In this document: one piece after another, positions 1-64,000 of the stretch | Position numbering within the stretch: the first letter of the stretch is position 1 | How the letters are laid out: each line of letters begins with the position of its first letter | Source of the DNA: Phytopythium helicoides | Lineage: Eukaryota > Oomycota > Peronosporomycetes > Pythiales > Pythiaceae | DNA: 64,000 bases | NCBI GenBank assembly: GCA_024867545.1 | Contig: JANFNE010000032.1 | Location: 124,001 to 188,000 of the forward strand | Reading direction: 5' to 3' | Notes under the pieces: generated by a model | Told to the model about the DNA's origin: nothing | Databases searched by the model: none | The model's input: the letters and a program-made list of their open reading frames with translations, nothing else | Position numbers and translations under genes: made by a program

Positions 1-302
1 GCGCCCTTGAAGCTACTTGAAGCGCACCGTCCCCAGACCGTCCCCAGACCGTCCATGAAACAGTACTACTCCAGCTGTCGATCGGCTACGATCGGCTTGA
101 AGGCACCCCAGCCCAGCCCAATGCCCCAATCCAACGCCTCGCTGCGCGCATAGTCAGTTCCGACTGGAGCTCTCGATTCATTCAGCCGTCGTCGCTTCTC
201 CCCAGTCAGATCGATGGTGAGCTCGGTGTGGCTGGCTGGTAGTCGCTCGCAGAGCTGACGCCTCTAACTCGAATCGTTTGCGGTTGTTGCTGATGCCGAT
301 GG
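1..302. other. Spacer with short direct repeat
   Basis: No gene is visible. An 11-bp unit (ACCGTCCCCAG) is repeated about two and a half times near positions 26-56, and a CGATCGGCT unit occurs twice just after it. Nothing else could be supported. Confidence 0.4.
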
Positions 303-1235
303 ATGAAACAGAACCGAGAGAGGCGCCAGGCGGACACCCCCGTGAGACGGGTGCGGTCACGCGAAGAGGAAGCCGAGACAATGCACGAGAAGGTGAGACG
401 GCAGCCGCGACAGCAGCAGCGGGAGCGGCGCAATCGTCATCGTTATCATCATCACCGCCACCAACAGCAGCAAGATCAAGAGCGGGGGCAAACGCAGGAG
501 CGGGAATGCGAGCGACCGTAGAAGAAACCCCGCCACAAGCTGTACTCGAATGAGACCATATTCCTCACGAGGGCCGTGGTCGGTCGCCGCGTCTCGATAT
601 TCGTCGTGCAGACCACGCGGAGAGACACCATCCGCGAGCTGAAGGAGAAGATTCGCGTCGTGATGCCGGTTGATGGCATCGACTTTACGATGCAGATCAG
701 CTGATACCCGAGCAATAAGTGGATCGACTGTACGGACCAGGCGGTGCTCGAGTACTTGCGCGGCCACGCCCCCGGTATTCTCGGGCGTCTCGTGGCGCGA
801 GCATGGTGCGACTCGGAGCATCAGGTTGGTTTCGTGTTGGGAGGTGCACCGACTGTAGGTAAGCTACATCTTCTTGTCAGCATACTACCGGGCATTAGGA
901 GCGACACCAGCCAAGTTTCCATCACCAGGGAATCAGTTCAAGTTGGACTCCAACCAAGTTGCCGGTCATCGTCGCAGCGGTACGCAGCACACCACCACGC
1001 TGATGTTGAAGGTGGCGATGACGACGAAGAGGAGAAGATGAAGCTCTCCCAGCTGGGTGTGGAACAGCGAACCGTTGGATCCTCTATCGCTGCTGCAAAT
1101 GATGGTGAGATCGCATATCTTCGAGCGGCGCTGACGAACAAGGAAGAGATGGCCGCAGAACTTCGAGCCCACCTGTGCGCACCATGCGGAGGTCGGCGAG
1201 CTGCGATTCACCAAGATGGTGGACACGCGCCTTGA
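303..1235 (+). pseudogene. Decayed ubiquitin-like reading frame
   Basis: One forward frame runs from an ATG at 303 to a stop at 1235, interrupted only by a TAG at 519-521 and a TGA at 702-704. The first part is Arg/Gln/His-rich low complexity. The middle part (about 540-760) resembles a ubiquitin-like beta-grasp fold: a strand-like IFVVQ segment, then DTIRELKEKI (the usual DTIxxLKxKI of ubiquitin), then a VDG-containing loop. The second stop falls just after this helix, where the next strand should follow. A possible intron lies near 850-935 (GTAGGTAAG start). Continuity of frame across both stops argues for a gene that lost function recently. It could instead be a chance frame, because no family member was compared. 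Confidence 0.35.
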
Positions 1236-1646
1236 ACGATGCCTGGAAGGGGGCTAGCACGGTACTCGTGGCTGTCTGATAGCGAACGAGTTGCTCCACG
1301 ACTATTGCCAACAGGCGAAGTCATCTTTGGACTGGAGTGAATGCGAACGAATAAAGGGTGTTTCGGTGGCGACAGTCGTGACAGTATCTGCAGTACATGA
1401 AAATGCTCTACCGAATCTCGTCGTCAGTTTCACGAGTTTCTCCTTGTCATCAAATGTTCACCTTTACCAGCTCGAACATCACGCCTAACTGCTTCGCTCA
1501 CAACAAGGTCGAAACGCGAGGGCCAAAAATCCATCTACAACGCCAAAAAGAAGGCATAATTGATGAGATGAGTACCAACATCTGGAATCACGGTCATAGC
1601 CATGTTGAAGTGAGACTAGTGGTCATTACGAAACCACCACCGGCTC

Positions 1647-3472
1647 ATGCGACCTGGGTCTGCTAGCGTCACGGGCCCGGCGGCAGTGCAGGGCAGGCTG
1701 CGCCCTCAGTCCGCTGCTCTTCTGCAGCTGCAGAGTCAAAATCGAGGAACTCCGGCGTCGAGTGATGAGTTGATCCGCGACCTGGAAGCAAAAGTGCGGC
1801 GCGTGGTGGAGCTCAAGCGTACCGAGAGCGATCGGCTGCGTTTCGCGGTGGCTAAGAAGCGCGAGGATGTAGAGCGTGCTCGGCTTGCGCTTGGTGACCT
1901 ATTGAAGGATTGTGCGGCGCTAGGACTTGCGGATGAGCAGCTAGACGAGCGTGAACGCTTGCAGCCCGTGGCTTCCGTCTCGCGCCGGCCAGTGTACGCG
2001 AAGCGGACCAACATCAGCGAATTAGAAAGGAAACTGGAACGTAGGAATGCCGAGGCGCATGAGGTGCTTCGCGCCACTCTCGTGCTGGAGCATATCAAGA
2101 AACGGCTGCTGGCAGAGCGCACTGAGCAAGCCGTAGCCGCCAACGATCTCAAGGCGCAGTTTGCTGAGCTCGAGCATCAGACGCACGAGCTCCACAAGAA
2201 AGACATCGCTGCATCAGACGCTGTAAGTCAAGCCCAAGCTCGATTAGCGCAGCAGAAAGCAGACATGGCGCTCAGCGCGAGAGAATACCGTCGCGAGCTT
2301 GAGATGCGCCAGAAATGGGCAAGGGAAAAGGCCAAATTCGACAAGTACTACAACGACCAAATCTTGGCGCTTCAGAGAGAGGCATCCTCGCCTCTTGGGT
2401 TTTCAGACGTTGGCACCGTCTCGAGGCGCAAGGGTTCACTGCGTACGCTTCAAGCGATTTGGTGTATATAGTGCCGACTGACCGTGTGCTATCTGCTCAT
2501 CCAGCACCTACAGATCAGATAGAACCAGCGAATCAACAGGAGGACGACGAGCTTCGTGAGAGCTGCCGCCACGCATTCCTGCGCATGGGCTTTGGGCACA
2601 ACGGCGAGCCCGTTGATCCTCGTGTGGTAGTACAGACGGTTCTGCAGCACCAGGAATTGCTGCGTGAGCTTGACAACCAGTGCAGCAAAGATGCCGAGCG
2701 AATCGCACAACTGCAAAAGCAGATCGTGAGTTGAGCAAGCCTGAAAGTGGAAGCAGCCAATTGATAAGTGTCTGACCGGTCGTTCTCAGGCCCAGGCGAA
2801 GAGCATCGCGACTGAGACTATTCCGCTTTCAAAACGCGGGACTTCACAACGACTTGAAAGCCGCGAACTTGAATTATCAAGCGTTGAGCGAGCCCTCGCA
2901 ACCGTGGTCGACCAGTTCATGTTCGTGGATCAAAGTGTCCGGCCAATCAAGGTTTGTGGGTATGCCGCTTTGGGCTACTTGACGCTGTGTTTACACTTAT
3001 GGTTGAACTAGATCGGCCTGCAGCAAATCTTGCAAAATGTCCGCAACGAGGCAGTCAATGCTGATGACATCGAAGAGCTCGAGCGGTTGTTAACCGAGTC
3101 TTGCGAAGAGATGATGCGGCTTGTACGCGAACCTGATGAAGTGCAGCCTCAGGCAAACGACCGTACAGAAGAAACGCCAGCACCATTCGCACCGGAGCAA
3201 TTGACGTCACCGTTCAATGTTCGTGTGCCTCCCAAAGCGCGGACTCCATACTTTGTTCTTGGGATCAGCTCGGACATGGCAGTTCGCGCGTCAGAAGACG
3301 GTAAGACGACCAACAAACCCTCTCGCAATGCCTCGAGTTCTCTTATCTAACTTGACAACTTTTTCGAGGAACAGACCTCGAGGAACCTGATCCAAGTGTC
3401 ATGGATCGCGCAACAGTAAAGCGCATCTCGTCCGTGCTGGCAAGCTCCAAGCGCCCACGGGACGGTGACTAG
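1647..3472 (+). CDS. Coiled-coil protein, five exons
   Basis: Splice model: exons 1647-2442, 2505-2725, 2790-2951, 3012-3300 and 3375-3472, with introns of 62, 64, 60 and 74 nt, all GT-AG. All frames join without stops to give 521 residues. Residues from about 40 to 260 are strongly charged heptad-like sequence (repeated Glu/Arg/Lys with Leu spacing, for example LERKLERRNAE), predicting a long coiled coil. A second Leu/Glu-rich helix lies near residues 310-340. The C-terminus is short and basic (SSKRPRDGD). No catalytic motif, signal peptide or membrane segment is visible. The family is not recognised; long coiled-coil proteins of this kind in zoosporic oomycetes are often cytoskeletal or flagellar, but that is a guess. 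The gene converges with midasin, the two stops being only 85 bp apart. Confidence 0.8.
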
Positions 3473-3557
3473 CAAACAAACCACAAAACCACGTATTCAA
3501 ATGCACTCTATTGTTCAATGCAACATCCATCTATACAGTACAGAGTTGTGCTGCAGC

Positions 3558-6500
3558 TTAGCTCTTCATCTGCAACATCTCGAACCACTGGCGAAGTGAG
3601 TCTGCGAGAATTTCCGGGAGCATGGCCGAGGCTGGCAAAAGCACGTAGTACGGGAACGGGTAGTTCTCGAGGTACGGAGTCATCTCGACCTTCCCGCCCA
3701 CGAACGACACGCTCTTGGTCTCCAAAATGCTCGTCCCGTCACCCTTGGCAGCTGCCTGGTCTACAACCAGCAGCACAATGAGTTGCTGGCGCTCGAGTGC
3801 CGTCTCGATGAGCTTGCGAATGCGAACTCGCCCGTCCGAGTCGAAGCGGCCGTCAGAGATCAGGAACACGATCTGTGTAAACTCCACCGTACTGTTACCG
3901 CTGCTCGACAGTTTGGCGGTCTCCAGTACTTGTAGCAGCGCGTCCAGTGTCTGCACCATGTGCGTCTTTTTCTGCTGAAAACCGAACTGAGAGATAACCC
4001 GCCCGCCGGCGTCGTCTGTGAACGGCGCGTCAAATGCGTGTAGCAGCTCCAGTCTCTCGCCGAACTTGGCTACAGCCAGCTCGCCCACTTCTAGCTGCGT
4101 CATACCGCGGCACAGCGTCGCCATGGCTTCAAGCGCCAAACGACCCGCGTGGTTGTCGGCCATCGACTCCGAGTCGTCGATCGCTACCATGATCTGGTAC
4201 TGCCGCTTTGATGGACGCGTGCGTCGCATCCAGATCTTGTCCTTGCGGAACTGACTCGCGATATACGGGATCACCTTGCGCATGTTGATGCGCTTGCCCG
4301 TTCGAAAGTCGCCTTCCAGTTTAGCTCGCAGCATTGGTTCAAGCACAAGTCGCAGCTGTTCACACAGTCGCTGGGATGCAGGTGCAGTTAGCGCCGTGTA
4401 CTTGCTCCACAGTTCAGCTCCACGCTGTGCAGCATCCCCATTCTGTGACCATTGCGCAATGAAGGTGTCCAGCTCGTCGCGCAGACCAGCAACTTCGTCA
4501 GGGGTTAGCAGATGAGCGTCTTGTGCCTCTGCCTCCTCCAGCTCAGCGTCCTGTGCCTCCATCGGTTTGCTCGTAAGCTCCAAATCACGAATACGAGATG
4601 GTAACTCGCTTTCTTCTTCATCGTCGTTAAAGCCATGCTTCGAAGCTTCTTCGTCCGCCATAACCTCATCCTTGACTTCATTTGAGGGTTCTACAGATTG
4701 ATCTTCGTCGTCAGGATGCGGCTGGTTCGCCTTGTGCTCCCGCTTGACGCGGTCCTCACGTTCTTGGTCATTTGTCTGCTTATTCTGCTCACCCTCAGAT
4801 GGTGCGGCATCTTTTTCAGCATCGTCGTCAACCTCCATAGCAGTCGCACCGCTAGCGTCTTCATCATCGTTGTCACCCTCATCCTTCTCTTCCTCATTGC
4901 TCGGCTGATTCATGACCTGGTTGTCATCGGCAGGCGCCAACGCGTGCTCAACATCCTCCATGTTCTCATCCTCGTCATCCACGTACTCCGCAGCAGCCAT
5001 TTCAGAAGTTTCGTTCTTCTCTTTCGGATCCTTCAACTCGCTGTCATCTGAAGACTCCACCATTTCAACTCGCTTACGCCAGTGCTCCTGAGCACTCACA
5101 GGGTTACGATATGGATTCGGCTCGCTGCGTTCACGACGTTTCTCTTGTGGTGGTGTTGTATTCTCACCACTGGACGGCGCCACTTCCGACTGACGTCGCC
5201 AGTCTTGGCTGTCGTCCCCATTGTCGTTACTTTGTTGATGCGCACGGTTGCTTGTGCTTTCGTCTTGATCATAAGTATTGTCATCACCTCCGTCCATGGA
5301 CTCGTCTTCCTCCTTGACCGCATCATCTGGTTCTAGCTCGTCCTTGCCGTCCTTGGACTGTGTGCCAGCCACCGCAGAAGACGAAGTGTGGTTATCATCA
5401 TCTGCGCTTTCGTCCTTTGAGGGGTCAGCGTCCTCATCCTCTTGATCTTCATCAGCGGCTTCTGGCTCATCTTCAAGCCCTCCTCCGCCCATAGGCACTG
5501 CAGTATCAGCGGGCTCTTCTTCATTTTCTTCGTCATCGGCCATATCTTCGTCCTTTTCGTGCTCTCCATCAACCTCCTCCGCTCCATCAACTGGATCATC
5601 CGCGTCGGGTTCGTCATTCATTCCTTCATCTCCATCTTTATCGTCCACGTCCGGCTTGTCATCGTTGTCAAGCTGCATATCATCCGGTAGCTCCCCATTC
5701 TCATCGTCAGCAGCTGATTCCTCTTCTTGTCCTTCTTCGCGATTCTGGGGATCAATTTCGTGGTTTTCCTCATACTTGTCCTCAAAGTCGTCATTCACAT
5801 CGTCCTGCTTCTCATCGTCATCCGCGTCGTCTGCGTCGTCACCGCTCCCATCGTCTGCGTCGCCTCCGGCATCATCCTTCGCGGGTTCCGGCTGCGCAGA
5901 TGGCTTCTTGTCGTCTTCCTTCTTGGAATCCTCTTTCTTCTTGTCCTCATCTTCATCACCATCTTTACCACGGATCTCATCCTCAATTGGCTCGCTGTTC
6001 TCAACCTTCGAGTCTTCTTCAAACTTTTCCTTGTCTTTGTCGATTTTGTCTTCATCGTCATCAGAATCCTCGCCCCACATTTTCTCGTCCACAACGTTTT
6101 CGTCATCTTGATTGAACTCGCCCATTTCGCGGTCTAGCTCCTCTTCGTCATCGTCATCCTTCTCATCCTTCTCATCTTTCTCATCGTCTGGGACATCCTG
6201 CATGGTACCGTCGAAGTCGTTTTGCATTTCAAGACCTGAATCGTCCGGCTTCTCGTCGTTCTTCTCTTGTTGCTGCTGCTCTTCACCCTTCAGGCCAAGC
6301 AACTGTTCTTCGTCCTCAATTTCGTTGCTCACATCCTTCTTACCTTCACCTTCTCCCATACCCGTTCCGTCCACATCATCGGTAAATTGCATTTTTCCGT
6401 CACCACCACTCTCGCCGTCTTGCTCCTTGTCTTCTGTTCGGCAAAAACCATGCTGAAACAAATTGCGGAAGATGCGAATAAGCACAAAGTCTAGCTTTGC

Positions 6501-9500
6501 GACGCTCTTGTGCGCCACCAGGTAGTCAACTAAGAGTTGGCGGCTAATATCCCGCACATCGTGTAGGCTGATCTCGAACATCTCAAGCATCGTCATAGAC
6601 TGCTCGAACACTCGGTGCCAGTGGGAGCTGCCCGAGTTCACAAGTTGCGAGTATTGGCGTGCCAGAACATCAAGAACAGAAACAAACTGCGTTGTGACCT
6701 GATTCAACCTCATTTGCTTGACAGAGGCATTCAGTTCACTTAGCTGCTCCCGAAGAGAGCGATGAGTGTCTTCCATGCTATCCACAGCTTCGCGAGATGA
6801 AACCTTCGTGAGATCTTGGATGGCCACAAGAACAATTTCAACGAGCTTGTCAAAGTTCTCAACAAAAGAAGTTAGAGTCGAAGCAACATCTTCCTCATCA
6901 AACACCATTGATGCCTCATCAGTAGATTGGTGACACGCAGACGACATGGTAGCATCTGACACTGCAATCTCGGAGCAGGTTGCTGCAATGCCTTCCAGTC
7001 CAGAGCTTGGACGCCCATGTGCAGCAAATTCCGCAATAATTGACGACAGAAGTGCGTGAATTTCACCAAAGTGAGCTGAGTTCGTTGTGAGTACGTCAAT
7101 CTCGACAAGCGGCATCAAGCTTGACAGGTTAGCAGGAGCCGAGCTAGCTACGATCGGCGACACGCCGTACACACGCTGAGAATGTTGTGCGAATGCCAGG
7201 AGTGACGCATCCCCGGCATTGCTCTGTCCGCCAACCGATTGGGCAAGACGAGGAGAAATACCAGGAGCACCAAGCGACCGCCGAAGACCCACTGTACTGG
7301 ATGTTAGCACTGTCGACGCGCTTTCGAAATGATCGAATATAGCACGCAGATGGTTCTGAATGCGACTTCGAGACGCAACAGATTCCTGATCAGAGTCAAA
7401 AGATTCAAGCACACTGGTAACGAGCGCCTCCATTTCGCGAAGTGGTCCACGAAGTGCCGCAACAGCGGTCAATTGGTGTGATTGCCACTTACGGACGCTG
7501 TTGAGCTTGACATTTGATGATGTATAGCTCTTTCGGAACTTCTTTAGTCGCTCGAACGAGTTCAACGCGCCCACAAGTTGTTCGTGATGCAGAGACACAG
7601 CGTGTAGCACCTGACGTTGCTGTAGCATGGTCAACAGCATATTCTCAGCATAACCACTCATGCGGTCAACCTCACTTGTCGACAGATCATGTGAGAAGCT
7701 CGACAGAGCGCTGAAGCGTAGCGCTCCAAGCTGTCCAAGGAATCGGTAGTAGTACCCGTCGGCGCGCTCCCAAAGCCACAGCAGTGAATCCTTCGAGCGC
7801 TCTTGGTCATGCGAGTTGGGTTGTTGCTTCGACTTACTCTTTCGATTCTTGCGCTTCTTGTTCAAGCTGGGCATCATCTGCGCGCCAGGAACCAATTCCT
7901 CCAGGCTGTCGAGCTGGATACAATTTTCAACGTCGGGCACATCAAGCTCGAAGAGGCGCTCCATGTCTTGCAGCTCCGCGGGGAGGTGCATACGATGGTA
8001 AGAGAGACCTTGGTCTTTCATTTCAGCAAGAAGATCGATGAGTGCCTTCTTCTTGGACCCCTTGGGCATGTTCTTGGCCTTTTGAAGCATATCCATGCGA
8101 TAAAAGATAGACTCGCAAATGTCTTCGCACACCTGACGTGGCTCTTGTCGCAGCTCAACTTGCTCGGGCGAAATAATGCGAGTTCGAGTGAACTTGGCAA
8201 TCCTCTTCGCTAAGCTCGGTAGCTTCGACACGTACTGAGACTTCAGGTGTTGAATATCGTCGGCTACAGACTCAGTCTTCACCGACACACTGCGTACCAA
8301 CAGAATAGACAATTTTGTGCCATTCTCGATATCCTCTTCCTTCGCTTTAGAAGTTTTTTCTCGCTTGGTATCGCCCTCTTCGTCTTCTAGTACCTCTGAG
8401 CATTCTTCATCTTCCTTCTTTGGCTCGTATACAGCAATTACTGCGTCATTCAGACCTGAGAGCTCACTTAGCGTTGCATGAATGCCAGCAAAGCCTCCTT
8501 CTTTGCTAATGCTACTGTCGGTTGATGAATCAATGACAGTTTGCATGGATGCGGTGAGAACTGTATCGTAGTCGCGAACAAACTTCATCAACTTCCGATG
8601 TGACTTTTCAGCAGACTCAGCAAGCGAGTAATAAGTTTGCTCATCCCAGCGGGCAATTTTGACGAACTCCAGAAGCTTGCGCTGGATTGGTTCTTTGAGG
8701 CCACTCCATTGGCGGCCGAGAAAGCCAAGATGTTGTGCGTAGTACCGGTACAGGTGGAAGAGCATGGTTGCGAGAACGTAACGCGACTGAGAACAGCTTG
8801 GTGAATCTTGTGGCGCGTTCCAGAACTCCATGAAGAACTGTGCGCAGAAGGAGTACAGGATGAGGAGTCGAGTCTCGTACTGCCCAAGAGGACATGATCG
8901 TAAATACTCATCCAGCGTTGTAAAAAGTTGCTTGATCCACTCCTGGCGCCTCGTCATGGCTTCTTGGTCGTTGGAGTCGACGGAAGCATTCGTTGTGAAA
9001 AGCCATTTTGACATGTCGTTCAGTTGCAGCCACTGTAGATCAGTCGGTAGCTCGCTTGCCCGCCCTTGAAGAAGCAAAGAACGGTTTCCACCGAGGACAT
9101 TACGACGCTTTGACCCCAGATCGTGTTCAAACTCACCAGTCAGCAACGAGTACAGACTCAGCCACGACCTCTGAGCCATCGCCTGGTGTTGCTTCTCCTT
9201 CACACGCAAAAGATAGGGCCAGGAGTACAATTCTAGCTTTCTCCAGCGCGTGACTAGCGCAGACAAGGCTCCGAGCTCTGTAGCGATCGAGTAGCTGCGC
9301 GCAGAATACGCCTCCCATTCTTGGGCCTTGCGAAGCAGTAGTTCTACACCAGTAAGAGTCCGAGCCAGAGGCGAGCTGATCTCGAAATTGCGAATGCGGT
9401 CAGCAATCAGCACCAACTGCTGAAGAATTGCGTGGTCGGGCCAGAGTGACAAAAGCGACTGTAACTTCACAAGCAACCGCTGGAGTGGCTCATTCACAAG

Positions 9501-12500
9501 CACAACCTCTTTGACAAATGGGTCACGGTGGAAGTCGATGTCACCAACATACTCGCTGCTCAGTGACTGGATTGAGGGTACCTCGGCTGAACTGTGATAT
9601 CCGATAGCTTTCTGAACTAGGGATGCAGCAAGATGGCCAGACGACACGCTAGCTCTTTCAATCGAAGGACTTGCCAAAGTGTTGATAGACTTGTGCATTG
9701 ACGCGCCAAGCGTAAACGCTTTTGCGAATGCCTGCACAATCTCTGAGCGTGTCACGCGTACTGTTGAGTTTGCAGTTGCCGCAAACAGTTTGGAATGTGC
9801 AAGGCACAACTGCTGCAGCATCTTGTCCGTGATCATGACATCACCAACACTTAGCGAGTTACCAGCGGCTTGATTCTGTGGTGTCTGCTCAGGCCCCAAA
9901 AATGCGCTAAAATCACTCGAATGATAATCGGGGAACTGCTCGCGGTATTCCTGCTCTTCAATCTGCTCTTCGGTCTCAAACTCGGTGTTCCGCAATTTGT
10001 ACTTGAACAGCTCCTCCTCTGCTTTTCGGCGTTGCTCTTCTTTTTCCTTCTGCTCCTGCCACTTCTCTAAGAACAAGTCAAATAGCGCTTTTGCGCAAAC
10101 GAAGGCATTCTCAATAGATGAAGTAGCGCCAATCACGACTGCAGTTGACGCGTCACTGAGCTCTGACCTGAAGTAGAGCTCGAGACGAGCAAGTGCCACA
10201 TTCAGAAGCGCAATCTCACTCTTGCGTTTGAACCGTGAACCGCCAAAGACAATCGATGCAGCAGACGAACCGATCGTACTCAACATTAGCTGGATACCAC
10301 GCCACGAAGCAATTGCACCTTCATGAGATAGCTCTTTTACCGGGACCGGACTCGACGGGAACTGGACAAGCGCAAGTGCTAGTTCGCGCTTGTGTGTCTC
10401 GCTCACGCTTTGCTCCTGAATCTCACGAATGAGAGACCAAGTAATCAGAGCAATGCCTTCTTTGACTGCATAAATGGCTGCTACTACAGGTTCAATGACA
10501 TCGCGGAACGCGTCAGCATACTTTGTGGTCAGCTGCTGGGCAAAACTGTCTGAAGCTTGCTCGAACAAGTTGAGTTCACGAAGGATATCTCGAGTTTTTG
10601 GAACACTACGAGACTTTGAGCGGATGACGGAAAGAAAAGCCAACATTTTTGAGCTTGACATAATCGTGCTCTGAAATCGACGCAAATCACGGAAAAGGTC
10701 ACCAAACACTGACATTGCCACGGGTTGAATTGACTCGGCCGTTGACACTCCCGCAGACAAATGGAAGCGCTCGATGGCATTGGCTGCCACGTTTGCGATT
10801 TGCTCACATGTTTCAACCACCTCAAGCTTTCGGCCCTCGGTCCATTGAGGAGATCGCATAGCGGGTGGTGCAACACGCTTAAGTGCAACATCAACAGCAT
10901 CTTCCATCGTCAAGACTGCAAGTCGGTTGTAAAGGATCTCCTTCTTCACAAGAGGCTTTGTTACCGGATCAACTGGTGACTGGGGTAGCAAAAGAACAAA
11001 TCTCCACAAACCAACAAGGAGCAGCGCCTCACCAAGAGTGTGGTAACCGCCTACCCTTGTAGACTTGTTTTCACGGGTCAAAATAGCGACAATCGGAGCG
11101 ACGAACTCGTCAATTGTGTCTGCAAACACGGGGTCGCTGGTAACTTTCAGCAACGTTAGCAGATGCTGCTTCGATTCGTTGGTAGCCATGTTGTCTTCAA
11201 ACTCTAAGAGTACAGCTGCGATGTTTGCCCAGACTTCCTCGGGGAAAGAAGAAGCAAATGGCACTAGAGTAGCAACAAAAAGCTCCCTGACATACGCTTC
11301 AGTAGATGTCTGGACATTCGTCGCGCCGTCATGCACACTAGCCGCGAGATACTCTTTCAGCTTCTTCAAGCGAACAGTTCGTACTTGTGTTTCCACCGTA
11401 GCACAAGTAGAGTCTTCTAGATCAACTTCAGAGATGCATTTCAAAACCATCGCACTTTCAACCGCCTGAAATAGTCGAGGGTATCCAATTGCCACAAACT
11501 CGTGGTCTTCCTCGTCATGTGATACTGACTTCGGTCTTTGGTTCGACTTTTTTCGAAGCTTTCTCTGCGTATCAAAGATTTCCGTAGCGATCCGATCAAT
11601 CTGGTTAAACGTGTTTGCGCGCAAAAAGCGGTGGAACCCAAAGAGTACGCTATTCAAGTGAGTCTTCACAAGCAAGACAAACTCTTCAATCTCGGCTGTC
11701 ATTTCGTCGCTCGCATTGCTGTTGTCTGTAAACTTGTGCCCGCGCCAAGCCAAATCCTGGTACGCAAAAAAACTCGAAGGGTCGCGGAGCGGCACACGAA
11801 GGAATCCAGTAACAAGGCTTTGCAGGTGCACAAGTAGATTGCTAATCTCTCGAGCAAACTGGTCTGTTGACAATACAGTCCTTCGCAGATCAAACATATT
11901 GACGAGACGAATCATTTGACCGATCGTTGCGACCTCCTGTCTCGCAAGGGCATGTTCGACCATAGGACTTAGCTGAAAGTCAACAAGCTGCTCGACCAGC
12001 TGCGCGCTCTCCTTCATATCAAACAACAAAATAGGTGCGTCCTTCCCGATGCGGCTGTCTTCGTCGCTCAAAAACTCCACAAAGCTCTGTCCGTTGTCTT
12101 CAATCTCGCTGAGGTACAGGGTCTGTTTCGCGATGATATCAGTTGTCTCTTGCCGTTCCTCCTTTAGCTTGGCTAGAAGTACACCCGGCAACTTGTACAA
12201 ATCCTCGGCAATAGTTTTCGGATTTCTGGTCTCCGTGGAGTGTCCCTTTGACTTTTTTTGTTCCTGGGTCAAGTAGGAGAACGCGCACAGGGCATGCAGC
12301 ACTTCTTTTCTTGCGTCTTTGCTGACAAAAAACAGTGAAGAGATATCTAGCTTGCCGCTTTTCATAGCAGCTTCCATCGATGCAACACCACCAAAGAGCA
12401 GCGCCAACACGTCGACTTGAGCGTTGTTCATGACAGACGAACTAGAAGGGGTAAGCCCTCGGCCCACTTGCATGTATGTTGCAGACAACCTCTCCAGCAA

Positions 12501-15500
12501 CGCATGAGCTTCCCACAACTCTGCGCTACGAGGTAGCAGTGCGTGCCCTCCATTTTTCCACAAGTTACTCTTTCCCAGTACGCCACCGATTGCCTTCGAG
12601 ACGCTTTCGTGGATGCGGTCGACCATATCAACAACCACAACCCACTCACTTTGGAGCGGCTGAAGCTCTCCTGAACACTTCTTCAGGTCGCCATCCAGTC
12701 GAAGTAAAGCTTTTCGAACCCACTGCCAATGGATCAAGAAACGCATCCAATCTAACGAAGCTCCACGTAACTGGAGTGAGAGCTCAAACCGGTCACGCAT
12801 CATTGTCTTGACCGCATGCATGACCGAAGCAGATACAGCTCCATCTTGCAGTTTCATGAAAGCACGCATAAATCCATCGCATGCCTCCAAAAACGGGTAA
12901 ACAAGCACAATGATGTCGTTTTCTACGTCAGTTCGGTCGAAACGGTGAGTATGGATCCCGTACGACTGTTGAAGAACTGACAGAGAAGGCTCGTTCATTT
13001 CGGAGCGTTTCATCTTCTTGCGAGTTGTTACCATACTATCGACAGCATAATACTCTTCTGTCTCAAGAAATCGCAACCACTGGAGACTATCAAGAAGTTC
13101 AAGACGGTCTTGGCAGTTGATGATAGATGCCCACACTTGGTCAATCTCAGACGTCTTTGAAGTGTTCACAGCCCGTTCAGCCGCCACCTTGTCTTTTACT
13201 CGTGCGTATTCGGCAAAGTTTGCAAACAGGTACACAGGCAGCCGTGCAAAGCGACAACCAGGAATCAGAGCCTCCAGGTGTTGCAGATTGTGCCGCATTT
13301 CCGATGCAATGCTTTGGTACATGTCGCTCTTAATAATTGACTTCACAAACCGTTGTAGAATTGTCACTGTCAAGTGCATGGCTTCGCTTGTCTTCACACG
13401 CTCTAACAGCTTGTCCAGCGCAAGCATCAACCGGTCCTCCGGCATGTCGATAGTTGATCCAATGGCAAGCAAAGAATGCATCGCCCGATGCAAAGCGAAC
13501 GGCGCAAGTGTCACGGCAGTGGTGCCATCATCGTTCTTTTGGTCAGTCTTTAACGTAGTAATCAAGTGCGATCGAGCCTCATGCACCACTTCAATGAGCG
13601 AAAGTGACTTCGACTGGTCCACATGGAGCGACAACAGCTTATGCCACTCGTTGCCAATGAAAGAAGTAGATTCCTGAGCAGGCTCTCCCACGCTGTCAAG
13701 CAGAACATCAGCCCCAACTTCCTCCTGTGCAGGAGTCACGCAAAGGGTACCGACAAGGTATTCTACATACGCCATGTCACGAACCAATTCAACCTCTGAC
13801 GGACTCTGGCAAAGCTCAAACACCGATGATTGAGTGGATAGCACACGCTGCTTGAACGCGCTCTGCTGGGAGTGACGAATAGCCAACTGAAACATGTGGA
13901 GAGTTTCATCTTGTAGCTCAAGCTCAGCCAGCAAGTGAGCACCGTAAATGCGTTGGAAAGAGTCGCCAATGGCATTCAGTGCTGGGACTCCACGGCTAAT
14001 TTCAGCAGCGGCTAGTTGAGACCAATTTTCGAGATGACGCCGATTAATTCGTGCCGTAGTTGACAGCCCTGTTCGAAGCTTGCTGACAACTTTAGTGTGA
14101 ACTGCCTGAAACGCGAGGCTTAGCTCGCGCCCCGGTATTCCTGCGGCTGTTGACATTCGCACTGCGTCCATCTTCCGGGTATCGTCTCCAATCAGGGCAA
14201 TCTCGATACAACGATTGCGCATCGCACGAGAGACCTCACCATACTGCGAGTCCATCGCCAAGAAGAGACGGAAGTTGTGGTGCGGCTTCACGACACGCAG
14301 CTGACCGTTAATCACGCCGCATTCGTTAATCAGCAAATCTCCTCCGGTCTCCATTAACGAATTGAGACGGTCGAGAACAGACGAGCTGCAGAAGTTGACA
14401 TTGTCCAGCAGAATCCATTCGCCTTTCTCCATCGCATGAATCAAAGTCCCATCAACCCACTCGAAACGACTGGCAATGGAGTGCGATTTGCTGAGAGCCA
14501 CAACCGCGTCAATCTCACATTCAATATCGTCCACTCCCTGAACTGTCAAAACTCGCTTGATTGTGCGGAGAATGTCCTTCATCAAGTCAACGGCAACGGA
14601 GTCGACTTCGCTCTTCGACTGCTTCGAACCGCTTTCGCTTGCGTAGTTCTCCCGCTTTGTAAGTGCCCACCACGTCGTACTTAACTGCTTCGCGGTTTTT
14701 AGCGCCTTTTCAGTCTTCTTCATGCTCGAGGATGCTTGTGAACTGGCTCCGTCCAAGACCAGCTTTCTCATTGCGTCTTCGAACATTGGCTGCACTTTGC
14801 TCTTGACCTCTCTGAGTTTCCGCCCGACGTCAACCTGCTCAAAGCACCCTAACAACTCTGTCGCATCGGTCCCTGCGCTCATTCCAAGCTCGTGGAGCAC
14901 ATTGCCTGTCATCGCTGCAAGCAGACGAACAGATGAAGTCTTTCCGGATGCTGGAGGCCCAACGAGTAGAGCTGGCCATCCCATGTTTACACAGTGCGCA
15001 AGGGCTTCTAATGGGTCTAGAAGAAAGTCAAACACAGGCGGCACCACACTGTTCACAGTCAATGCCGCTCGACGCTGCACGAATGCGCATCCAACTTGAA
15101 CGTGGTCAGGGGACATCCTGAGTGTTGCTTGGGACAGATCAACAGGCTTTACTCCAAAAAACTCGACAAACCTCTGGGAGATAAACTCACGGTCTCGTAA
15201 CAAACGCATTCGCTTGACATAGATGAAGTTGACATAGTAGCTCAGTGCTTGTAGTTGTTCTGTTGTGCTAAACGATGCTGAGTGTCGATGCTGTTCCAGC
15301 AACTCACAGAAGCGGAAAACGTCTCGCAAATTGAACTCCCACGGAGCACCCAGTCGTCCATATCGGCATGCGACCATTGTGTCGTGGTGGACCGCATTAT
15401 TAAACGCGATCATGGTTTCCAGCAAGCTGTGCTGTTTAGTTGGCCCACGAGGAACGCCTTCAGCGGCATGTAGACTTGGATAGACGGAGGAAGCGATGTG

Positions 15501-18500
15501 AATCAAATCCTGATCGTGCAAGGCATCGACGAAGACACGGGTAAACCGGTTGAGAAATGACTTTGGTAATCCCTTTCGCCCGCCTCCTTGACGCAGAGGG
15601 TTCTGAGCCGCAAAGACCCGGAAAGTGGGTGGACATTCAAACTCGCGGTCAAGTTCGGGGATGTACACTGTTCCACGATGATCCAAGCACGAATTAAGAC
15701 CCTCCAGTACCGACTGAGACGCAAGGTTCAACTCGTCCAACAGCACCCAGTCTCCAGCCTTTAGTGCGCGAAGAAAAACGCCGTCGCACCACTCAAACAT
15801 CCCGCTCGACGCACCATTATCTGTCTCTGTCGCTGCTGGGAGGTCGGATCCAAAAAGGTCTGAAATATCTGTCTGCTCAGACAAATTGATTCGGACGAGT
15901 CGATGCCCAGACGCAGCCGCCAAAGCGCTAATCAAGCTGGTTTTGCCAACTCCTGGCGACCCCTCAAGAATTATCGGTCGACTCACCTGCATAGCACGAA
16001 GTACACGGTAAAGGTTTGCCATCGTTGTGGGGGCTTTGACGGAGAACGTCGACTTTTTCACAACTTCTGCAGGACCCTGACGAATTGCAAATGGGCCAAT
16101 TCCAAAGAGGTCTTCGCTACTACCTCCACTCAAGTCATGGATGCTACTGCTCTCAATCGCCTCGCTAGTTGGGTCCAGCGACTTAATAACTTCAGACTTT
16201 GCATCGACTTCGTCATCGGGGATAAGTGACAGCAAGTTCGCGTACGCGTCGGCACGAGCCTTCAAAGCAGTTTGCAGTGCTTTATCAGATCCAAGACCTA
16301 GACCATCCAATATTGCCAGAGCAGCGCCTTGGACAAACAAAGTCCACGGACCAATTGTCTTGCTCGTTGGTGGGTTCTTCGCAACCGAGGTTATAAAATT
16401 GATCCAGCTCAGAATATCGCGGAGCGTCACAATGCCGCATCCACCGACCCCACTGTTGGATTCATTAAAGGTCTTGACGAAGTTCAAAATGGGATCACAT
16501 AGGCGTGCAAGGTCCAGTGTCTGCGGATATTCTACCTTCATATCACGAGCAGAGTGCTTCACAAGGCGGTCCTGAATAATTGTTGCAATGTCCCCCAAGT
16601 CCGAGATTGCAGGTACCCAGATCTCCGTGAATCGATTGCGCAACGCGGGCGAAAGTTCGCGCTTACCAAAGTCACCGCCAGGGTTCATCGTCGCCATGAC
16701 ACGCCATTTTGGGTGGGCAACAATCTCTTCTACACTGTCGCCTCCCTTTTCGGCCAACAGGAGTGTTCGCGATGGTTCAAGGACACTATTCAAGCGTTCA
16801 AGCACTGCATCTTCTGCCAGGTTCACCTCGTCAATCAGAATCAAGTCGCCTTTCTTCATTGAATCGACAAGAGGTCCGTCCGCCCACTCGAAAATCGACT
16901 GCAATCGGCGTCTCAGGTCATCGATTGTCGACACAAATTGATCAAGGGAGCCGTCTTCGCGATCATTCGAATCCGTATCTGACCTCTTTTTCCTCTTGGC
17001 ACCGTCATAAATATCGAGCAGACCACTCAAGGACTGGGCATCATCAACAGCAACATCCAATACACTCAAATATTTCACAAGAACTTCTCGAAGCTCGCGC
17101 TCAATCTTCTCTTTTCCTCGCACAGGTCGCAGGCAACCGAGGAAATCCGACGTCTCAGTATGTTGGTGACAGTTGATTATGTGTAGAGGCTGGTTAAACA
17201 GAAGCGAATAGAGCTGACAAACGGTCGTCTTGCCGCAACCTGTCTCTCCAACCAGAAGCACGGGTTCCTCATGCTGCAAGCACCGACCGACAAGTGCGAA
17301 GAGACGACGAAGCGACTTGGTAACACTGATCTTGTCCAGCCCTGCGGCGTTGCCTTCGATCTTGTCACCTCCAGCTTCCCCCAGAGCCTCTTCAATAAGT
17401 TCTTGAACGCGCTCAAATTGCTCGTTCGTACCCCACGCAGTCACGACTTCAGTCTCCCCATGTTCATTAATGACGTTCGACTGACGCGCCTTTCCTGAAT
17501 AATACATCGCTTCGAGGTCGATGGTGACATTGCACTTCTCCTCGATAACTTGTTTAACCAGCATTTTCTCCTCGTCTTTTCTCAAACGCTCTGCCAACAG
17601 ACAGTAGCCTTCTTCTGCAAGCGCCTGCTTCGACATTGGTCGCCGCTCGGCCCAACGCAACAAATCACGAGTAGTAATAAAGCCGGCTTTTCCGGCAAAA
17701 ATTGAAGACTGTTGTCGAACAAGCTGGAGTTGCCGCATAATATCGATCAAAATAGAGCAGTATGAAGGCGGCAAGGAACTGCGCTCTTGCAAGATGGTCT
17801 GCAGCTCCTTTGTCGCCACCTCGTCAACCTGGATTTCCAAAAATCGGTTGCGGAACGCACGTGACAGCACCTTTCGGCCTCCGTACAGACCAGGTGGATT
17901 TTGAGTCGCGAACAGCATAAACTTCGGATGAGGTTTTACAGTTTCTTGCGTCTCAGGAAGAAATAGTTCTCGGTTGTCATCCAGCAGTCGATTGAGAGCT
18001 TCCAAGACCTCTGACGGGGCCAGATTGAGCTCATCCAAGATGATCCACCACCCATTGCGCACAGCCTCAACAAGCACGCCTTCCTTGAACGATAACTTGC
18101 CATCCGAATCCGAAACATAGCTACCAAGGTATTCCTGAATGTCTGTATGTTCGTGGTTGTTGATACGAACGCACTTTTGGCCAATGCGTGCTGCCATGTA
18201 TGAGACCAATGACGTTTTACCGGCCGACGTTGGACCCTGTAGCAGAACCGGGTATCGCCCAATGAGCGCAGCTCTCGAAACGTGTCGGAGGTTTTCCTCG
18301 ACAGACTTGGTCAAAACAAATTTTCGCCGAGAAGTAACCGGGTCCGGTATAGAGTCATCTCGAGGCTCCATGAAATCGCCTCTGGTCACCCAGTATGAGC
18401 TCACAAGCACGAACTCGTCGGCTGCACGATTGCGACCGGGTCGCGGGGGTGCGCGGGTTAGCTCCTTCGCCTTCATTGATTTCGCAAATGTGTTCTTAAT

Positions 18501-21500
18501 CAAGCGCTCCATGTATTGTCGAGAGTCAATCTCGAGTTGCGTGCAGAAGCTGGATCCAAAGCCCTCGTAAAGAGCACGTGGCAAGCCGTAGCCTCGCTGA
18601 ATCAGGATGCGGGTTATCAAAAGAGCACGAGTCAAAGTACGAAGAGAGTAGCGGGGCTTGTGGCGCGCTCCATCACTAAGACGCTCCTCTGCAAGCTTTC
18701 GGGCTTCTAGATAGAACTTGACCGTCTCCGTGACGGGGGCACCGTTGATCTCCTTGAATTGATGCTGCACCACCATCTGCAGATCCGTAGGAGACACGCA
18801 TTCGTCGACATAAATCTCAGTGAAGCGATTTCGAAGCGAAGGTGGCAAGTCTTTTTTACCAACATCTGTCGAAGGGTTCATGGCACCAAAGATGCGAAAG
18901 TTGGGGTGCGGACGAATGATCTCGACATCGCCCCGCTCTGTCAGCGAGAACGCGCTAGTTTCGTGTTCCAGCAACGTGCTGATGCGCTCTAGCGTATCCG
19001 ATGATGCCAGATTGATTTCATCGAGGAGGACCCAATGACCTTCTCGCAACGCCTTTACCAGTACACCCTCGACAAACGAGAACGCAAAATGCGACTCTGC
19101 CTGTTCCTTTTGGCGCTCAAACCGATCAAGCTCCGACTCAAACGTGTCCCATCGCTTCGATACTACACTTGGAGTTCCTCCGGCCACAGACGACTTCGAC
19201 GCATTGCTCTCTTCGTCACGGGAGCTGTTTCCAGCAAACTTGGCCGACGCCATTTGGACGGCTTTGCGCATTCCTTTGACCATCTTCTTCCACTCTTTTC
19301 TCTCAAATGCGACGCGGATGATATTTAAGAAGGCTGCGTTGCTCTTTTGGGAGAACGTCACGGTAAATAATTCAACGAACCCCATGTACACCGGCCGAGC
19401 AAGCAAATGAATCTCGACGGGCTTGAAACCTCCGACCAAATCCGAGCTGTCGCTTTGAATGTTAAGATTCTGCACGACGAGTTGCTGGCCCATCGACCGA
19501 GCAAGATGCTGAATAATTGTTGTCTTACCACAGCCAGTTTCGCCGATCAGTAGTGCTGGCTCTCGCGTGTATGCAATCGCTGCAAGTCGCTCCAGCAAAC
19601 GCAAAACATGGCCCGTCATGACAACCGAGGAGCTTGCAACGTAATCATCTGCTTGCTCGTGTGTAGGCAGAGTTGGGAGGTGAACACGGCCAATCTCGAT
19701 CTCGTGGGCACTAAAAGAGACATGTGGTTTGTACTGCTCCAAACAGAAGCGAATCTTTTCAGGCTGCACATCCCAAATCGTACCGATTGCAACAGCAGCG
19801 TGGAGACGAGTTTCAGCATCGCGAATTCCAGCACAAAAAATATCAAATGCCTCCATCAAAATGCGCAACCGCTCGTCTTCTGTAATGTAGTCGTTTGACC
19901 CATCTTGTGCACGCGAGCTCGAGTAGCAGAATGCACAAATTCGCTTGCCCCATTTAAGAAGGTCCCGAAGACAAAAGTCGCGACCGTAGTTCCGCCGAGC
20001 CTCTTTCCAAACATGCGCCATACTTGCCACCGGCGCATCTTCAACAGCTTCTTTGCCGCAAACAACGTTATAAGAGGTCATAATTTTGTCCACGACTGGA
20101 GTGGGGATTCGATCAAACCGCGCCTGAACCACCTGCTGTATCTCAGAGTCCTCCATTGGGTGCAGGTCGATCGCCGTCCAAATAGACTCCTGAAACCCCT
20201 TGGGCATACTGTGGCGATGGCTGGTTGTCCCGAATATCTGGAAGTTTGAGTGCGCAACGAGCCTTTCTCCACGGCCGGGGAGCACCATCTCTCGCGTCTC
20301 CAGCAGAGGCATCAATGCAGCCAGAACCTCAAACGGAGCTCGGTCAATATCTTCAATAACCACCCAGCGCCCAGACAGGATTGCAGTTGTAAGAGCACCA
20401 GGTTGCCAGGTAAACTCACCTGGTACTTCAGTGCATACGTAAGACCCCAGCAAAGTCTTGCTGTCAATTTGGTCGTCGAGGTGCAGCTCCACAAGATCAG
20501 AATTTCCTGAGAGCCGCGCAAGTTCGCGAATTACGGCTGTCTTACCGGATCCTCCAGGACCAGATACGAGCACAGGGCGCTTCAACCCAAGAGCAATCGC
20601 AATAGCTTGCAGATTCTGTGCGGTTGACGCAGTTGGAACGAGAGCGTCGCGCTCTGCCGACGCATCCTCTGCGTTGGAAGATTGCTGCGCACGTGAGCTC
20701 GCAGGTATAATGACGCCAAAGATATTTTTGAGAGAAGCGTGGAGCGGCACGGACACGCTTTGAGCCTGCGCATCACCGTCATCATATTCGTCGGCTTCAA
20801 CTTGGCAAACGCTCACCTCAATGCGCTGCTCTTCCATGTTGACGTCGTAAAGATGCTGCTCTACTTCAAGCTGGCGAGCGGTCCCGTCCTTGACAGCATC
20901 GCTCTCGCTAGCGCCGAGATGCTGTAGGAACGCCACGCGCTGCTCTGCCCCAAGTCTCAGCACAATGGCTGTGGCCCTAGCAGCATGCCACCGCACGCGC
21001 ACATCGTCGTGGAAACACAGCGGGAAGAACGCGGACCAATTCCACTGCTGCGGGAGGTCGTGTGGGTAGAGGCGCAGCAGTCGATGTGCCGTGGCAGCAA
21101 TGCGGCGCACGCGTTCCAGCGCCTGAGGCCTCCGCGCGTCCTGCACGCCCGCAAACTCAAAGAAGCACGGCGCGGCGTCCAGATACGGCCGTGCGATGCT
21201 CCACAGCGTGGGCACGAGCGCAAGCAGCGAGGCGAGCGCGGTCGCGATGGTCTCGTGTCGCTTGAAGAGGTCGTTAATCTCGACCACGCCGCCGTCCGCC
21301 GCGCGCTCAAACAGCGGCGTCGCGGGGTCCAGCAGCCGCGCGGTCAGCTCGGCCATGAACGGCCGCAGGTGGCGCACCACGTCGGCCGCCAGCTCCTCGT
21401 GCGCCAAGCAGGCCGCCAGCGCCTGCAGCTGCGTCCGCAGCCTGTCGTCCGCGCTCTCTCCGCCGCCGCTCGGCGCCCCCTGAGCCCCAGAAAACGCGAC

Positions 21501-21680
21501 TTGCACCGCCGGATGCGCCAGGACGCGCTCGTTCGAGCGCAGCAGCGCGCGCGCCGCCGCCTGCAGCTGCCAGGCGCTGCCGCTCGCGAACGCCGGCACC
21601 TCCATGTCGGTCGGTTTCCAATTCCGCCAATGCACCTTCTCCGAAGGGCAACCTCGAGGACCAACACTCCCGGTTTCCAT
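3558..21680 (-). CDS. MDN1: Midasin, giant AAA ATPase of 60S ribosome assembly
   Basis: A single uninterrupted 6040-codon reading frame. Six AAA modules in tandem are marked by their Walker A loops: GPGGSGKT (residue about 373), GETGCGKT (713), GPTSAGKT (1152), GETGCGKT (1480), GSPGVGKT (1909) and GPPASGKT (2243). A long helical linker follows. The Asp/Glu-rich region is at about 5090-5700. The C-terminal VWA domain has an intact MIDAS motif, DDSES, near residue 5833. This is the complete architecture of Rea1/Mdn1, the dynein-like remodeller that strips assembly factors such as Ytm1 and Rsa4 from pre-60S particles in nucleolus and nucleoplasm. At 6040 residues it is longer than the yeast (about 4900) and human (about 5600) proteins. 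A second in-frame Met at 21605 (followed by EVPAF) may be the true start. It is divergent from PWP1, another ribosome-biogenesis gene. Confidence 0.97.
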   Translation of the reverse strand: METGSVGPRGCPSEKVHWRNWKPTDMEVPAFASGSAWQLQAAARALLRSNERVLAHPAVQVAFSGAQGAPSGGGESADDRLRTQLQALAACLAHEELAADVVRHLRPFMAELTARLLDPATPLFERAADGGVVEINDLFKRHETIATALASLLALVPTLWSIARPYLDAAPCFFEFAGVQDARRPQALERVRRIAATAHRLLRLYPHDLPQQWNWSAFFPLCFHDDVRVRWHAARATAIVLRLGAEQRVAFLQHLGASESDAVKDGTARQLEVEQHLYDVNMEEQRIEVSVCQVEADEYDDGDAQAQSVSVPLHASLKNIFGVIIPASSRAQQSSNAEDASAERDALVPTASTAQNLQAIAIALGLKRPVLVSGPGGSGKTAVIRELARLSGNSDLVELHLDDQIDSKTLLGSYVCTEVPGEFTWQPGALTTAILSGRWVVIEDIDRAPFEVLAALMPLLETREMVLPGRGERLVAHSNFQIFGTTSHRHSMPKGFQESIWTAIDLHPMEDSEIQQVVQARFDRIPTPVVDKIMTSYNVVCGKEAVEDAPVASMAHVWKEARRNYGRDFCLRDLLKWGKRICAFCYSSSRAQDGSNDYITEDERLRILMEAFDIFCAGIRDAETRLHAAVAIGTIWDVQPEKIRFCLEQYKPHVSFSAHEIEIGRVHLPTLPTHEQADDYVASSSVVMTGHVLRLLERLAAIAYTREPALLIGETGCGKTTIIQHLARSMGQQLVVQNLNIQSDSSDLVGGFKPVEIHLLARPVYMGFVELFTVTFSQKSNAAFLNIIRVAFERKEWKKMVKGMRKAVQMASAKFAGNSSRDEESNASKSSVAGGTPSVVSKRWDTFESELDRFERQKEQAESHFAFSFVEGVLVKALREGHWVLLDEINLASSDTLERISTLLEHETSAFSLTERGDVEIIRPHPNFRIFGAMNPSTDVGKKDLPPSLRNRFTEIYVDECVSPTDLQMVVQHQFKEINGAPVTETVKFYLEARKLAEERLSDGARHKPRYSLRTLTRALLITRILIQRGYGLPRALYEGFGSSFCTQLEIDSRQYMERLIKNTFAKSMKAKELTRAPPRPGRNRAADEFVLVSSYWVTRGDFMEPRDDSIPDPVTSRRKFVLTKSVEENLRHVSRAALIGRYPVLLQGPTSAGKTSLVSYMAARIGQKCVRINNHEHTDIQEYLGSYVSDSDGKLSFKEGVLVEAVRNGWWIILDELNLAPSEVLEALNRLLDDNRELFLPETQETVKPHPKFMLFATQNPPGLYGGRKVLSRAFRNRFLEIQVDEVATKELQTILQERSSLPPSYCSILIDIMRQLQLVRQQSSIFAGKAGFITTRDLLRWAERRPMSKQALAEEGYCLLAERLRKDEEKMLVKQVIEEKCNVTIDLEAMYYSGKARQSNVINEHGETEVVTAWGTNEQFERVQELIEEALGEAGGDKIEGNAAGLDKISVTKSLRRLFALVGRCLQHEEPVLLVGETGCGKTTVCQLYSLLFNQPLHIINCHQHTETSDFLGCLRPVRGKEKIERELREVLVKYLSVLDVAVDDAQSLSGLLDIYDGAKRKKRSDTDSNDREDGSLDQFVSTIDDLRRRLQSIFEWADGPLVDSMKKGDLILIDEVNLAEDAVLERLNSVLEPSRTLLLAEKGGDSVEEIVAHPKWRVMATMNPGGDFGKRELSPALRNRFTEIWVPAISDLGDIATIIQDRLVKHSARDMKVEYPQTLDLARLCDPILNFVKTFNESNSGVGGCGIVTLRDILSWINFITSVAKNPPTSKTIGPWTLFVQGAALAILDGLGLGSDKALQTALKARADAYANLLSLIPDDEVDAKSEVIKSLDPTSEAIESSSIHDLSGGSSEDLFGIGPFAIRQGPAEVVKKSTFSVKAPTTMANLYRVLRAMQVSRPIILEGSPGVGKTSLISALAAASGHRLVRINLSEQTDISDLFGSDLPAATETDNGASSGMFEWCDGVFLRALKAGDWVLLDELNLASQSVLEGLNSCLDHRGTVYIPELDREFECPPTFRVFAAQNPLRQGGGRKGLPKSFLNRFTRVFVDALHDQDLIHIASSVYPSLHAAEGVPRGPTKQHSLLETMIAFNNAVHHDTMVACRYGRLGAPWEFNLRDVFRFCELLEQHRHSASFSTTEQLQALSYYVNFIYVKRMRLLRDREFISQRFVEFFGVKPVDLSQATLRMSPDHVQVGCAFVQRRAALTVNSVVPPVFDFLLDPLEALAHCVNMGWPALLVGPPASGKTSSVRLLAAMTGNVLHELGMSAGTDATELLGCFEQVDVGRKLREVKSKVQPMFEDAMRKLVLDGASSQASSSMKKTEKALKTAKQLSTTWWALTKRENYASESGSKQSKSEVDSVAVDLMKDILRTIKRVLTVQGVDDIECEIDAVVALSKSHSIASRFEWVDGTLIHAMEKGEWILLDNVNFCSSSVLDRLNSLMETGGDLLINECGVINGQLRVVKPHHNFRLFLAMDSQYGEVSRAMRNRCIEIALIGDDTRKMDAVRMSTAAGIPGRELSLAFQAVHTKVVSKLRTGLSTTARINRRHLENWSQLAAAEISRGVPALNAIGDSFQRIYGAHLLAELELQDETLHMFQLAIRHSQQSAFKQRVLSTQSSVFELCQSPSEVELVRDMAYVEYLVGTLCVTPAQEEVGADVLLDSVGEPAQESTSFIGNEWHKLLSLHVDQSKSLSLIEVVHEARSHLITTLKTDQKNDDGTTAVTLAPFALHRAMHSLLAIGSTIDMPEDRLMLALDKLLERVKTSEAMHLTVTILQRFVKSIIKSDMYQSIASEMRHNLQHLEALIPGCRFARLPVYLFANFAEYARVKDKVAAERAVNTSKTSEIDQVWASIINCQDRLELLDSLQWLRFLETEEYYAVDSMVTTRKKMKRSEMNEPSLSVLQQSYGIHTHRFDRTDVENDIIVLVYPFLEACDGFMRAFMKLQDGAVSASVMHAVKTMMRDRFELSLQLRGASLDWMRFLIHWQWVRKALLRLDGDLKKCSGELQPLQSEWVVVVDMVDRIHESVSKAIGGVLGKSNLWKNGGHALLPRSAELWEAHALLERLSATYMQVGRGLTPSSSSVMNNAQVDVLALLFGGVASMEAAMKSGKLDISSLFFVSKDARKEVLHALCAFSYLTQEQKKSKGHSTETRNPKTIAEDLYKLPGVLLAKLKEERQETTDIIAKQTLYLSEIEDNGQSFVEFLSDEDSRIGKDAPILLFDMKESAQLVEQLVDFQLSPMVEHALARQEVATIGQMIRLVNMFDLRRTVLSTDQFAREISNLLVHLQSLVTGFLRVPLRDPSSFFAYQDLAWRGHKFTDNSNASDEMTAEIEEFVLLVKTHLNSVLFGFHRFLRANTFNQIDRIATEIFDTQRKLRKKSNQRPKSVSHDEEDHEFVAIGYPRLFQAVESAMVLKCISEVDLEDSTCATVETQVRTVRLKKLKEYLAASVHDGATNVQTSTEAYVRELFVATLVPFASSFPEEVWANIAAVLLEFEDNMATNESKQHLLTLLKVTSDPVFADTIDEFVAPIVAILTRENKSTRVGGYHTLGEALLLVGLWRFVLLLPQSPVDPVTKPLVKKEILYNRLAVLTMEDAVDVALKRVAPPAMRSPQWTEGRKLEVVETCEQIANVAANAIERFHLSAGVSTAESIQPVAMSVFGDLFRDLRRFQSTIMSSSKMLAFLSVIRSKSRSVPKTRDILRELNLFEQASDSFAQQLTTKYADAFRDVIEPVVAAIYAVKEGIALITWSLIREIQEQSVSETHKRELALALVQFPSSPVPVKELSHEGAIASWRGIQLMLSTIGSSAASIVFGGSRFKRKSEIALLNVALARLELYFRSELSDASTAVVIGATSSIENAFVCAKALFDLFLEKWQEQKEKEEQRRKAEEELFKYKLRNTEFETEEQIEEQEYREQFPDYHSSDFSAFLGPEQTPQNQAAGNSLSVGDVMITDKMLQQLCLAHSKLFAATANSTVRVTRSEIVQAFAKAFTLGASMHKSINTLASPSIERASVSSGHLAASLVQKAIGYHSSAEVPSIQSLSSEYVGDIDFHRDPFVKEVVLVNEPLQRLLVKLQSLLSLWPDHAILQQLVLIADRIRNFEISSPLARTLTGVELLLRKAQEWEAYSARSYSIATELGALSALVTRWRKLELYSWPYLLRVKEKQHQAMAQRSWLSLYSLLTGEFEHDLGSKRRNVLGGNRSLLLQGRASELPTDLQWLQLNDMSKWLFTTNASVDSNDQEAMTRRQEWIKQLFTTLDEYLRSCPLGQYETRLLILYSFCAQFFMEFWNAPQDSPSCSQSRYVLATMLFHLYRYYAQHLGFLGRQWSGLKEPIQRKLLEFVKIARWDEQTYYSLAESAEKSHRKLMKFVRDYDTVLTASMQTVIDSSTDSSISKEGGFAGIHATLSELSGLNDAVIAVYEPKKEDEECSEVLEDEEGDTKREKTSKAKEEDIENGTKLSILLVRSVSVKTESVADDIQHLKSQYVSKLPSLAKRIAKFTRTRIISPEQVELRQEPRQVCEDICESIFYRMDMLQKAKNMPKGSKKKALIDLLAEMKDQGLSYHRMHLPAELQDMERLFELDVPDVENCIQLDSLEELVPGAQMMPSLNKKRKNRKSKSKQQPNSHDQERSKDSLLWLWERADGYYYRFLGQLGALRFSALSSFSHDLSTSEVDRMSGYAENMLLTMLQQRQVLHAVSLHHEQLVGALNSFERLKKFRKSYTSSNVKLNSVRKWQSHQLTAVAALRGPLREMEALVTSVLESFDSDQESVASRSRIQNHLRAIFDHFESASTVLTSSTVGLRRSLGAPGISPRLAQSVGGQSNAGDASLLAFAQHSQRVYGVSPIVASSAPANLSSLMPLVEIDVLTTNSAHFGEIHALLSSIIAEFAAHGRPSSGLEGIAATCSEIAVSDATMSSACHQSTDEASMVFDEEDVASTLTSFVENFDKLVEIVLVAIQDLTKVSSREAVDSMEDTHRSLREQLSELNASVKQMRLNQVTTQFVSVLDVLARQYSQLVNSGSSHWHRVFEQSMTMLEMFEISLHDVRDISRQLLVDYLVAHKSVAKLDFVLIRIFRNLFQHGFCRTEDKEQDGESGGDGKMQFTDDVDGTGMGEGEGKKDVSNEIEDEEQLLGLKGEEQQQQEKNDEKPDDSGLEMQNDFDGTMQDVPDDEKDEKDEKDDDDEEELDREMGEFNQDDENVVDEKMWGEDSDDDEDKIDKDKEKFEEDSKVENSEPIEDEIRGKDGDEDEDKKKEDSKKEDDKKPSAQPEPAKDDAGGDADDGSGDDADDADDDEKQDDVNDDFEDKYEENHEIDPQNREEGQEEESAADDENGELPDDMQLDNDDKPDVDDKDGDEGMNDEPDADDPVDGAEEVDGEHEKDEDMADDEENEEEPADTAVPMGGGGLEDEPEAADEDQEDEDADPSKDESADDDNHTSSSAVAGTQSKDGKDELEPDDAVKEEDESMDGGDDNTYDQDESTSNRAHQQSNDNGDDSQDWRRQSEVAPSSGENTTPPQEKRRERSEPNPYRNPVSAQEHWRKRVEMVESSDDSELKDPKEKNETSEMAAAEYVDDEDENMEDVEHALAPADDNQVMNQPSNEEEKDEGDNDDEDASGATAMEVDDDAEKDAAPSEGEQNKQTNDQEREDRVKREHKANQPHPDDEDQSVEPSNEVKDEVMADEEASKHGFNDDEEESELPSRIRDLELTSKPMEAQDAELEEAEAQDAHLLTPDEVAGLRDELDTFIAQWSQNGDAAQRGAELWSKYTALTAPASQRLCEQLRLVLEPMLRAKLEGDFRTGKRINMRKVIPYIASQFRKDKIWMRRTRPSKRQYQIMVAIDDSESMADNHAGRLALEAMATLCRGMTQLEVGELAVAKFGERLELLHAFDAPFTDDAGGRVISQFGFQQKKTHMVQTLDALLQVLETAKLSSSGNSTVEFTQIVFLISDGRFDSDGRVRIRKLIETALERQQLIVLLVVDQAAAKGDGTSILETKSVSFVGGKVEMTPYLENYPFPYYVLLPASAMLPEILADSLRQWFEMLQMKS

Positions 21681-21929
21681 TGGCTGGCGAGCTTCGCTTG
21701 GAAAAACAAATCACGCATAGCGATCATATTGTTTTCTCTTTCTGCAGTTTGCTGCGGTATTGAACTCTATATTTACAGTTATGCATGGTATAGTTTGGTG
21801 ATTTGCGGCGGTTCGTCTCTGGCCAATCATGTCGACGGGCATTGCTGGTGGCGGCAGCACTTGCTGGTGGCTGCGCGCGTCGCTGCCCATTCACGCGCCG
21901 GCGACTTGCTGACTGAGGAGCGGAAGCTG
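21681..21929. promoter_or_regulatory. Shared divergent promoter of MDN1 and PWP1
   Basis: The two oppositely transcribed genes are separated by about 250 bp, or 324 bp if midasin starts at its second Met. The stretch holds a CCAAT box (GGCCAATCATG near 21822) and an AT-rich patch at about 21720-21800, unlike the GC-rich coding flanks. Both products act in ribosome biogenesis, so a common control region is plausible. No experimentally known oomycete element was matched exactly. Confidence 0.5.
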
Positions 21930-23653
21930 ATGATCTCGACGCTCGCGTGGGTGCCGCGCGGGGCCTCGCGCCGCATGCCCGAGAAGCTCAAGCTGACGGA
22001 GCAGGAGGTGCAGCTCATGCACGAGCTGGCGGCCGAGGAGGAGCTCGAGGAGAAGGAGGCCATGGAGGCGGCCATGGAGGCCGACAGCGACGAGGAGGAG
22101 GCGCACAGTGGCGCCGAGCAGCCCGCGGACGCCGACGGACTGCCCGCGTCCTTCAAGATGGACGAGTACGACGAGGAGGACGACGAGGCCGCCATCAACA
22201 ACTACATCGGCCAGAGCGGCGCCATCGACGACGAGGACGGAGATGAGGACGACGCCGGCGACGACGACGAGCAGGTCGACGCCGAGGGCAACGTCGAGAT
22301 GGCGGACGACGATGACGATGACGGCAACGACGACGACGACGAGCTGGAGCTTGACAAGGAGGACATTGAGATCCGACCCACCGACTCGGTCATCCTCGTC
22401 GCCAACACCGAGGAGGAGTTCAGCAACCTCGAAGTGCAGGTTTACGACGAGGAAAACGGCGCGCTCTACGTGCACCACGAGATCAACCTGCCAGCCTTCC
22501 CACTGTCGCTCGCGTGGATGGACTGCGCGCCAGTGCCGCTCGACCCCGCCAAGGGACCCGTGGACGGCAGCTTCGTCGCCGTTGGCACCTTCAAGCCAGG
22601 CATTGAGATCTGGAACCTCGACGTGCTTGACGTGCTCGAGCCATCGGCCGTGCTTGGTGGTGAAGAGAGCGAGGAGCTGCGCGACGTAGCCATGCCGTCC
22701 ATCGCCAAGCAGAAGCGCCGGAAAAACAAGCACCAGATCTCGCTCAAGCCGGGCAGCCACCACGACGCGGTCATGTCGCTTGACTGGAATAGCAGCCACC
22801 GCAACATGCTGGCCAGTGGCTCGGCTGACACGACCGTCAAGGTGTGGGATATCACGACACAGGCGTGCCTCTACACGATGGGCCATCATTCGGGCAAGGT
22901 GCAGTCGGTACGCTGGAACCCATCCGAGACGACTGTGCTTGCGAGCGCGGCGTTCGACAAGACCATTGTTGTGCTGGACGGCCGCCAGCCCGACGCCTTC
23001 TCCACGTTTGCGCTCTCGGCGGACGTCGAGAGCCTAGCGTGGTGCCCGCACACGCCCAGCACGATTGTCGCGTCCACGGAAGACGGCGCGGTCGTGGGTT
23101 ATGACGTGCGCATGAACGGCTCGGCGCCACTCTTCCGCTTTGACGCGCACGCCGGCGCTGTGTCAGCGATCTCGTTCTCAGCGCAGATCCCTGGTCTGTT
23201 CGCTACTGCGGGTGTTGACAAGACGGTCAAATTGTGGGACCTCAAGGACAACTCACCAGTGTGCATCACCTCCAAGGAGATGAATGTGGTACGTCTCATG
23301 TCTGGTGAATTGGAAATGATTGTTAGAGCAAAAGCACTAACTTTGTTGTTGTCTCTTGACAGGGCGAGCTATTCACCATGTCGTTCTACCAGGACTCGCC
23401 GTTCATGCTGGGCGTGGGGGGTTCCAAGGGAGTTCTCGCACTCTGGGATACGTCCGAGAACCAGGGTGTCGAGCGCCGCTTCGGGTCGCGTGCTCCCACT
23501 GGCAGCGCTGCAAGCAGCGACATCTCGTCGTCATTCCGGTCTCCTGCACAGCTTGGCGAGGAGCTGGCACGGCAGGAAGAGGAGGAGCGAGCCCAACAGC
23601 AGCAACAGCAGGGGAAGAGCAAGAAGAAGGGTGGCAAGGGCAAGAAGAAGTGA
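21930..23653 (+). CDS. PWP1: Periodic tryptophan protein 1 homologue (WD40)
   Basis: Exons 21930-23288 and 23363-23653, separated by a 74-nt GTACGT...CAG intron in phase 0, give 549 residues. The start MISTLAWVPRG matches the characteristic N-terminus of Pwp1 proteins (yeast begins MISATNWVPRG). An acidic Asp/Glu stretch follows at about residues 60-160, then WD40 repeats: HHDAVMSLDWN with VKVWD, HSGKVQSVRWN, HAGAVSAISFS with VKLWD, and a last blade in exon 2 (GVLALWD). The tail is basic Lys/Gly (KSKKKGGKGKKK), fitting nucleolar localisation. Pwp1 is a chromatin- and pre-rRNA-associated factor needed for 60S production, so the divergent pairing with midasin is functionally coherent. The frame is open far upstream, but that part belongs to the antisense side of midasin. 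Confidence 0.93.
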
Positions 23654-24183
23654 GCGCAATAGACGAGATGTGACCACGTTGAAGTGAGCTATACACTTTT
23701 ATACATAACTATACGTTTATTGTGTCTATTCCGGTTATTGAACCATCCGGATCTTGGCAACCAAGGTGGTTGAAGCATCGCCCGCTCGGCTAAGCCGGTA
23801 TATAAAGGCTCGATGAAATATTTTGCATCCTCGCCTCTGGGGCGATCGTGACGGTGTTTGCAGACGAAATGGTAGGGCGAGGACCAGTAGGCCCCTAGTT
23901 ATGGCGCGCCTGAGCCAGCAGCGTTCGCCTCGGCCTTCGATCGTCGTATTCATCCTCGCGCTCATCACTAGGATCGGATCGGATCGGATCGGTTGCAACC
24001 TTGGTAACGTGGTTCGATCATCCTTGCAAAATTTCAGTCGCTACCAGCGATGCGAGTCTAGCCAATACGCAAGCCGATCTGAATGGTCAGCGGTTGGAGT
24101 TGAGACGCTCAGTACTTCCTATGTCTGCTAACGTGCAAGTAGTCTACCATTATCCCTCTCTGAAATAAACCGTTTCCATTTTC
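23654..24183. other. Spacer with GGATC microsatellite
   Basis: No gene is visible. A TATAAAGG sequence lies near 23800 and a (GGATC)4GG tract at 23971-23992. The short reading frames here have no coding character. Confidence 0.4.
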
Positions 24184-24353
24184 AAGTTCGAGACAGTAAC
24201 GAAAATCGTTTATTCATCCAGTAACATTGTGCACTTCAGCATCTAACAGTGGATAGCACGATCTTACGGAAGATACCTCCACCGGCCGAGCTGTTGGCAT
24301 TTGGAATCTCGCAGAAAACACCGCGATAGACTCATGGATACCACGCAAGAAGT

Positions 24354-25100
24354 TTAGCTGCACTCGAACTGGATGCCAGCCGCGAAGAGAGAGCCAACCA
24401 CAGGGACGAACCCAGCCAGCTGCTCGGCGAGGAAACCGACGATGCCACAGCCATTGTCTTTGCTATCGGCTTTAGCCGCACTGATGGTGAAGGTGATAGA
24501 GTCCGGGAGCAACTCATCACCAAGGTATGCGCTCACGCGAAGTGTCGAGGGAAGGTAGAGACCGTAGAAGTGGTCCATGCACTGCAGCATTGCGCTGTCG
24601 CAAGATTTCGGACAGGCGACCTTGCTCTTGGGGCCGCATGCCGCAGAAGACGTGTACGAAACAGATTCTTGCCACGTGAAGCCGCTGCAAAGGGTGTACA
24701 CGTCGTATCGCTTGGCAATGCCGAGCTGGTTGTACGCCGCCCACGCCGTCTGCACGATGGCGTCTCGCATCTGATACATGTTGACGCCGGCCTTGTCGTT
24801 GCCTCCCCACGCGCCGTTCATCTGAACGCGCACCCTCAAGTCGAAAGCCGGGCTTCGCTCACCCTTGCACGTGCTTGAATAGGTCCCGTAGTAGTCGTCG
24901 TTGATAGCGCCTTGGCCGTTGTCGTCGCTCGCGTAGATCTTCTGCCACGTCGCGCCGAAGGTGTTGAGGTTGCCGACATTGATAAGGTTGTCGGAGTACT
25001 CGACGTGCATCTTGACCTTTGGTTTGGCCGCGGAGGTATTGGCCTCCGAGTGGCCCACGAATGCGGCCCAAACGAGGAGGAGGACAGCGGTGGTCTTCAT
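24354..25100 (-). CDS. Secreted Cys-containing protein, copy A
   Basis: Intronless, 248 residues. An N-terminal signal peptide is clear: Met-Lys, then a Leu/Val/Ala core, with cleavage probably after HSEA near residue 20. The mature part contains eight cysteines, four of them clustered at about residues 147-163 (AACGP..ACPKSC...LQC). The last 30 residues form a Gly/Val/Phe-rich hydrophobic stretch ending in Cys-Ser, with no charged tail behind it. No known effector motif (RxLR, LxLFLAK, GHRHDWE of NLPs, elicitin spacing) is visible. I do not recognise the family. Four copies lie in this window, so it is a local expansion; a role outside the cell is inferred from the signal peptide alone. It forms the left arm gene of the inverted repeat and differs from copy B at roughly one residue in ten. 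Confidence 0.88.
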   Translation of the reverse strand: MKTTAVLLLVWAAFVGHSEANTSAAKPKVKMHVEYSDNLINVGNLNTFGATWQKIYASDDNGQGAINDDYYGTYSSTCKGERSPAFDLRVRVQMNGAWGGNDKAGVNMYQMRDAIVQTAWAAYNQLGIAKRYDVYTLCSGFTWQESVSYTSSAACGPKSKVACPKSCDSAMLQCMDHFYGLYLPSTLRVSAYLGDELLPDSITFTISAAKADSKDNGCGIVGFLAEQLAGFVPVVGSLFAAGIQFECS

Positions 25101-25154
25101 GGAGACGTGAAGGGTAGTGAAGGGAAGGCTGGCTGGAGAAGTATCGAGGACGTC

Positions 25155-25170
25155 GAAGAATGGGAAGTGA
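25155..25170 (-). promoter_or_regulatory. Oomycete-type core promoter of copy A
   Basis: On the minus strand this reads TCACTTCCCATTCTTC, 55 bp upstream of the ATG. It fits the oomycete initiator plus flanking promoter region (TCAYTYY...CAWTTT). The identical 16-mer lies at a similar distance before all four family members. Confidence 0.7.
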
Positions 25171-25499
25171 GTGGATCGGAGTCGGGGGCCGGCGGCGTGT
25201 GCAGCTTCCGCTTGCTCGTTCGTGGTGGTGCTGAAGTCTGTGTCTGCTCTCAGGGATTTGCTCCCAATCGTGCATGTGCGTTGAAGTTTTTGCTGTCAGA
25301 GTGTCAGGTTGTGCCTCACAGTAGTGAGAACAGCCGTGAGCACGAAAGGATCGCTACTGTACCATGTTTTCTGACAGATCAAAATGCTCTGGTTGATCAT
25401 GAGATTTGCCACTGACCTGACTCTATCAATCTTCCAAGTTATCCCAGCGGTGCTGGGATTTGTCAGCGTGTGTTAGTGTTAGTCCATTTTATGGAGGCA

Positions 25500-25870
25500 A
25501 AGCCTCCACGTCTCCAGAGTTCTACAGTAATCGGCATCCAGGCTGGTGTTGAGGCATTGTATCCCGACTGGCGGTGTTGTCGCCACCTAGTGGATCCACT
25601 CACTCCGGCGTCGTTTTAAATATCCTACAGAGCTGGCTTTCCTTTGTGCGAAGCCTAAGTGAAATGTAAAAGGACTTGGGAATGAGCAGCATGTAGATAC
25701 TCTGGACCAGAGGTGTAGGGTCACACAACGAATCTTTGAAAGATTGTTTGCTGTCCGAGGACAAGTCATGTACAGCTGGCAACTAATTTGACGTCTTGAA
25801 CTCTCTCAAAGCAGGCACATCCGTTTTGTGGTGAGGACTCAAAGGATCCGAACACGTTGACAGTTTGTGT
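25500..25870 (-). repeat. Dispersed repeat R, copy in left arm
   Basis: Mirror of the segment at 26330-26720 as part of the inverted repeat, and also recognisably similar to 44590-45095. Shared landmarks are a GTTCTACAGTAATCGGCAT-like segment and a TTGTCCTCGGACAGC-like segment. It has no open frame of convincing length. Confidence 0.6.
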
Positions 25871-25994
25871 TGATGGCATTGGAAAGCACACGCACACAGA
25901 AGTTTGAGACGTCTACAAAGAACAGTATCCTCGAAGAGCAGGCAGTCCGCGGAAAGGCTGTCGATAGAATAGGTGGCAGAAAACCGGTAGCCTA

Positions 25995-26175
25995 TTTTGA
26001 GGTCGCAACGTTAATCTGCAACCTCTTGGATCGACAGTCCTTTTTGAGGTCGCAATGATTACTCACAATTTCTTGGATCGATAGCCTTTTTGAGATCACA
26101 ATGATTACCCACAATTTCTTGGATCGGCCGCCTTTTTGAGGGCATAATGTTTACCCACATCCTGTTTGATTGACC
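25995..26175. repeat. 46-bp tandem repeat, four units
   Basis: Units at 25995-26040, 26041-26086, 26087-26132 and 26133-26175 (last incomplete). Each begins TTTTTGAGGTCGCAATGATT or a close variant and contains CTTGGATCG towards its end. The array sits exactly at the centre of the large inverted repeat. Confidence 0.85.
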
Positions 26176-26329
26176 GTTGCGGATAAAAAACGACCTCAAA
26201 ACAAGGTTGCAGATAAACGTTGTGACCACAAAATAGGCTACCGGTTTTCTATCGACAGCCTTTCCGCGGCCTGCCTGTTGTTCGCGGACGCTGTTCTTTG
26301 CAGACATCTCAAACTTCTGTGTGCGTGTG

Positions 26330-26720
26330 CTTTCCAATGCCATCGACACAAACTGTCAACGTGTTCGGATCCTTTGAGTCCTCACCACAAAACGGATGTG
26401 CCTGCTTTGAGAGAGTACAAGACGTCAAATTATTAGCCAGCTGCACATGACTTGTCCTCGGACAGCAAACAATCTTTCAAAAACTCGTTGTGTGACCCTA
26501 CGCCTCTGGTATCTACATGCTGCTCATTCCCAAGTCCTCGTACATTTCACTTAGGCTTTGCACAAAGAAAAGCTAGCTCTGTAGGATATTTATAACGACG
26601 CCGGAGTGAGGGGATCCACTTGGTGGCGACAACTCTGCAAGTCGGGATACAAGGCCTCACTACCAACCTGGATGTCGATTACTGTAGAACTCCGGAGACA
26701 TGGAGGCTTTGCCTCCATAA
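26330..26720 (+). repeat. Dispersed repeat R, copy in right arm
   Basis: Homologous to about 44590-45000 in the same orientation. Shared anchors in order: ATCGACACAAACTG, GGATCC..TGAG..CCTC, ACGTCAAATTA.TAGCCAGCTG, GTCCTCGGACAGCA, CTCGTACATT. A transposon remnant is possible but no coding motif survives. Confidence 0.6.
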
Positions 26721-27037
26721 AATGGACTAACACTAACACACGCTGACAAACCCCAGCACCGCTGGGATAACTTGGAAGATTGATAGAGTCAGGTCTGTGG
26801 CAAATCTCATGATCAACCAGAGCATTTTGATCTGTCAGAAAACATGGTACAGTAACGATCCTTTCGTGCTCACGGCCGTTCTCACTACTGTGAGCCACAA
26901 CCTGACACTCTGACAGCAAAAACTTCAACACTCATCTACGATTGGGAGCAAATCCGTGAGGCAGACACAGACTCCAGCACCACCGCGAACGAGCAAGCGG
27001 AAGCTGCACACACCGCCGACTCCCGGCTCCGATCCAC

Positions 27038-27053
27038 TCACTTCCCATTCTTC
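27038..27053 (+). promoter_or_regulatory. Oomycete-type core promoter of copy B
   Basis: TCACTTCCCATTCTTC, 55 bp before the ATG, identical to the elements before the other three copies. Confidence 0.7.
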
Positions 27054-27107
27054 GACGTCCTCGACACTCCTCCACCCAGTCTTCCCTCCACTACCCTTCG
27101 CATCCCC

Positions 27108-27854
27108 ATGAAGACCAGCGCCGTCCTCCTCCTCGTTTGGGCCGCATTCGTGGGCCATTCGGAGGCCAACACCTCCGCGGCCAAACCAAAGGTCAAGATG
27201 CACGTCGAGTACTCCGACAACCTAATCAATGTCGGCAACCTCAACACCTTCGGCGCGACGTGGCAGAAGATCTACGCGAGCGACGACAACGGCCAAGGCG
27301 CTATCAATGACAACAATTACGGGACCTATTCAAGCACGTGCAAGAGTGCGCAAAGGCCGGATTTCGACTTGAATGTGCGCGTGCAGATGAACGGCGCGTG
27401 GGGAGGCAACGACAAGGCCGGCATCAACATGTATCAGATGCGAGACGCCATCGTGCAGACGGCGTGGGCGGCGTACAACCAGCTCGGCATTGCCAAGCGA
27501 TACGACGTATACACCCTTTGCAGCGGCTTCACGTGGCAAGAATCCGTTGATTACACGCCGTCTGCGGCGTGCGGCCCCAAGAGCGCGATCACCTGTCCGA
27601 AATCTTGCGAAAGCGGAATGTTGCAGTGCTTGGACCACTTCTACGGTCTCTACCTTCCCTCGACCCTTCGCGTGAGTGCATACCTTGGCGATGAGTTGCT
27701 CCCGGACTCTATCACCTTCACCATCAGTGCGGCTAAAGCCGATAGCAGAGACGAAGGCTGTGGCATCGTCGGCTTCATCGCCGAGCAGCTGGCTGGATTC
27801 GTCCCTGTGGTTGGCTCTCTCTTCTCGGCGGGTATCCAGTTCAAGTGCAGCTAA
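27108..27854 (+). CDS. Secreted Cys-containing protein, copy B
   Basis: Intronless, 248 residues, the mirror-image partner of copy A. It has the same signal peptide (one Thr-to-Ser change at residue 4), the same eight cysteines and the same hydrophobic Gly/Val/Phe C-terminus ending KCS. Differences from A cluster in the loop after the first mature cysteine (about residues 77-86) and in scattered conservative changes. The reading frame is fully intact and its core promoter and poly(A)-type signal are retained, so both copies look functional. Function not recognised. Confidence 0.88.
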   Translation: MKTSAVLLLVWAAFVGHSEANTSAAKPKVKMHVEYSDNLINVGNLNTFGATWQKIYASDDNGQGAINDNNYGTYSSTCKSAQRPDFDLNVRVQMNGAWGGNDKAGINMYQMRDAIVQTAWAAYNQLGIAKRYDVYTLCSGFTWQESVDYTPSAACGPKSAITCPKSCESGMLQCLDHFYGLYLPSTLRVSAYLGDELLPDSITFTISAAKADSRDEGCGIVGFIAEQLAGFVPVVGSLFSAGIQFKCS

Positions 27855-28023
27855 ACTTCTTGCGTGGTGTTCATGAGTCTATCGCGGTGTTTTCTGCGAG
27901 ATTCCAAATGCCAACAGCTCGGCTGGTGGAGTTATCTTCCGTAAGATCGCGCTATCCACTGTTAGACGCTGAAGTGCACAATGTTACTGGATGAATAAAC
28001 GATCTTCGTTACTGTCTCGTATT

Positions 28024-29312
28024 CAAAGAGAGAAGCGATCTCGTTCGGAGCGGACTGGGGTAGACTACTGGACCTTGCAGGCAGGCAGCCATATAACTCC
28101 AGCCGCCGGTCGCTCACTCAGGTATGCTCTGTCGCTAGGCTCATGCACTGGTGGTGGTCACCACCAAGAGTTGTTGTACAAGGATTGCATACCATCTCGT
28201 CTTGATCACCAAGTCCTAGTCGCAAGCTGGGCGATTATACAGCGCCGCCTTTGTACAGGCGGTACGGTGAGGCAACAGACGGTCTCACGTAGCCAACTTC
28301 GAGCTTCTTGTGTGCCCGAATTCGTCCTTGTGTGAGTATGCTTTCACGATCGTTATGCCCAGACCACACCTCACCAAGAAGCAGCAGAATGTGGACAGTG
28401 CACTCCCAACTCGACTAGGCTCAAGCCCAGGCCGTGCTCTTAATGTCAATCGCCCATCAGTCCAATTAATGTGCATTATTCTGAGCTAGCAGAGTTTTCT
28501 CGGCCTTTGCTCGTCGTGCTCGTCCTCGGGGTCGTCACGGTCACGGTTCGGTTTTGGCTCATTGTGTTCGTCCTCAGGCTCATGGTCTCTCGTTCATGGT
28601 CTCGCGTTCGTGGTCATTGTCTTGTTCGTGGTCATTGTCTCGTTCGTTGGCATGGTCTCATTTGTGGGCGGGGTCTCGTGTGGCCTGCAAGGCAACAACA
28701 CGTCAGCCTCCTCTTTCTCCATTGGCTGTGCTCTCTCATGCGTGCCTGCGCCTCGCAGTGCCGCGCTTTCCTTATCCTCGCGCTGGCCCGTTGCCGCCGC
28801 TCGCTCCTGCGGCCTCAAAGACGTGAGAGGTCCCCGCAACGCTCGACAGCTGCTCACCTGCGAGTCTCTGGAGCTGGTGGAGCCCCTGTCGACTTGGAGA
28901 TGTGAGCGGGAGCCGGCGGATCTGGGAATGAGGAGACCGTCGAGGCGAGCCGACCTGGCGGAGAAGGAAAGAGCAACCGTTCTTTGGAGACTGTGAGTCG
29001 TGAGTACTGCTGCTGCCGCTACTGCAGCTACCAGCGTTGAGATGCTTTGTAGATGGCCGTACTAAACTTCTGAAATTGGAAGTGAAAGAAAAGTGGATGG
29101 CTGCTGGCACTCGTGCTTGCCGAAGCTCCGCAACAGCAGGATCGAGATGACAAAGAGCCGTAGAGCTGGAAATGAATACGTCGGATGCCACATCGGATTC
29201 GTGTGGAGCCGAGGGAGCGGCACGAACTACAGTATAATCCGTGTGGTTGCTCTCCCCCGTGCATCTACTCAATCGCAGCGACAACATGTAGAGCTTACGC
29301 GAAGAAAGGTAT
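28024..29312. other. Spacer with low-complexity sequence
   Basis: No convincing gene. A short reiterated tract around 28575-28680 alternates GGTCATTGTCT and CTCGTTCGTGG-like words. The minus-strand frame at 28772-29335 is Ser-rich and could be a further fragment of the Ser/Gly remnant at 29880-30830, but that is weak. Confidence 0.3.
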
Positions 29313-29600
29313 CTAAAGCAGAGCAAGGTAACCAAATGCTCAAAATGATCACGTCCACGTAGTTTTGTCGTTGCATCGACAAAGCATTGAGCTATCCTGC
29401 CATGACACAGTCAATACTATTGTCAGCCTCGCTGTCGATAAGCGTAGAGCTTTGGACGCCTTGGAACGTTGCCTCCCGACTGAGTTGTCGCCGACCAGTT
29501 ACCCACTCCCTACAACCTTGATTGAATATGTACAGCCTAGATTCCGTGCACGGAGGCATGCCTTCCATTGCACAAAGCCTCTTTGAAGTGTGCAAGAACT
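29313..29600 (-). repeat. Dispersed repeat R, fragment
   Basis: Its reverse complement matches about 44830-45095. Shared anchors: AACCAAATGC.CAAAATGATCACGTCCAC, then a GACAAAG.ATTGAGCTAT segment and CATGACACAGTCAA. This is the part of R lying furthest from the secreted genes. Confidence 0.65.
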
Positions 29601-29879
29601 GGGTAACGAGCGGTAAGGTATTCTTATATCGATACCACACAAACATTTGCTGATTGAGAACTAGTCGTGCGACGAACTCATTGAATCGTTGCTGTCAGCA
29701 CTGGACGTCAAACTACTCTTGTATCGTCATAATAATATTTACCATCTCGTACCGCTTGCTGAAGAAAGACACTGCCAACACGCCTTCAGTAGCGGTGCGC
29801 AGGAATGGCAAGCGCTATAACGTCTGCCGTATCGCTCTTTGCAACGCTGCTAAAGTCAAGCTACTGCTGCACCATCCAG

Positions 29880-30830
29880 CCCTACCTGATGACGCCACTT
29901 ATTTGCTAGCGCCACTTGGGCTAGTTGCCGCTGCAGACGATGAACCGAACAGTAGGTCGCCGCGGATAGTGCTGCCGACATCACACTTCGTCACCACACT
30001 TCCACCAAGCTGACTTCCAGAGCTGCTCCCCACCGAGATGACGCCGCTCACGTGGCTCCTGGCAGAAGAACCGCCCACAAACTGCACCACCGGAGATCAA
30101 GACTTCTCCGGCAAAGACCGACTTCGAGGTAGCACCACTCGACACACGCACCGTGTCGCCTGCAGTCAAAGACCTTGCACCATCCGATGCATTCAAGTCG
30201 CCGCCGATCGATCGAGCGCCGCTAGACAGCGACAAACACAGACCACCAGCCCAACAGACCAAGAGCCCACGCTGCTAGAGATCGTCATGGGATTCCGCCG
30301 GACAACTCTCCAGTGACATCAAACACACTCCCTGCCCCGTCAGAAGCAGTCGAGGATGCATCTGATGAGACGACTCCGAAGCACGACTCTGCTCTTCACT
30401 GCGCCAATCAACTCGCTTGAGCTCACACTCGCCATGCCGCTTGCCGTTGCCTCGCTTGCACCGCTCAGAATGTTCACGCTGTCGCCCGTACCGCAAGACG
30501 ATGCATCAATCGGCAGTGAGATGGACGAGCCGCTGCCGCTCGCGTAAGATCTGGCCACGAGTTTGATCACATCGACGAGCCGCCCCCAACCCGCAAGGAT
30601 TCGTTCGCCGCGCCAAAGTCGCTGCCCATGATACTGTACAGTAGTCACGTTGCCGCTGCTGGCTGTTGTTCCCGTAGCTGAGCACAAAAATCGTGCCAGA
30701 GCCACTCGTGGGCAAACCACCTGCACATCATTTGCCTGCTGTGCCATGTGCTGCACGTGGCACAGGCACAGAGCTACCAGCCGATCTGGATGACGACACT
30801 CCATCCGTTGTCGCACCGCCGCCAATGCTT
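29880..30830 (-). pseudogene. Remnant of a Ser/Gly-repeat (solenoid-like) protein
   Basis: Three overlapping minus-strand frames carry the same style of sequence in consecutive pieces: short beta-strand-like units punctuated by Ser/Gly turns, such as GSGSSISLPIDASS, GDSVNILSGASEATASG, GDTVRVSSGATS and GEVLISGGAV. The pieces switch frame several times (about 30600, 30340, 30270 and 30080), and stops prevent any single long protein. This pattern fits a decayed gene for a large extracellular-type repeat protein, perhaps a beta-solenoid. Which family it came from is not certain. The neighbouring DNA holds only repeats, consistent with a degenerating region. Confidence 0.5.
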
Positions 30831-30956
30831 TGCGCGGTGCTGGCGCCGAGAATCTTCAAGGATCACAGTAGTAGCCACGCTGTACTCATCGACCTGCCGT
30901 GTAAATCGCGACATTATGTCTTTCCTGCACAGAAAAGTGTCACCATCACTCGAAGG

Positions 30957-30993
30957 ACAATCATCTCCTTACCTGAGGTAAGGAGATGATTGT
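30957..30993. repeat. Perfect 37-bp palindrome
   Basis: Two perfect 18-bp arms (ACAATCATCTCCTTACCT and its complement) around a single G. It would form an almost loopless hairpin or cruciform. It lies at the upstream edge of the Ser/Gly remnant and has no gene directly next to it. Confidence 0.9.
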
Positions 30994-31200
30994 AAGTTAC
31001 CTCCCCACGACAAGAGCTAACAATGCTTACAAATGCTGGGATGTGAAGGACGCGTGCATTTCAGTCAGCAGAAGCCTTGGGGGCAAATGCGTTATGTTTT
31101 GACATTCGGTCCGAGGCGGAGAGCGTGGTGCGGTGGGTCGAGAATCCGAGAGCTGATGCCTTATCGGCTTCGTTCGCTGTGCCCTCTGCGACCGGAAACA

Positions 31201-31222
31201 GGACTATCCCTCCGGATAGTCC
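31201..31222. repeat. Short hairpin
   Basis: Nine-bp arms GGACTATCC / GGATAGTCC with a 4-nt loop CTCC. Small, but only about 210 bp from the 37-bp palindrome. Confidence 0.7.
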
Positions 31223-31594
31223 CGCTGCTCCGCCGAACAAAAAAAGTTGCTTTAGTTTCCAACAAGCGCAGCCACGCGGGGATAAAGGACAAGCCAGCCA
31301 ACTGCTGTACAGTGCTGTGATCTGTTCTCACAATCGAGCACTCTGACAGCAAACCGTGTGAGTCACAATCGGACACTATTAATGGTGAGTCACGATCTGA
31401 CACGCTGACAGCAAAACTTCAACACTCATGCACGATTGGGAGCAAATCCCAAAGAGCAAACATAAGCTCCACTATGTATCCCCACGAGCGAGCAAGCGGA
31501 AGCTGCACACCCCACCGACTCCTGACTCCCGACTCCGACCCACGAACGAGCAAGCAGGAGCTGTACAAGCCGCCGACCCCCGACTCCGATCCAC

Positions 31595-31610
31595 TCACTT
31601 CCCATTCTTC
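31595..31610 (+). promoter_or_regulatory. Oomycete-type core promoter of copy C
   Basis: TCACTTCCCATTCTTC, 55 bp before the chosen ATG. A related Ser/Pro-coding stretch upstream is repeated (two near copies at about 31490-31600), so the longer open frame beginning at 31428 is probably 5' leader rather than protein. Confidence 0.7.
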
Positions 31611-31664
31611 GACGTCCTCGACACTTCCCCACCCAGCCTTCTCTTCACCCTCCTTCTCGCTCCG

Positions 31665-32408
31665 ATGAAGACCACTGCCATCCTCCTCCTCGTTTGGGCC
31701 GCATTTGTCGGCCACTCGGAGGGTAACGCCTCTGCGGCCAAGCAAAAAGTCAAGATGCACGTCCAGTACTCCGATAACCTCGTCAATGTCGGCAACCTCG
31801 ACATCTTTGCCGCGTCGTGGCAGAAGATCTACGCGACCCGAGGCAACGGCAAAGGCGCTGTGAACGACGACACCTACAAAACCTACTCCAGCACGTGTGA
31901 GAGCGCAGTGAAACCTACCCTCGACTTGAATGTGCGCGTGGAGATGAACGGCTCGTGGGGAGCCAACGCCAAGTCCGGCATCAACATGTATCAGATGCGA
32001 GATGCCATCGTGCAGACGGCGTGGGCGACGTACAACCAGCTCGCCATCGCCAAGCGATACGACGTGTACGCTGGTTGCCGCGGCTTCACGTGGCAAGAAT
32101 CCGTTTCGTACACGTCGTCTGCGGCATGCGGCCCCAAGAGCAAGGTCGCCTGTCCGAAATCGTGCAAAAGCGGAATGCTCCAGTGCATGGACCATTCCTA
32201 TGGTCTTTACCTTCCCTCGACGCTTCACGTGAGCGCATACCTTGGCGATCAGTTGCTCCCGGACTCTATCACCTTCACCATCAGCGCTGCTTCCCTCCAC
32301 ACCGACAACGGCTGTGGTGTTTGGGGCATTGTTGCCGAGAATCTCGCTGGATTCATTCCTGTGGTTGGCTCTCTCTTCGCGACGGGCATCCAGATCGAGT
32401 GCAGCTAG
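31665..32408 (+). CDS. Secreted Cys-containing protein, copy C
   Basis: Intronless, 247 residues from the ATG at 31665, chosen because it begins the same signal peptide as the other copies and follows the shared core promoter. The frame is open from an earlier ATG at 31428, but that part is not conserved in A, B or D. The eight mature cysteines are retained, with an additional Cys after the Tyr-Asp-Val segment shared in position with the others (GC instead of LC). The C-terminal hydrophobic stretch is IVAENLAGFIPVVGSLF, ending ECS. It is more diverged from A and B than they are from each other. Function not recognised; secretion inferred from the signal peptide. Confidence 0.87.
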   Translation: MKTTAILLLVWAAFVGHSEGNASAAKQKVKMHVQYSDNLVNVGNLDIFAASWQKIYATRGNGKGAVNDDTYKTYSSTCESAVKPTLDLNVRVEMNGSWGANAKSGINMYQMRDAIVQTAWATYNQLAIAKRYDVYAGCRGFTWQESVSYTSSAACGPKSKVACPKSCKSGMLQCMDHSYGLYLPSTLHVSAYLGDQLLPDSITFTISAASLHTDNGCGVWGIVAENLAGFIPVVGSLFATGIQIECS

Positions 32409-32556
32409 ACTCCTTGTCAGGTGCTCGTGTGTCTATCGCTATCTCTCTGCGAGATTCTAGATTTCACCAACTCCGTCGTGGGCTTCTTGCACACCATCAG
32501 ATGGTACATGTTACTGGATGAATAAACGGCCTTCGTTATCGTCTCGTACTCGAATA

Positions 32557-33269
32557 GCGCTGTGAGCTGTTTCAGAGTGAGCAAGTGTGCTGTACTGCTG
32601 CCGCAGACTCCATAAATTGAGCGCACTTCCTCTATGTAGTAAATGATCTGTTGCTCTGCACGATCAAAGCCCATCGGCCCACAGCTTGTGGGGCCACAGG
32701 CCTCACCAAGGCGTACCAACCCACGTGCTATTCTGCTGGTGCCGTCTTCGTCTGGTTTGACTCAAGTTCTCGTTCACCTCTGCTCACTCACCTCTGCTCG
32801 CTGGCCCGATATAGCTGCTACTGTACTTGACATCCTTCGTGTTGAATACTCTTGGTGGTGCTCACTGACGATGCGTTCATACTCCTTCCTGCTTCCTCCT
32901 CCTCGCGATCGCGGACGTCTCAACTTGATCTGAGTTTGTTATCTCATCGATGTGGACTTACAGTTTCCCGGCAGCTGTGCTGTGTTATCCTGCCTCATCC
33001 ATCCGTCCTGCTAAACACTTCTCACAGTCGTGTGACGTGGCTTCACTTTTTAGCCGATGCACCTGCGAACAAAAGAGCCGAGCCAAAAGCCCTACATCCA
33101 GCCGCGCAACCTGACGATGCGTGGGTCAGGTGCGAACGATGCGACTTGTAAAAACTTGTGGATCAAGATCAATGCGGTGCTGCATTTGCTTTATGCTGAG
33201 GGCGGCTCATCGTTCATATGAGATGCATCCTGACGTCGCCACAAAAGATCTCGACGACGAGGCCACCCA
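32557..33269. other. Spacer
   Basis: No gene, RNA or repeat recognised. Small frames here lack codon bias. Confidence 0.3.
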
Positions 33270-33845
33270 TCACTTCTTCTCCTCATCTCTCTCGATCGTT
33301 CGGATGACCCTGGCCGGATTACCCGCCACGACCGTCAGCGGTGCCACGTCCTTGGTCACAACGCTACCAGCGCCAACCACAGCTCTATCCCCGATGTTGA
33401 CGCCAGGGAGCACGATGGCGCCGCCGCCGATCCAGACGTCCTCGCCGATCGTGACAGGCCGGCACAGCTCGAGCCCGCTAGCGCGCACGTCCGGGTCAAT
33501 TGGATGCGTGGCTGCGTAGATTTGGACACCGGGTGCCAGCATTGTGCGCGCGCCGATGCGGATCTCGCAGCCGTCCAGCAGCACGCAGCCAAAGTTCATG
33601 TAGACGCCGTCGGCCAGGTGGATGTTGTAGCCGTAGTCGCAGCGGAAGGGCATCTCGATGAACACACCGCGGCCCACCGAGCCCAGCAGCTCGCTACGCA
33701 GTCGTGCGGCCTCGGACTCCTCGGCGAACGTCAGCGCATTGTACTCGGCCAGCAGCCGCCGCGCATGGCGCCGCTCGCGCACCAGGTCGGCGTCCCACGC
33801 GTCGTACAGCTCCCCACGCAGCATCTTGGCCTTGGCACTCGTCAT
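33270..33845 (-). CDS. Maltose/galactoside O-acetyltransferase family protein
   Basis: Intronless, 191 residues, the normal length for this family. The N-terminal helical 'maltose acetyltransferase' segment (KMLRGELYDAWDADL...RHARRLLAEYNA) is followed by a left-handed beta-helix of hexapeptide repeats. Family active-site features are visible: MNFGCVLLD with the conserved Asn, and the catalytic His in AATHPID. The C-terminal GAGSVVTKDV..VVAGNPARVI signature binds acetyl-CoA in relatives. These enzymes move an acetyl group from acetyl-CoA to a sugar hydroxyl and work as trimers in the cytosol. The natural sugar here is unknown. Intronless and bacteria-like in architecture, it may derive from horizontal transfer, but fungi also hold close relatives, so this is only a possibility. 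Confidence 0.93.
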   Translation of the reverse strand: MTSAKAKMLRGELYDAWDADLVRERRHARRLLAEYNALTFAEESEAARLRSELLGSVGRGVFIEMPFRCDYGYNIHLADGVYMNFGCVLLDGCEIRIGARTMLAPGVQIYAATHPIDPDVRASGLELCRPVTIGEDVWIGGGAIVLPGVNIGDRAVVGAGSVVTKDVAPLTVVAGNPARVIRTIERDEEKK

Positions 33846-34583
33846 GTTGGCGTGTGTGACGACTATAGAGATGGTTTCAGGAGCTGCAGGCGTGCGGTGG
33901 AGGCGGCAAGATGGAGAATGAGCTCATGGAGCTGCTGGTGGCCAAAGTTGACGGACGTGGTGACGAGCGTCCCTAATCCAATGTAAATCAAGAGCATTTA
34001 GACCAATCAACAGTCGTTATGAGATTTATATTAGCCAACCAGGGACCGATACGGATTCTGTCTTTGAAATGACGGGTTTCGTGGGATCGTGGTCTCAAAG
34101 TCCTCACGCCTCGCTTCGTCTGGACTGGCAGCTCAAGCGAGCTCAAGCGAGCCATTCACGTCTATTGCAATGACAAACCTCAATATATGAGCTTCATAGC
34201 TGCCAGCGGCCAGCAGTTGCAGTCGACAACCATCCTCCTCACGCCCATGAACGAACTAGTGCGATTATCACCACCACCGAATCCGTCCACAGCATCATCC
34301 CCAACAATTCGTACAAACCACCCCACCGCCTCACAGAGCTCCCCACTATCTCCCAATGCTGCCCTCCCCCTTGCATTCCTTCATCCCCATCACCTCAGCA
34401 TTCCTTTCGTCGGTTGAAGTGTCGACGTGGCACATGAATTCTCGCAGGTATCCGCACCAACTCTGACAGGTACTCCCCCTCCCCCCTCAAAAGATCGGGC
34501 ATGGGTCATGGTCACTTCGCGACTCGCCTCGTCGCCCGCTCCACTCCGCTCCTCGCTCCCTCTCGCCTCCCCGCTCCCTCGCC
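33846..34583. other. Spacer upstream of TSN
   Basis: Contains the start regions of the divergent acetyltransferase and TSN genes. A TATATGAGC sequence lies near 34183 and a pyrimidine-rich tract runs into the TSN start. No gene visible. Confidence 0.35.
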
Positions 34584-37427
34584 ATGGCCTCGGGCGTGGC
34601 CACCGTCAAGGCCGTGCTCTCGGGCGACACGCTGGTGCTCGTGGGCGGCAGCAAGGCCGGCGGGCCGCCGCCGGAGCTCGTGCTGACGCTGGCGTCGCTG
34701 CAGGCGCCGCGACTCGCGCGCTCGGCCGAGGCCGCCAGCGAGCCCTTCGCCTTTGCGTCGCGCGAGTTTTTGCGCACGCTGTGCATCGGCAAGCAGGTGC
34801 GCTTCAAGGTCGAGTACCGCGTGCCCGCCATCAACCGCGACTTTGGGTCCGTCTGGCTGCCGGCAAACGCGCGCGGCGTCGAGGAGAACGCGTGCGTCGT
34901 GGTCGCGCGCTCCGGGTGGGCCAAGGTCAAGAACCCCGCCGACTTTGCGGCCAACAGCGGCGCCTGCGCGGACGTGGACAAGATGCTCGCGGTCGAGCAG
35001 GTTGCGATTGCAGAGAAGAAGGGCATGTACGCCGACGGAGACGAGCGCGCCAACCTCACCATCAAGTTCGCCTCGAGCGACGACGGACCCGCGCTCCATG
35101 AACAGTTCAAGGGAAAGCTCGTGCCCGCGGTCATTGAGAACGTGCGCGACGGAGCTGCCATGCGCGCGCTGCTGCTGCCGACCATGCAGATGGTCAACTT
35201 CGGACTTGCAGGCGTGCAGTGCCCGCGCGTCAACGCCGCACCGGCCGCGAACGCGGCCACGCAGCAGCAGGAGGTCACCACCACCACGACCACCACGTCG
35301 GCTGACGGCACCACGACCACGACCGTCACCACGGTCACGTCCAGCGCGACCACCACGACGGCGGAGGCGGCGCCTGCCGTGGCCGGACCCGCACCGTTCG
35401 CGCGCGAGGCCAAGCACTTCACGGAGATGCGCCTGCTCAACCGCGACGTGCAGCTCAAGCTCGAGGGCGTCGACAAGTACGGCAACCTCTACGGCAGCGT
35501 CGTGCACAAGTCGGGCCACAACATCAGCGTGGAGCTGCTCAAGAATGGACTGGCGCGCATGGTCGACTGGAGCGCCGCCTTTGCGTCCAGCGCAGAGCGC
35601 GCTGCGATGCGCGCGGCCGAGAAGGAGGCCAAGCTCGCCAAGCTCCGCGTGTGGCGCGACTACGAGCCGCCGAAGCTCTCGGTCGCGGGCGATGCCCACC
35701 TGCGCGCCGTTGTGGTCGAGGTCATCAGCGGAGACTGCCTCGTCGTTGTGGCGGACAAGTCGACCGAGGAGAAGCGCATTTACCTGAGCTCTCTGCGCGC
35801 GCCGCGTCTTGGAAACGCGCGCCGGAACGAGCCCAACGCCCCGTACGCTCTCGAGGCCAAGGAGTTCCTGCGTAACCGTGCCATCTCCAAGAACGTGCGC
35901 GTTGAGATTGAGTACGAGAAGCCTAACCCGGCGGGCGGAGGCGCCGAGGGCGTCATGACGTTTGCGAGCATCTTCCTCGATCCGTCGGCCGCTGCGCTCA
36001 AGAAGAACCCGGAAGCCAAGGGAGCCAATGTGGCCGTGGACATTGTCGCAGCTGGTCTCGCGGAGGTTGTGCGCCACCGCCCGGACGAGCCCAAGTCGGA
36101 GTACTACGACGACCTCGTGACCGCCGAGACAAAGGCCCAGACGCAGAAGAAGGGTATGCACTCGACCAAGGCTGCACCGCCGACCGAGCGCCGAGTTACG
36201 GACTTGTGCTTTGACTCCACGAAGGCGAAACAGTACCTGCCATTCTTGACGCGTGAGAAGAGCGCGCGCGCCGTGGTGGAGCACGTGTACTCTGGCTCGC
36301 GCGTGAAGCTGTTCATCCCGAAGGAGAACTGCGTGCTCAACTTTGTGATCGCGGGCATCAAGGTGCCGCAGCCGGCTCGGTACGGCGCCATGGGCGTGGT
36401 TACGGCCCCTGCGGAGCCGCTTGGCGAGGTGTCGAAGCTGTTCACGAAGCGCGCCGTCATGCAGCGCGACGTGATCGTGGAGATTGAGGACATGGACCGC
36501 GGCGGAAATGCGTTTGGTGCGCTGTACGTGGGCGGCACCAAGGATGAGAAGCACAACTTTGGCGTGCAGATCGTGCGCGAGGGCTTGGCCTGGGTGGATG
36601 CGTTCTCGGCCGAGCGTACGGCGACGGGTCCAGCCCTGTCGCGCGCGCAGGATGAGGCGCAGGCGGCCAAGAAGAACTACTGGAAGCTGCAGGCAGCGGC
36701 TCCCACCAAGTCGGCTGCTCCGGCGCAGCCGACCGAGACGACGCTGCCGAGTGTGAAGCTGTCCGAGATCGTGGACGGCACGCACTTTTACCTCCAGAAC
36801 ACAGCGGACCGCACGTGCGCAACTCTGGAGGAGCAGATGGCGGCCTTCACGCGCACGCACGGAACGAGCGGCAAGGCGTTCGAGGTGAGACGCAACGCCG
36901 TGTGTGCGGCGCTCTTCGACGACGGGCGTGGCCTGCTGTGGAACCGTGCGCGCGTGGAGCAGGTTCTTGGCCAGCAGGTGCGCGTGCGCTTCATCGACTA
37001 CGGTAACGAGACTACTGTGCCGGTGAGCAAGCTGCGGCCACTGGACGCCACCGTGCTCCAGTACCCGCCGCAGGCTAAGGAGTGCGTGTTCGCGTTCATC
37101 AAGCCTCTGCCGGCCACGCACGAGTTTGGTGCTGACGCCGCGCACATGCTGGGCGACGTGGCTTGGGGTCAGACCCTGTCGGCGCGTGTGCTCGGTGTAG
37201 ACGACCAGCGCCGCCAGCAGGTTGCGCTCTTCCTGCCCAACAAGGAGAGTGTCGCGGGTAAGCTGGTGACTGCCGGCCTGCTGCGCACGGATCGCAAGGC
37301 TGTGGCAGCGGCGCGCACTGACAGCGCCAAGCAGACGGCGCAGGCCCTCGTCACGGCCCAGGAGACCGCCAAGCGGCAGCGTCTGTGTCTGTGGCAGTAC
37401 GGCGACATCGAGTCGGACGACGAGTAG
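34584..37427 (+). CDS. TSN: Tudor staphylococcal nuclease (SND1/TSN)
   Basis: Intronless, 947 residues, the family's usual length. Tandem SNase-like OB folds start at about residues 4, 175, 375 and 555 (cores such as VKAVLSGDTLVLV, VVVEVISGDCLVVV and AVVEHVYSGSRVKLF). The Tudor domain at about 740-830 has the aromatic-cage segment VRVRFIDYGNE, and is followed by a final split SNase piece to the C-terminus. TSN is a cytoplasmic RNA-binding protein of RISC, stress granules and RNA decay. An unusual Thr-rich insert, with runs of Thr, interrupts the second SNase fold at about residues 231-262. The start ATG sits in a good context (GCCATGG). It converges with the FKBP gene, the stops 57 bp apart. 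A very long antisense frame mirrors this gene and reflects its GC-rich codon use. Confidence 0.96.
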   Translation: MASGVATVKAVLSGDTLVLVGGSKAGGPPPELVLTLASLQAPRLARSAEAASEPFAFASREFLRTLCIGKQVRFKVEYRVPAINRDFGSVWLPANARGVEENACVVVARSGWAKVKNPADFAANSGACADVDKMLAVEQVAIAEKKGMYADGDERANLTIKFASSDDGPALHEQFKGKLVPAVIENVRDGAAMRALLLPTMQMVNFGLAGVQCPRVNAAPAANAATQQQEVTTTTTTTSADGTTTTTVTTVTSSATTTTAEAAPAVAGPAPFAREAKHFTEMRLLNRDVQLKLEGVDKYGNLYGSVVHKSGHNISVELLKNGLARMVDWSAAFASSAERAAMRAAEKEAKLAKLRVWRDYEPPKLSVAGDAHLRAVVVEVISGDCLVVVADKSTEEKRIYLSSLRAPRLGNARRNEPNAPYALEAKEFLRNRAISKNVRVEIEYEKPNPAGGGAEGVMTFASIFLDPSAAALKKNPEAKGANVAVDIVAAGLAEVVRHRPDEPKSEYYDDLVTAETKAQTQKKGMHSTKAAPPTERRVTDLCFDSTKAKQYLPFLTREKSARAVVEHVYSGSRVKLFIPKENCVLNFVIAGIKVPQPARYGAMGVVTAPAEPLGEVSKLFTKRAVMQRDVIVEIEDMDRGGNAFGALYVGGTKDEKHNFGVQIVREGLAWVDAFSAERTATGPALSRAQDEAQAAKKNYWKLQAAAPTKSAAPAQPTETTLPSVKLSEIVDGTHFYLQNTADRTCATLEEQMAAFTRTHGTSGKAFEVRRNAVCAALFDDGRGLLWNRARVEQVLGQQVRVRFIDYGNETTVPVSKLRPLDATVLQYPPQAKECVFAFIKPLPATHEFGADAAHMLGDVAWGQTLSARVLGVDDQRRQQVALFLPNKESVAGKLVTAGLLRTDRKAVAAARTDSAKQTAQALVTAQETAKRQRLCLWQYGDIESDDE

Positions 37428-37484
37428 ATTGAGCACGTTTGACAATTAGTTCCGGCAGCAATGAAAATTCGTGGTGCCTACAGG

Positions 37485-39460
37485 TTATTCGAGCGCCGGC
37501 ATGTCGTCGAAGACTTCACGCTCGGCGCGGCGCTTCTCGCTCTCCTCCAGAGCCTTGTTCTTGGCCTCGAGCCGCGCGAACATCTTCTCGCGGTACAGCT
37601 TCTTCTCGTCCTCCTTGTAGCGTGCGGCACATGCAAGCAGCTGCGCATGAGCGCGCTTGAGCTCAGCAGCAGTGCGTGCCACCTGTGCGTCAGTGCGATC
37701 GCCGAGCAGCTGCGACGCCTTGGCGAGGCTGCTCTCAGCCTCCTTAGAGAACTCGAAGCCCTTGTCCAGGATCCAGAAGTCTCCACGCTGCTCCTTGGCC
37801 AACTCCGCCTTGAGCTTCTCGAGGAACACAAGCGAGCGGCGGAAGTGCGCCTTGCTGTTTTCCTTGTCCAGCAAAATGGCCTGCATGATGTAGTGTTAGC
37901 TCAGCCAAACGATGGATGTAGACCGGACAGCACGCACCTGGTCGCAGTCCCACTCAGCGTCGTCGATTTTGCCAAGCTTGAGTTTGCACAGTGCGCGGTT
38001 GAGGTAGAGCACTCGCTGCCACGTGGGACATCGAAGTCAGCACGAATGGTGCGTGCACTACTGCAAGCACCGCACGCACCTTGACCGCGTTCACTTTCTC
38101 CTTATCAGCGGCCGGCACGAGTTGCTCCCACTCGTCCTTGGCGAAGAAAATATGCACAAAGCCCTGAAACGCATGGACTACGAGTAAGCATTCGTACAAT
38201 GATACCCAGCACGCATTTTACAGACTCACCGAGTCGTAGCACTTTTGGGCAGCGTCGTAGTCCTTGGTCTTTACGAGCTCGTTGCCCTTGTCCTTTTCCT
38301 CCAGCGCACTAGCAACGCGTTCATCTACGACCGCGATTAGTTTCCCATTCCTGTCCATGCTATCCACACAGGTATCCACGCACCAATGGTGGGCGGCGGG
38401 TTCTCCTCGAGCATCTTTTGCTCCTCCTCGTGCTGCTTTCGTCTTGACTCAGCTAGCTCTGCCTGCGTAGGGAAGCGCGGCAGCGGGTCCTGTGAATGAC
38501 GTATCAGCAATAGTTAGTGCTTCGCGAGGACTCAGATACTGCGGCCGCCATTCGTCTACCCACCTTGAAGCGGAGCAGCTCGATTTCAAAGTCGAGCGTC
38601 TCGTCGGGCTCGACCTTGGGTGCGAAGCCCTTGGATCCGTACGCGTACTCAGGCGCGATGATGAAGCGCGCGATCTCCCCGCGCGCCATGGTCGCCACGC
38701 CAATGTCCCATCCCTTGATGACCTTCTCTGCTCGTCCACTCGACGTCAGCACGCGTCCTCCATTGATCACCGAAGCGGGCGAGACCCACCGCGACCGAGC
38801 TGGAACTCGAACGGGTCGTCCGTGCCGCCCGCGTGCTTGCCATCCACCATGTCTCGCCTACGGACGCGCTCGTTAGCACGAAGATCTCCACTGCTCATGC
38901 CGGTCGCACTTGCGGACGCACGAGGTGTCAAAGATGGAGCCGTCCAGCAGCCGGCCCACGTATTGCACTGCATCCACGCGTGAGCCACCAATCCCCAACC
39001 ACATCGGGGCCACCTTGGCCTTCACGCACCGAAGGTGGGGCATCCTTCCTCCACGTGGCGCGCCTCGGGCTCGCCCTCGCGCAGCACCTGTCCACAGTCG
39101 TCCCCAGTCATCCACAGCCGTCCGCACGTCGTCCACAGCGCGCGCACCGCACCTTCTTGAGCACGCCACCGTCCGCCTTGGGCGAGATGTCCACGAAGCC
39201 CTGCTCGCGCGTGAAGACGCTGCTCTCGGGGTCGAAGAAGGCCTTGGTGCGTCTGAGGGTCCGCCGTCAGTCCACACGTCCACGGCGGCGTCCACACGTC
39301 CACAGCGGCGTCCACACGTCCACAGAAGCGTCCACACGTCCACAGCGGCGTCCACTCACCTGGCACAGTGCATACAGAGCCGCTGCGGGTTGGTCACGAG
39401 CCCGCGGCCGAAGCCTCCGCACTCGCGACACCGCGGCAGCTCGAGCTCCTCGGCGCTCAT
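37485..39460 (-). CDS. FKBP-type prolyl isomerase with zinc ribbon and TPR repeats
   Basis: Eleven exons (minus strand): 39460-39360, 39252-39153, 39087-39030, 38967-38922, 38857-38790, 38727-38564, 38489-38384, 38324-38230, 38163-38080, 38015-37938 and 37880-37485. Introns are 57-107 nt, all GT-AG, and every junction keeps frame, giving 431 residues. Residues 10-33 form CXXC-X14-CXXC, a zinc-ribbon-like knuckle. The FKBP domain spans about 66-179 with binding-pocket residues present: Tyr in VQYVGR, Phe-Asp in IFDTS, VIKGWD, EYAYG and FEIELL. TPR helices follow from about 215 (KGNELVKTKDYDAAQKCYDS; LYLNRALCKLKLGKIDDAEWDCDQ; SKAHFRRSL). TPR-FKBPs catalyse proline isomerisation and dock Hsp90. 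The many introns contrast with intronless neighbours. Confidence 0.9.
39271..39356. repeat. 20-bp minisatellite in FKBP intron 1
   Basis: Four exact-register copies of TCCACACGTCCACRGCGGCG (39271-39350) plus a partial fifth, inside the first intron of the FKBP gene and running up to its donor site. Related TCCACAG/CGTCC words also fill intron 2 (39088-39152). Confidence 0.9.
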
Positions 39461-39903
39461 GGCCGTTCTGGAATAATGGGCAAAGGTCCCAGCTGTCGGC
39501 TGGGTGCATTCGCAGTGGACCACACCACAAAAGATCGCACTTAGTCGAGGGCCGGAAGTGGCCGGTGCGCGGCTTCCGCTCCGTCTTTCGCGCGAGAATT
39601 GGACAGATCGCGCGCCCCTCCTCCGTAGTTTACCATCGGTTTCACCTCTTCAATCGTATCCTCTACCAATAACACATCCTCATATATGTATACAGTTCTA
39701 CTATATCTCTATCTAAAAAACCCTCAACCGTCCGCGGCGTGCAACGCGACGACAGCCGTACTTTACCGGCCATCGCGAAAACTACCGGCCGCCCGGGGGC
39801 GCTCGATCCGTCGGCCGCCCTGGCCCCGAAGGGGAAACCGCGGAAAAGAACACCAGTCTACCAAAGCCACCGCCCGCCCCGCGTCCACGCTCGCCCGGCG
39901 GCC

Positions 39904-42766
39904 ATGGAGCGGATCCTCAACGCGGCGGACGCGGCGCCGGCCAAGAAGCGGCGCGCGCCCGCCGACCGCGTGCGGCTGCCGGCGATCGACGTGGCCGAAA
40001 ACCCGCTGCTGGCCGCGATGGGCGGCACGCCGCGCGCGGCTGCGGCGGCTGCGGCCGCGGCCCCCACGCCGCTGTCCCTGGCGGACGCGGATGCGGACGC
40101 GGATCCGCGGCCTGCGTGCAAGTCGGAGCGTCCGCAGGGCAAGTCGGAGCGTCCGCAGGCCGAGCCGCAGCCGCAGAGCGGCAAGCGCAAGCGCGAGGAC
40201 GCGGCGTACGTGGCCTACGCGCACGTGCACGCGCAGGAGGCCGGCGACGAGGGATTCTCGATCGACCCGGCCGACCGAGCGGTCGAGATGCGCGCCAACA
40301 AGCTCGTGCGGAGAGAGATCCTCATCGCGTCGCCCGCGGCCGCGGACGAGGACGAGTGGGACGCCGCGTCCGCCACGGACGCGCAGGGGGACGCCGCCGA
40401 CGGCGCGACGGCCGCCGACGAGCCCGAGCACTTCGACCGACAGCCAGTCGACATCATTCTGCACGTCTTCTCGTTCCTCGTGTCCCCAGACGACCTGCCC
40501 AACATGGCGCAGGTGTCCAAGCGCTGGCGAGAGCTCACGAGCAGAAGGTCGCTCTGCCGCACGCTGCCGTCCACGCTGCCCGACGGATCCGTCAACTGGC
40601 TCAACTTTCAGAACCTAGGCGTCAAGAACAAGGGCACGGAGGGCACCTGCTTCAAGTGCTGCCAGCGATCCAGCGGAAAGCTGCTCGCCATGAAGAAGGC
40701 GCGCGTATTCCCAAAGGTGAGCTCGTGGTCCCCACAGCGGACCGTGGTGCACGCGAGCTAACGAGTTGACTTGCTGTTGCCAGGGCGAGGGCGTGCCGTA
40801 CTACATGCTGCGCGAGCTCGCGGTGCTCAAGGGGGTGCGACACCCACACATTGCGGCCCTGGAGATGATCAGCCTGGCCAAGGACGAGCTGCACGTCTTC
40901 TTCCCGTTCGTGGATCGCACGCTGCACGAGATTATCAACCCGACGGGTGACCCCACTGGCGGCCGCGTGCTGCCTGAGCGCGTGGTGCGTCCTCAGTGCA
41001 CCTGGCTCCTCCCACAGATCTACAAATACTCACTACCACTTCATTTTTGCAGATCCGACGCCTGCTGCATCAATTGTTGGACGCCATCGCCTACTGCCAC
41101 CGCCGTGGCGTGCTGCACCGCAATCTGAAGCCCAAGCACCTTCTCATCCAGACCTCCAATCCTGCCTCCCTCGGTGTGAATCTTTTCACGAGTTGTTTTT
41201 GGGTAGCCACTCTGGACTAACATCACGCTGCCAGACGACGCGCAGCTACAGATATCGGACTTTGCCCTTGTGCGCGCCACGGGGATCCCACGCCGCACAT
41301 ACACGATGGAGGTCGTGACGCTCTGGTACCGGCCACCGGAAATCCTGATGGGTGTTCGTGGTTACTCGTCAGCAGTGGATATCTGGTCCGTTGGGTGCAT
41401 CTTTGCCGAGATGGCACAGGGCAAGCCGCTGTTCACGGGCATCTCGGAGATTGACCAGCTGTTCCAGATCTTTAGCAAGCTGTCGACGCCTACAGCTGAG
41501 TCGTGGCCGGGCTTCACGTCGCTGCCCAACTACCACTTCGAGTTCCCGCACTGGCAACGCCGGCCACTGCAGCGCCTTTTCCCGGCCATCTCGCCGCTTG
41601 GAATCGACCTGCTCAGTCGTCTTCTCGTTTACAACCCGGAGCAGCGTATCTCAGCCGAGGACGCGTTGCGCCACCCGTACTTCTCGGGCCAGAACCCCGA
41701 GTTCCCGCCGTTGGCGCCGTCTATCCCTATGGTCGACATGGGCTACGCGCTTGAGCGGGTGCAAACTAGCGCCACACCCGAACACGTGCGACTCTTTCAT
41801 GCTTACCTGCGCCAGACAGAGCGCGAGTCGTGGAAGGAGATCAAATACCTCAGGTGTGTGTGTGTTTCGTAGTGTTTTCGTTGTTGATGACCAAGATCGC
41901 TCACATAGTGCTGATTTGATGTCTGCAGCCGCCAGAAAACGCTGCGTCCTGCGCACCGTTCCATGCTCGTGGATTGGCTCATTGAAGGTATGTGACGATT
42001 AACTATAGCATGCTTTGTGTAGCTGTTGTACTAAGCAGCGCTAATGGTGATCAGTGGTGGATGTATTTGAAATGTGCCTGCGCACGGCGTTCCTGGCGGT
42101 TAACTACACCGACCGATTCCTGGACTTGGTGATGGTCAAGAAGACACGGTTCCAGCTACTCGGCGCGACGTGCCTGCACGTAGCGTCCAAGTGCGAGGAT
42201 GTGTCGTATATTGGCGTGGAAGACTTGGCGATGTGCGCAGACAACGTGTATACTTCCGCTGAAGTGCTCAAGATGGAGGAGAAGCTGCTGAACACGCTGC
42301 ATTTCACGTTATCTGTTCCCACGGCGCTCGACTTCCTCAACATCTACGAGCGCATGATCCCACCGCTGCAAAAGAAGACGTCGATGCTGGCGCACTACCT
42401 GTTGGAGCTTGCACTGCAAGAGTATCAGTTCCTCAAGTATTATCCGTCGGTGGTGGCCGCGTGCTGCCTATCGATGGCCATGTTCACAGTCGATGGCTTT
42501 CCTATGGTGCGTTTGCATGTCGCTGGTGGTCGAGTACTGATCATCTGCTAACTTGAGGACTTGATGCCACCAAATAGACTCAGGAGCTGGCGGACGCGTG
42601 CCAGTACCGCTGGTCCGACCTGAAGGACTGCATGGGCGAGCTGCAGACTCTGTACTCGACGTCTCCGTCCAACTCGCTGGCTGTCATCAAGAAGCGCTAC
42701 TCCAAGTCAGAGCGGTGCCAGGTGGCGACGCTGCTGCCGCCCTCGAGCTTCAGCATGGCCTTCTAG
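39904..42766 (+). CDS. F-box / CDK-like pseudokinase / cyclin fusion protein
   Basis: Seven exons: 39904-40716, 40784-40984, 41053-41173, 41235-41853, 41929-41987, 42055-42506 and 42578-42766. Introns are 61-75 nt GT-AG and all phases agree, giving 817 residues. Residues 1-175 are low complexity. The F-box is at 178-225 (DIILHVFSFLVSPDDLPNMA). The CDK-type kinase fold is at about 236-530: beta3 Lys264; helix C PYYMLRE in place of PSTAIRE with Glu282 kept; HRN at 360-362 where HRD is expected; Lys364 kept; His367 for the metal-binding Asn; DFA at 387-389; T-loop RTYTMEVVTLWYR with Thr402 matching CDK2 Thr160; PPE for APE. The cyclin box starts at MLVDWL (597-602), with the canonical Lys650 and Glu679, and a second cyclin fold runs to 817. 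Loss of catalytic Asp predicts an inactive kinase. An upstream in-frame ATG at 39739 would add 55 residues. Confidence 0.92.
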
Positions 42767-43195
42767 GTCCCAGCCTGTATATTTAGAGCCGCCGAGCGTA
42801 TCAGCCGCGGGCCCGACGAACGACGAGCTTCATTCATCGCGGCACGACAGGAAGTGTCGAGGTTGGGTGGCTGAGCTGCGAGTCGACGTCGAAGTCAAAG
42901 TCGAATGTCGAGTCCGCAAACGACTAGTGTAGTGTATGTAGGTCTCTTGGTGTCGGACGGCAGCATGAAACCCGTAATTGCAAAATACTAACAAACATGA
43001 AACCCGTAGCTTATCGCTGGCTGGTCAATATCCTGTTGAGCCATCCCGGTGATTGGGCCAAATCCATCCCCAATATTGGTTAGGGGTGCTTCAGTACTGT
43101 AGCTTGAAGTGGCATGGGCAATCTGCAAGAAGATATGGTGGTTCCTCAAGACTCGCGATGGCAAACCCAAAACGTGAAACAACTCACATTGCTAT
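42767..43195. other. Spacer downstream of the fusion gene
   Basis: No gene visible. The sequence becomes similar to the region downstream of copy C only after about 43196. Confidence 0.35.
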
Positions 43196-43345
43196 TCGGG
43201 TACGAGACGATTTTATTCATCAAGTAACATGCACCATCTACTGTTGTGCAATGCTCTCGCTCGGACAAGAAGCCCACGACAGAGTTGGTGAAATCTAGAA
43301 TCTCGCAAAACACAGCGATAGACTCATCGATACCACGCAAGAAGT

Positions 43346-44092
43346 TTAGCTGCATTCGAACTCGATGCCCGCCGCGAAGAGAGAACCAACCACAGGGACG
43401 AATCCTACGAGCTTCTCGGCGATTGTGCCGACAATGCCACAGCCGTCATTGAAGCCAGGAGCAGAAGACGCACTGATGGTGAAGGTGATGGCGTCTGGGA
43501 GCAGCTGATCGCCGAGGTATGCGCTCACGCGAAGGGTCGAGGGAAGGTAGAGACCGTAGAAGTGGTCCATGCACTGCAGCATATCGCTGTCGCAAGATTT
43601 AGGACAGGCGACGGAACTCTTGGGGCCGCACGCCGCAGACGACGTGTACGAAACGGATTCTTGCCACGTGAAGCCGCGGCAAAGGGTGTACACGTCGTAT
43701 CGCTTGGCGATGGCGAGCTGGTTGTATGCCGCCCATGCCGTCTGCACGATGGCGTCACGCATCTGATATGTGTTGATGCCGGTCTCGTCGTTGGCTCCCC
43801 ACGCGCCGTTCATCTCCACGCGCACATTCAAGTCTGCTTGCGGCTCTTCTGCGGCTTTGCACGTGCTGGAGTAGGTCTGGTAAGTGTCGTCGTTGATAGC
43901 ACCTTGGCCGTTGCCCTCAGTCGCGTAGATCTTCTGCCACGTCGCGCCAAAGATGTTGAGGTTGCCGACATTGACGAGGCTGTCAGAGTACTCGACGTGC
44001 ATCTTGACCTTTTGCTTGGTCGCGGAGGTGTTGGCCTCCGAGTGGCCCACGAATGCCGCCCAAATGACGAGGAGGACGGCGGTGGTCTTCAT
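43346..44092 (-). CDS. Secreted Cys-containing protein, copy D
   Basis: Intronless, 248 residues from the ATG at 44092, the position matching the signal-peptide start of A-C. The longer open frame extends upstream to 44416, but that stretch corresponds to the promoter and leader in the other copies. The signal peptide has Val-Ile for Leu-Val in its core. All eight mature cysteines, the YQMRDAIVQTAW segment and the hydrophobic end (GFVPVVGSLFAAGIEFECS) are kept. By eye it shares features with C (MHV.YSDxLVNVGNL, KIYAT) and with A/B (GQGAIND, YTLC), so it may be intermediate or a gene-conversion product. Function not recognised. Confidence 0.87.
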   Translation of the reverse strand: MKTTAVLLVIWAAFVGHSEANTSATKQKVKMHVEYSDSLVNVGNLNIFGATWQKIYATEGNGQGAINDDTYQTYSSTCKAAEEPQADLNVRVEMNGAWGANDETGINTYQMRDAIVQTAWAAYNQLAIAKRYDVYTLCRGFTWQESVSYTSSAACGPKSSVACPKSCDSDMLQCMDHFYGLYLPSTLRVSAYLGDQLLPDAITFTISASSAPGFNDGCGIVGTIAEKLVGFVPVVGSLFAAGIEFECS

Positions 44093-44146
44093 GGAGACGT
44101 GAAGGGTAGTGGAGGGAAGACTGGGTGGAGGAGTGTCGAGGACGTC

Positions 44147-44162
44147 GAAGAATGGGAAGTGA
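44147..44162 (-). promoter_or_regulatory. Oomycete-type core promoter of copy D
   Basis: Minus-strand TCACTTCCCATTCTTC, 55 bp before the ATG at 44092, the same as in copies A-C. Confidence 0.7.
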
Positions 44163-44589
44163 GTGGATCGGAGTCGGGAGTCGGCGGTGTGTGCAGTATG
44201 CGCATGCTCGTTCGTGGGGATACCGGCGTCTGCGTCTGCTCTCACGGATTTGCTCCCAATCGTAGATGAGTGTTGGAGTTTTGCTGTCAGAGTGTCAGGT
44301 TGTGACTCACAGTAGTGAGAACAGCCGTGAGCACCAAAGGATCGCTGCCAAGTTTGCTGACAGATCAAAATGCTCTGGTTGATCACGAGATTTGCTCGCC
44401 CGCTTGACTGTACCACGCTTCCATGCCGGACTCAGTCCCAGGAGTACGGGAATATCGCACGGTGGATCGATAGTTTGGATTTGAATGTTGTGGCAATCAA
44501 CATATATCTGCGGCCTCTTCGGTCAATAATCTTTCCACAACCTGTCCGTCTCTCGTCGATACCGTGCAGGCATCCCAAAACTTATGCGC

Positions 44590-45095
44590 TCTGATCAATA
44601 CCCACCAGCATCGACACAAACTGACAATGTTCTCGGATCCAATGAGACCTCATCGCAAAGCAGGTGTGCTGTCTGTGACAGAGCATATGATGTCAAATTA
44701 GTTGCCAGCTGTACATGGCTAGTCCTCGGACAGCAGATAGGCTTTATGTGGCCCTGGGTCACTTGTCCACAGTGTATTGCTATGCCGCTCATTGCTAAAT
44801 TCTCGTACATTCTACTGAGGCTTTGTGTAATAGAAGGCATGCCTCGGTGCACGGAATCTAGGTTGCGCTTATTCAAACGAAGTTGGAGAGAGTGGATAGC
44901 TGGCCGGTGAAACTCTGACAGTCGGAGACAAAGTCTCAAGGCGTCCAAAGTTCTACACATATCGGCAGCGAGACTGACAACAGAGTTGACTGTGTCATGG
45001 CAGAATAGCTCAATACTTTGTCGATGATACGACAAAACTATGTGGACGTGATCATTTTGTGCATTTGGTTGCCTTGCTCTGATCGGATAGACTAC
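44590..45095 (+). repeat. Dispersed repeat R, longest copy
   Basis: The first part matches 26330-26640 in the same orientation and the last 260 bp match 29313-29600 inverted, so this copy joins both fragments and best shows the extent of the element. A 189-codon minus-strand frame covers it but shows no recognised domain. Confidence 0.6.
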
Positions 45096-46173
45096 TTCAC
45101 GCAAACAACGCGTGGAATGGTTGCTTCTGTGAGTATCGTGTATATGAAGGAGGAGCATAAACATTTGTAAACATCATGATAACCAAATACTTGGAGTAGT
45201 GCATGGCCGCCAGACTGCTTCAACAACTCCTCACAGACACGAAGCTACACGATTCAAATCTAGAGATGCGTGCTGCATACTCCGGAGAATGCAGCTCTGC
45301 CGTTCCGTCCAGAAACAATTCGGCTAATGCTAAACTTCCTTCGACACGGGTGACGTCGGTCAATGTGCGAGATAGATTTTTGATGTGAGGGGGATATCTC
45401 CGTAGTGGTCTTGCTTTTCAGCACCGCATTGTCGAGTCGCTCCGTGGCCGTGGCTCCAATGCGGATGGCTGACTTACTGATTCAAATTGGATTGAAGTCG
45501 AGTGCCGACTCTAGAAGCAAGACCATGTGCTCCATAATCCAAACTGTCCTACCATCTTGGATCTAAATTGCTCAGGCATGAATACCGTCATCAAGAAGGC
45601 CACGCTGTCTGTTTCACTCAAGACCATTGCGACGGTCACGTACCCAGGTAGCCGCACATCTCAAACTGGACGTTCGCACGATTGTTTGGATCCGCGCAAC
45701 ATCCATCTCTGAAGTAGCAATAGCAGCAGCCAACCTGTCCGACACTGGCAGCAGTACCCACAGACTGAGAAAGTCGGCTGCACGGGCATAGAACGCTTAT
45801 CAGCAACGATGCATCACGATTCATGAACAGCACTCGGCCGTCCTACTGTTGCCTTCACTCTAACAAAAAACAATTCCATACCCTGGTTTGGTGTTGCGAG
45901 TGTGATCCGTTCTTGGCGTTGTCGTCGACGACACAGCCAATGCACCCCATCACCTAACGTGACGGATACACCCACACTGGATCAAGTCGCCGTCTTGGTA
46001 GGGAAGTGCCAAATGCATCAATGAGCTCGGGGATTCGTTCAGGCAGTGTTGCCAAACTCATTCAAGCCATCTCTCGCCTTGAAAAACACCATTAAAACAA
46101 ATTTTGATTGGTGGAAATGCTGCCTCCACCGGTTGCCGCGCGAGCGGCTCGCCATCTTTCCCCGAGAAGCGCC
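45096..46173. other. Spacer upstream of UPF1
   Basis: No gene could be supported. Minus-strand fragments between 45250 and 45830 look protein-like over 30-40 codons but are broken by stops; they may be gene debris. Confidence 0.3.
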
Positions 46174-49100
46174 ATGAGCCGGCCGTTCGACGACTTCCTG
46201 GCGACGCAGGCGTTCGCCACGCAGGCGTCGCAGTCGCAGACGCAGGCGTTCGCGTTCGTGGACCCCGTGGAGGCGCCGCTCACGCAGGCGGACGGCCACT
46301 TGGCGTTCCTGGACGAGCCCTCGGGCGGCTTCCAGAGCCAGCTGGACGACGCGCAGGCCTTCCAGAGCCAGCTGGACGACGCGGCGGCGCTCGCGGGCGA
46401 CTTCCAGGCGCTGGGCTTCGATGAGCCGGGCGACGAGGAGCTGGCGCTCGACTACACGGCGAGAGAGCTCCCGCCGCACGCCTGCGCCTACTGCGGGCTG
46501 CACGACCCCGCGTCCGTCGTCAAGTGCGTCTCGACCGACAAGTGGTTTTGCAACTCGCGCGGCAACTCGTCGGGCTCGCACATCATCCAGCACCTCGTGC
46601 GCAGCAAGAACAAGGAGGTCGCGCTGCACCCCGAGTCGCCGCTAGGCGAGACCGTGCTAGAGTGCTACAACTGCGGCTGCCGCAACGTCTTTCTGCTTGG
46701 CTTCATCCCCAGCAAGCAGGACTCGGTCGTCGTGCTGCTATGCAGAGACCCTTGCCTACAGATGAACGCGCTCAAGGACATGAGCTGGGACATGACCCAG
46801 TGGCTGCCGCTCATCGAGGACCGATGCTTCCTCCCCTGGCTCGTCAAGGTGCCCTCGGAGCACGAGCAGCTGCGCGCGCGCCAGATCACCGCATCGCAGA
46901 TCGCCAAGCTCGAGGAGCTGTGGCGCGACAACCCGCTTGCGACCGTCGAGGACTTGGACCGACCGGGCATCGACGACGAACCCACGGCCGTTGCCAACAC
47001 GTACGACGATGGATACCAGTACCAGAACATCTTTGGGCCGCTCGTGAAGATGGAGTCGGACTACGACAAGAAGATGAAGGAGTCGCAGACTCAAGACGGC
47101 GTGATTGTGCGGTGGGACACTGGTCTCAACAAGAAGCGCAATGCGATTTTCACGGTCTCTCGACCCGACTCGGACTTGCGGCTAGTTCCAGGTGACGAGA
47201 TCCGTCTTCGTCTTGGTCCGAGCGCAGCGATGCTCTACGGAAAGGACTGGGAAGGAACCGGTCACGTACTGCGCATCGAAGAGTCCGAGGTGGCGCTTGA
47301 AATGAGGAGCAACAATGTGCCAGTCGAGATCGCAGATGGTTACCTTGTGGATTTCGTGTGGAAGTCGACGTCTTTTGACCGAATGCAAGCTGCTATGAAG
47401 ACCTTTGCTGTGGATGATACGTCGCTCACTGGCTACCTCTACCACAAGATCCTTGGTCATGATGTGGATGTACAGGCACCTCTGAAGATCCCTCGTTCGG
47501 TTGGGACGCATTTCTCGGCCCCTGGACTCCCAGAGCTCAATCCTCCACAAATGGAGGCTGTCAAGGGTGTGCTTTCGCAACCACTCAGCTTGATTCAGGG
47601 TCCACCAGGAACGGGAAAGACCGTCACGTCCGCTTCGATCGTGTACCACATGTCAAAGCAGAACATGGGGCAAGTGCTTGTCACCGCGCCTAGTAACATT
47701 GCTGTCGATCATCTCACTGCGAAGATCAGCGCGACGGGTTTGAAGGTGGTGCGTCTTGCTGCCAAGAGTCGTGAAGCTGTGGCTTCTTCTGTTGAACACT
47801 TGTCGCTTCATACCATGGTCAAGTCTCTCGATTCCCCTGACAAGGCTGATCTGCGAAAGTTGATGCAACTCAAGGATGATCAAGGCGAGCTGTCATCTCA
47901 GGACGAAAAGCGCTTCAAGTCGCTCAAGCGTCAAGCTGAGCGCGAGATTCTCCAGGCGGCAGATGTTATCTGCACGACCTGTGTCGGTGCCGGTGACCCG
48001 CGTCTTTCGAACTTCCGCTTCCGCCAGGTCCTGATTGATGAAGCGACTCAGGCGACAGAGCCAGAGTGCTTGATTCCAATTGTTCAGGGTGCCAAGCACG
48101 TTGTTATGGTTGGTGACCATTGTCAGCTCGGCCCTGTCGTCATGAACAAGAAGGCGGCAAACGCTGGGCTGAATCAGTCTCTCTTTGACCGTCTGCTCAA
48201 GCTCAACCACCGACCGTTCCGTCTTCGCGTTCAATACCGTATGCACCCGTTCCTGTCGGAGTTCCCGTCCAACACATTTTATGAAGGCGAGCTGCAGAAT
48301 GGCGTAGGAACAAGCGACCGCCAACTGACGAATGTGGACTTCCCGTGGCCAAACCCGAACAAGCCGACATTCTTTTACATTTGCTTGGGTGCGGAGGAGA
48401 TCAGCTCGTCCGGTACGAGCTACTTGAACCGGACGGAGGCGAGCAACGTTGAGAAGATTGTCACGACGTTCCTCAAGGCCGGCGTCCTCCCATCTCAGAT
48501 TGGTGTCGTGACTCCTTACGAGGGGCAGCGCGCATATGTCGTCAACTATATGCAGCGCAACGGTCCTATGCGCTCGCAGCTTTACAAGGACGTTGAAGTG
48601 GCAAGCGTGGATTCTTTCCAGGGACGTGAGAAGGATCTAATCATCTTGTCTTGCGTTCGCTCGAACGAAAACCAAGGAATCGGTTTCCTGAGTGACGAGC
48701 GCCGCTTGAATGTTGCTTTGACGCGTGCCAAGTATGGAGTCATCATACTTGGCAACCCTCGCGTGCTTGCAAAGCAGATCCTCTGGAACGGCTTGTTGAA
48801 CCACTATCGTGACCACCAGCTCATCGTGGAGGGACCGCTGAACAACCTACAGCCGTCTCATATGCAGTTCCCGTTGCCAAAGCAGGGGAACCGCAACACT
48901 CGCAGTGGTTTCACTCGTCAACGCGCACCGATTCCACCTCTTGACTCCCGTTTCGATCCGCGGTACAACCAAGGTGCGGCGACGGGTGGAGATAGTAGCA
49001 GCCTGGGTGACGCAGACAGTGGTTCAGGCTTCCCACCGCGCTACGGTGGGCTTCCCCCTTCCGGTGCGCGCAACAACCGCCGCGCTGGACCTGGCAGTGA

Positions 49101-49356
49101 GTCCTCATTCGGCGGTATGGCGTCGTATCTGGGCGGAGCTGGAGTTGGGCCGTTGACGCAGGATGGTTTGATGACTCAGGGGTCAATGGGGATGGATGGT
49201 CCCTTCACGCAGGCTGCTCAGACGCAGTCGTTCAGCCAGATGTCATCGGCCGACAAGTTTGCCATGTCCCAAGACAGCTTTGGCTTCGACCATGATTTCA
49301 AGTCGCAGAATATGCCGATGTCGCAGGACACGCGTCCTGGTAGCGGCTTTTACTAG
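46174..49356 (+). CDS. UPF1: RNA helicase UPF1 (nonsense-mediated decay)
   Basis: Intronless, 1060 residues from the ATG at 46174 (GCGCCATGAGC). An ATG 22 codons upstream is open but gives a non-conserved Pro/Arg/Ala stretch. The N-terminus is Thr/Ser-Gln rich, with FQSQLDDA occurring twice near residues 52-70. The Cys/His-rich CH domain follows ([25 protein letters not shown]), which binds UPF2. The helicase core has Walker A GPPGTGKT at about 477, motif [13 protein letters not shown] at about 621, the RVQYRMHP segment, and motif [14 protein letters not shown] near 847. The C-tail has several SQ/TQ sites ([24 protein letters not shown]), the SMG1-type phosphorylation pattern. UPF1 unwinds mRNPs and directs decay of mRNAs with premature stops. 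Motif II has Ala where animal proteins have Ser. Confidence 0.97.
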
Positions 49357-49922
49357 TCAGTGGGTGAGCTTGTGCGCTGGATTGGACTCCTTAGCGCTGT
49401 GGCAGATCTTCACTTTTTTGGTGGACTCGATCCCCTGAGAAGGATGAACAGGCTTGCTGCTCATACAGTACTGAACGAAGCGAAGGCAAGTTCCGGATCG
49501 ATTGTGCGATCGACATTCTCGTCAACCGTTGTCAGGAATTACGCTGCTAGTCAAGCCCATACTTCTACTGCGAGCTCGATATCATCGAGCAGGCGCGGTG
49601 GTTGTGACGCTCGCAGCCGACTTGGTGGTGGTTGAGTCCGTCACGGTAACGGAGAAAAGTGCGCTGTTGGACTGCTGGATGATGACTGCTGACCCCGACT
49701 TGCGATTGATCAAAGGCGCAGTACTGAGTGCAATACACGTTACTTGCGCAAAAAAACAAACAGTTAGTTGAATAGTGCGTTGTTTGACTGACGAGCTGGG
49801 CGGAGTTGAAACCTTGAGACCAGCCAGTCGCGCTATTTTCAAATGAAACAAACTCATGCATGGCTATTTCTTGCTCTCACCAGCTCACCAGCCACCAGAA
49901 ACCATCACGAGAAGCCGGAGTC
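49357..49922. other. Spacer between UPF1 and GRAM gene
   Basis: No gene recognised. Probably the UPF1 3' UTR and the promoter of the next gene. Confidence 0.35.
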
Positions 49923-50749
49923 ATGTCGGCGTCGCTGTTTGAGCCGCAACTGTTTGCAGACGACACCGGCAAGCTGCTGCCGCTTGCATTGGAAGACGAG
50001 CTGTTCATCCTCGAGCGCGCTAATGTATCTTTCCAGGCCAAGGCACCGACGTGAGTAGCAAATTTTTCCAGTCCAACTTTTCTTGAGAGATCGGTAGCCA
50101 ATCGTGACGACATGCAGCCGCGAGACATACAAAAGCAAAGGCCGAGTGTACTGCACGACACAGCGCATCATTTTCGTGGCTGAGAAGCCCTCGACACAAC
50201 ACGACCGCGTCTTCAACGCATTTGTACGCGAATCTGCACTTGCTGTGCAAGGTCCAAAGAACAAGGCTAATTAATTATGCCTCGACAGGAGATCCCGCTT
50301 GCCGACATGAGCGACGAGAAATTCAACCAGCCGATCTTCGGAGCGTGCAGCATCTCGGGGATCGTTCTGGCGGTACGCTATGATTTGCTCAGATCTCACC
50401 CCCACGCATTCCTCATCGATGTGTTTCCTTTCATGTTGTCGAATAGCCCGAGGCCGACGGTAGTGGCAAGTTCGCATGGAAGGTCATCTTCAGCAACGGC
50501 GGCACGGGGGTCGTGCTGCCGGTATTTCTGCGACTGCTGGAGAAGCGCAAGAAGCAAGGTGAGTGTCTCGAGCGTCTGCTTGGAGCAGTTGAGGAGCCTG
50601 GCTGACTTTCACGCTTGTGTGACACGACTGCAGAAACGATCGACATGACGTTCGTGCACAGCCAGAACAAGGCGTTCGTCGACCCGAACGACCCGACCGT
50701 GATCTACATCGCGCAGCCCGTCAAGCCCGCGGGCAAGGCCCCACTGTAG
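49923..50749 (+). CDS. GRAM-domain protein, WBP2-like
   Basis: Five exons: 49923-50050, 50118-50223, 50289-50372, 50447-50558 and 50634-50749. Introns are 67, 65, 74 and 75 nt GT-AG, and all junctions hold frame, giving 181 residues. The core at about residues 25-135 follows the GRAM/PH-like pattern of WBP2: TYKSKGRVYCTTQRIIFVAEKP (compare GTVYLTPYRVIFLSK), EIPLADMSDEKFNQPIFGACSISGIV, and KFAWKVIFSNGGTGVVLPVF. GRAM folds bind phosphoinositides or proteins at membranes. The PPxY motifs of animal WBP2 are absent, so binding to WW-domain partners is not expected. There is no signal peptide or transmembrane segment. Confidence 0.88.
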
Positions 50750-51281
50750 CAGCACTAAAGCCTCTCGGGCTGCACGCCCCTACACCAAAAAAAAAGAAAT
50801 ACACACGAGCTCAAGTACCTTGAGCTGATTTTCATGGAGCCTTTACGCCACCACCCGCTGCGTAGCCATTCGCGTCGTCAACGTGGCGACGGCAGACAAC
50901 GACTAAGCGACAAGGTGGCGATGCCAGCGATACAGCGATCTCCGACCTTGGCAAGAGCCAATCACGCGCGAGATACGGTCCGGCGGCGGTCAACGCCTTT
51001 CATATAAATGCCCGCACGCCGGCCGGTAGAGCTTCTACGCCGGCGACACCTCGCCCAGCTAGCTGCAGTGCCTCGCCATGGCAGTGCCAGCGCGAAATGT
51101 TGAGGATCCGTAGCGGCGGGGCGACGCTGGCGGCGCGCCATCTGGTCGTCCGAAAATCGTCTTTTCGCAGGTCATTTTTCTATAGTGGTATAATTTCAAC
51201 TCCATATAAAAATAAAGATAATATTAAAAAATCACATCTTCCGACTGGCCAGATTGTTCTCGCCGCAGTCGGCGATTGAGC
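50750..51281. other. Spacer
   Basis: Poly(A)-like AAAAAAAAAG just after the GRAM gene, a CATATAAAT sequence near 51000, and an AT-rich 60-bp block at 51175-51235 before the next gene. No gene seen. Confidence 0.35.
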
Positions 51282-51813
51282 ATGGCGGAGCGCACGCCGC
51301 AGTGGGACGGCAAGTGCGAGCGCTGCCGGCGGCTCATGTCGCGCTGCGAGTGCTTCCAGCTGCCCGACGACCGCCAGCCCGCCGCGTACGTGAGCTACGG
51401 CGCTGCCCGTGGACCTACCGCTCGCTGACGGACGCTTGACGCTGCGCAACAGGGAGCCCACGCCGAGAGAAGACCCGCGGCCGCTCTACAACGCGCTGCG
51501 CAAGATGCACCGCAAGACGCCGAGCTTCCTGGCGCAGCCGCCCGCGGGCGTCGACGCGGACGCGCGCATGCGCACAAAGTCGCACGACCTGCCGCCGCGC
51601 GCCGGCCGCAGCGCGCTCAAGGCCGCGACGTCGCTGCCCACGCTGCCCAGGGCCCCGCCGAGGCTGCAGGCGCCGCGCGGGCGGCCGCAGCAGGCCCCCA
51701 GCGACGCTGCGCGCGGTATTTATACGCCATCGACGCCGGTCAAGCCCTCGACTCGAACCAAACCGGCGGTCGAGGCGCCCGTCGAGCTCGACGGCGACGT
51801 GTGGGAGCTGTAG
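51282..51813 (+). CDS. Small basic protein with Cys cluster
   Basis: Two exons, 51282-51385 and 51453-51813, with a 67-nt GTACGT...AACAG intron, give 154 residues. Without splicing the first frame runs into a stop within the intron region, which supports the model. An N-terminal Cys cluster (residues 12-24: CERCRRLMSRCEC) could bind zinc. The rest is Arg/Pro/Ala-rich and probably disordered, with repeated basic segments and a short acidic end (ELDGDVWEL). No family recognised. The codon use is as GC-rich as that of neighbouring genes, which supports a real gene. Confidence 0.6.
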
Positions 51814-52808
51814 GAGATCGACGGCCCCCACGAGCAGCGGTAATATTGTTTTGTTTGTTTGTTTGTTTTTTTTTTTTTTTTTTTTGCGTTCTGTCCGAGC
51901 CGCCGCGTGGTTTGCGTCGCAGGCTTTGCTCGATGGATGCGGTGTGCTTGCAGCTTGCAACTCGGAGCTCGCTTGGGATGGGGAGACGCTGGGGGGATCA
52001 CCGTCGATGACAAGCGGGAGACGCTTCCTATGACTGACTACTACGCACGAGAGCTGCCGCAAGAGCCCGCGAACGCACTGATACCCCACTTGTCTTCCGC
52101 GAGAGTTCGACAGTGGACGATCGAAGCGCACCATCTCAGAAGGGACTCGTCTTCATGCGGCCTTTCTAGCCGTCGGCTCCGCTCGCGGTGCTATGTACTG
52201 ACCCACATGGAGATTGGCCATGGCGGGGCTCTCGTTACTCAGTACTACAGGCTCTGTCGTGGGGCCGTCCCTGACTGGACGTCGCCCCGAATCGCACAGG
52301 AAGAGTGGAGGCGAGACGAGCAGCATTGCTCCCGGTCTTCGTCGTCGGAAGAATCTCGCTGCTTAGCTACCGCGGTCGAAATGGTCAGGAGTGCAACCAG
52401 TTGGAATCCCAAGGGAAAAAAAAAAAAAAAACTCAAGTGCCGATGCTGTCGTGCAACAGGTCAGACCTTGCGCTCTGGAAAACGAACGGAATGTAAGAGT
52501 CGGAAACTTGAGCCCCCGGTTCCTCACTCACACGACGACCATTAACAAACCCCATCAACACACTGGAAGACGTCCATTTCGCTGCTCAAAAAACGCCACC
52601 CCACCCCCTCTTCATGTCATATAATTTAGTAAACCCTACGTATTTGTCAAAAATAATCCCCTCCAGCAAGCCAATCACCGCCTTGCTTCCAACGCAATTT
52701 CATCCAATCAAACTCAATAGCATCTTTGGCGGGAACCACCCACCCTTCATGGCGGGAAAAAAAGATAAATGTTGCACTTTCCCTTCCTGCAGGTTGCCGA
52801 CGGCCTCC
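51814..52808. other. Spacer with poly-T and poly-A tracts
   Basis: A (TTTG)n run leads into a T20 tract at 51866-51885, and an A16 tract is at 52416-52431. No convincing gene between them. Confidence 0.45.
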
Positions 52809-55800
52809 ATGGGGACGCGCCGAGCGACGCGCAGCCGCACGGAGCGCCGCGTGGCGCTGAGCGGCGCGTTCCTCGCGGGCGCGCGCTCTCGGCCGGAGCT
52901 CGCGCGGCGATTGCGCCAGTCGCTCGCGGCGCTGCAGGCGCTGGGCGGCGACGAGCAAAGCGGCGACGAGCGGCCGACGGACGAGGCGCTGGCGGTCGTG
53001 GCGGCCGACGTGGTGGCGCGCGCGCGCGAGCAGCTGGACGAGCAGGCGAATGCGCTGGTCGCGCGCTGTCTGGGCGAGCTGCTGCGCGTTTTCTCGCCGA
53101 GCGTGCGCTTCCTGGCGGCGGACGAGGACCGAGCGGCCGCGCTGCGCTGCATGCTGAGCGCCCTGCGCGCGCTTGGAGACGCGAGGCAGGACCAGGAGGC
53201 GTCGATTGGTGTGCTCGAGGTGATGAACGCGCAGCGAGCCGCGGTGGCGACGCTGCTGCTGCCGCTGCAGGGCGGAAGCGAGGAGAGCGAGCCGCCAGCG
53301 GCGCAGTTAGTGGCAGCGCTCATGGAAGCGGCCGGCCGCAAGCTGCCGAGGCACACACAGGAGCTGGCGCTGGACCTCATGCTCGGCTGTCTCCAGGACG
53401 ACGAGCTGTTGGACCAAGCGATGCTGGATGCCGTACTCGCGCCGCTGCTGCTACCTCCAGCTGCACGGCCTGCTGACGAAGTTGAACCCGAGGAAGAGCG
53501 CGATCATGACCAATTGGACAAGCTGCCAGCAGAGAGCGGGCCGTACGAGTTGGCACAAGTGCTCATTCGACGAGCCAGCGACGCGCTGCAGACGCCGCTG
53601 GCACAGTTCTTTAACGGCGTGCTCATCGACGCACCAGCAGGGCTGCTGACCAGTGGCGCACCGCGCGAGTCCAGACTGAAGGAACACGTGCATACGCTCA
53701 TTTTCGAGATCCACCGAGTGCGTCCGTCACTATTGCTTGACGTGTTACCCAACATCTGCCTCCAACTTCAAGTAGACGAGGTGGCCACTCGCGCGGATGC
53801 TGTCAAGCTTCTCGGGCGGTTGTTTGCATCACGCTCTGCTGAATACGCACAGCAGTTCTCCAAGAGCTTCCGTGACTTCCTAGGGCGATTTAGAGATGCC
53901 AGCAAGGAGATTCGCATGCTGATGGTTCAAGCAACCGTGCTTGTGTGGGAGAACCAGCCTGATCTCGGCCATCTGCTCGAAAAGGAGCTCGTGGATCGGC
54001 TCAACGATCCAGAGTGGGAAGTGCGGCAGCTCGTCGTGCGCGAGCTGTGTGATTTGGCGGCTAACAACCTTGAACTTGTCTCCGAGGATTGTGTGCGCGC
54101 TGTTGGAGAGCGAATGAAGGACAAAAAAGGTCGTTTTGAGGAAGGAGACCATGACTGGACTCGGCCAAGTGTATGGTACACACGTCGCTGCGTACTGGAA
54201 TCAAAGTGAAGATGAGCAGTTTCTGGACGCGGATGTTGGGCGGGACGTGCCAACAGAGAGTGCCAAGAAACTGGGATGGATTCCTGACTACGTGCTCAAG
54301 TCGTACGCATACCCACAGCAAGAGTTGCGCCTACGCGTTTTGCAGTTGCTGGACGATATTCTGCTACCCAAAAGCTTTGATGACGCTGTTCGCGCAGCTG
54401 GGCCTCATTTATATAACCAAGGCGCTTGACACCTCTTCGAAAGAGGCTCTTCGGCGAATTTTCAAGGACCGGGCAGTGTGTCGTCAGGCCATCATTGAGT
54501 TTGTCGCGGACCGGCGGGAGCATCGCGAAAAGCGCCAAAACTCGTCTGTGAGTGCCGAAGAAACGGAGTTAGCTGCATCAGCAGCAGCACAGAAACTTTT
54601 TGATGAGCTTCATGCCCATTTTCCCGAGACCAACAATTTGAGAAAGATATTGGATCAACTTTCCAAGTGGAAGGACCAATCCGTTTTCAAACATCTAGAA
54701 GACGTGTGCGATGCGAGCACGAGCCATCAAGACACCCGAAAGGCTAGAGATGAGGCCGTTCGGTGCGTTGGTTCTAAGACAGCTCTCGGCGATTTCCTAA
54801 AGAGTCTTTGCCGGAAACTTGCAATGCTGACAGTAAACGACGCGACAGTCGACATTGTGGTTGGTGTGTTGGCAGATAGCGAGTATCCTACTCGGGTCAC
54901 ACGTTCTGCCGCTGATGTGCTCGAGATCGTATCCAGTGTTATGCCGGAGCTATTGTTGCCGGCAATTCAGTCAGGACAAGTCGATGTTTTATTGCTTGAT
55001 AACGATGAAGTATCGGAGAAAAAGAACCAAGGAGGTCGCCGAAAGAAGGCTACTGAGAGCGAAGAGTTGGAAGATGGAAAGGATGCAAGAGACCCCAAAC
55101 TTGTCATCAGCGTACTAAAAGCGCTAGCCAACAGCTCAAAGTTGCAAACCTCCCAAGGAACTGATGGTGATACTCCCATTTCTTCAAGATTATCGAAGGG
55201 CTTGGCTAACTTCTGCCTCGGCAACTTTAGTGGCGCTCTCTCTTCGATGTCTGTTGCGATGCAAAGTGAAGCGGCCCGTCTTTCAGCCCTGGTCCTTGTC
55301 AGCTCTCGCAAAGATGGTCAGCTTGAAACGACGTCTTCTTTGGTACACACACTATGCGCTCGTGGGCATCTCCCGTCGTCGTCGGCAAGCGTACTCTTCT
55401 GTGGGTTACAGTCTCTTCGAATCATCGTCAAGCACAACGCAGATATTTTCATTTCCTCCGCCAATGCTGTGAACAATCTCTGGTCGGCGGTAGTGAGAGA
55501 CTTCCTACTCACAAATGACAATGATAGTGCGATCAAAGCCACATCTCCCAAGCACAAGAAGCTTACAGTCCCTCAACTCGCAGATGCTCGGTGCCTAGCC
55601 ATTAAAGTAGCTACAAATGCGCTTGTGTATCTGAATGCCAAGGGCGAACCGCTGGCGATTCCCTCTGAACAGTGTTCGTCTATCATCAAAACACTGTTCG
55701 AAGTCCTGCGTTCGGATGGCAAGTCCTGGAACTCAAGCGCAGCTTATCGCAGCCAAATATCGTGCAGCTGCAAGCTGTGCGCTGCTTAAGATCGCGCGAT

Positions 55801-57096
55801 GCCGAGAACTTGAGGCGACAATGAGCGTGGCGGAGTGGCACTTGTTAGGCTTCAGCATGCAGGACCAGAGCGAAGACGTTCGCCGTGCGTTCTGAAGCGT
55901 CTCACCTCTCTCCTAATCAAGCACTCGGTGGCTCACCCACACAAGTATTTGAGCTACCTTGCGCTAGCAGGAACCGAGCCCAAGTTGCCCCTCAAGAAAA
56001 GTGCCAAAGCTCTCTTCGAACCGCTGTCGAGCGTATGCGGAAAACGTTTGAGTCGTCCACTTCGAGCAAGTCAACAGTAGAGACCGACGGTGAAACCCCT
56101 GAAGTGGCTCGGCGGGCAAATGCTCTATTGGTGCCCGAGTACGGAGTTCCGTACGTCATTCACTTATTAGCTCATCACCCGGACTTCCCACGTGCACTTG
56201 TAGAAAAACACCTACGCAAGCCTACTGCGCCAACTACACCGACTGCCGCTACGCCTGCCCCGACAGACATGGCGGCAGGTGCTCGAGAGCTCGATGTGGA
56301 GCGAGCAGGTTGCGTACCTGAACTTTTTCATGGACGGCCTTGTGAGCTCGCGGCAAGCTGCGAGCGACAACATTGCGTTTGTGTTACAGATTTTGGTCAA
56401 GCTATCTCAATGCCGAGACGCACTCCGTCCTGAAGCGTTGCATATTTTCCGCTGATTGATACGAGTGCAGCGCTATTAACCAAGAAAATCAAGAACCAGG
56501 CGAACCTCAAGACATTTCCTGGCCAGATCTATGTGCCGAAACACCTCTTCACTGCGCCACTGCCGGGTTCTGCGCGCTCGTCGGTGTCGTCCGGTCCACG
56601 AAAAATCACGGTTCGTGAAGACGATTTGCACTATGCGTTCTTGGGTGCGTGCTAACTTACCAATTGATGTTGCTTGTTAGGATTTCTTGTCGCCCATCAA
56701 GCCAGCAGGAGGCGATTCCCCCTTCCTGGCAATGCAGTCTCCCGTGCTTTCCCTCGGTGGGTCGAATAGGAAGCGCCGACGTGCAAGACAACTGTTACCT
56801 CCGACGCCTGAAAATCGCCGCCTCACGCACGAGGACAACTCTAACAGCGAGGATGAATTTCGCCCGTCAAGGGCGTCGAGTGGGGGCTCTTCGCGACGTG
56901 AATCGCTAATGCGGCAAGCGCGCGCGCAAGTGCTGTCGTACGCCGACTCGGACGAGGCTGAGGGCCAAGAAGAAGACGAAGACGACGAAGAGAGACGAAT
57001 GAGGAGGAACGAGAGGACTTCAAGCAGGATCTGGACCAAGATATTGATGGCGAAGAGCAAAGCGAGCCCGAGGCCAAGCGGAATCGGCGATCGTGA
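52809..57096 (+). CDS. PDS5: Cohesin regulator PDS5 homologue, multiply frameshifted
   Basis: Start MGTRRATRSRTERR at 52809. The first 1.3 kb is clean and encodes HEAT-type helices ending in the Pds5 hallmark: FRDASKEIRMLMVQ..LVWENQPDL, LVDRLNDPEWEVRQLVVRELCDLA. Homology then continues to the acidic, basic-ended tail (stop at 57094-57096), but through changing frames. Shifts are seen near 54125 (A6 run), 54400 (GGG), 55722, 55892, 56010, 56280, 56448, 56650-56680 and 56995. Later hallmarks survive, such as LVPEYGVPYVIHLLAHHPDFPR. In the best reading there is no internal nonsense codon apart from those caused by the shifts. Pds5 binds cohesin and controls sister-chromatid cohesion. The pattern suggests sequencing or assembly errors; genuine pseudogene status is the alternative. 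Predicted length is about 1400 residues, normal for the family. Confidence 0.85.
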
Positions 57097-57761
57097 GCGA
57101 TCATGAGCTGCATTGGGTGCACAAGAGGGAGTGCAATAGCACGTCACACGTGATTTGATTTGACTTCCTAGTAGTCATTACGAAAATTCGTTGTTATCCA
57201 ACCAGGAAGTCATTTTGCCCCGTTTGCGCATTACCACCCCAGCATCCCTGCCGCGCCTCCCAATGCCAGACTGGCATTGCCAGTTGCTGGTTGCTGGTGG
57301 TGCTGATGTTAATGCATGTTGTTGGTTGTTGGTGGTCTGGCCGTGATTGCCAGCGTTTGTTAAACAGCACACCCAGCACACTTATAACATGTATACGTTA
57401 CGATTAACCGAATGAGTCAACATTGAGTCAACGCCCGATGAGCAGCGAGCTTGCTGACTGCAACTGCTGCTACACTCCGTTCACGGTGCAACTGTAGGGT
57501 GCAGTGTCACGTCGTTCAAAAGGCTGCGGCAACTTGCTCCACTCCGAGAACAGGTGATGTTGCAGTTCTTGCATGATACGCTGATAACTTTTAAATGCGA
57601 GTTGCGATCAGATAGAAATCCCACGTTCGACCAGCGCGGCGGTGCCATCTGAAGGTGGATTCCGTCACGATGAACGAGATCCGCTCGGCATTGGCTCGGG
57701 TGAACGCTCCCATTAACGTTAAATACACTACGCTCGAGCAGCTGCCCAGTCGGCTAGCTAG
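57097..57761. other. Spacer
   Basis: No gene visible. A TTGCCAGTTGCTGGTTGCTGG stretch around 57277-57330 is a short imperfect repeat (GTTGCTGGT / GTTGTTGGT). Confidence 0.35.
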
Positions 57762-59126
57762 CTAGGTTAGCAGAAAGTCGACCTGCAGGCGAGGGTCAGC
57801 TGCACTTGGCGGCGGCGGCGGTGAGCTCGGAGAGGCGTAAATCTGGCCCGTGGAGGAAGAGATTTGCATGTCGGCGAAGAGATCGGCTGTGATGGAGAGC
57901 GAGCCGACGGCTTCCTGGATAGCACCGAGGAAGTTCATGTCAGCACCAAAGAACGCAACTTTGCCTGACGCGTCGACGAAGAAAATGTAACGCGTTGGCG
58001 CATGCAGCATGTGGCCGACTAGCAATTGCACAGCATCTTCGTTCCGCTGTACGCCCGGGCAGAGTGCAACTAGTCCGGAGCGGTGAGGCCGCATGAGCAC
58101 GTCGGCATCAATGGTGACGATGGTCATATCCCCTGCGTTCGTGACTTGTGGCGCCTTGGTGATAAAGCGCATGGAGGCGAAGAAGGAGCCAAAGCGGCGC
58201 CACTGCTCGAGCACAAACTCGACGCCCGTGTAGTCGGGTCCTCTGGTCTCCTCCGTCATGACGGCGCGAAGAAACCGTTGCTGCTCGGCCTCTCGTATAG
58301 CCGACCATCCGAACTCGTACTGTCGGAAGAACTCGACCACGATGCGCGCAGGCTCGCCCTCATAGCCCGCTCGCGACGCAAACAGCGACGCCGAGGGAGA
58401 TGGGGCAAGTGAGACCATGGCCACGTCCTCACGGGCTCCGCTAAGCAGAGCAGCCCGACGACGTTGCAACGCGTCCACTTCAGCGGACAGCGCGGCCACG
58501 TCTCGCTCGAGCGCGAGTGTCTTCTCCTTCTGCTTGGCGCGGTGCCGCCGCTGGTGGAACTTGTACTGCAGCCGGCGACGCAGCACCTTGTCGTCCACGG
58601 CGTCCGCGGACGTGGCCGCAGGCTGTGGACGAGCTTTGGCCGCTGTGGACGGCTTGCGGCCAGCAGTGGCCGGGGTCGGAGGTGCCAGCGGCGGCAGAGC
58701 TGGCAGTCGCGGCAGTGGACGGTGGCCGGCCACAGCGGCAGGACGGCCACAGTGGGGACGGCCACATGGGCCACAGTGGGGACGGCCGCGCGGTCCATGG
58801 GGCTCTGTGGACGTCGCCCGGCAGCTTGGATGTGGCGGGCGGCCGGATTGATTGATGGTCGAGCGATCAGCGAGGGGAAAATATGTAGAGGTGGGGAATG
58901 AGTATGTGCCATCTACAGTATGCTGCCATGTACAGTACTGATTCGATACAAAAATCGAGATATTCGGTGGTGGTGGGCGCCGTGGACAGCCGGGCGTCCA
59001 CGGCGAGTTTGCTGACTCGGCGTCGTCGCAGCGTCGATGATTTGAAAGAGTCAGCTTGCTCTCGCAGCTCCACGCCATGGTGTGGCGATGACGCCTCTGC
59101 CAGGCACCCGGCGAGCGTTGACTCAA
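57762..59126 (-). CDS. bZIP transcription factor, His in basic region
   Basis: Single frame of 454 codons. The first 150 residues are low complexity, and the true start may be later or on an unseen exon. The basic region at about residues 183-202 reads LRRRLQYKFHQRRHRAKQKE, with the leucine-zipper helix following (LALERDVAALSAEVDALQRR). The nearly invariant bZIP Asn that contacts DNA is replaced by His191, while the RRHRAK arginines remain. The C-terminal 230 residues form a conserved globular domain (FFRQYEFGWSAIREAEQQRFLRAV..., ending with FFGADMNFLGAIQEAV) shared with the gene at 61336-62325 and typical of oomycete bZIPs. Atypical basic regions with Asn replaced by Cys or Val are reported for Phytophthora bZIPs. 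Nuclear DNA-binding is inferred; targets are unknown. Confidence 0.85.
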   Translation of the reverse strand: MSQRSPGAWQRRHRHTMAWSCESKLTLSNHRRCDDAESANSPWTPGCPRRPPPPNISIFVSNQYCTWQHTVDGTYSFPTSTYFPLADRSTINQSGRPPHPSCRATSTEPHGPRGRPHCGPCGRPHCGRPAAVAGHRPLPRLPALPPLAPPTPATAGRKPSTAAKARPQPAATSADAVDDKVLRRRLQYKFHQRRHRAKQKEKTLALERDVAALSAEVDALQRRRAALLSGAREDVAMVSLAPSPSASLFASRAGYEGEPARIVVEFFRQYEFGWSAIREAEQQRFLRAVMTEETRGPDYTGVEFVLEQWRRFGSFFASMRFITKAPQVTNAGDMTIVTIDADVLMRPHRSGLVALCPGVQRNEDAVQLLVGHMLHAPTRYIFFVDASGKVAFFGADMNFLGAIQEAVGSLSITADLFADMQISSSTGQIYASPSSPPPPPSAADPRLQVDFLLT

Positions 59127-61335
59127 AGTCGTCTGCGGACACTGCAGACTCGTAACGCATTACGTGAGAACAGACGACAGACTCGACACGGCGACGGCGA
59201 CGGCGACCGGTCCTGGTTCATCGTAGATGACAAGTGGCTCGCAAACGAAAAGCAATCAGCGTCCCGACCCGAGCAGAGCACGCAAGCACGGAATCCTCTG
59301 GCCACGGTGGGATTGTTGTAAGGCGCTGCCGGATTCCTGCACATCGGATGCGAGAACTCGTCCTGACGAGAAGATAGGTGAGTCCACATCAAGGAGAGAG
59401 TGGCGGGTGGACTCACCGCATCACGGCCGACCCATTCGTTCGCATTCCCTCGGTAGATTCGCGTGTTTATTGGTCCAGCAGGCAAATCGTTGGCCGTGTG
59501 CAGCTGGCCCAGCTGCGCTCTCGGTGTCCACGAATCGGCGATGACGCCCCCACATGTATCTACGGTACGAGTCGATAGATTATGCCATACGAAAAACACA
59601 TGAGTCAGTAGTGGTATAAGTCGTAATCTCATTTCGACTACCGTAAATGATGTATCCATTGACTCACTAATGTGCTTCGAATGTAAAATTTCATCTGGGC
59701 GTCGAGCAACACGATTCATGAGCTGTGATCGCACGAAGCAATCGACACCTTTCTCGACAGGAATGAACTTTCAATAGGATTAAGCGCCTGGCAGTGGCGC
59801 TGTCAGCATTGAGGGTCTGCTAGAAGACCAGACGAGTAAACTGTGGTTTAGCGCGGCAAGGAGCAGAAACTGTGCTGGTGCTGCACAATCGTGCAGATGC
59901 CGATTTGTTATCCGAGCACGATGGGAACAACGATACTCGGGTAGTATGTAGGTGGATGAAATGACACAGGCGAACCTATCTTCGGTAGGTTTGAGGAGTG
60001 GATAACAAATCAATGAAAGCTACAATATGGGGCAAGTCTTGACCACGTCCAGGCGTCTTCTAGCGGAAGGCAGGGACTCTGCAGGCAGGGTGGTGTATGG
60101 AATTACCTGAATGCCATCGATCAAGGTCGTAGAGCTAGTCGACAAGTCTACCACACTTCTTGGCTTCGTATTGGAGGCTGGTGGGTGACTGAGCAAGCTG
60201 GGTAAACAAGGCTCCATCGCTCCGAGCAAAATGCAAATCGAGGACACAACTTCTCGATGGGAAAAATCGCGTGTTGGCGTGATCAGCTGTCAATAAAAAC
60301 AGTAGTCAAGCATTTGCCTTCTTTTGAACGTCATGAACACATCGGTGGATTTCCGGTCGTGTCTTCCGTTCACATCTGCTTGTAATTCACTGATCCAGCC
60401 CCAAACAAAGCTATCCTCCTTCTTGTCTACTCTTTGTGCGCCGAAGCCCATTTCTGGTAGGTTCATGAAAACCGAGCGACTGTGTATATACTTCAACATC
60501 ACTTCCTCCCAAACTTTGGCGAGCCTCGCAGAAATCATGATAGCACTTCCGATCAACCTCGAAATCGCGAGCTAGGAGGAGATTCAAGTGAAGTTACACG
60601 CGATACAAAGCGCCAAAGCCAATACTCAGGGATCACAGCGGTCACTTCTGCTTGTAATATGTGCACGCTTGCAGTGCAAGTAGTAGCCCCTAGCCGCGCA
60701 AAATGTCGCTGTGAATCATTCTCAAGTGTTGCGGCTTCCGATCATAGTTCAACTACCAACAACTAACGCAATCAATGAGAAGCTGCTTTGCTGGTTGGGT
60801 TCATCTCGAGGCTATCAGTCAGCGCAGGTGTCTCCACTACCTCCCCTCGATCGGCGACCCGTCGAAAAGTTGTGTGTTCCCTGTATCCAATTCAAGGCAA
60901 GTACTAATTTTTTTGGCTGTCAAGATAACGCGCTCTTGAAATCTGTTCCGCTTGGAGTAGAAATGCCATCTTGTGTGACGTTCACAAATGCAATGCGACG
61001 AACGCAGACCCTTCATGTCGGTGTTCGGTTTCACGCGCCAGGAATCGATCCGTGGCGATCACACATGCTTGCACGCAGCACCTTCAATTCTTTCGCTGGG
61101 TAGTGCGTGCCCTGACTCACAAGATTTGATGGTCGTCGTCGGACCATTTATTATCATCTTGCCCAAGGTGGCTATACACATTGCATCGCGGTCTCACTAA
61201 TCCCTTCGAGAGCATGATCCCACTGAAAGATGCACGAGCTTGAGCAATGTACGAACGAAGGATAGCTGCAGAATCCACATTGTTACTCGTTTGGCTAGTT
61301 GCAAATGACCAAGGTACTGTACACTCGACACTGGT
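59127..61335. other. Long spacer between bZIP genes
   Basis: 2.2 kb without a supported gene. The largest frames (60711-61103 plus, 59123-59734 minus) show no domain and no codon bias. No bZIP fragment was recognised between the two paralogues. Confidence 0.4.
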
Positions 61336-62325
61336 TCACAGGCAACGGAAGCCCGGGAACGTCGGGTAGATGCCCTTCTCCACCTCCAGCACAACGAGCA
61401 GCTCGTCGCGAATCACACCAGACTCGAGCGCGATGCGTGCGTCGTCTGCCAGCAGGGCGGCATCAAACAGCGACCCGAGCGCGACTCGCAGCGCGTCCAG
61501 CAGTTCCAGGTCGGCCAATAGACTCGTGACAGCCCCGGTGGCATCGAACACAAACGTGAGCGTCCCATAGACATCTAGAGCAGAGTTCGGCCCCGAGATC
61601 GAGATCACTAGTCTCGCAGCTCGTTCCGGGTCGAGGCGTCGCAGTACTGGGAACAGGTCCGCTGCACGATGCGGACAGAGCCGTAGACGCAGTACAACGT
61701 CGACTTGAAACACGAGCAGGTCGCCCGCCGATCGCATACGGACCGCGGCAGTCGGCCAGAGCTCGAATCTGGGGAAGCACGCCGCGTACAGCTGCAGCTG
61801 GCGCACAAAGGCGTCTACGCCTCTCAGACCGGCGCCTGCGGCGTCAGGCGCCAGCACGAGTCGCAGGAAGCGCTCTTGGGCCGTTAGAGACGCCGCGGAG
61901 CCGCCAAACACTCGCAGGTACTGATGCACGACCGCGCAGCCGTGCGCTCGCAGCTGGGAGCGGCTCGGGGGAGGAAACAGCGCGCGTGAGGCCACGCGAC
62001 GAGCCAACAAGTCGCGGTGCGCCTGCAGCCGCGCGATGTCGGCATGAAGCGCGGCCACCGACACCTCGAGTTCGCGCGTGAGCTGCTCGCGCTTGGCTCG
62101 GTGTCGCCGTTGGTACAGGCGGTCGGCCAGTCGCTTGCGCTCGAGTCGGCGAGCCGCCGCATCCTCCGGCGGCGGTGCTAGAAGCCGAGCGAGCGCCATG
62201 AGAAAGTCCCGGAGAGCTACGAGTGTGTGGGGTGAGTCGTTGGACGCAAAAGCCCAAATGAGACTCTCTGCTGGCTGGGGAAATGTACGGTAGGTTTGCT
62301 GGCGCGACGGGTCGCGCACGAACAT
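61336..62325 (-). CDS. bZIP transcription factor, Tyr in basic region
   Basis: Single frame of 329 codons. A shorter start at 62199 (MALARLLAPP) would leave the DNA-binding part intact. The basic region near residues 60-80 reads ERKRLADRLYQRRHRAKREQ, then a zipper (LELEVSVAALHADIARLQAHRDLL pattern of leucines). Tyr71 stands where bZIPs have the invariant Asn; the paralogue at 57762 has His there. The C-terminal domain is homologous to that of the paralogue: VVHQYLRVFGG, ERFLRLVL, GVDAFVRQLQLYAACFPRFELWP, and VFDATGAVTSLLADLELLDALRVALGSL. Shared architecture and same-strand neighbourhood indicate an old tandem duplication. Targets unknown. Confidence 0.85.
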   Translation of the reverse strand: MFVRDPSRQQTYRTFPQPAESLIWAFASNDSPHTLVALRDFLMALARLLAPPPEDAAARRLERKRLADRLYQRRHRAKREQLTRELEVSVAALHADIARLQAHRDLLARRVASRALFPPPSRSQLRAHGCAVVHQYLRVFGGSAASLTAQERFLRLVLAPDAAGAGLRGVDAFVRQLQLYAACFPRFELWPTAAVRMRSAGDLLVFQVDVVLRLRLCPHRAADLFPVLRRLDPERAARLVISISGPNSALDVYGTLTFVFDATGAVTSLLADLELLDALRVALGSLFDAALLADDARIALESGVIRDELLVVLEVEKGIYPTFPGFRCL

Positions 62326-63537
62326 CGCGCTTCAACGCGGTTTTTTTACGGTAAGCGGCATACAAACGCGGACTCAAGGAGGCGTACTGTAGGTCGAGAG
62401 ATCCTGGAAATAGCTTTTTAACCACCCTAATGCGGGGCGAGATCTCCGTCCATGAACGAGTCACTCATCCGACACCACGCGTGGGAATCCGCCTTCACTT
62501 CTCTCCTCCGTGCAGCAGGCATTGCATGGCGTCGTTCGTGGTGGGACCCTCTCCAGCCCCCTTCCACTCGCGTGAGCTGCCGAGGATTTTGAGGATAGAG
62601 TCGATACGTACATCTCAACTTAGCACATGACGAATCGGCTTCATTGGAATGACAAGATCGCATAGACACGGGGGAAAAAATGTGGGTCAGCAATCGTTGG
62701 ATTTGTTGAGGTCGGTCGTTCTCGGCTGACCCAATATATGGGGTAATATATACTTGCAGACCGAAACGCGCGACGGTCGGTCGGTATTTGCTGGAAGCAC
62801 GCGAATGTACGCACTGTTCAGCGCAGGTGCGACCACATCACCCAACGCCACGGGTGACTCGCGCTGAGCCTGGCTGCCTGACCACCACACGATAGTTTGC
62901 ATGACTCGAGCGCCGAGGCTAACGAAAGCGGAGAAGAAATGTCATCGATGTTCGGGGACTTCGGACAGTTGGATGCCAACCGTCGTAGCCAGAGGCTGCT
63001 GGGTCGAGACGCAAGGACGCAAGGATCCGGAGATTCCCTCTAACCTCCTCGTTCATGTACTGCCACAGGGCGCGGCTTCTTGTGGCTAGCAAGCGTCTCA
63101 AGACCGAGTCACTGACGGGGTGATTGATAGGCGATGCAACTGTGCCAGGCGCGGGAGCGTGCAGAAAACGAGAACCAGCGAAAGTCGACAAAATGCAGCA
63201 AGTCATCACCCGCACACCTGACTCGACCGAGCTCGATGTTGAAAGCCACTAAGCTGCTGCTCTGAGTGATCGAGAATCGGGCCGACTTGAAACAAATCTG
63301 TCGCAGTACAACAGCAGACCGTGCTGTTTCACTCGGCTGGCAATTGCAAAGCCGGAAGAGCAAAGGACTTCGAAGAACATCCTTCAAGTCGATGCTTCCT
63401 TCAAGCGATCTTGACTTCGTTTCGCCTGTTGAAAAAAAAAATCAGTTAGCACCTTGAGGCGCGTTCCTAGAAGCAGATGGAGATGGTGGTTGGCATCCCG
63501 TGGCAAAAAGATCGGATTTAGGAATTATGTTGGAGTT
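62326..63537. other. Spacer
   Basis: No gene recognised. A T7 run precedes the upstream end of the bZIP gene and an AT-rich TATATGGGGTAATATATAC occurs near 62734. Nothing else supported. Confidence 0.35.
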
Positions 63538-64000
63538 CTAGATCTGCATGGACGAGAGCGTCGAGGCGCACGACATGAAGGCGAACCAGGACGGCATGGC
63601 TCCCATGAACTCGGCCATCTCAGGCGTTACAACCTCTATGTAGTGGCCCACGAACACCACGTCGATTGGCCGCGCCGACTCGGCCTCGAGCCAAAAGTGA
63701 AAGTTGGCCGGAGGAGTCCCGCTGCAGAGCTGCAAAATATAGGCGTCATCTGCCTCGGGCACAGGCCCATGCGTGCCATTGCCAATCGACCTGATAAATG
63801 GGAGCATTGTCAGTCACACCTGCTTTGTCAACCCACCAGCAAATAAAAAAAGTAGTAGTACCACGATGTTAGTCGAGTCCCCTTGGCATCGATGAACAAG
63901 TTCATGTGCGATGGTCCAGAGAATCGCAGATGAATCTTGCGGCGATCCGTCTCGCTCGAGTAGGTCGAGGAAAGCACTTCCAGTCTGTGAGCACCCATTT
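63538..64000 (-). CDS. C-terminus of probable ERMP1-like M28 peptidase (partial)
   Basis: The gene runs off the right edge. The last exon is 63790-63538, joined in phase 2 through a 71-nt intron (63861-63791) to an exon covering 63862 to about 63983 or beyond the edge. The visible 120-odd residues read like the lumenal tail of ER metallopeptidase 1/Fxna: GPSHMNLFIDAKG, LTSWSIGNG, an aromatic FHFWLEAE segment, VFVGHYIEVVTPEMAEFMGAMPSWF, ending with a Ser/Thr-rich stretch. ERMP1 proteins are multi-span ER membrane enzymes with a zinc M28 domain at the N-terminus, which lies outside this window, so the catalytic residues cannot be checked. The assignment rests on the pattern of the tail only. 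Confidence 0.6.

Follow-up and report, generated by a model that had tools for sequence, protein, structure and literature searches.

Judelson and Ah-Fong (2010, PMC3019232), in the sections dealing with these proteins, describe four cyclin-dependent kinases (CDKs) of Phytophthora infestans that carry C-terminal cyclins, with support from RT-PCR and with relatives in other oomycetes, ciliates and Theileria. The same sections call the fusions likely inactive, describe an Asp-to-Asn change in subdomain VIb, where the Asp is termed catalytic, remark that the PSTAIRE helix found in one of the four might suggest auto-activation, and suggest that the cyclin domain may regulate the stability of the protein. 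Cyclin F, as presented in the relevant part of PMC8670743, is an F-box substrate receptor of the SCF ubiquitin ligase that neither binds nor activates CDKs. SKP2, according to the corresponding part of PMC10318019, acts with CKS1 and CDK2-cyclin A on p27, a CDK inhibitor that is contacted by I213, L214, W217, E220 and Q254 of cyclin A.

Here we analyse a window of 64,000 nucleotides from Phytopythium helicoides (contig JANFNE010000032.1, positions 124,001 to 188,000), in which a single gene encodes an F-box, a CDK-like kinase domain and a two-fold cyclin. The fusion is real, old and partly known; new are the F-box, the full signature of a predicted pseudokinase and the spread over the stramenopiles, and together these make a ubiquitin-ligase receptor a likelier function than a self-activated kinase.

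Gene structure and domain order

The protein of 817 residues is encoded by seven predicted exons (39904-40716, 40784-40984, 41053-41173, 41235-41853, 41929-41987, 42055-42506 and 42578-42766) that join in frame and translate without stops; the predicted introns of 61-75 bases are all GT..AG, and the start ATG at 39904 is the first Met past an in-frame upstream stop (Table 1). Introns 2 to 6 admit alternative in-frame splice choices, with at least 1014 stop-free combinations among the sites tried, and the choice adopted keeps the conserved motifs and has a length equal to the 817 residues of the original prediction. The F-box-kinase and kinase-cyclin junctions are independent of the splice choice among those tried: in exon 1 the F-box (40444-40563) is followed by the kinase start (40630), and in exon 4 the kinase end (41683) by the cyclin start (41801). 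Since each domain junction lies within one exon, splicing is unable to create the fusion.

Pfam recognises all three parts far beyond chance. F-box-like PF12937 matches residues 181-220 (E 1.8e-11, 44.1 bits against a cut-off of 24.3) and F-box PF00646 also matches (E 2e-05, 24.8 bits, cut-off 20.5); Pkinase PF00069 follows at 243-528 (E 7.2e-51), Cyclin_N at 568-691 (E 7.8e-35) and Cyclin_C at 693-809 (E 6.1e-24). The original prediction of one protein holding F-box, CDK and cyclin, read from seven in-frame exons with GT..AG introns and not a mis-assembly of neighbours, is thereby borne out, down to the length. We rejected mis-joined neighbours as well as a lineage-specific chimera, given the junctions inside exons and the identical domain order in relatives.

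The probability that gene prediction or assembly joined neighbouring genes is indeed negligible. An F-box-like domain is precomputed in 32 of the 39 best-scoring of 428 database proteins; three of the other seven start inside the F-box and four are gapped within it, which, with the splicing being predicted, speaks weakly for such an artefact, whereas the position of the junctions, the same order in many independent records and the RT-PCR of the P. infestans kinase-cyclin fusions in the relevant section of PMC3019232 all speak against it. The neighbouring open frames are both on the reverse strand: one at 38504-38857 has a match to FKBP-type peptidyl-prolyl isomerase (PF00254, E 5.9e-16), and the other, at 43346-44431, has a hydrophobic stretch past an internal Met, looks secreted and has no Pfam match at E 0.01.

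Table 1. Features of the fusion gene, in positions of the window
Feature	Position	Strand	Basis or remark
Gene, F-box-predicted pseudo-CDK-cyclin protein	39904..42766	+	coding span, 7 exons, stop-free spliced translation
Exon 1: variable N-terminus, F-box, first part of kinase; F-box-kinase junction inside	39904..40716	+	exon mapping
N-terminal motif ENPLLAAMGGTPR	39997..40035	+	similar ENPxLAALGGTPR in several oomycete relatives
Stretch SIDPADRAVEMRANKLVRREILIASPA ahead of F-box, oomycete-conserved	40258..40338	+	similar stretch in Saprolegnia and Achlya records
F-box, residues 181-220	40444..40563	+	PF12937, PF00646; matches to SKP1-bound F-box structures, weak
Predicted pseudo-CDK domain, residues 243-528, exons 1-4	40630..41683	+	PF00069; nearest solved structures CDK3/CDK2
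Glycine loop GTEG, Tyr15 to Glu	40633..40644	+	Glu in 100/100 aligned relatives with a residue there (best 120 of 428 listed)
GVPYYMLRE replacing GVPSTAIRE, cyclin-binding helix	40790..40816	+	CDK2 alignment
HRNLKPKH replacing HRDLKPQN	41116..41139	+	HRN at 41116-41124; CDK2 alignment
Exon 4: kinase C-lobe, linker, cyclin start; frame uninterrupted	41235..41853	+	exon mapping
DFALVR replacing DFGLAR	41258..41275	+	Ala147 in 99/100 aligned relatives with a residue there (best 120 of 428)
Two-fold cyclin, nearest cyclin A, residues 568-809, exons 4-7	41801..42739	+	
HRSMLVDWLIEV, counterpart of the cyclin A MRAIL/RxL docking patch, spans intron 5	41954..42056	+	

The F-box was folded separately, because the whole-model results of Foldseek and VIA-align were filled by CDK and cyclin chains. 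Folded alone, its top structure matches are SKP1-bound F-box proteins, and the titles of 43 of the 50 listed rows name SKP1/ASK1, SCF, an F-box protein or a ubiquitin ligase, all with weak scores; by sequence its best match among solved structures is the F-box piece of SKP1-SKP2 (1fs1), also weak at E 0.0059. The link to SKP1/SCF already drawn in the original prediction is the natural reading of this domain. The model of the Saprolegnia orthologue, of 715 residues, has a mean pLDDT of 86.3 and a pTM of 0.86.

Ahead of the F-box the N-terminus is variable apart from two motifs, ENPxLAALGGTPR and SIDPxxRAVExRAxKxVRREILIASPA, which recur in oomycete relatives with TP/SP sites; the recurrent REILIASPA sits in the conserved stretch ahead of the F-box. 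Regulatory phosphorylation may take place at the TP/SP sites of the two motifs. Searched for a D-box, the N-terminus yielded scattered RxxL and no match conserved as a D-box; basic patches at residues 11-17 and 93-98 are NLS-like in type.

A predicted pseudokinase under constraint

Relative to human CDK2, the kinase domain has Glu for Tyr15, Asn for Asp127, His for Asn132 and Ala for Gly147 of the DFG, and it retains K33, E51, D145 and the T-loop Thr160: of the features of active CDKs, the Lys33-Glu51 pair and Thr160 are present but the catalytic Asp of HRD and the DFG are absent. The numbering follows a human CDK2 sequence whose motifs match the solved-structure alignments. As to the roles of the four changed positions, we take Tyr15 to be the inhibitory Wee1 site of CDKs, the subdomain VIb Asp to be catalytic and Asn132 to bind Mg.

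These sites were read in 106 aligned relatives drawn from the best 120 of 428 proteins at E <= 0.001; the 14 rows left out (P0105-P0111, P0113-P0115, P0117-P0120) have no precomputed cyclin domain, and eight of them are MAPK-type by name. Counting at each site the aligned relatives of this set (best 120 of 428) that have a residue there, Asp127 is Asn in 94 of 95 and Ser in the remaining one, Asn132 is His in all 96, and positions 15 and 147 are as constant (Table 1); K33 is retained in 97/101, E51 in 96/98, D145 in 100/100 and Thr160 in 97/97. The joint signature E15/N127/H132/A147 is found in 90 of the 91 relatives readable at all four positions (best 120 of 428), with Ser147 in the one exception. 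A second protein search, in which 27 of 38 new proteins were checked, added 23 with HRN, KPKH (KLRH in one) and DFA or DFS, three ordinary CDKs with GTYG, HRD..QN and DFG, and one nematode protein with two GTYG loops, one HRN..QN and one HRD..QN.

The domain is predicted from its sequence to be a pseudokinase that has lost phosphotransfer. The original prediction, which overlooked the inactivating changes, held that the tether would keep the cyclin bound to its CDK for good, suggesting a permanently active kinase, and in this point it is not supported: HRN, H132 and DFA, nearly invariant in the family, predict a dead one. It is accordingly very unlikely that the cyclin keeps the kinase switched on while the F-box unites kinase and ligase, so that the protein phosphorylates its own degradation targets. 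Such a model could draw on the retention of K33, E51, D145 and Thr160, and on the PSTAIRE helix that might suggest auto-activation in one of the four fusions of PMC3019232; it is contradicted by the near-universal Asn127, His132 and Ala147, by the HRD and DFG of the three ordinary CDKs examined alongside, and by the statement in the relevant section of the same paper that the fusions are likely inactive.

Identity to the Saprolegnia protein is 84% for the kinase and 67% for the F-box; the corresponding values are 61% and 27% for the brown alga Choristocarpus, and 60% and 19% for Hondaea. The kinase is conserved above the cyclin in six of seven relatives compared (the exception is Phytophthora cactorum, 89% versus 91%), which implies that the presumably dead kinase is under strong constraint. 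The joint occurrence of the four changes and this conservation are more than plain decay would give, and one could imagine that E/N/H/A forms a new catalytic or nucleotide-sensing centre in a kinase that is among the most conserved parts of the protein. We regard this as highly improbable, as a scaffold role would likewise conserve the surface and the site matches no known chemistry. A possible CKS-docking site on the pseudo-CDK keeps E208 in 95 of 99 relatives (best 120 of 428) and varies at its other positions.

The cyclin and its interfaces

In comparison with solved structures only, the cyclin sequence is nearer to cyclin A2 (E 1.4e-42) than to cyclin F (E 3.1e-20). Both an A-type cyclin fold and the residues of the RxL patch are present, I213, L214, W217, E220 and Q254 of cyclin A being M, L, W, E and Q in the 817-residue protein. 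W217 is absent in 11 of 94 aligned relatives (best 120 of 428), which counts against the reading of this patch as an RxL receptor, and the patch may thus not serve in the most divergent of them. Going by the CDK2-cyclin A literature, we take K266 and E295 to be the cyclin residues that hold the CDK; among the aligned relatives (best 120 of 428) the former is kept in 96 of 98 and the latter in 88 of 95, and their neighbour F267 is Cys in 89 of 98. The smaller Cys267 of the cyclin would face the larger YYMLRE of the kinase (compared to STAIRE), a pairing that would fit matched evolution of both halves but is no more than suggestive.

Many oomycete records among the best 120 of 428 bear the UniProt name "Cyclin-F", which is at best an analogy, as the cyclin is nearer to cyclin A. 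Animal cyclin F (CCNF/FBXO1) likewise has an F-box followed by a two-fold cyclin, but we take it to be without a kinase domain, whereas the fusion has Pkinase between the two. We rejected orthology to cyclin F on the strength of this intervening kinase and of the closeness to cyclin A, which was judged by sequence comparison with solved structures.

Distribution and age of the family

Over 99-100% of residues 170-817, the 17 best-scoring of 428 database proteins share 77-87% identity with the fusion, and the closest named ones among the best 120 of 428 are Lagenidium, Phytophthora, Peronospora and Pythium. Among 158 listed proteins, the named kinase-cyclin carriers are oomycetes from Albugo to Saprolegnia, joined by the thraustochytrid Hondaea, the brown algae Choristocarpus and Discosporangium, Tribonema, Phaeothamnion, Chrysoparadoxa and a divergent protein of Triparma; all seven non-oomycete named carriers are Stramenopiles in the NCBI taxonomy. 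None of the 158 was recognised as a family member from an animal or a land plant, and no ciliate or apicomplexan name occurs among them, most being nameless (the 2010 paper named such relatives). A search for the same domain order elsewhere, as the original prediction had proposed, thus finds it in oomycete and other stramenopile relatives, and not separate genes in all of them.

The F-box also reaches beyond the oomycetes. Pfam finds F-box-like at E <= 0.1 in 43 of 59 non-oomycete relatives (from the best 120 of 428), where "non-oomycete" denotes rows scoring below the oomycete block, many of them unnamed metagenome proteins. A profile built solely from oomycete F-box regions, in which a conserved linker to the glycine loop is included and helps the scores, was applied to 53 of these 59 N-termini, six with fewer than 60 residues before GTEG being omitted. 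Among 1060 shuffles its two highest scores were 13.3 and 6.4 bits; 42 of the 53 N-termini surpass the first of these values and 50 the second. The counter-result is that 11 do not exceed the best shuffle, three of these not even the second best. Choristocarpus reaches 34.7 bits, Phaeothamnion 32.5, Discosporangium 31.4 and Tribonema 30.9, Hondaea only 14.3. The F-box looks ancestral on these profiles, rather than a local addition.

In a kinase tree of 49 rows, midpoint-rooted for drawing, five ordinary CDKs are separated from the rest by a branch 1.55 changes per column long (support 100/100). The 12 oomycete rows cluster together with one unnamed row (99/97), and the family tree would fit vertical descent within the stramenopiles. 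Hondaea's group of eight also holds P0072 (Durusdinium trenchii) and P0091 (Batrachochytrium salamandrivorans BASA81), the latter on a long branch and of unsure placement; as a dinoflagellate and a chytrid record in this group, they may be contaminant contigs. The diverged Phytophthora copies P0026, P0029 and P0031 form one group of the tree (100/99). The 49-Mb genome of Phytopythium helicoides shows a single exact match to the DNA pattern HRN[LI/V..]KPKH, though an intron within the pattern would hide a copy. Exact patterns elsewhere in this genome gave one SKP1 match and one PSTAIRE CDK match, whose locus has GTYG and DFG and an HRD codon at an exon boundary, so the ordinary parts are present beside the fusion.

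Whether the arrangement had been published, a question raised by the original prediction, has a divided answer: the kinase-cyclin part was described in 2010 with RT-PCR, and the F-box is apparently unreported in the open-licence PMC literature, where we found no paper describing an F-box-CDK-cyclin family. The fusions of P. infestans share with ours the order of CDK, Cyclin_N and Cyclin_C, the Asp-to-Asn change in subdomain VIb and the predicted inactivity; theirs are confirmed by RT-PCR in the section concerned, and ours is known from the gene sequence. The main text of PMC3019232 contains no occurrence of "F-box", nor does its Table 2, and its sections 8 and 12 do not mention the His132, Ala147 and Glu15 changes. 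In the P. infestans models P0031 and P0037 the starting Met falls within the F-box (MTLVSKNWRELTD...), a possible reason why no F-box is listed in the kinome paper. The domain call itself is already in databases, under the names "cyclin-dependent kinase with F-box domain" (Achlya, Thraustotheca) and "protein kinase domain, F-box domain" (a Plasmopara record).

Proposed function and implications

From the order of the domains, the lost residues and how well these losses are conserved, together with the predicted folds, we think it on balance probable that the fusion is an SCF substrate receptor, whose substrate module is a catalytically dead CDK-cyclin A-like pair in one chain. The cyclin would dock in cis on the YYMLRE helix and hold the kinase in its cyclin-bound shape, while the F-box, to judge from its family, would bind SKP1 and hence CUL1. 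The RxL patch and the surface of the pseudo-CDK could then capture proteins with CDK-docking motifs, e.g. CDK substrates or inhibitors, which would be ubiquitinated rather than phosphorylated, turning CDK docking motifs into degradation signals. Cyclin and dead CDK would in this way serve as a rigid substrate platform that delivers proteins to the SCF ligase.

Two alternatives give the F-box another part. In one of them, the dead pair is a decoy for CDK substrates, inhibitors or activators, which it would sequester, and the chief task of the F-box is timed self-destruction. Some F-box proteins do ubiquitinate themselves, the interface residues are kept beside a dead active site, and recurrent TP and SP sites are seen in the N-termini of oomycete relatives; the suggestion of a role in stability for the cyclin domain, made by the authors of PMC3019232 in the section on these fusions, points the same way. 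A plain degron would be enough for self-destruction, and the globular F-box kept by most of the stramenopile relatives tested speaks for a permanent SCF function, so we consider the decoy unlikely. In the other, the protein binds SKP1 outside a ligase and acts as a scaffold, be it on chromatin, at the centrosome or at the division site. Non-SCF F-box proteins exist, the basic NLS-like patches would suit this role, and CUL1 binding by the fusion is surmised from the F-box family; the close analogue cyclin F, as described in the relevant part of PMC8670743, is by contrast an SCF receptor, and we hold the scaffold to be decidedly unlikely.

The proposed receptor resembles the SCF-SKP2-CKS1-CDK2-cyclin A system (PMC10318019, relevant part) in that an F-box protein works with a CDK-cyclin A pair. 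In animals, this system consists of separate proteins with an active CDK and with recognition by the SKP2 leucine-rich repeats (LRR) and CKS1, whereas the fusion is one chain with a presumably dead kinase, and Pfam finds no LRR in the 817 residues. With canonical CDK1/CDK2-cyclin A/B it shares the fold and the interface residues on the cyclin side; unlike the fusion, these are separate chains with HRD, N132, DFG and Tyr15 intact.

A bolder version of the receptor reading, to which we give somewhat less than an even chance, is that a one-chain SCF degron reader has existed in stramenopiles since their common ancestor. Its CDK would have been killed by four linked changes (E15, N127, H132, A147) and be strongly constrained ever since, converting docking codes into destruction, and it would possibly be switched by nucleotide binding or T-loop phosphorylation.

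If the receptor reading is true, F-box, CDK and cyclin, which are separate proteins in the animal SKP2 system, are united in one protein, and a kinase complex can be recruited as the recognition module of a ubiquitin ligase. It would also give a concrete function to the pseudokinases of the CDK-cyclin fusions, whose role was left open in 2010. It would likewise point to a cell-cycle regulator common to oomycetes, a thraustochytrid and brown algae.
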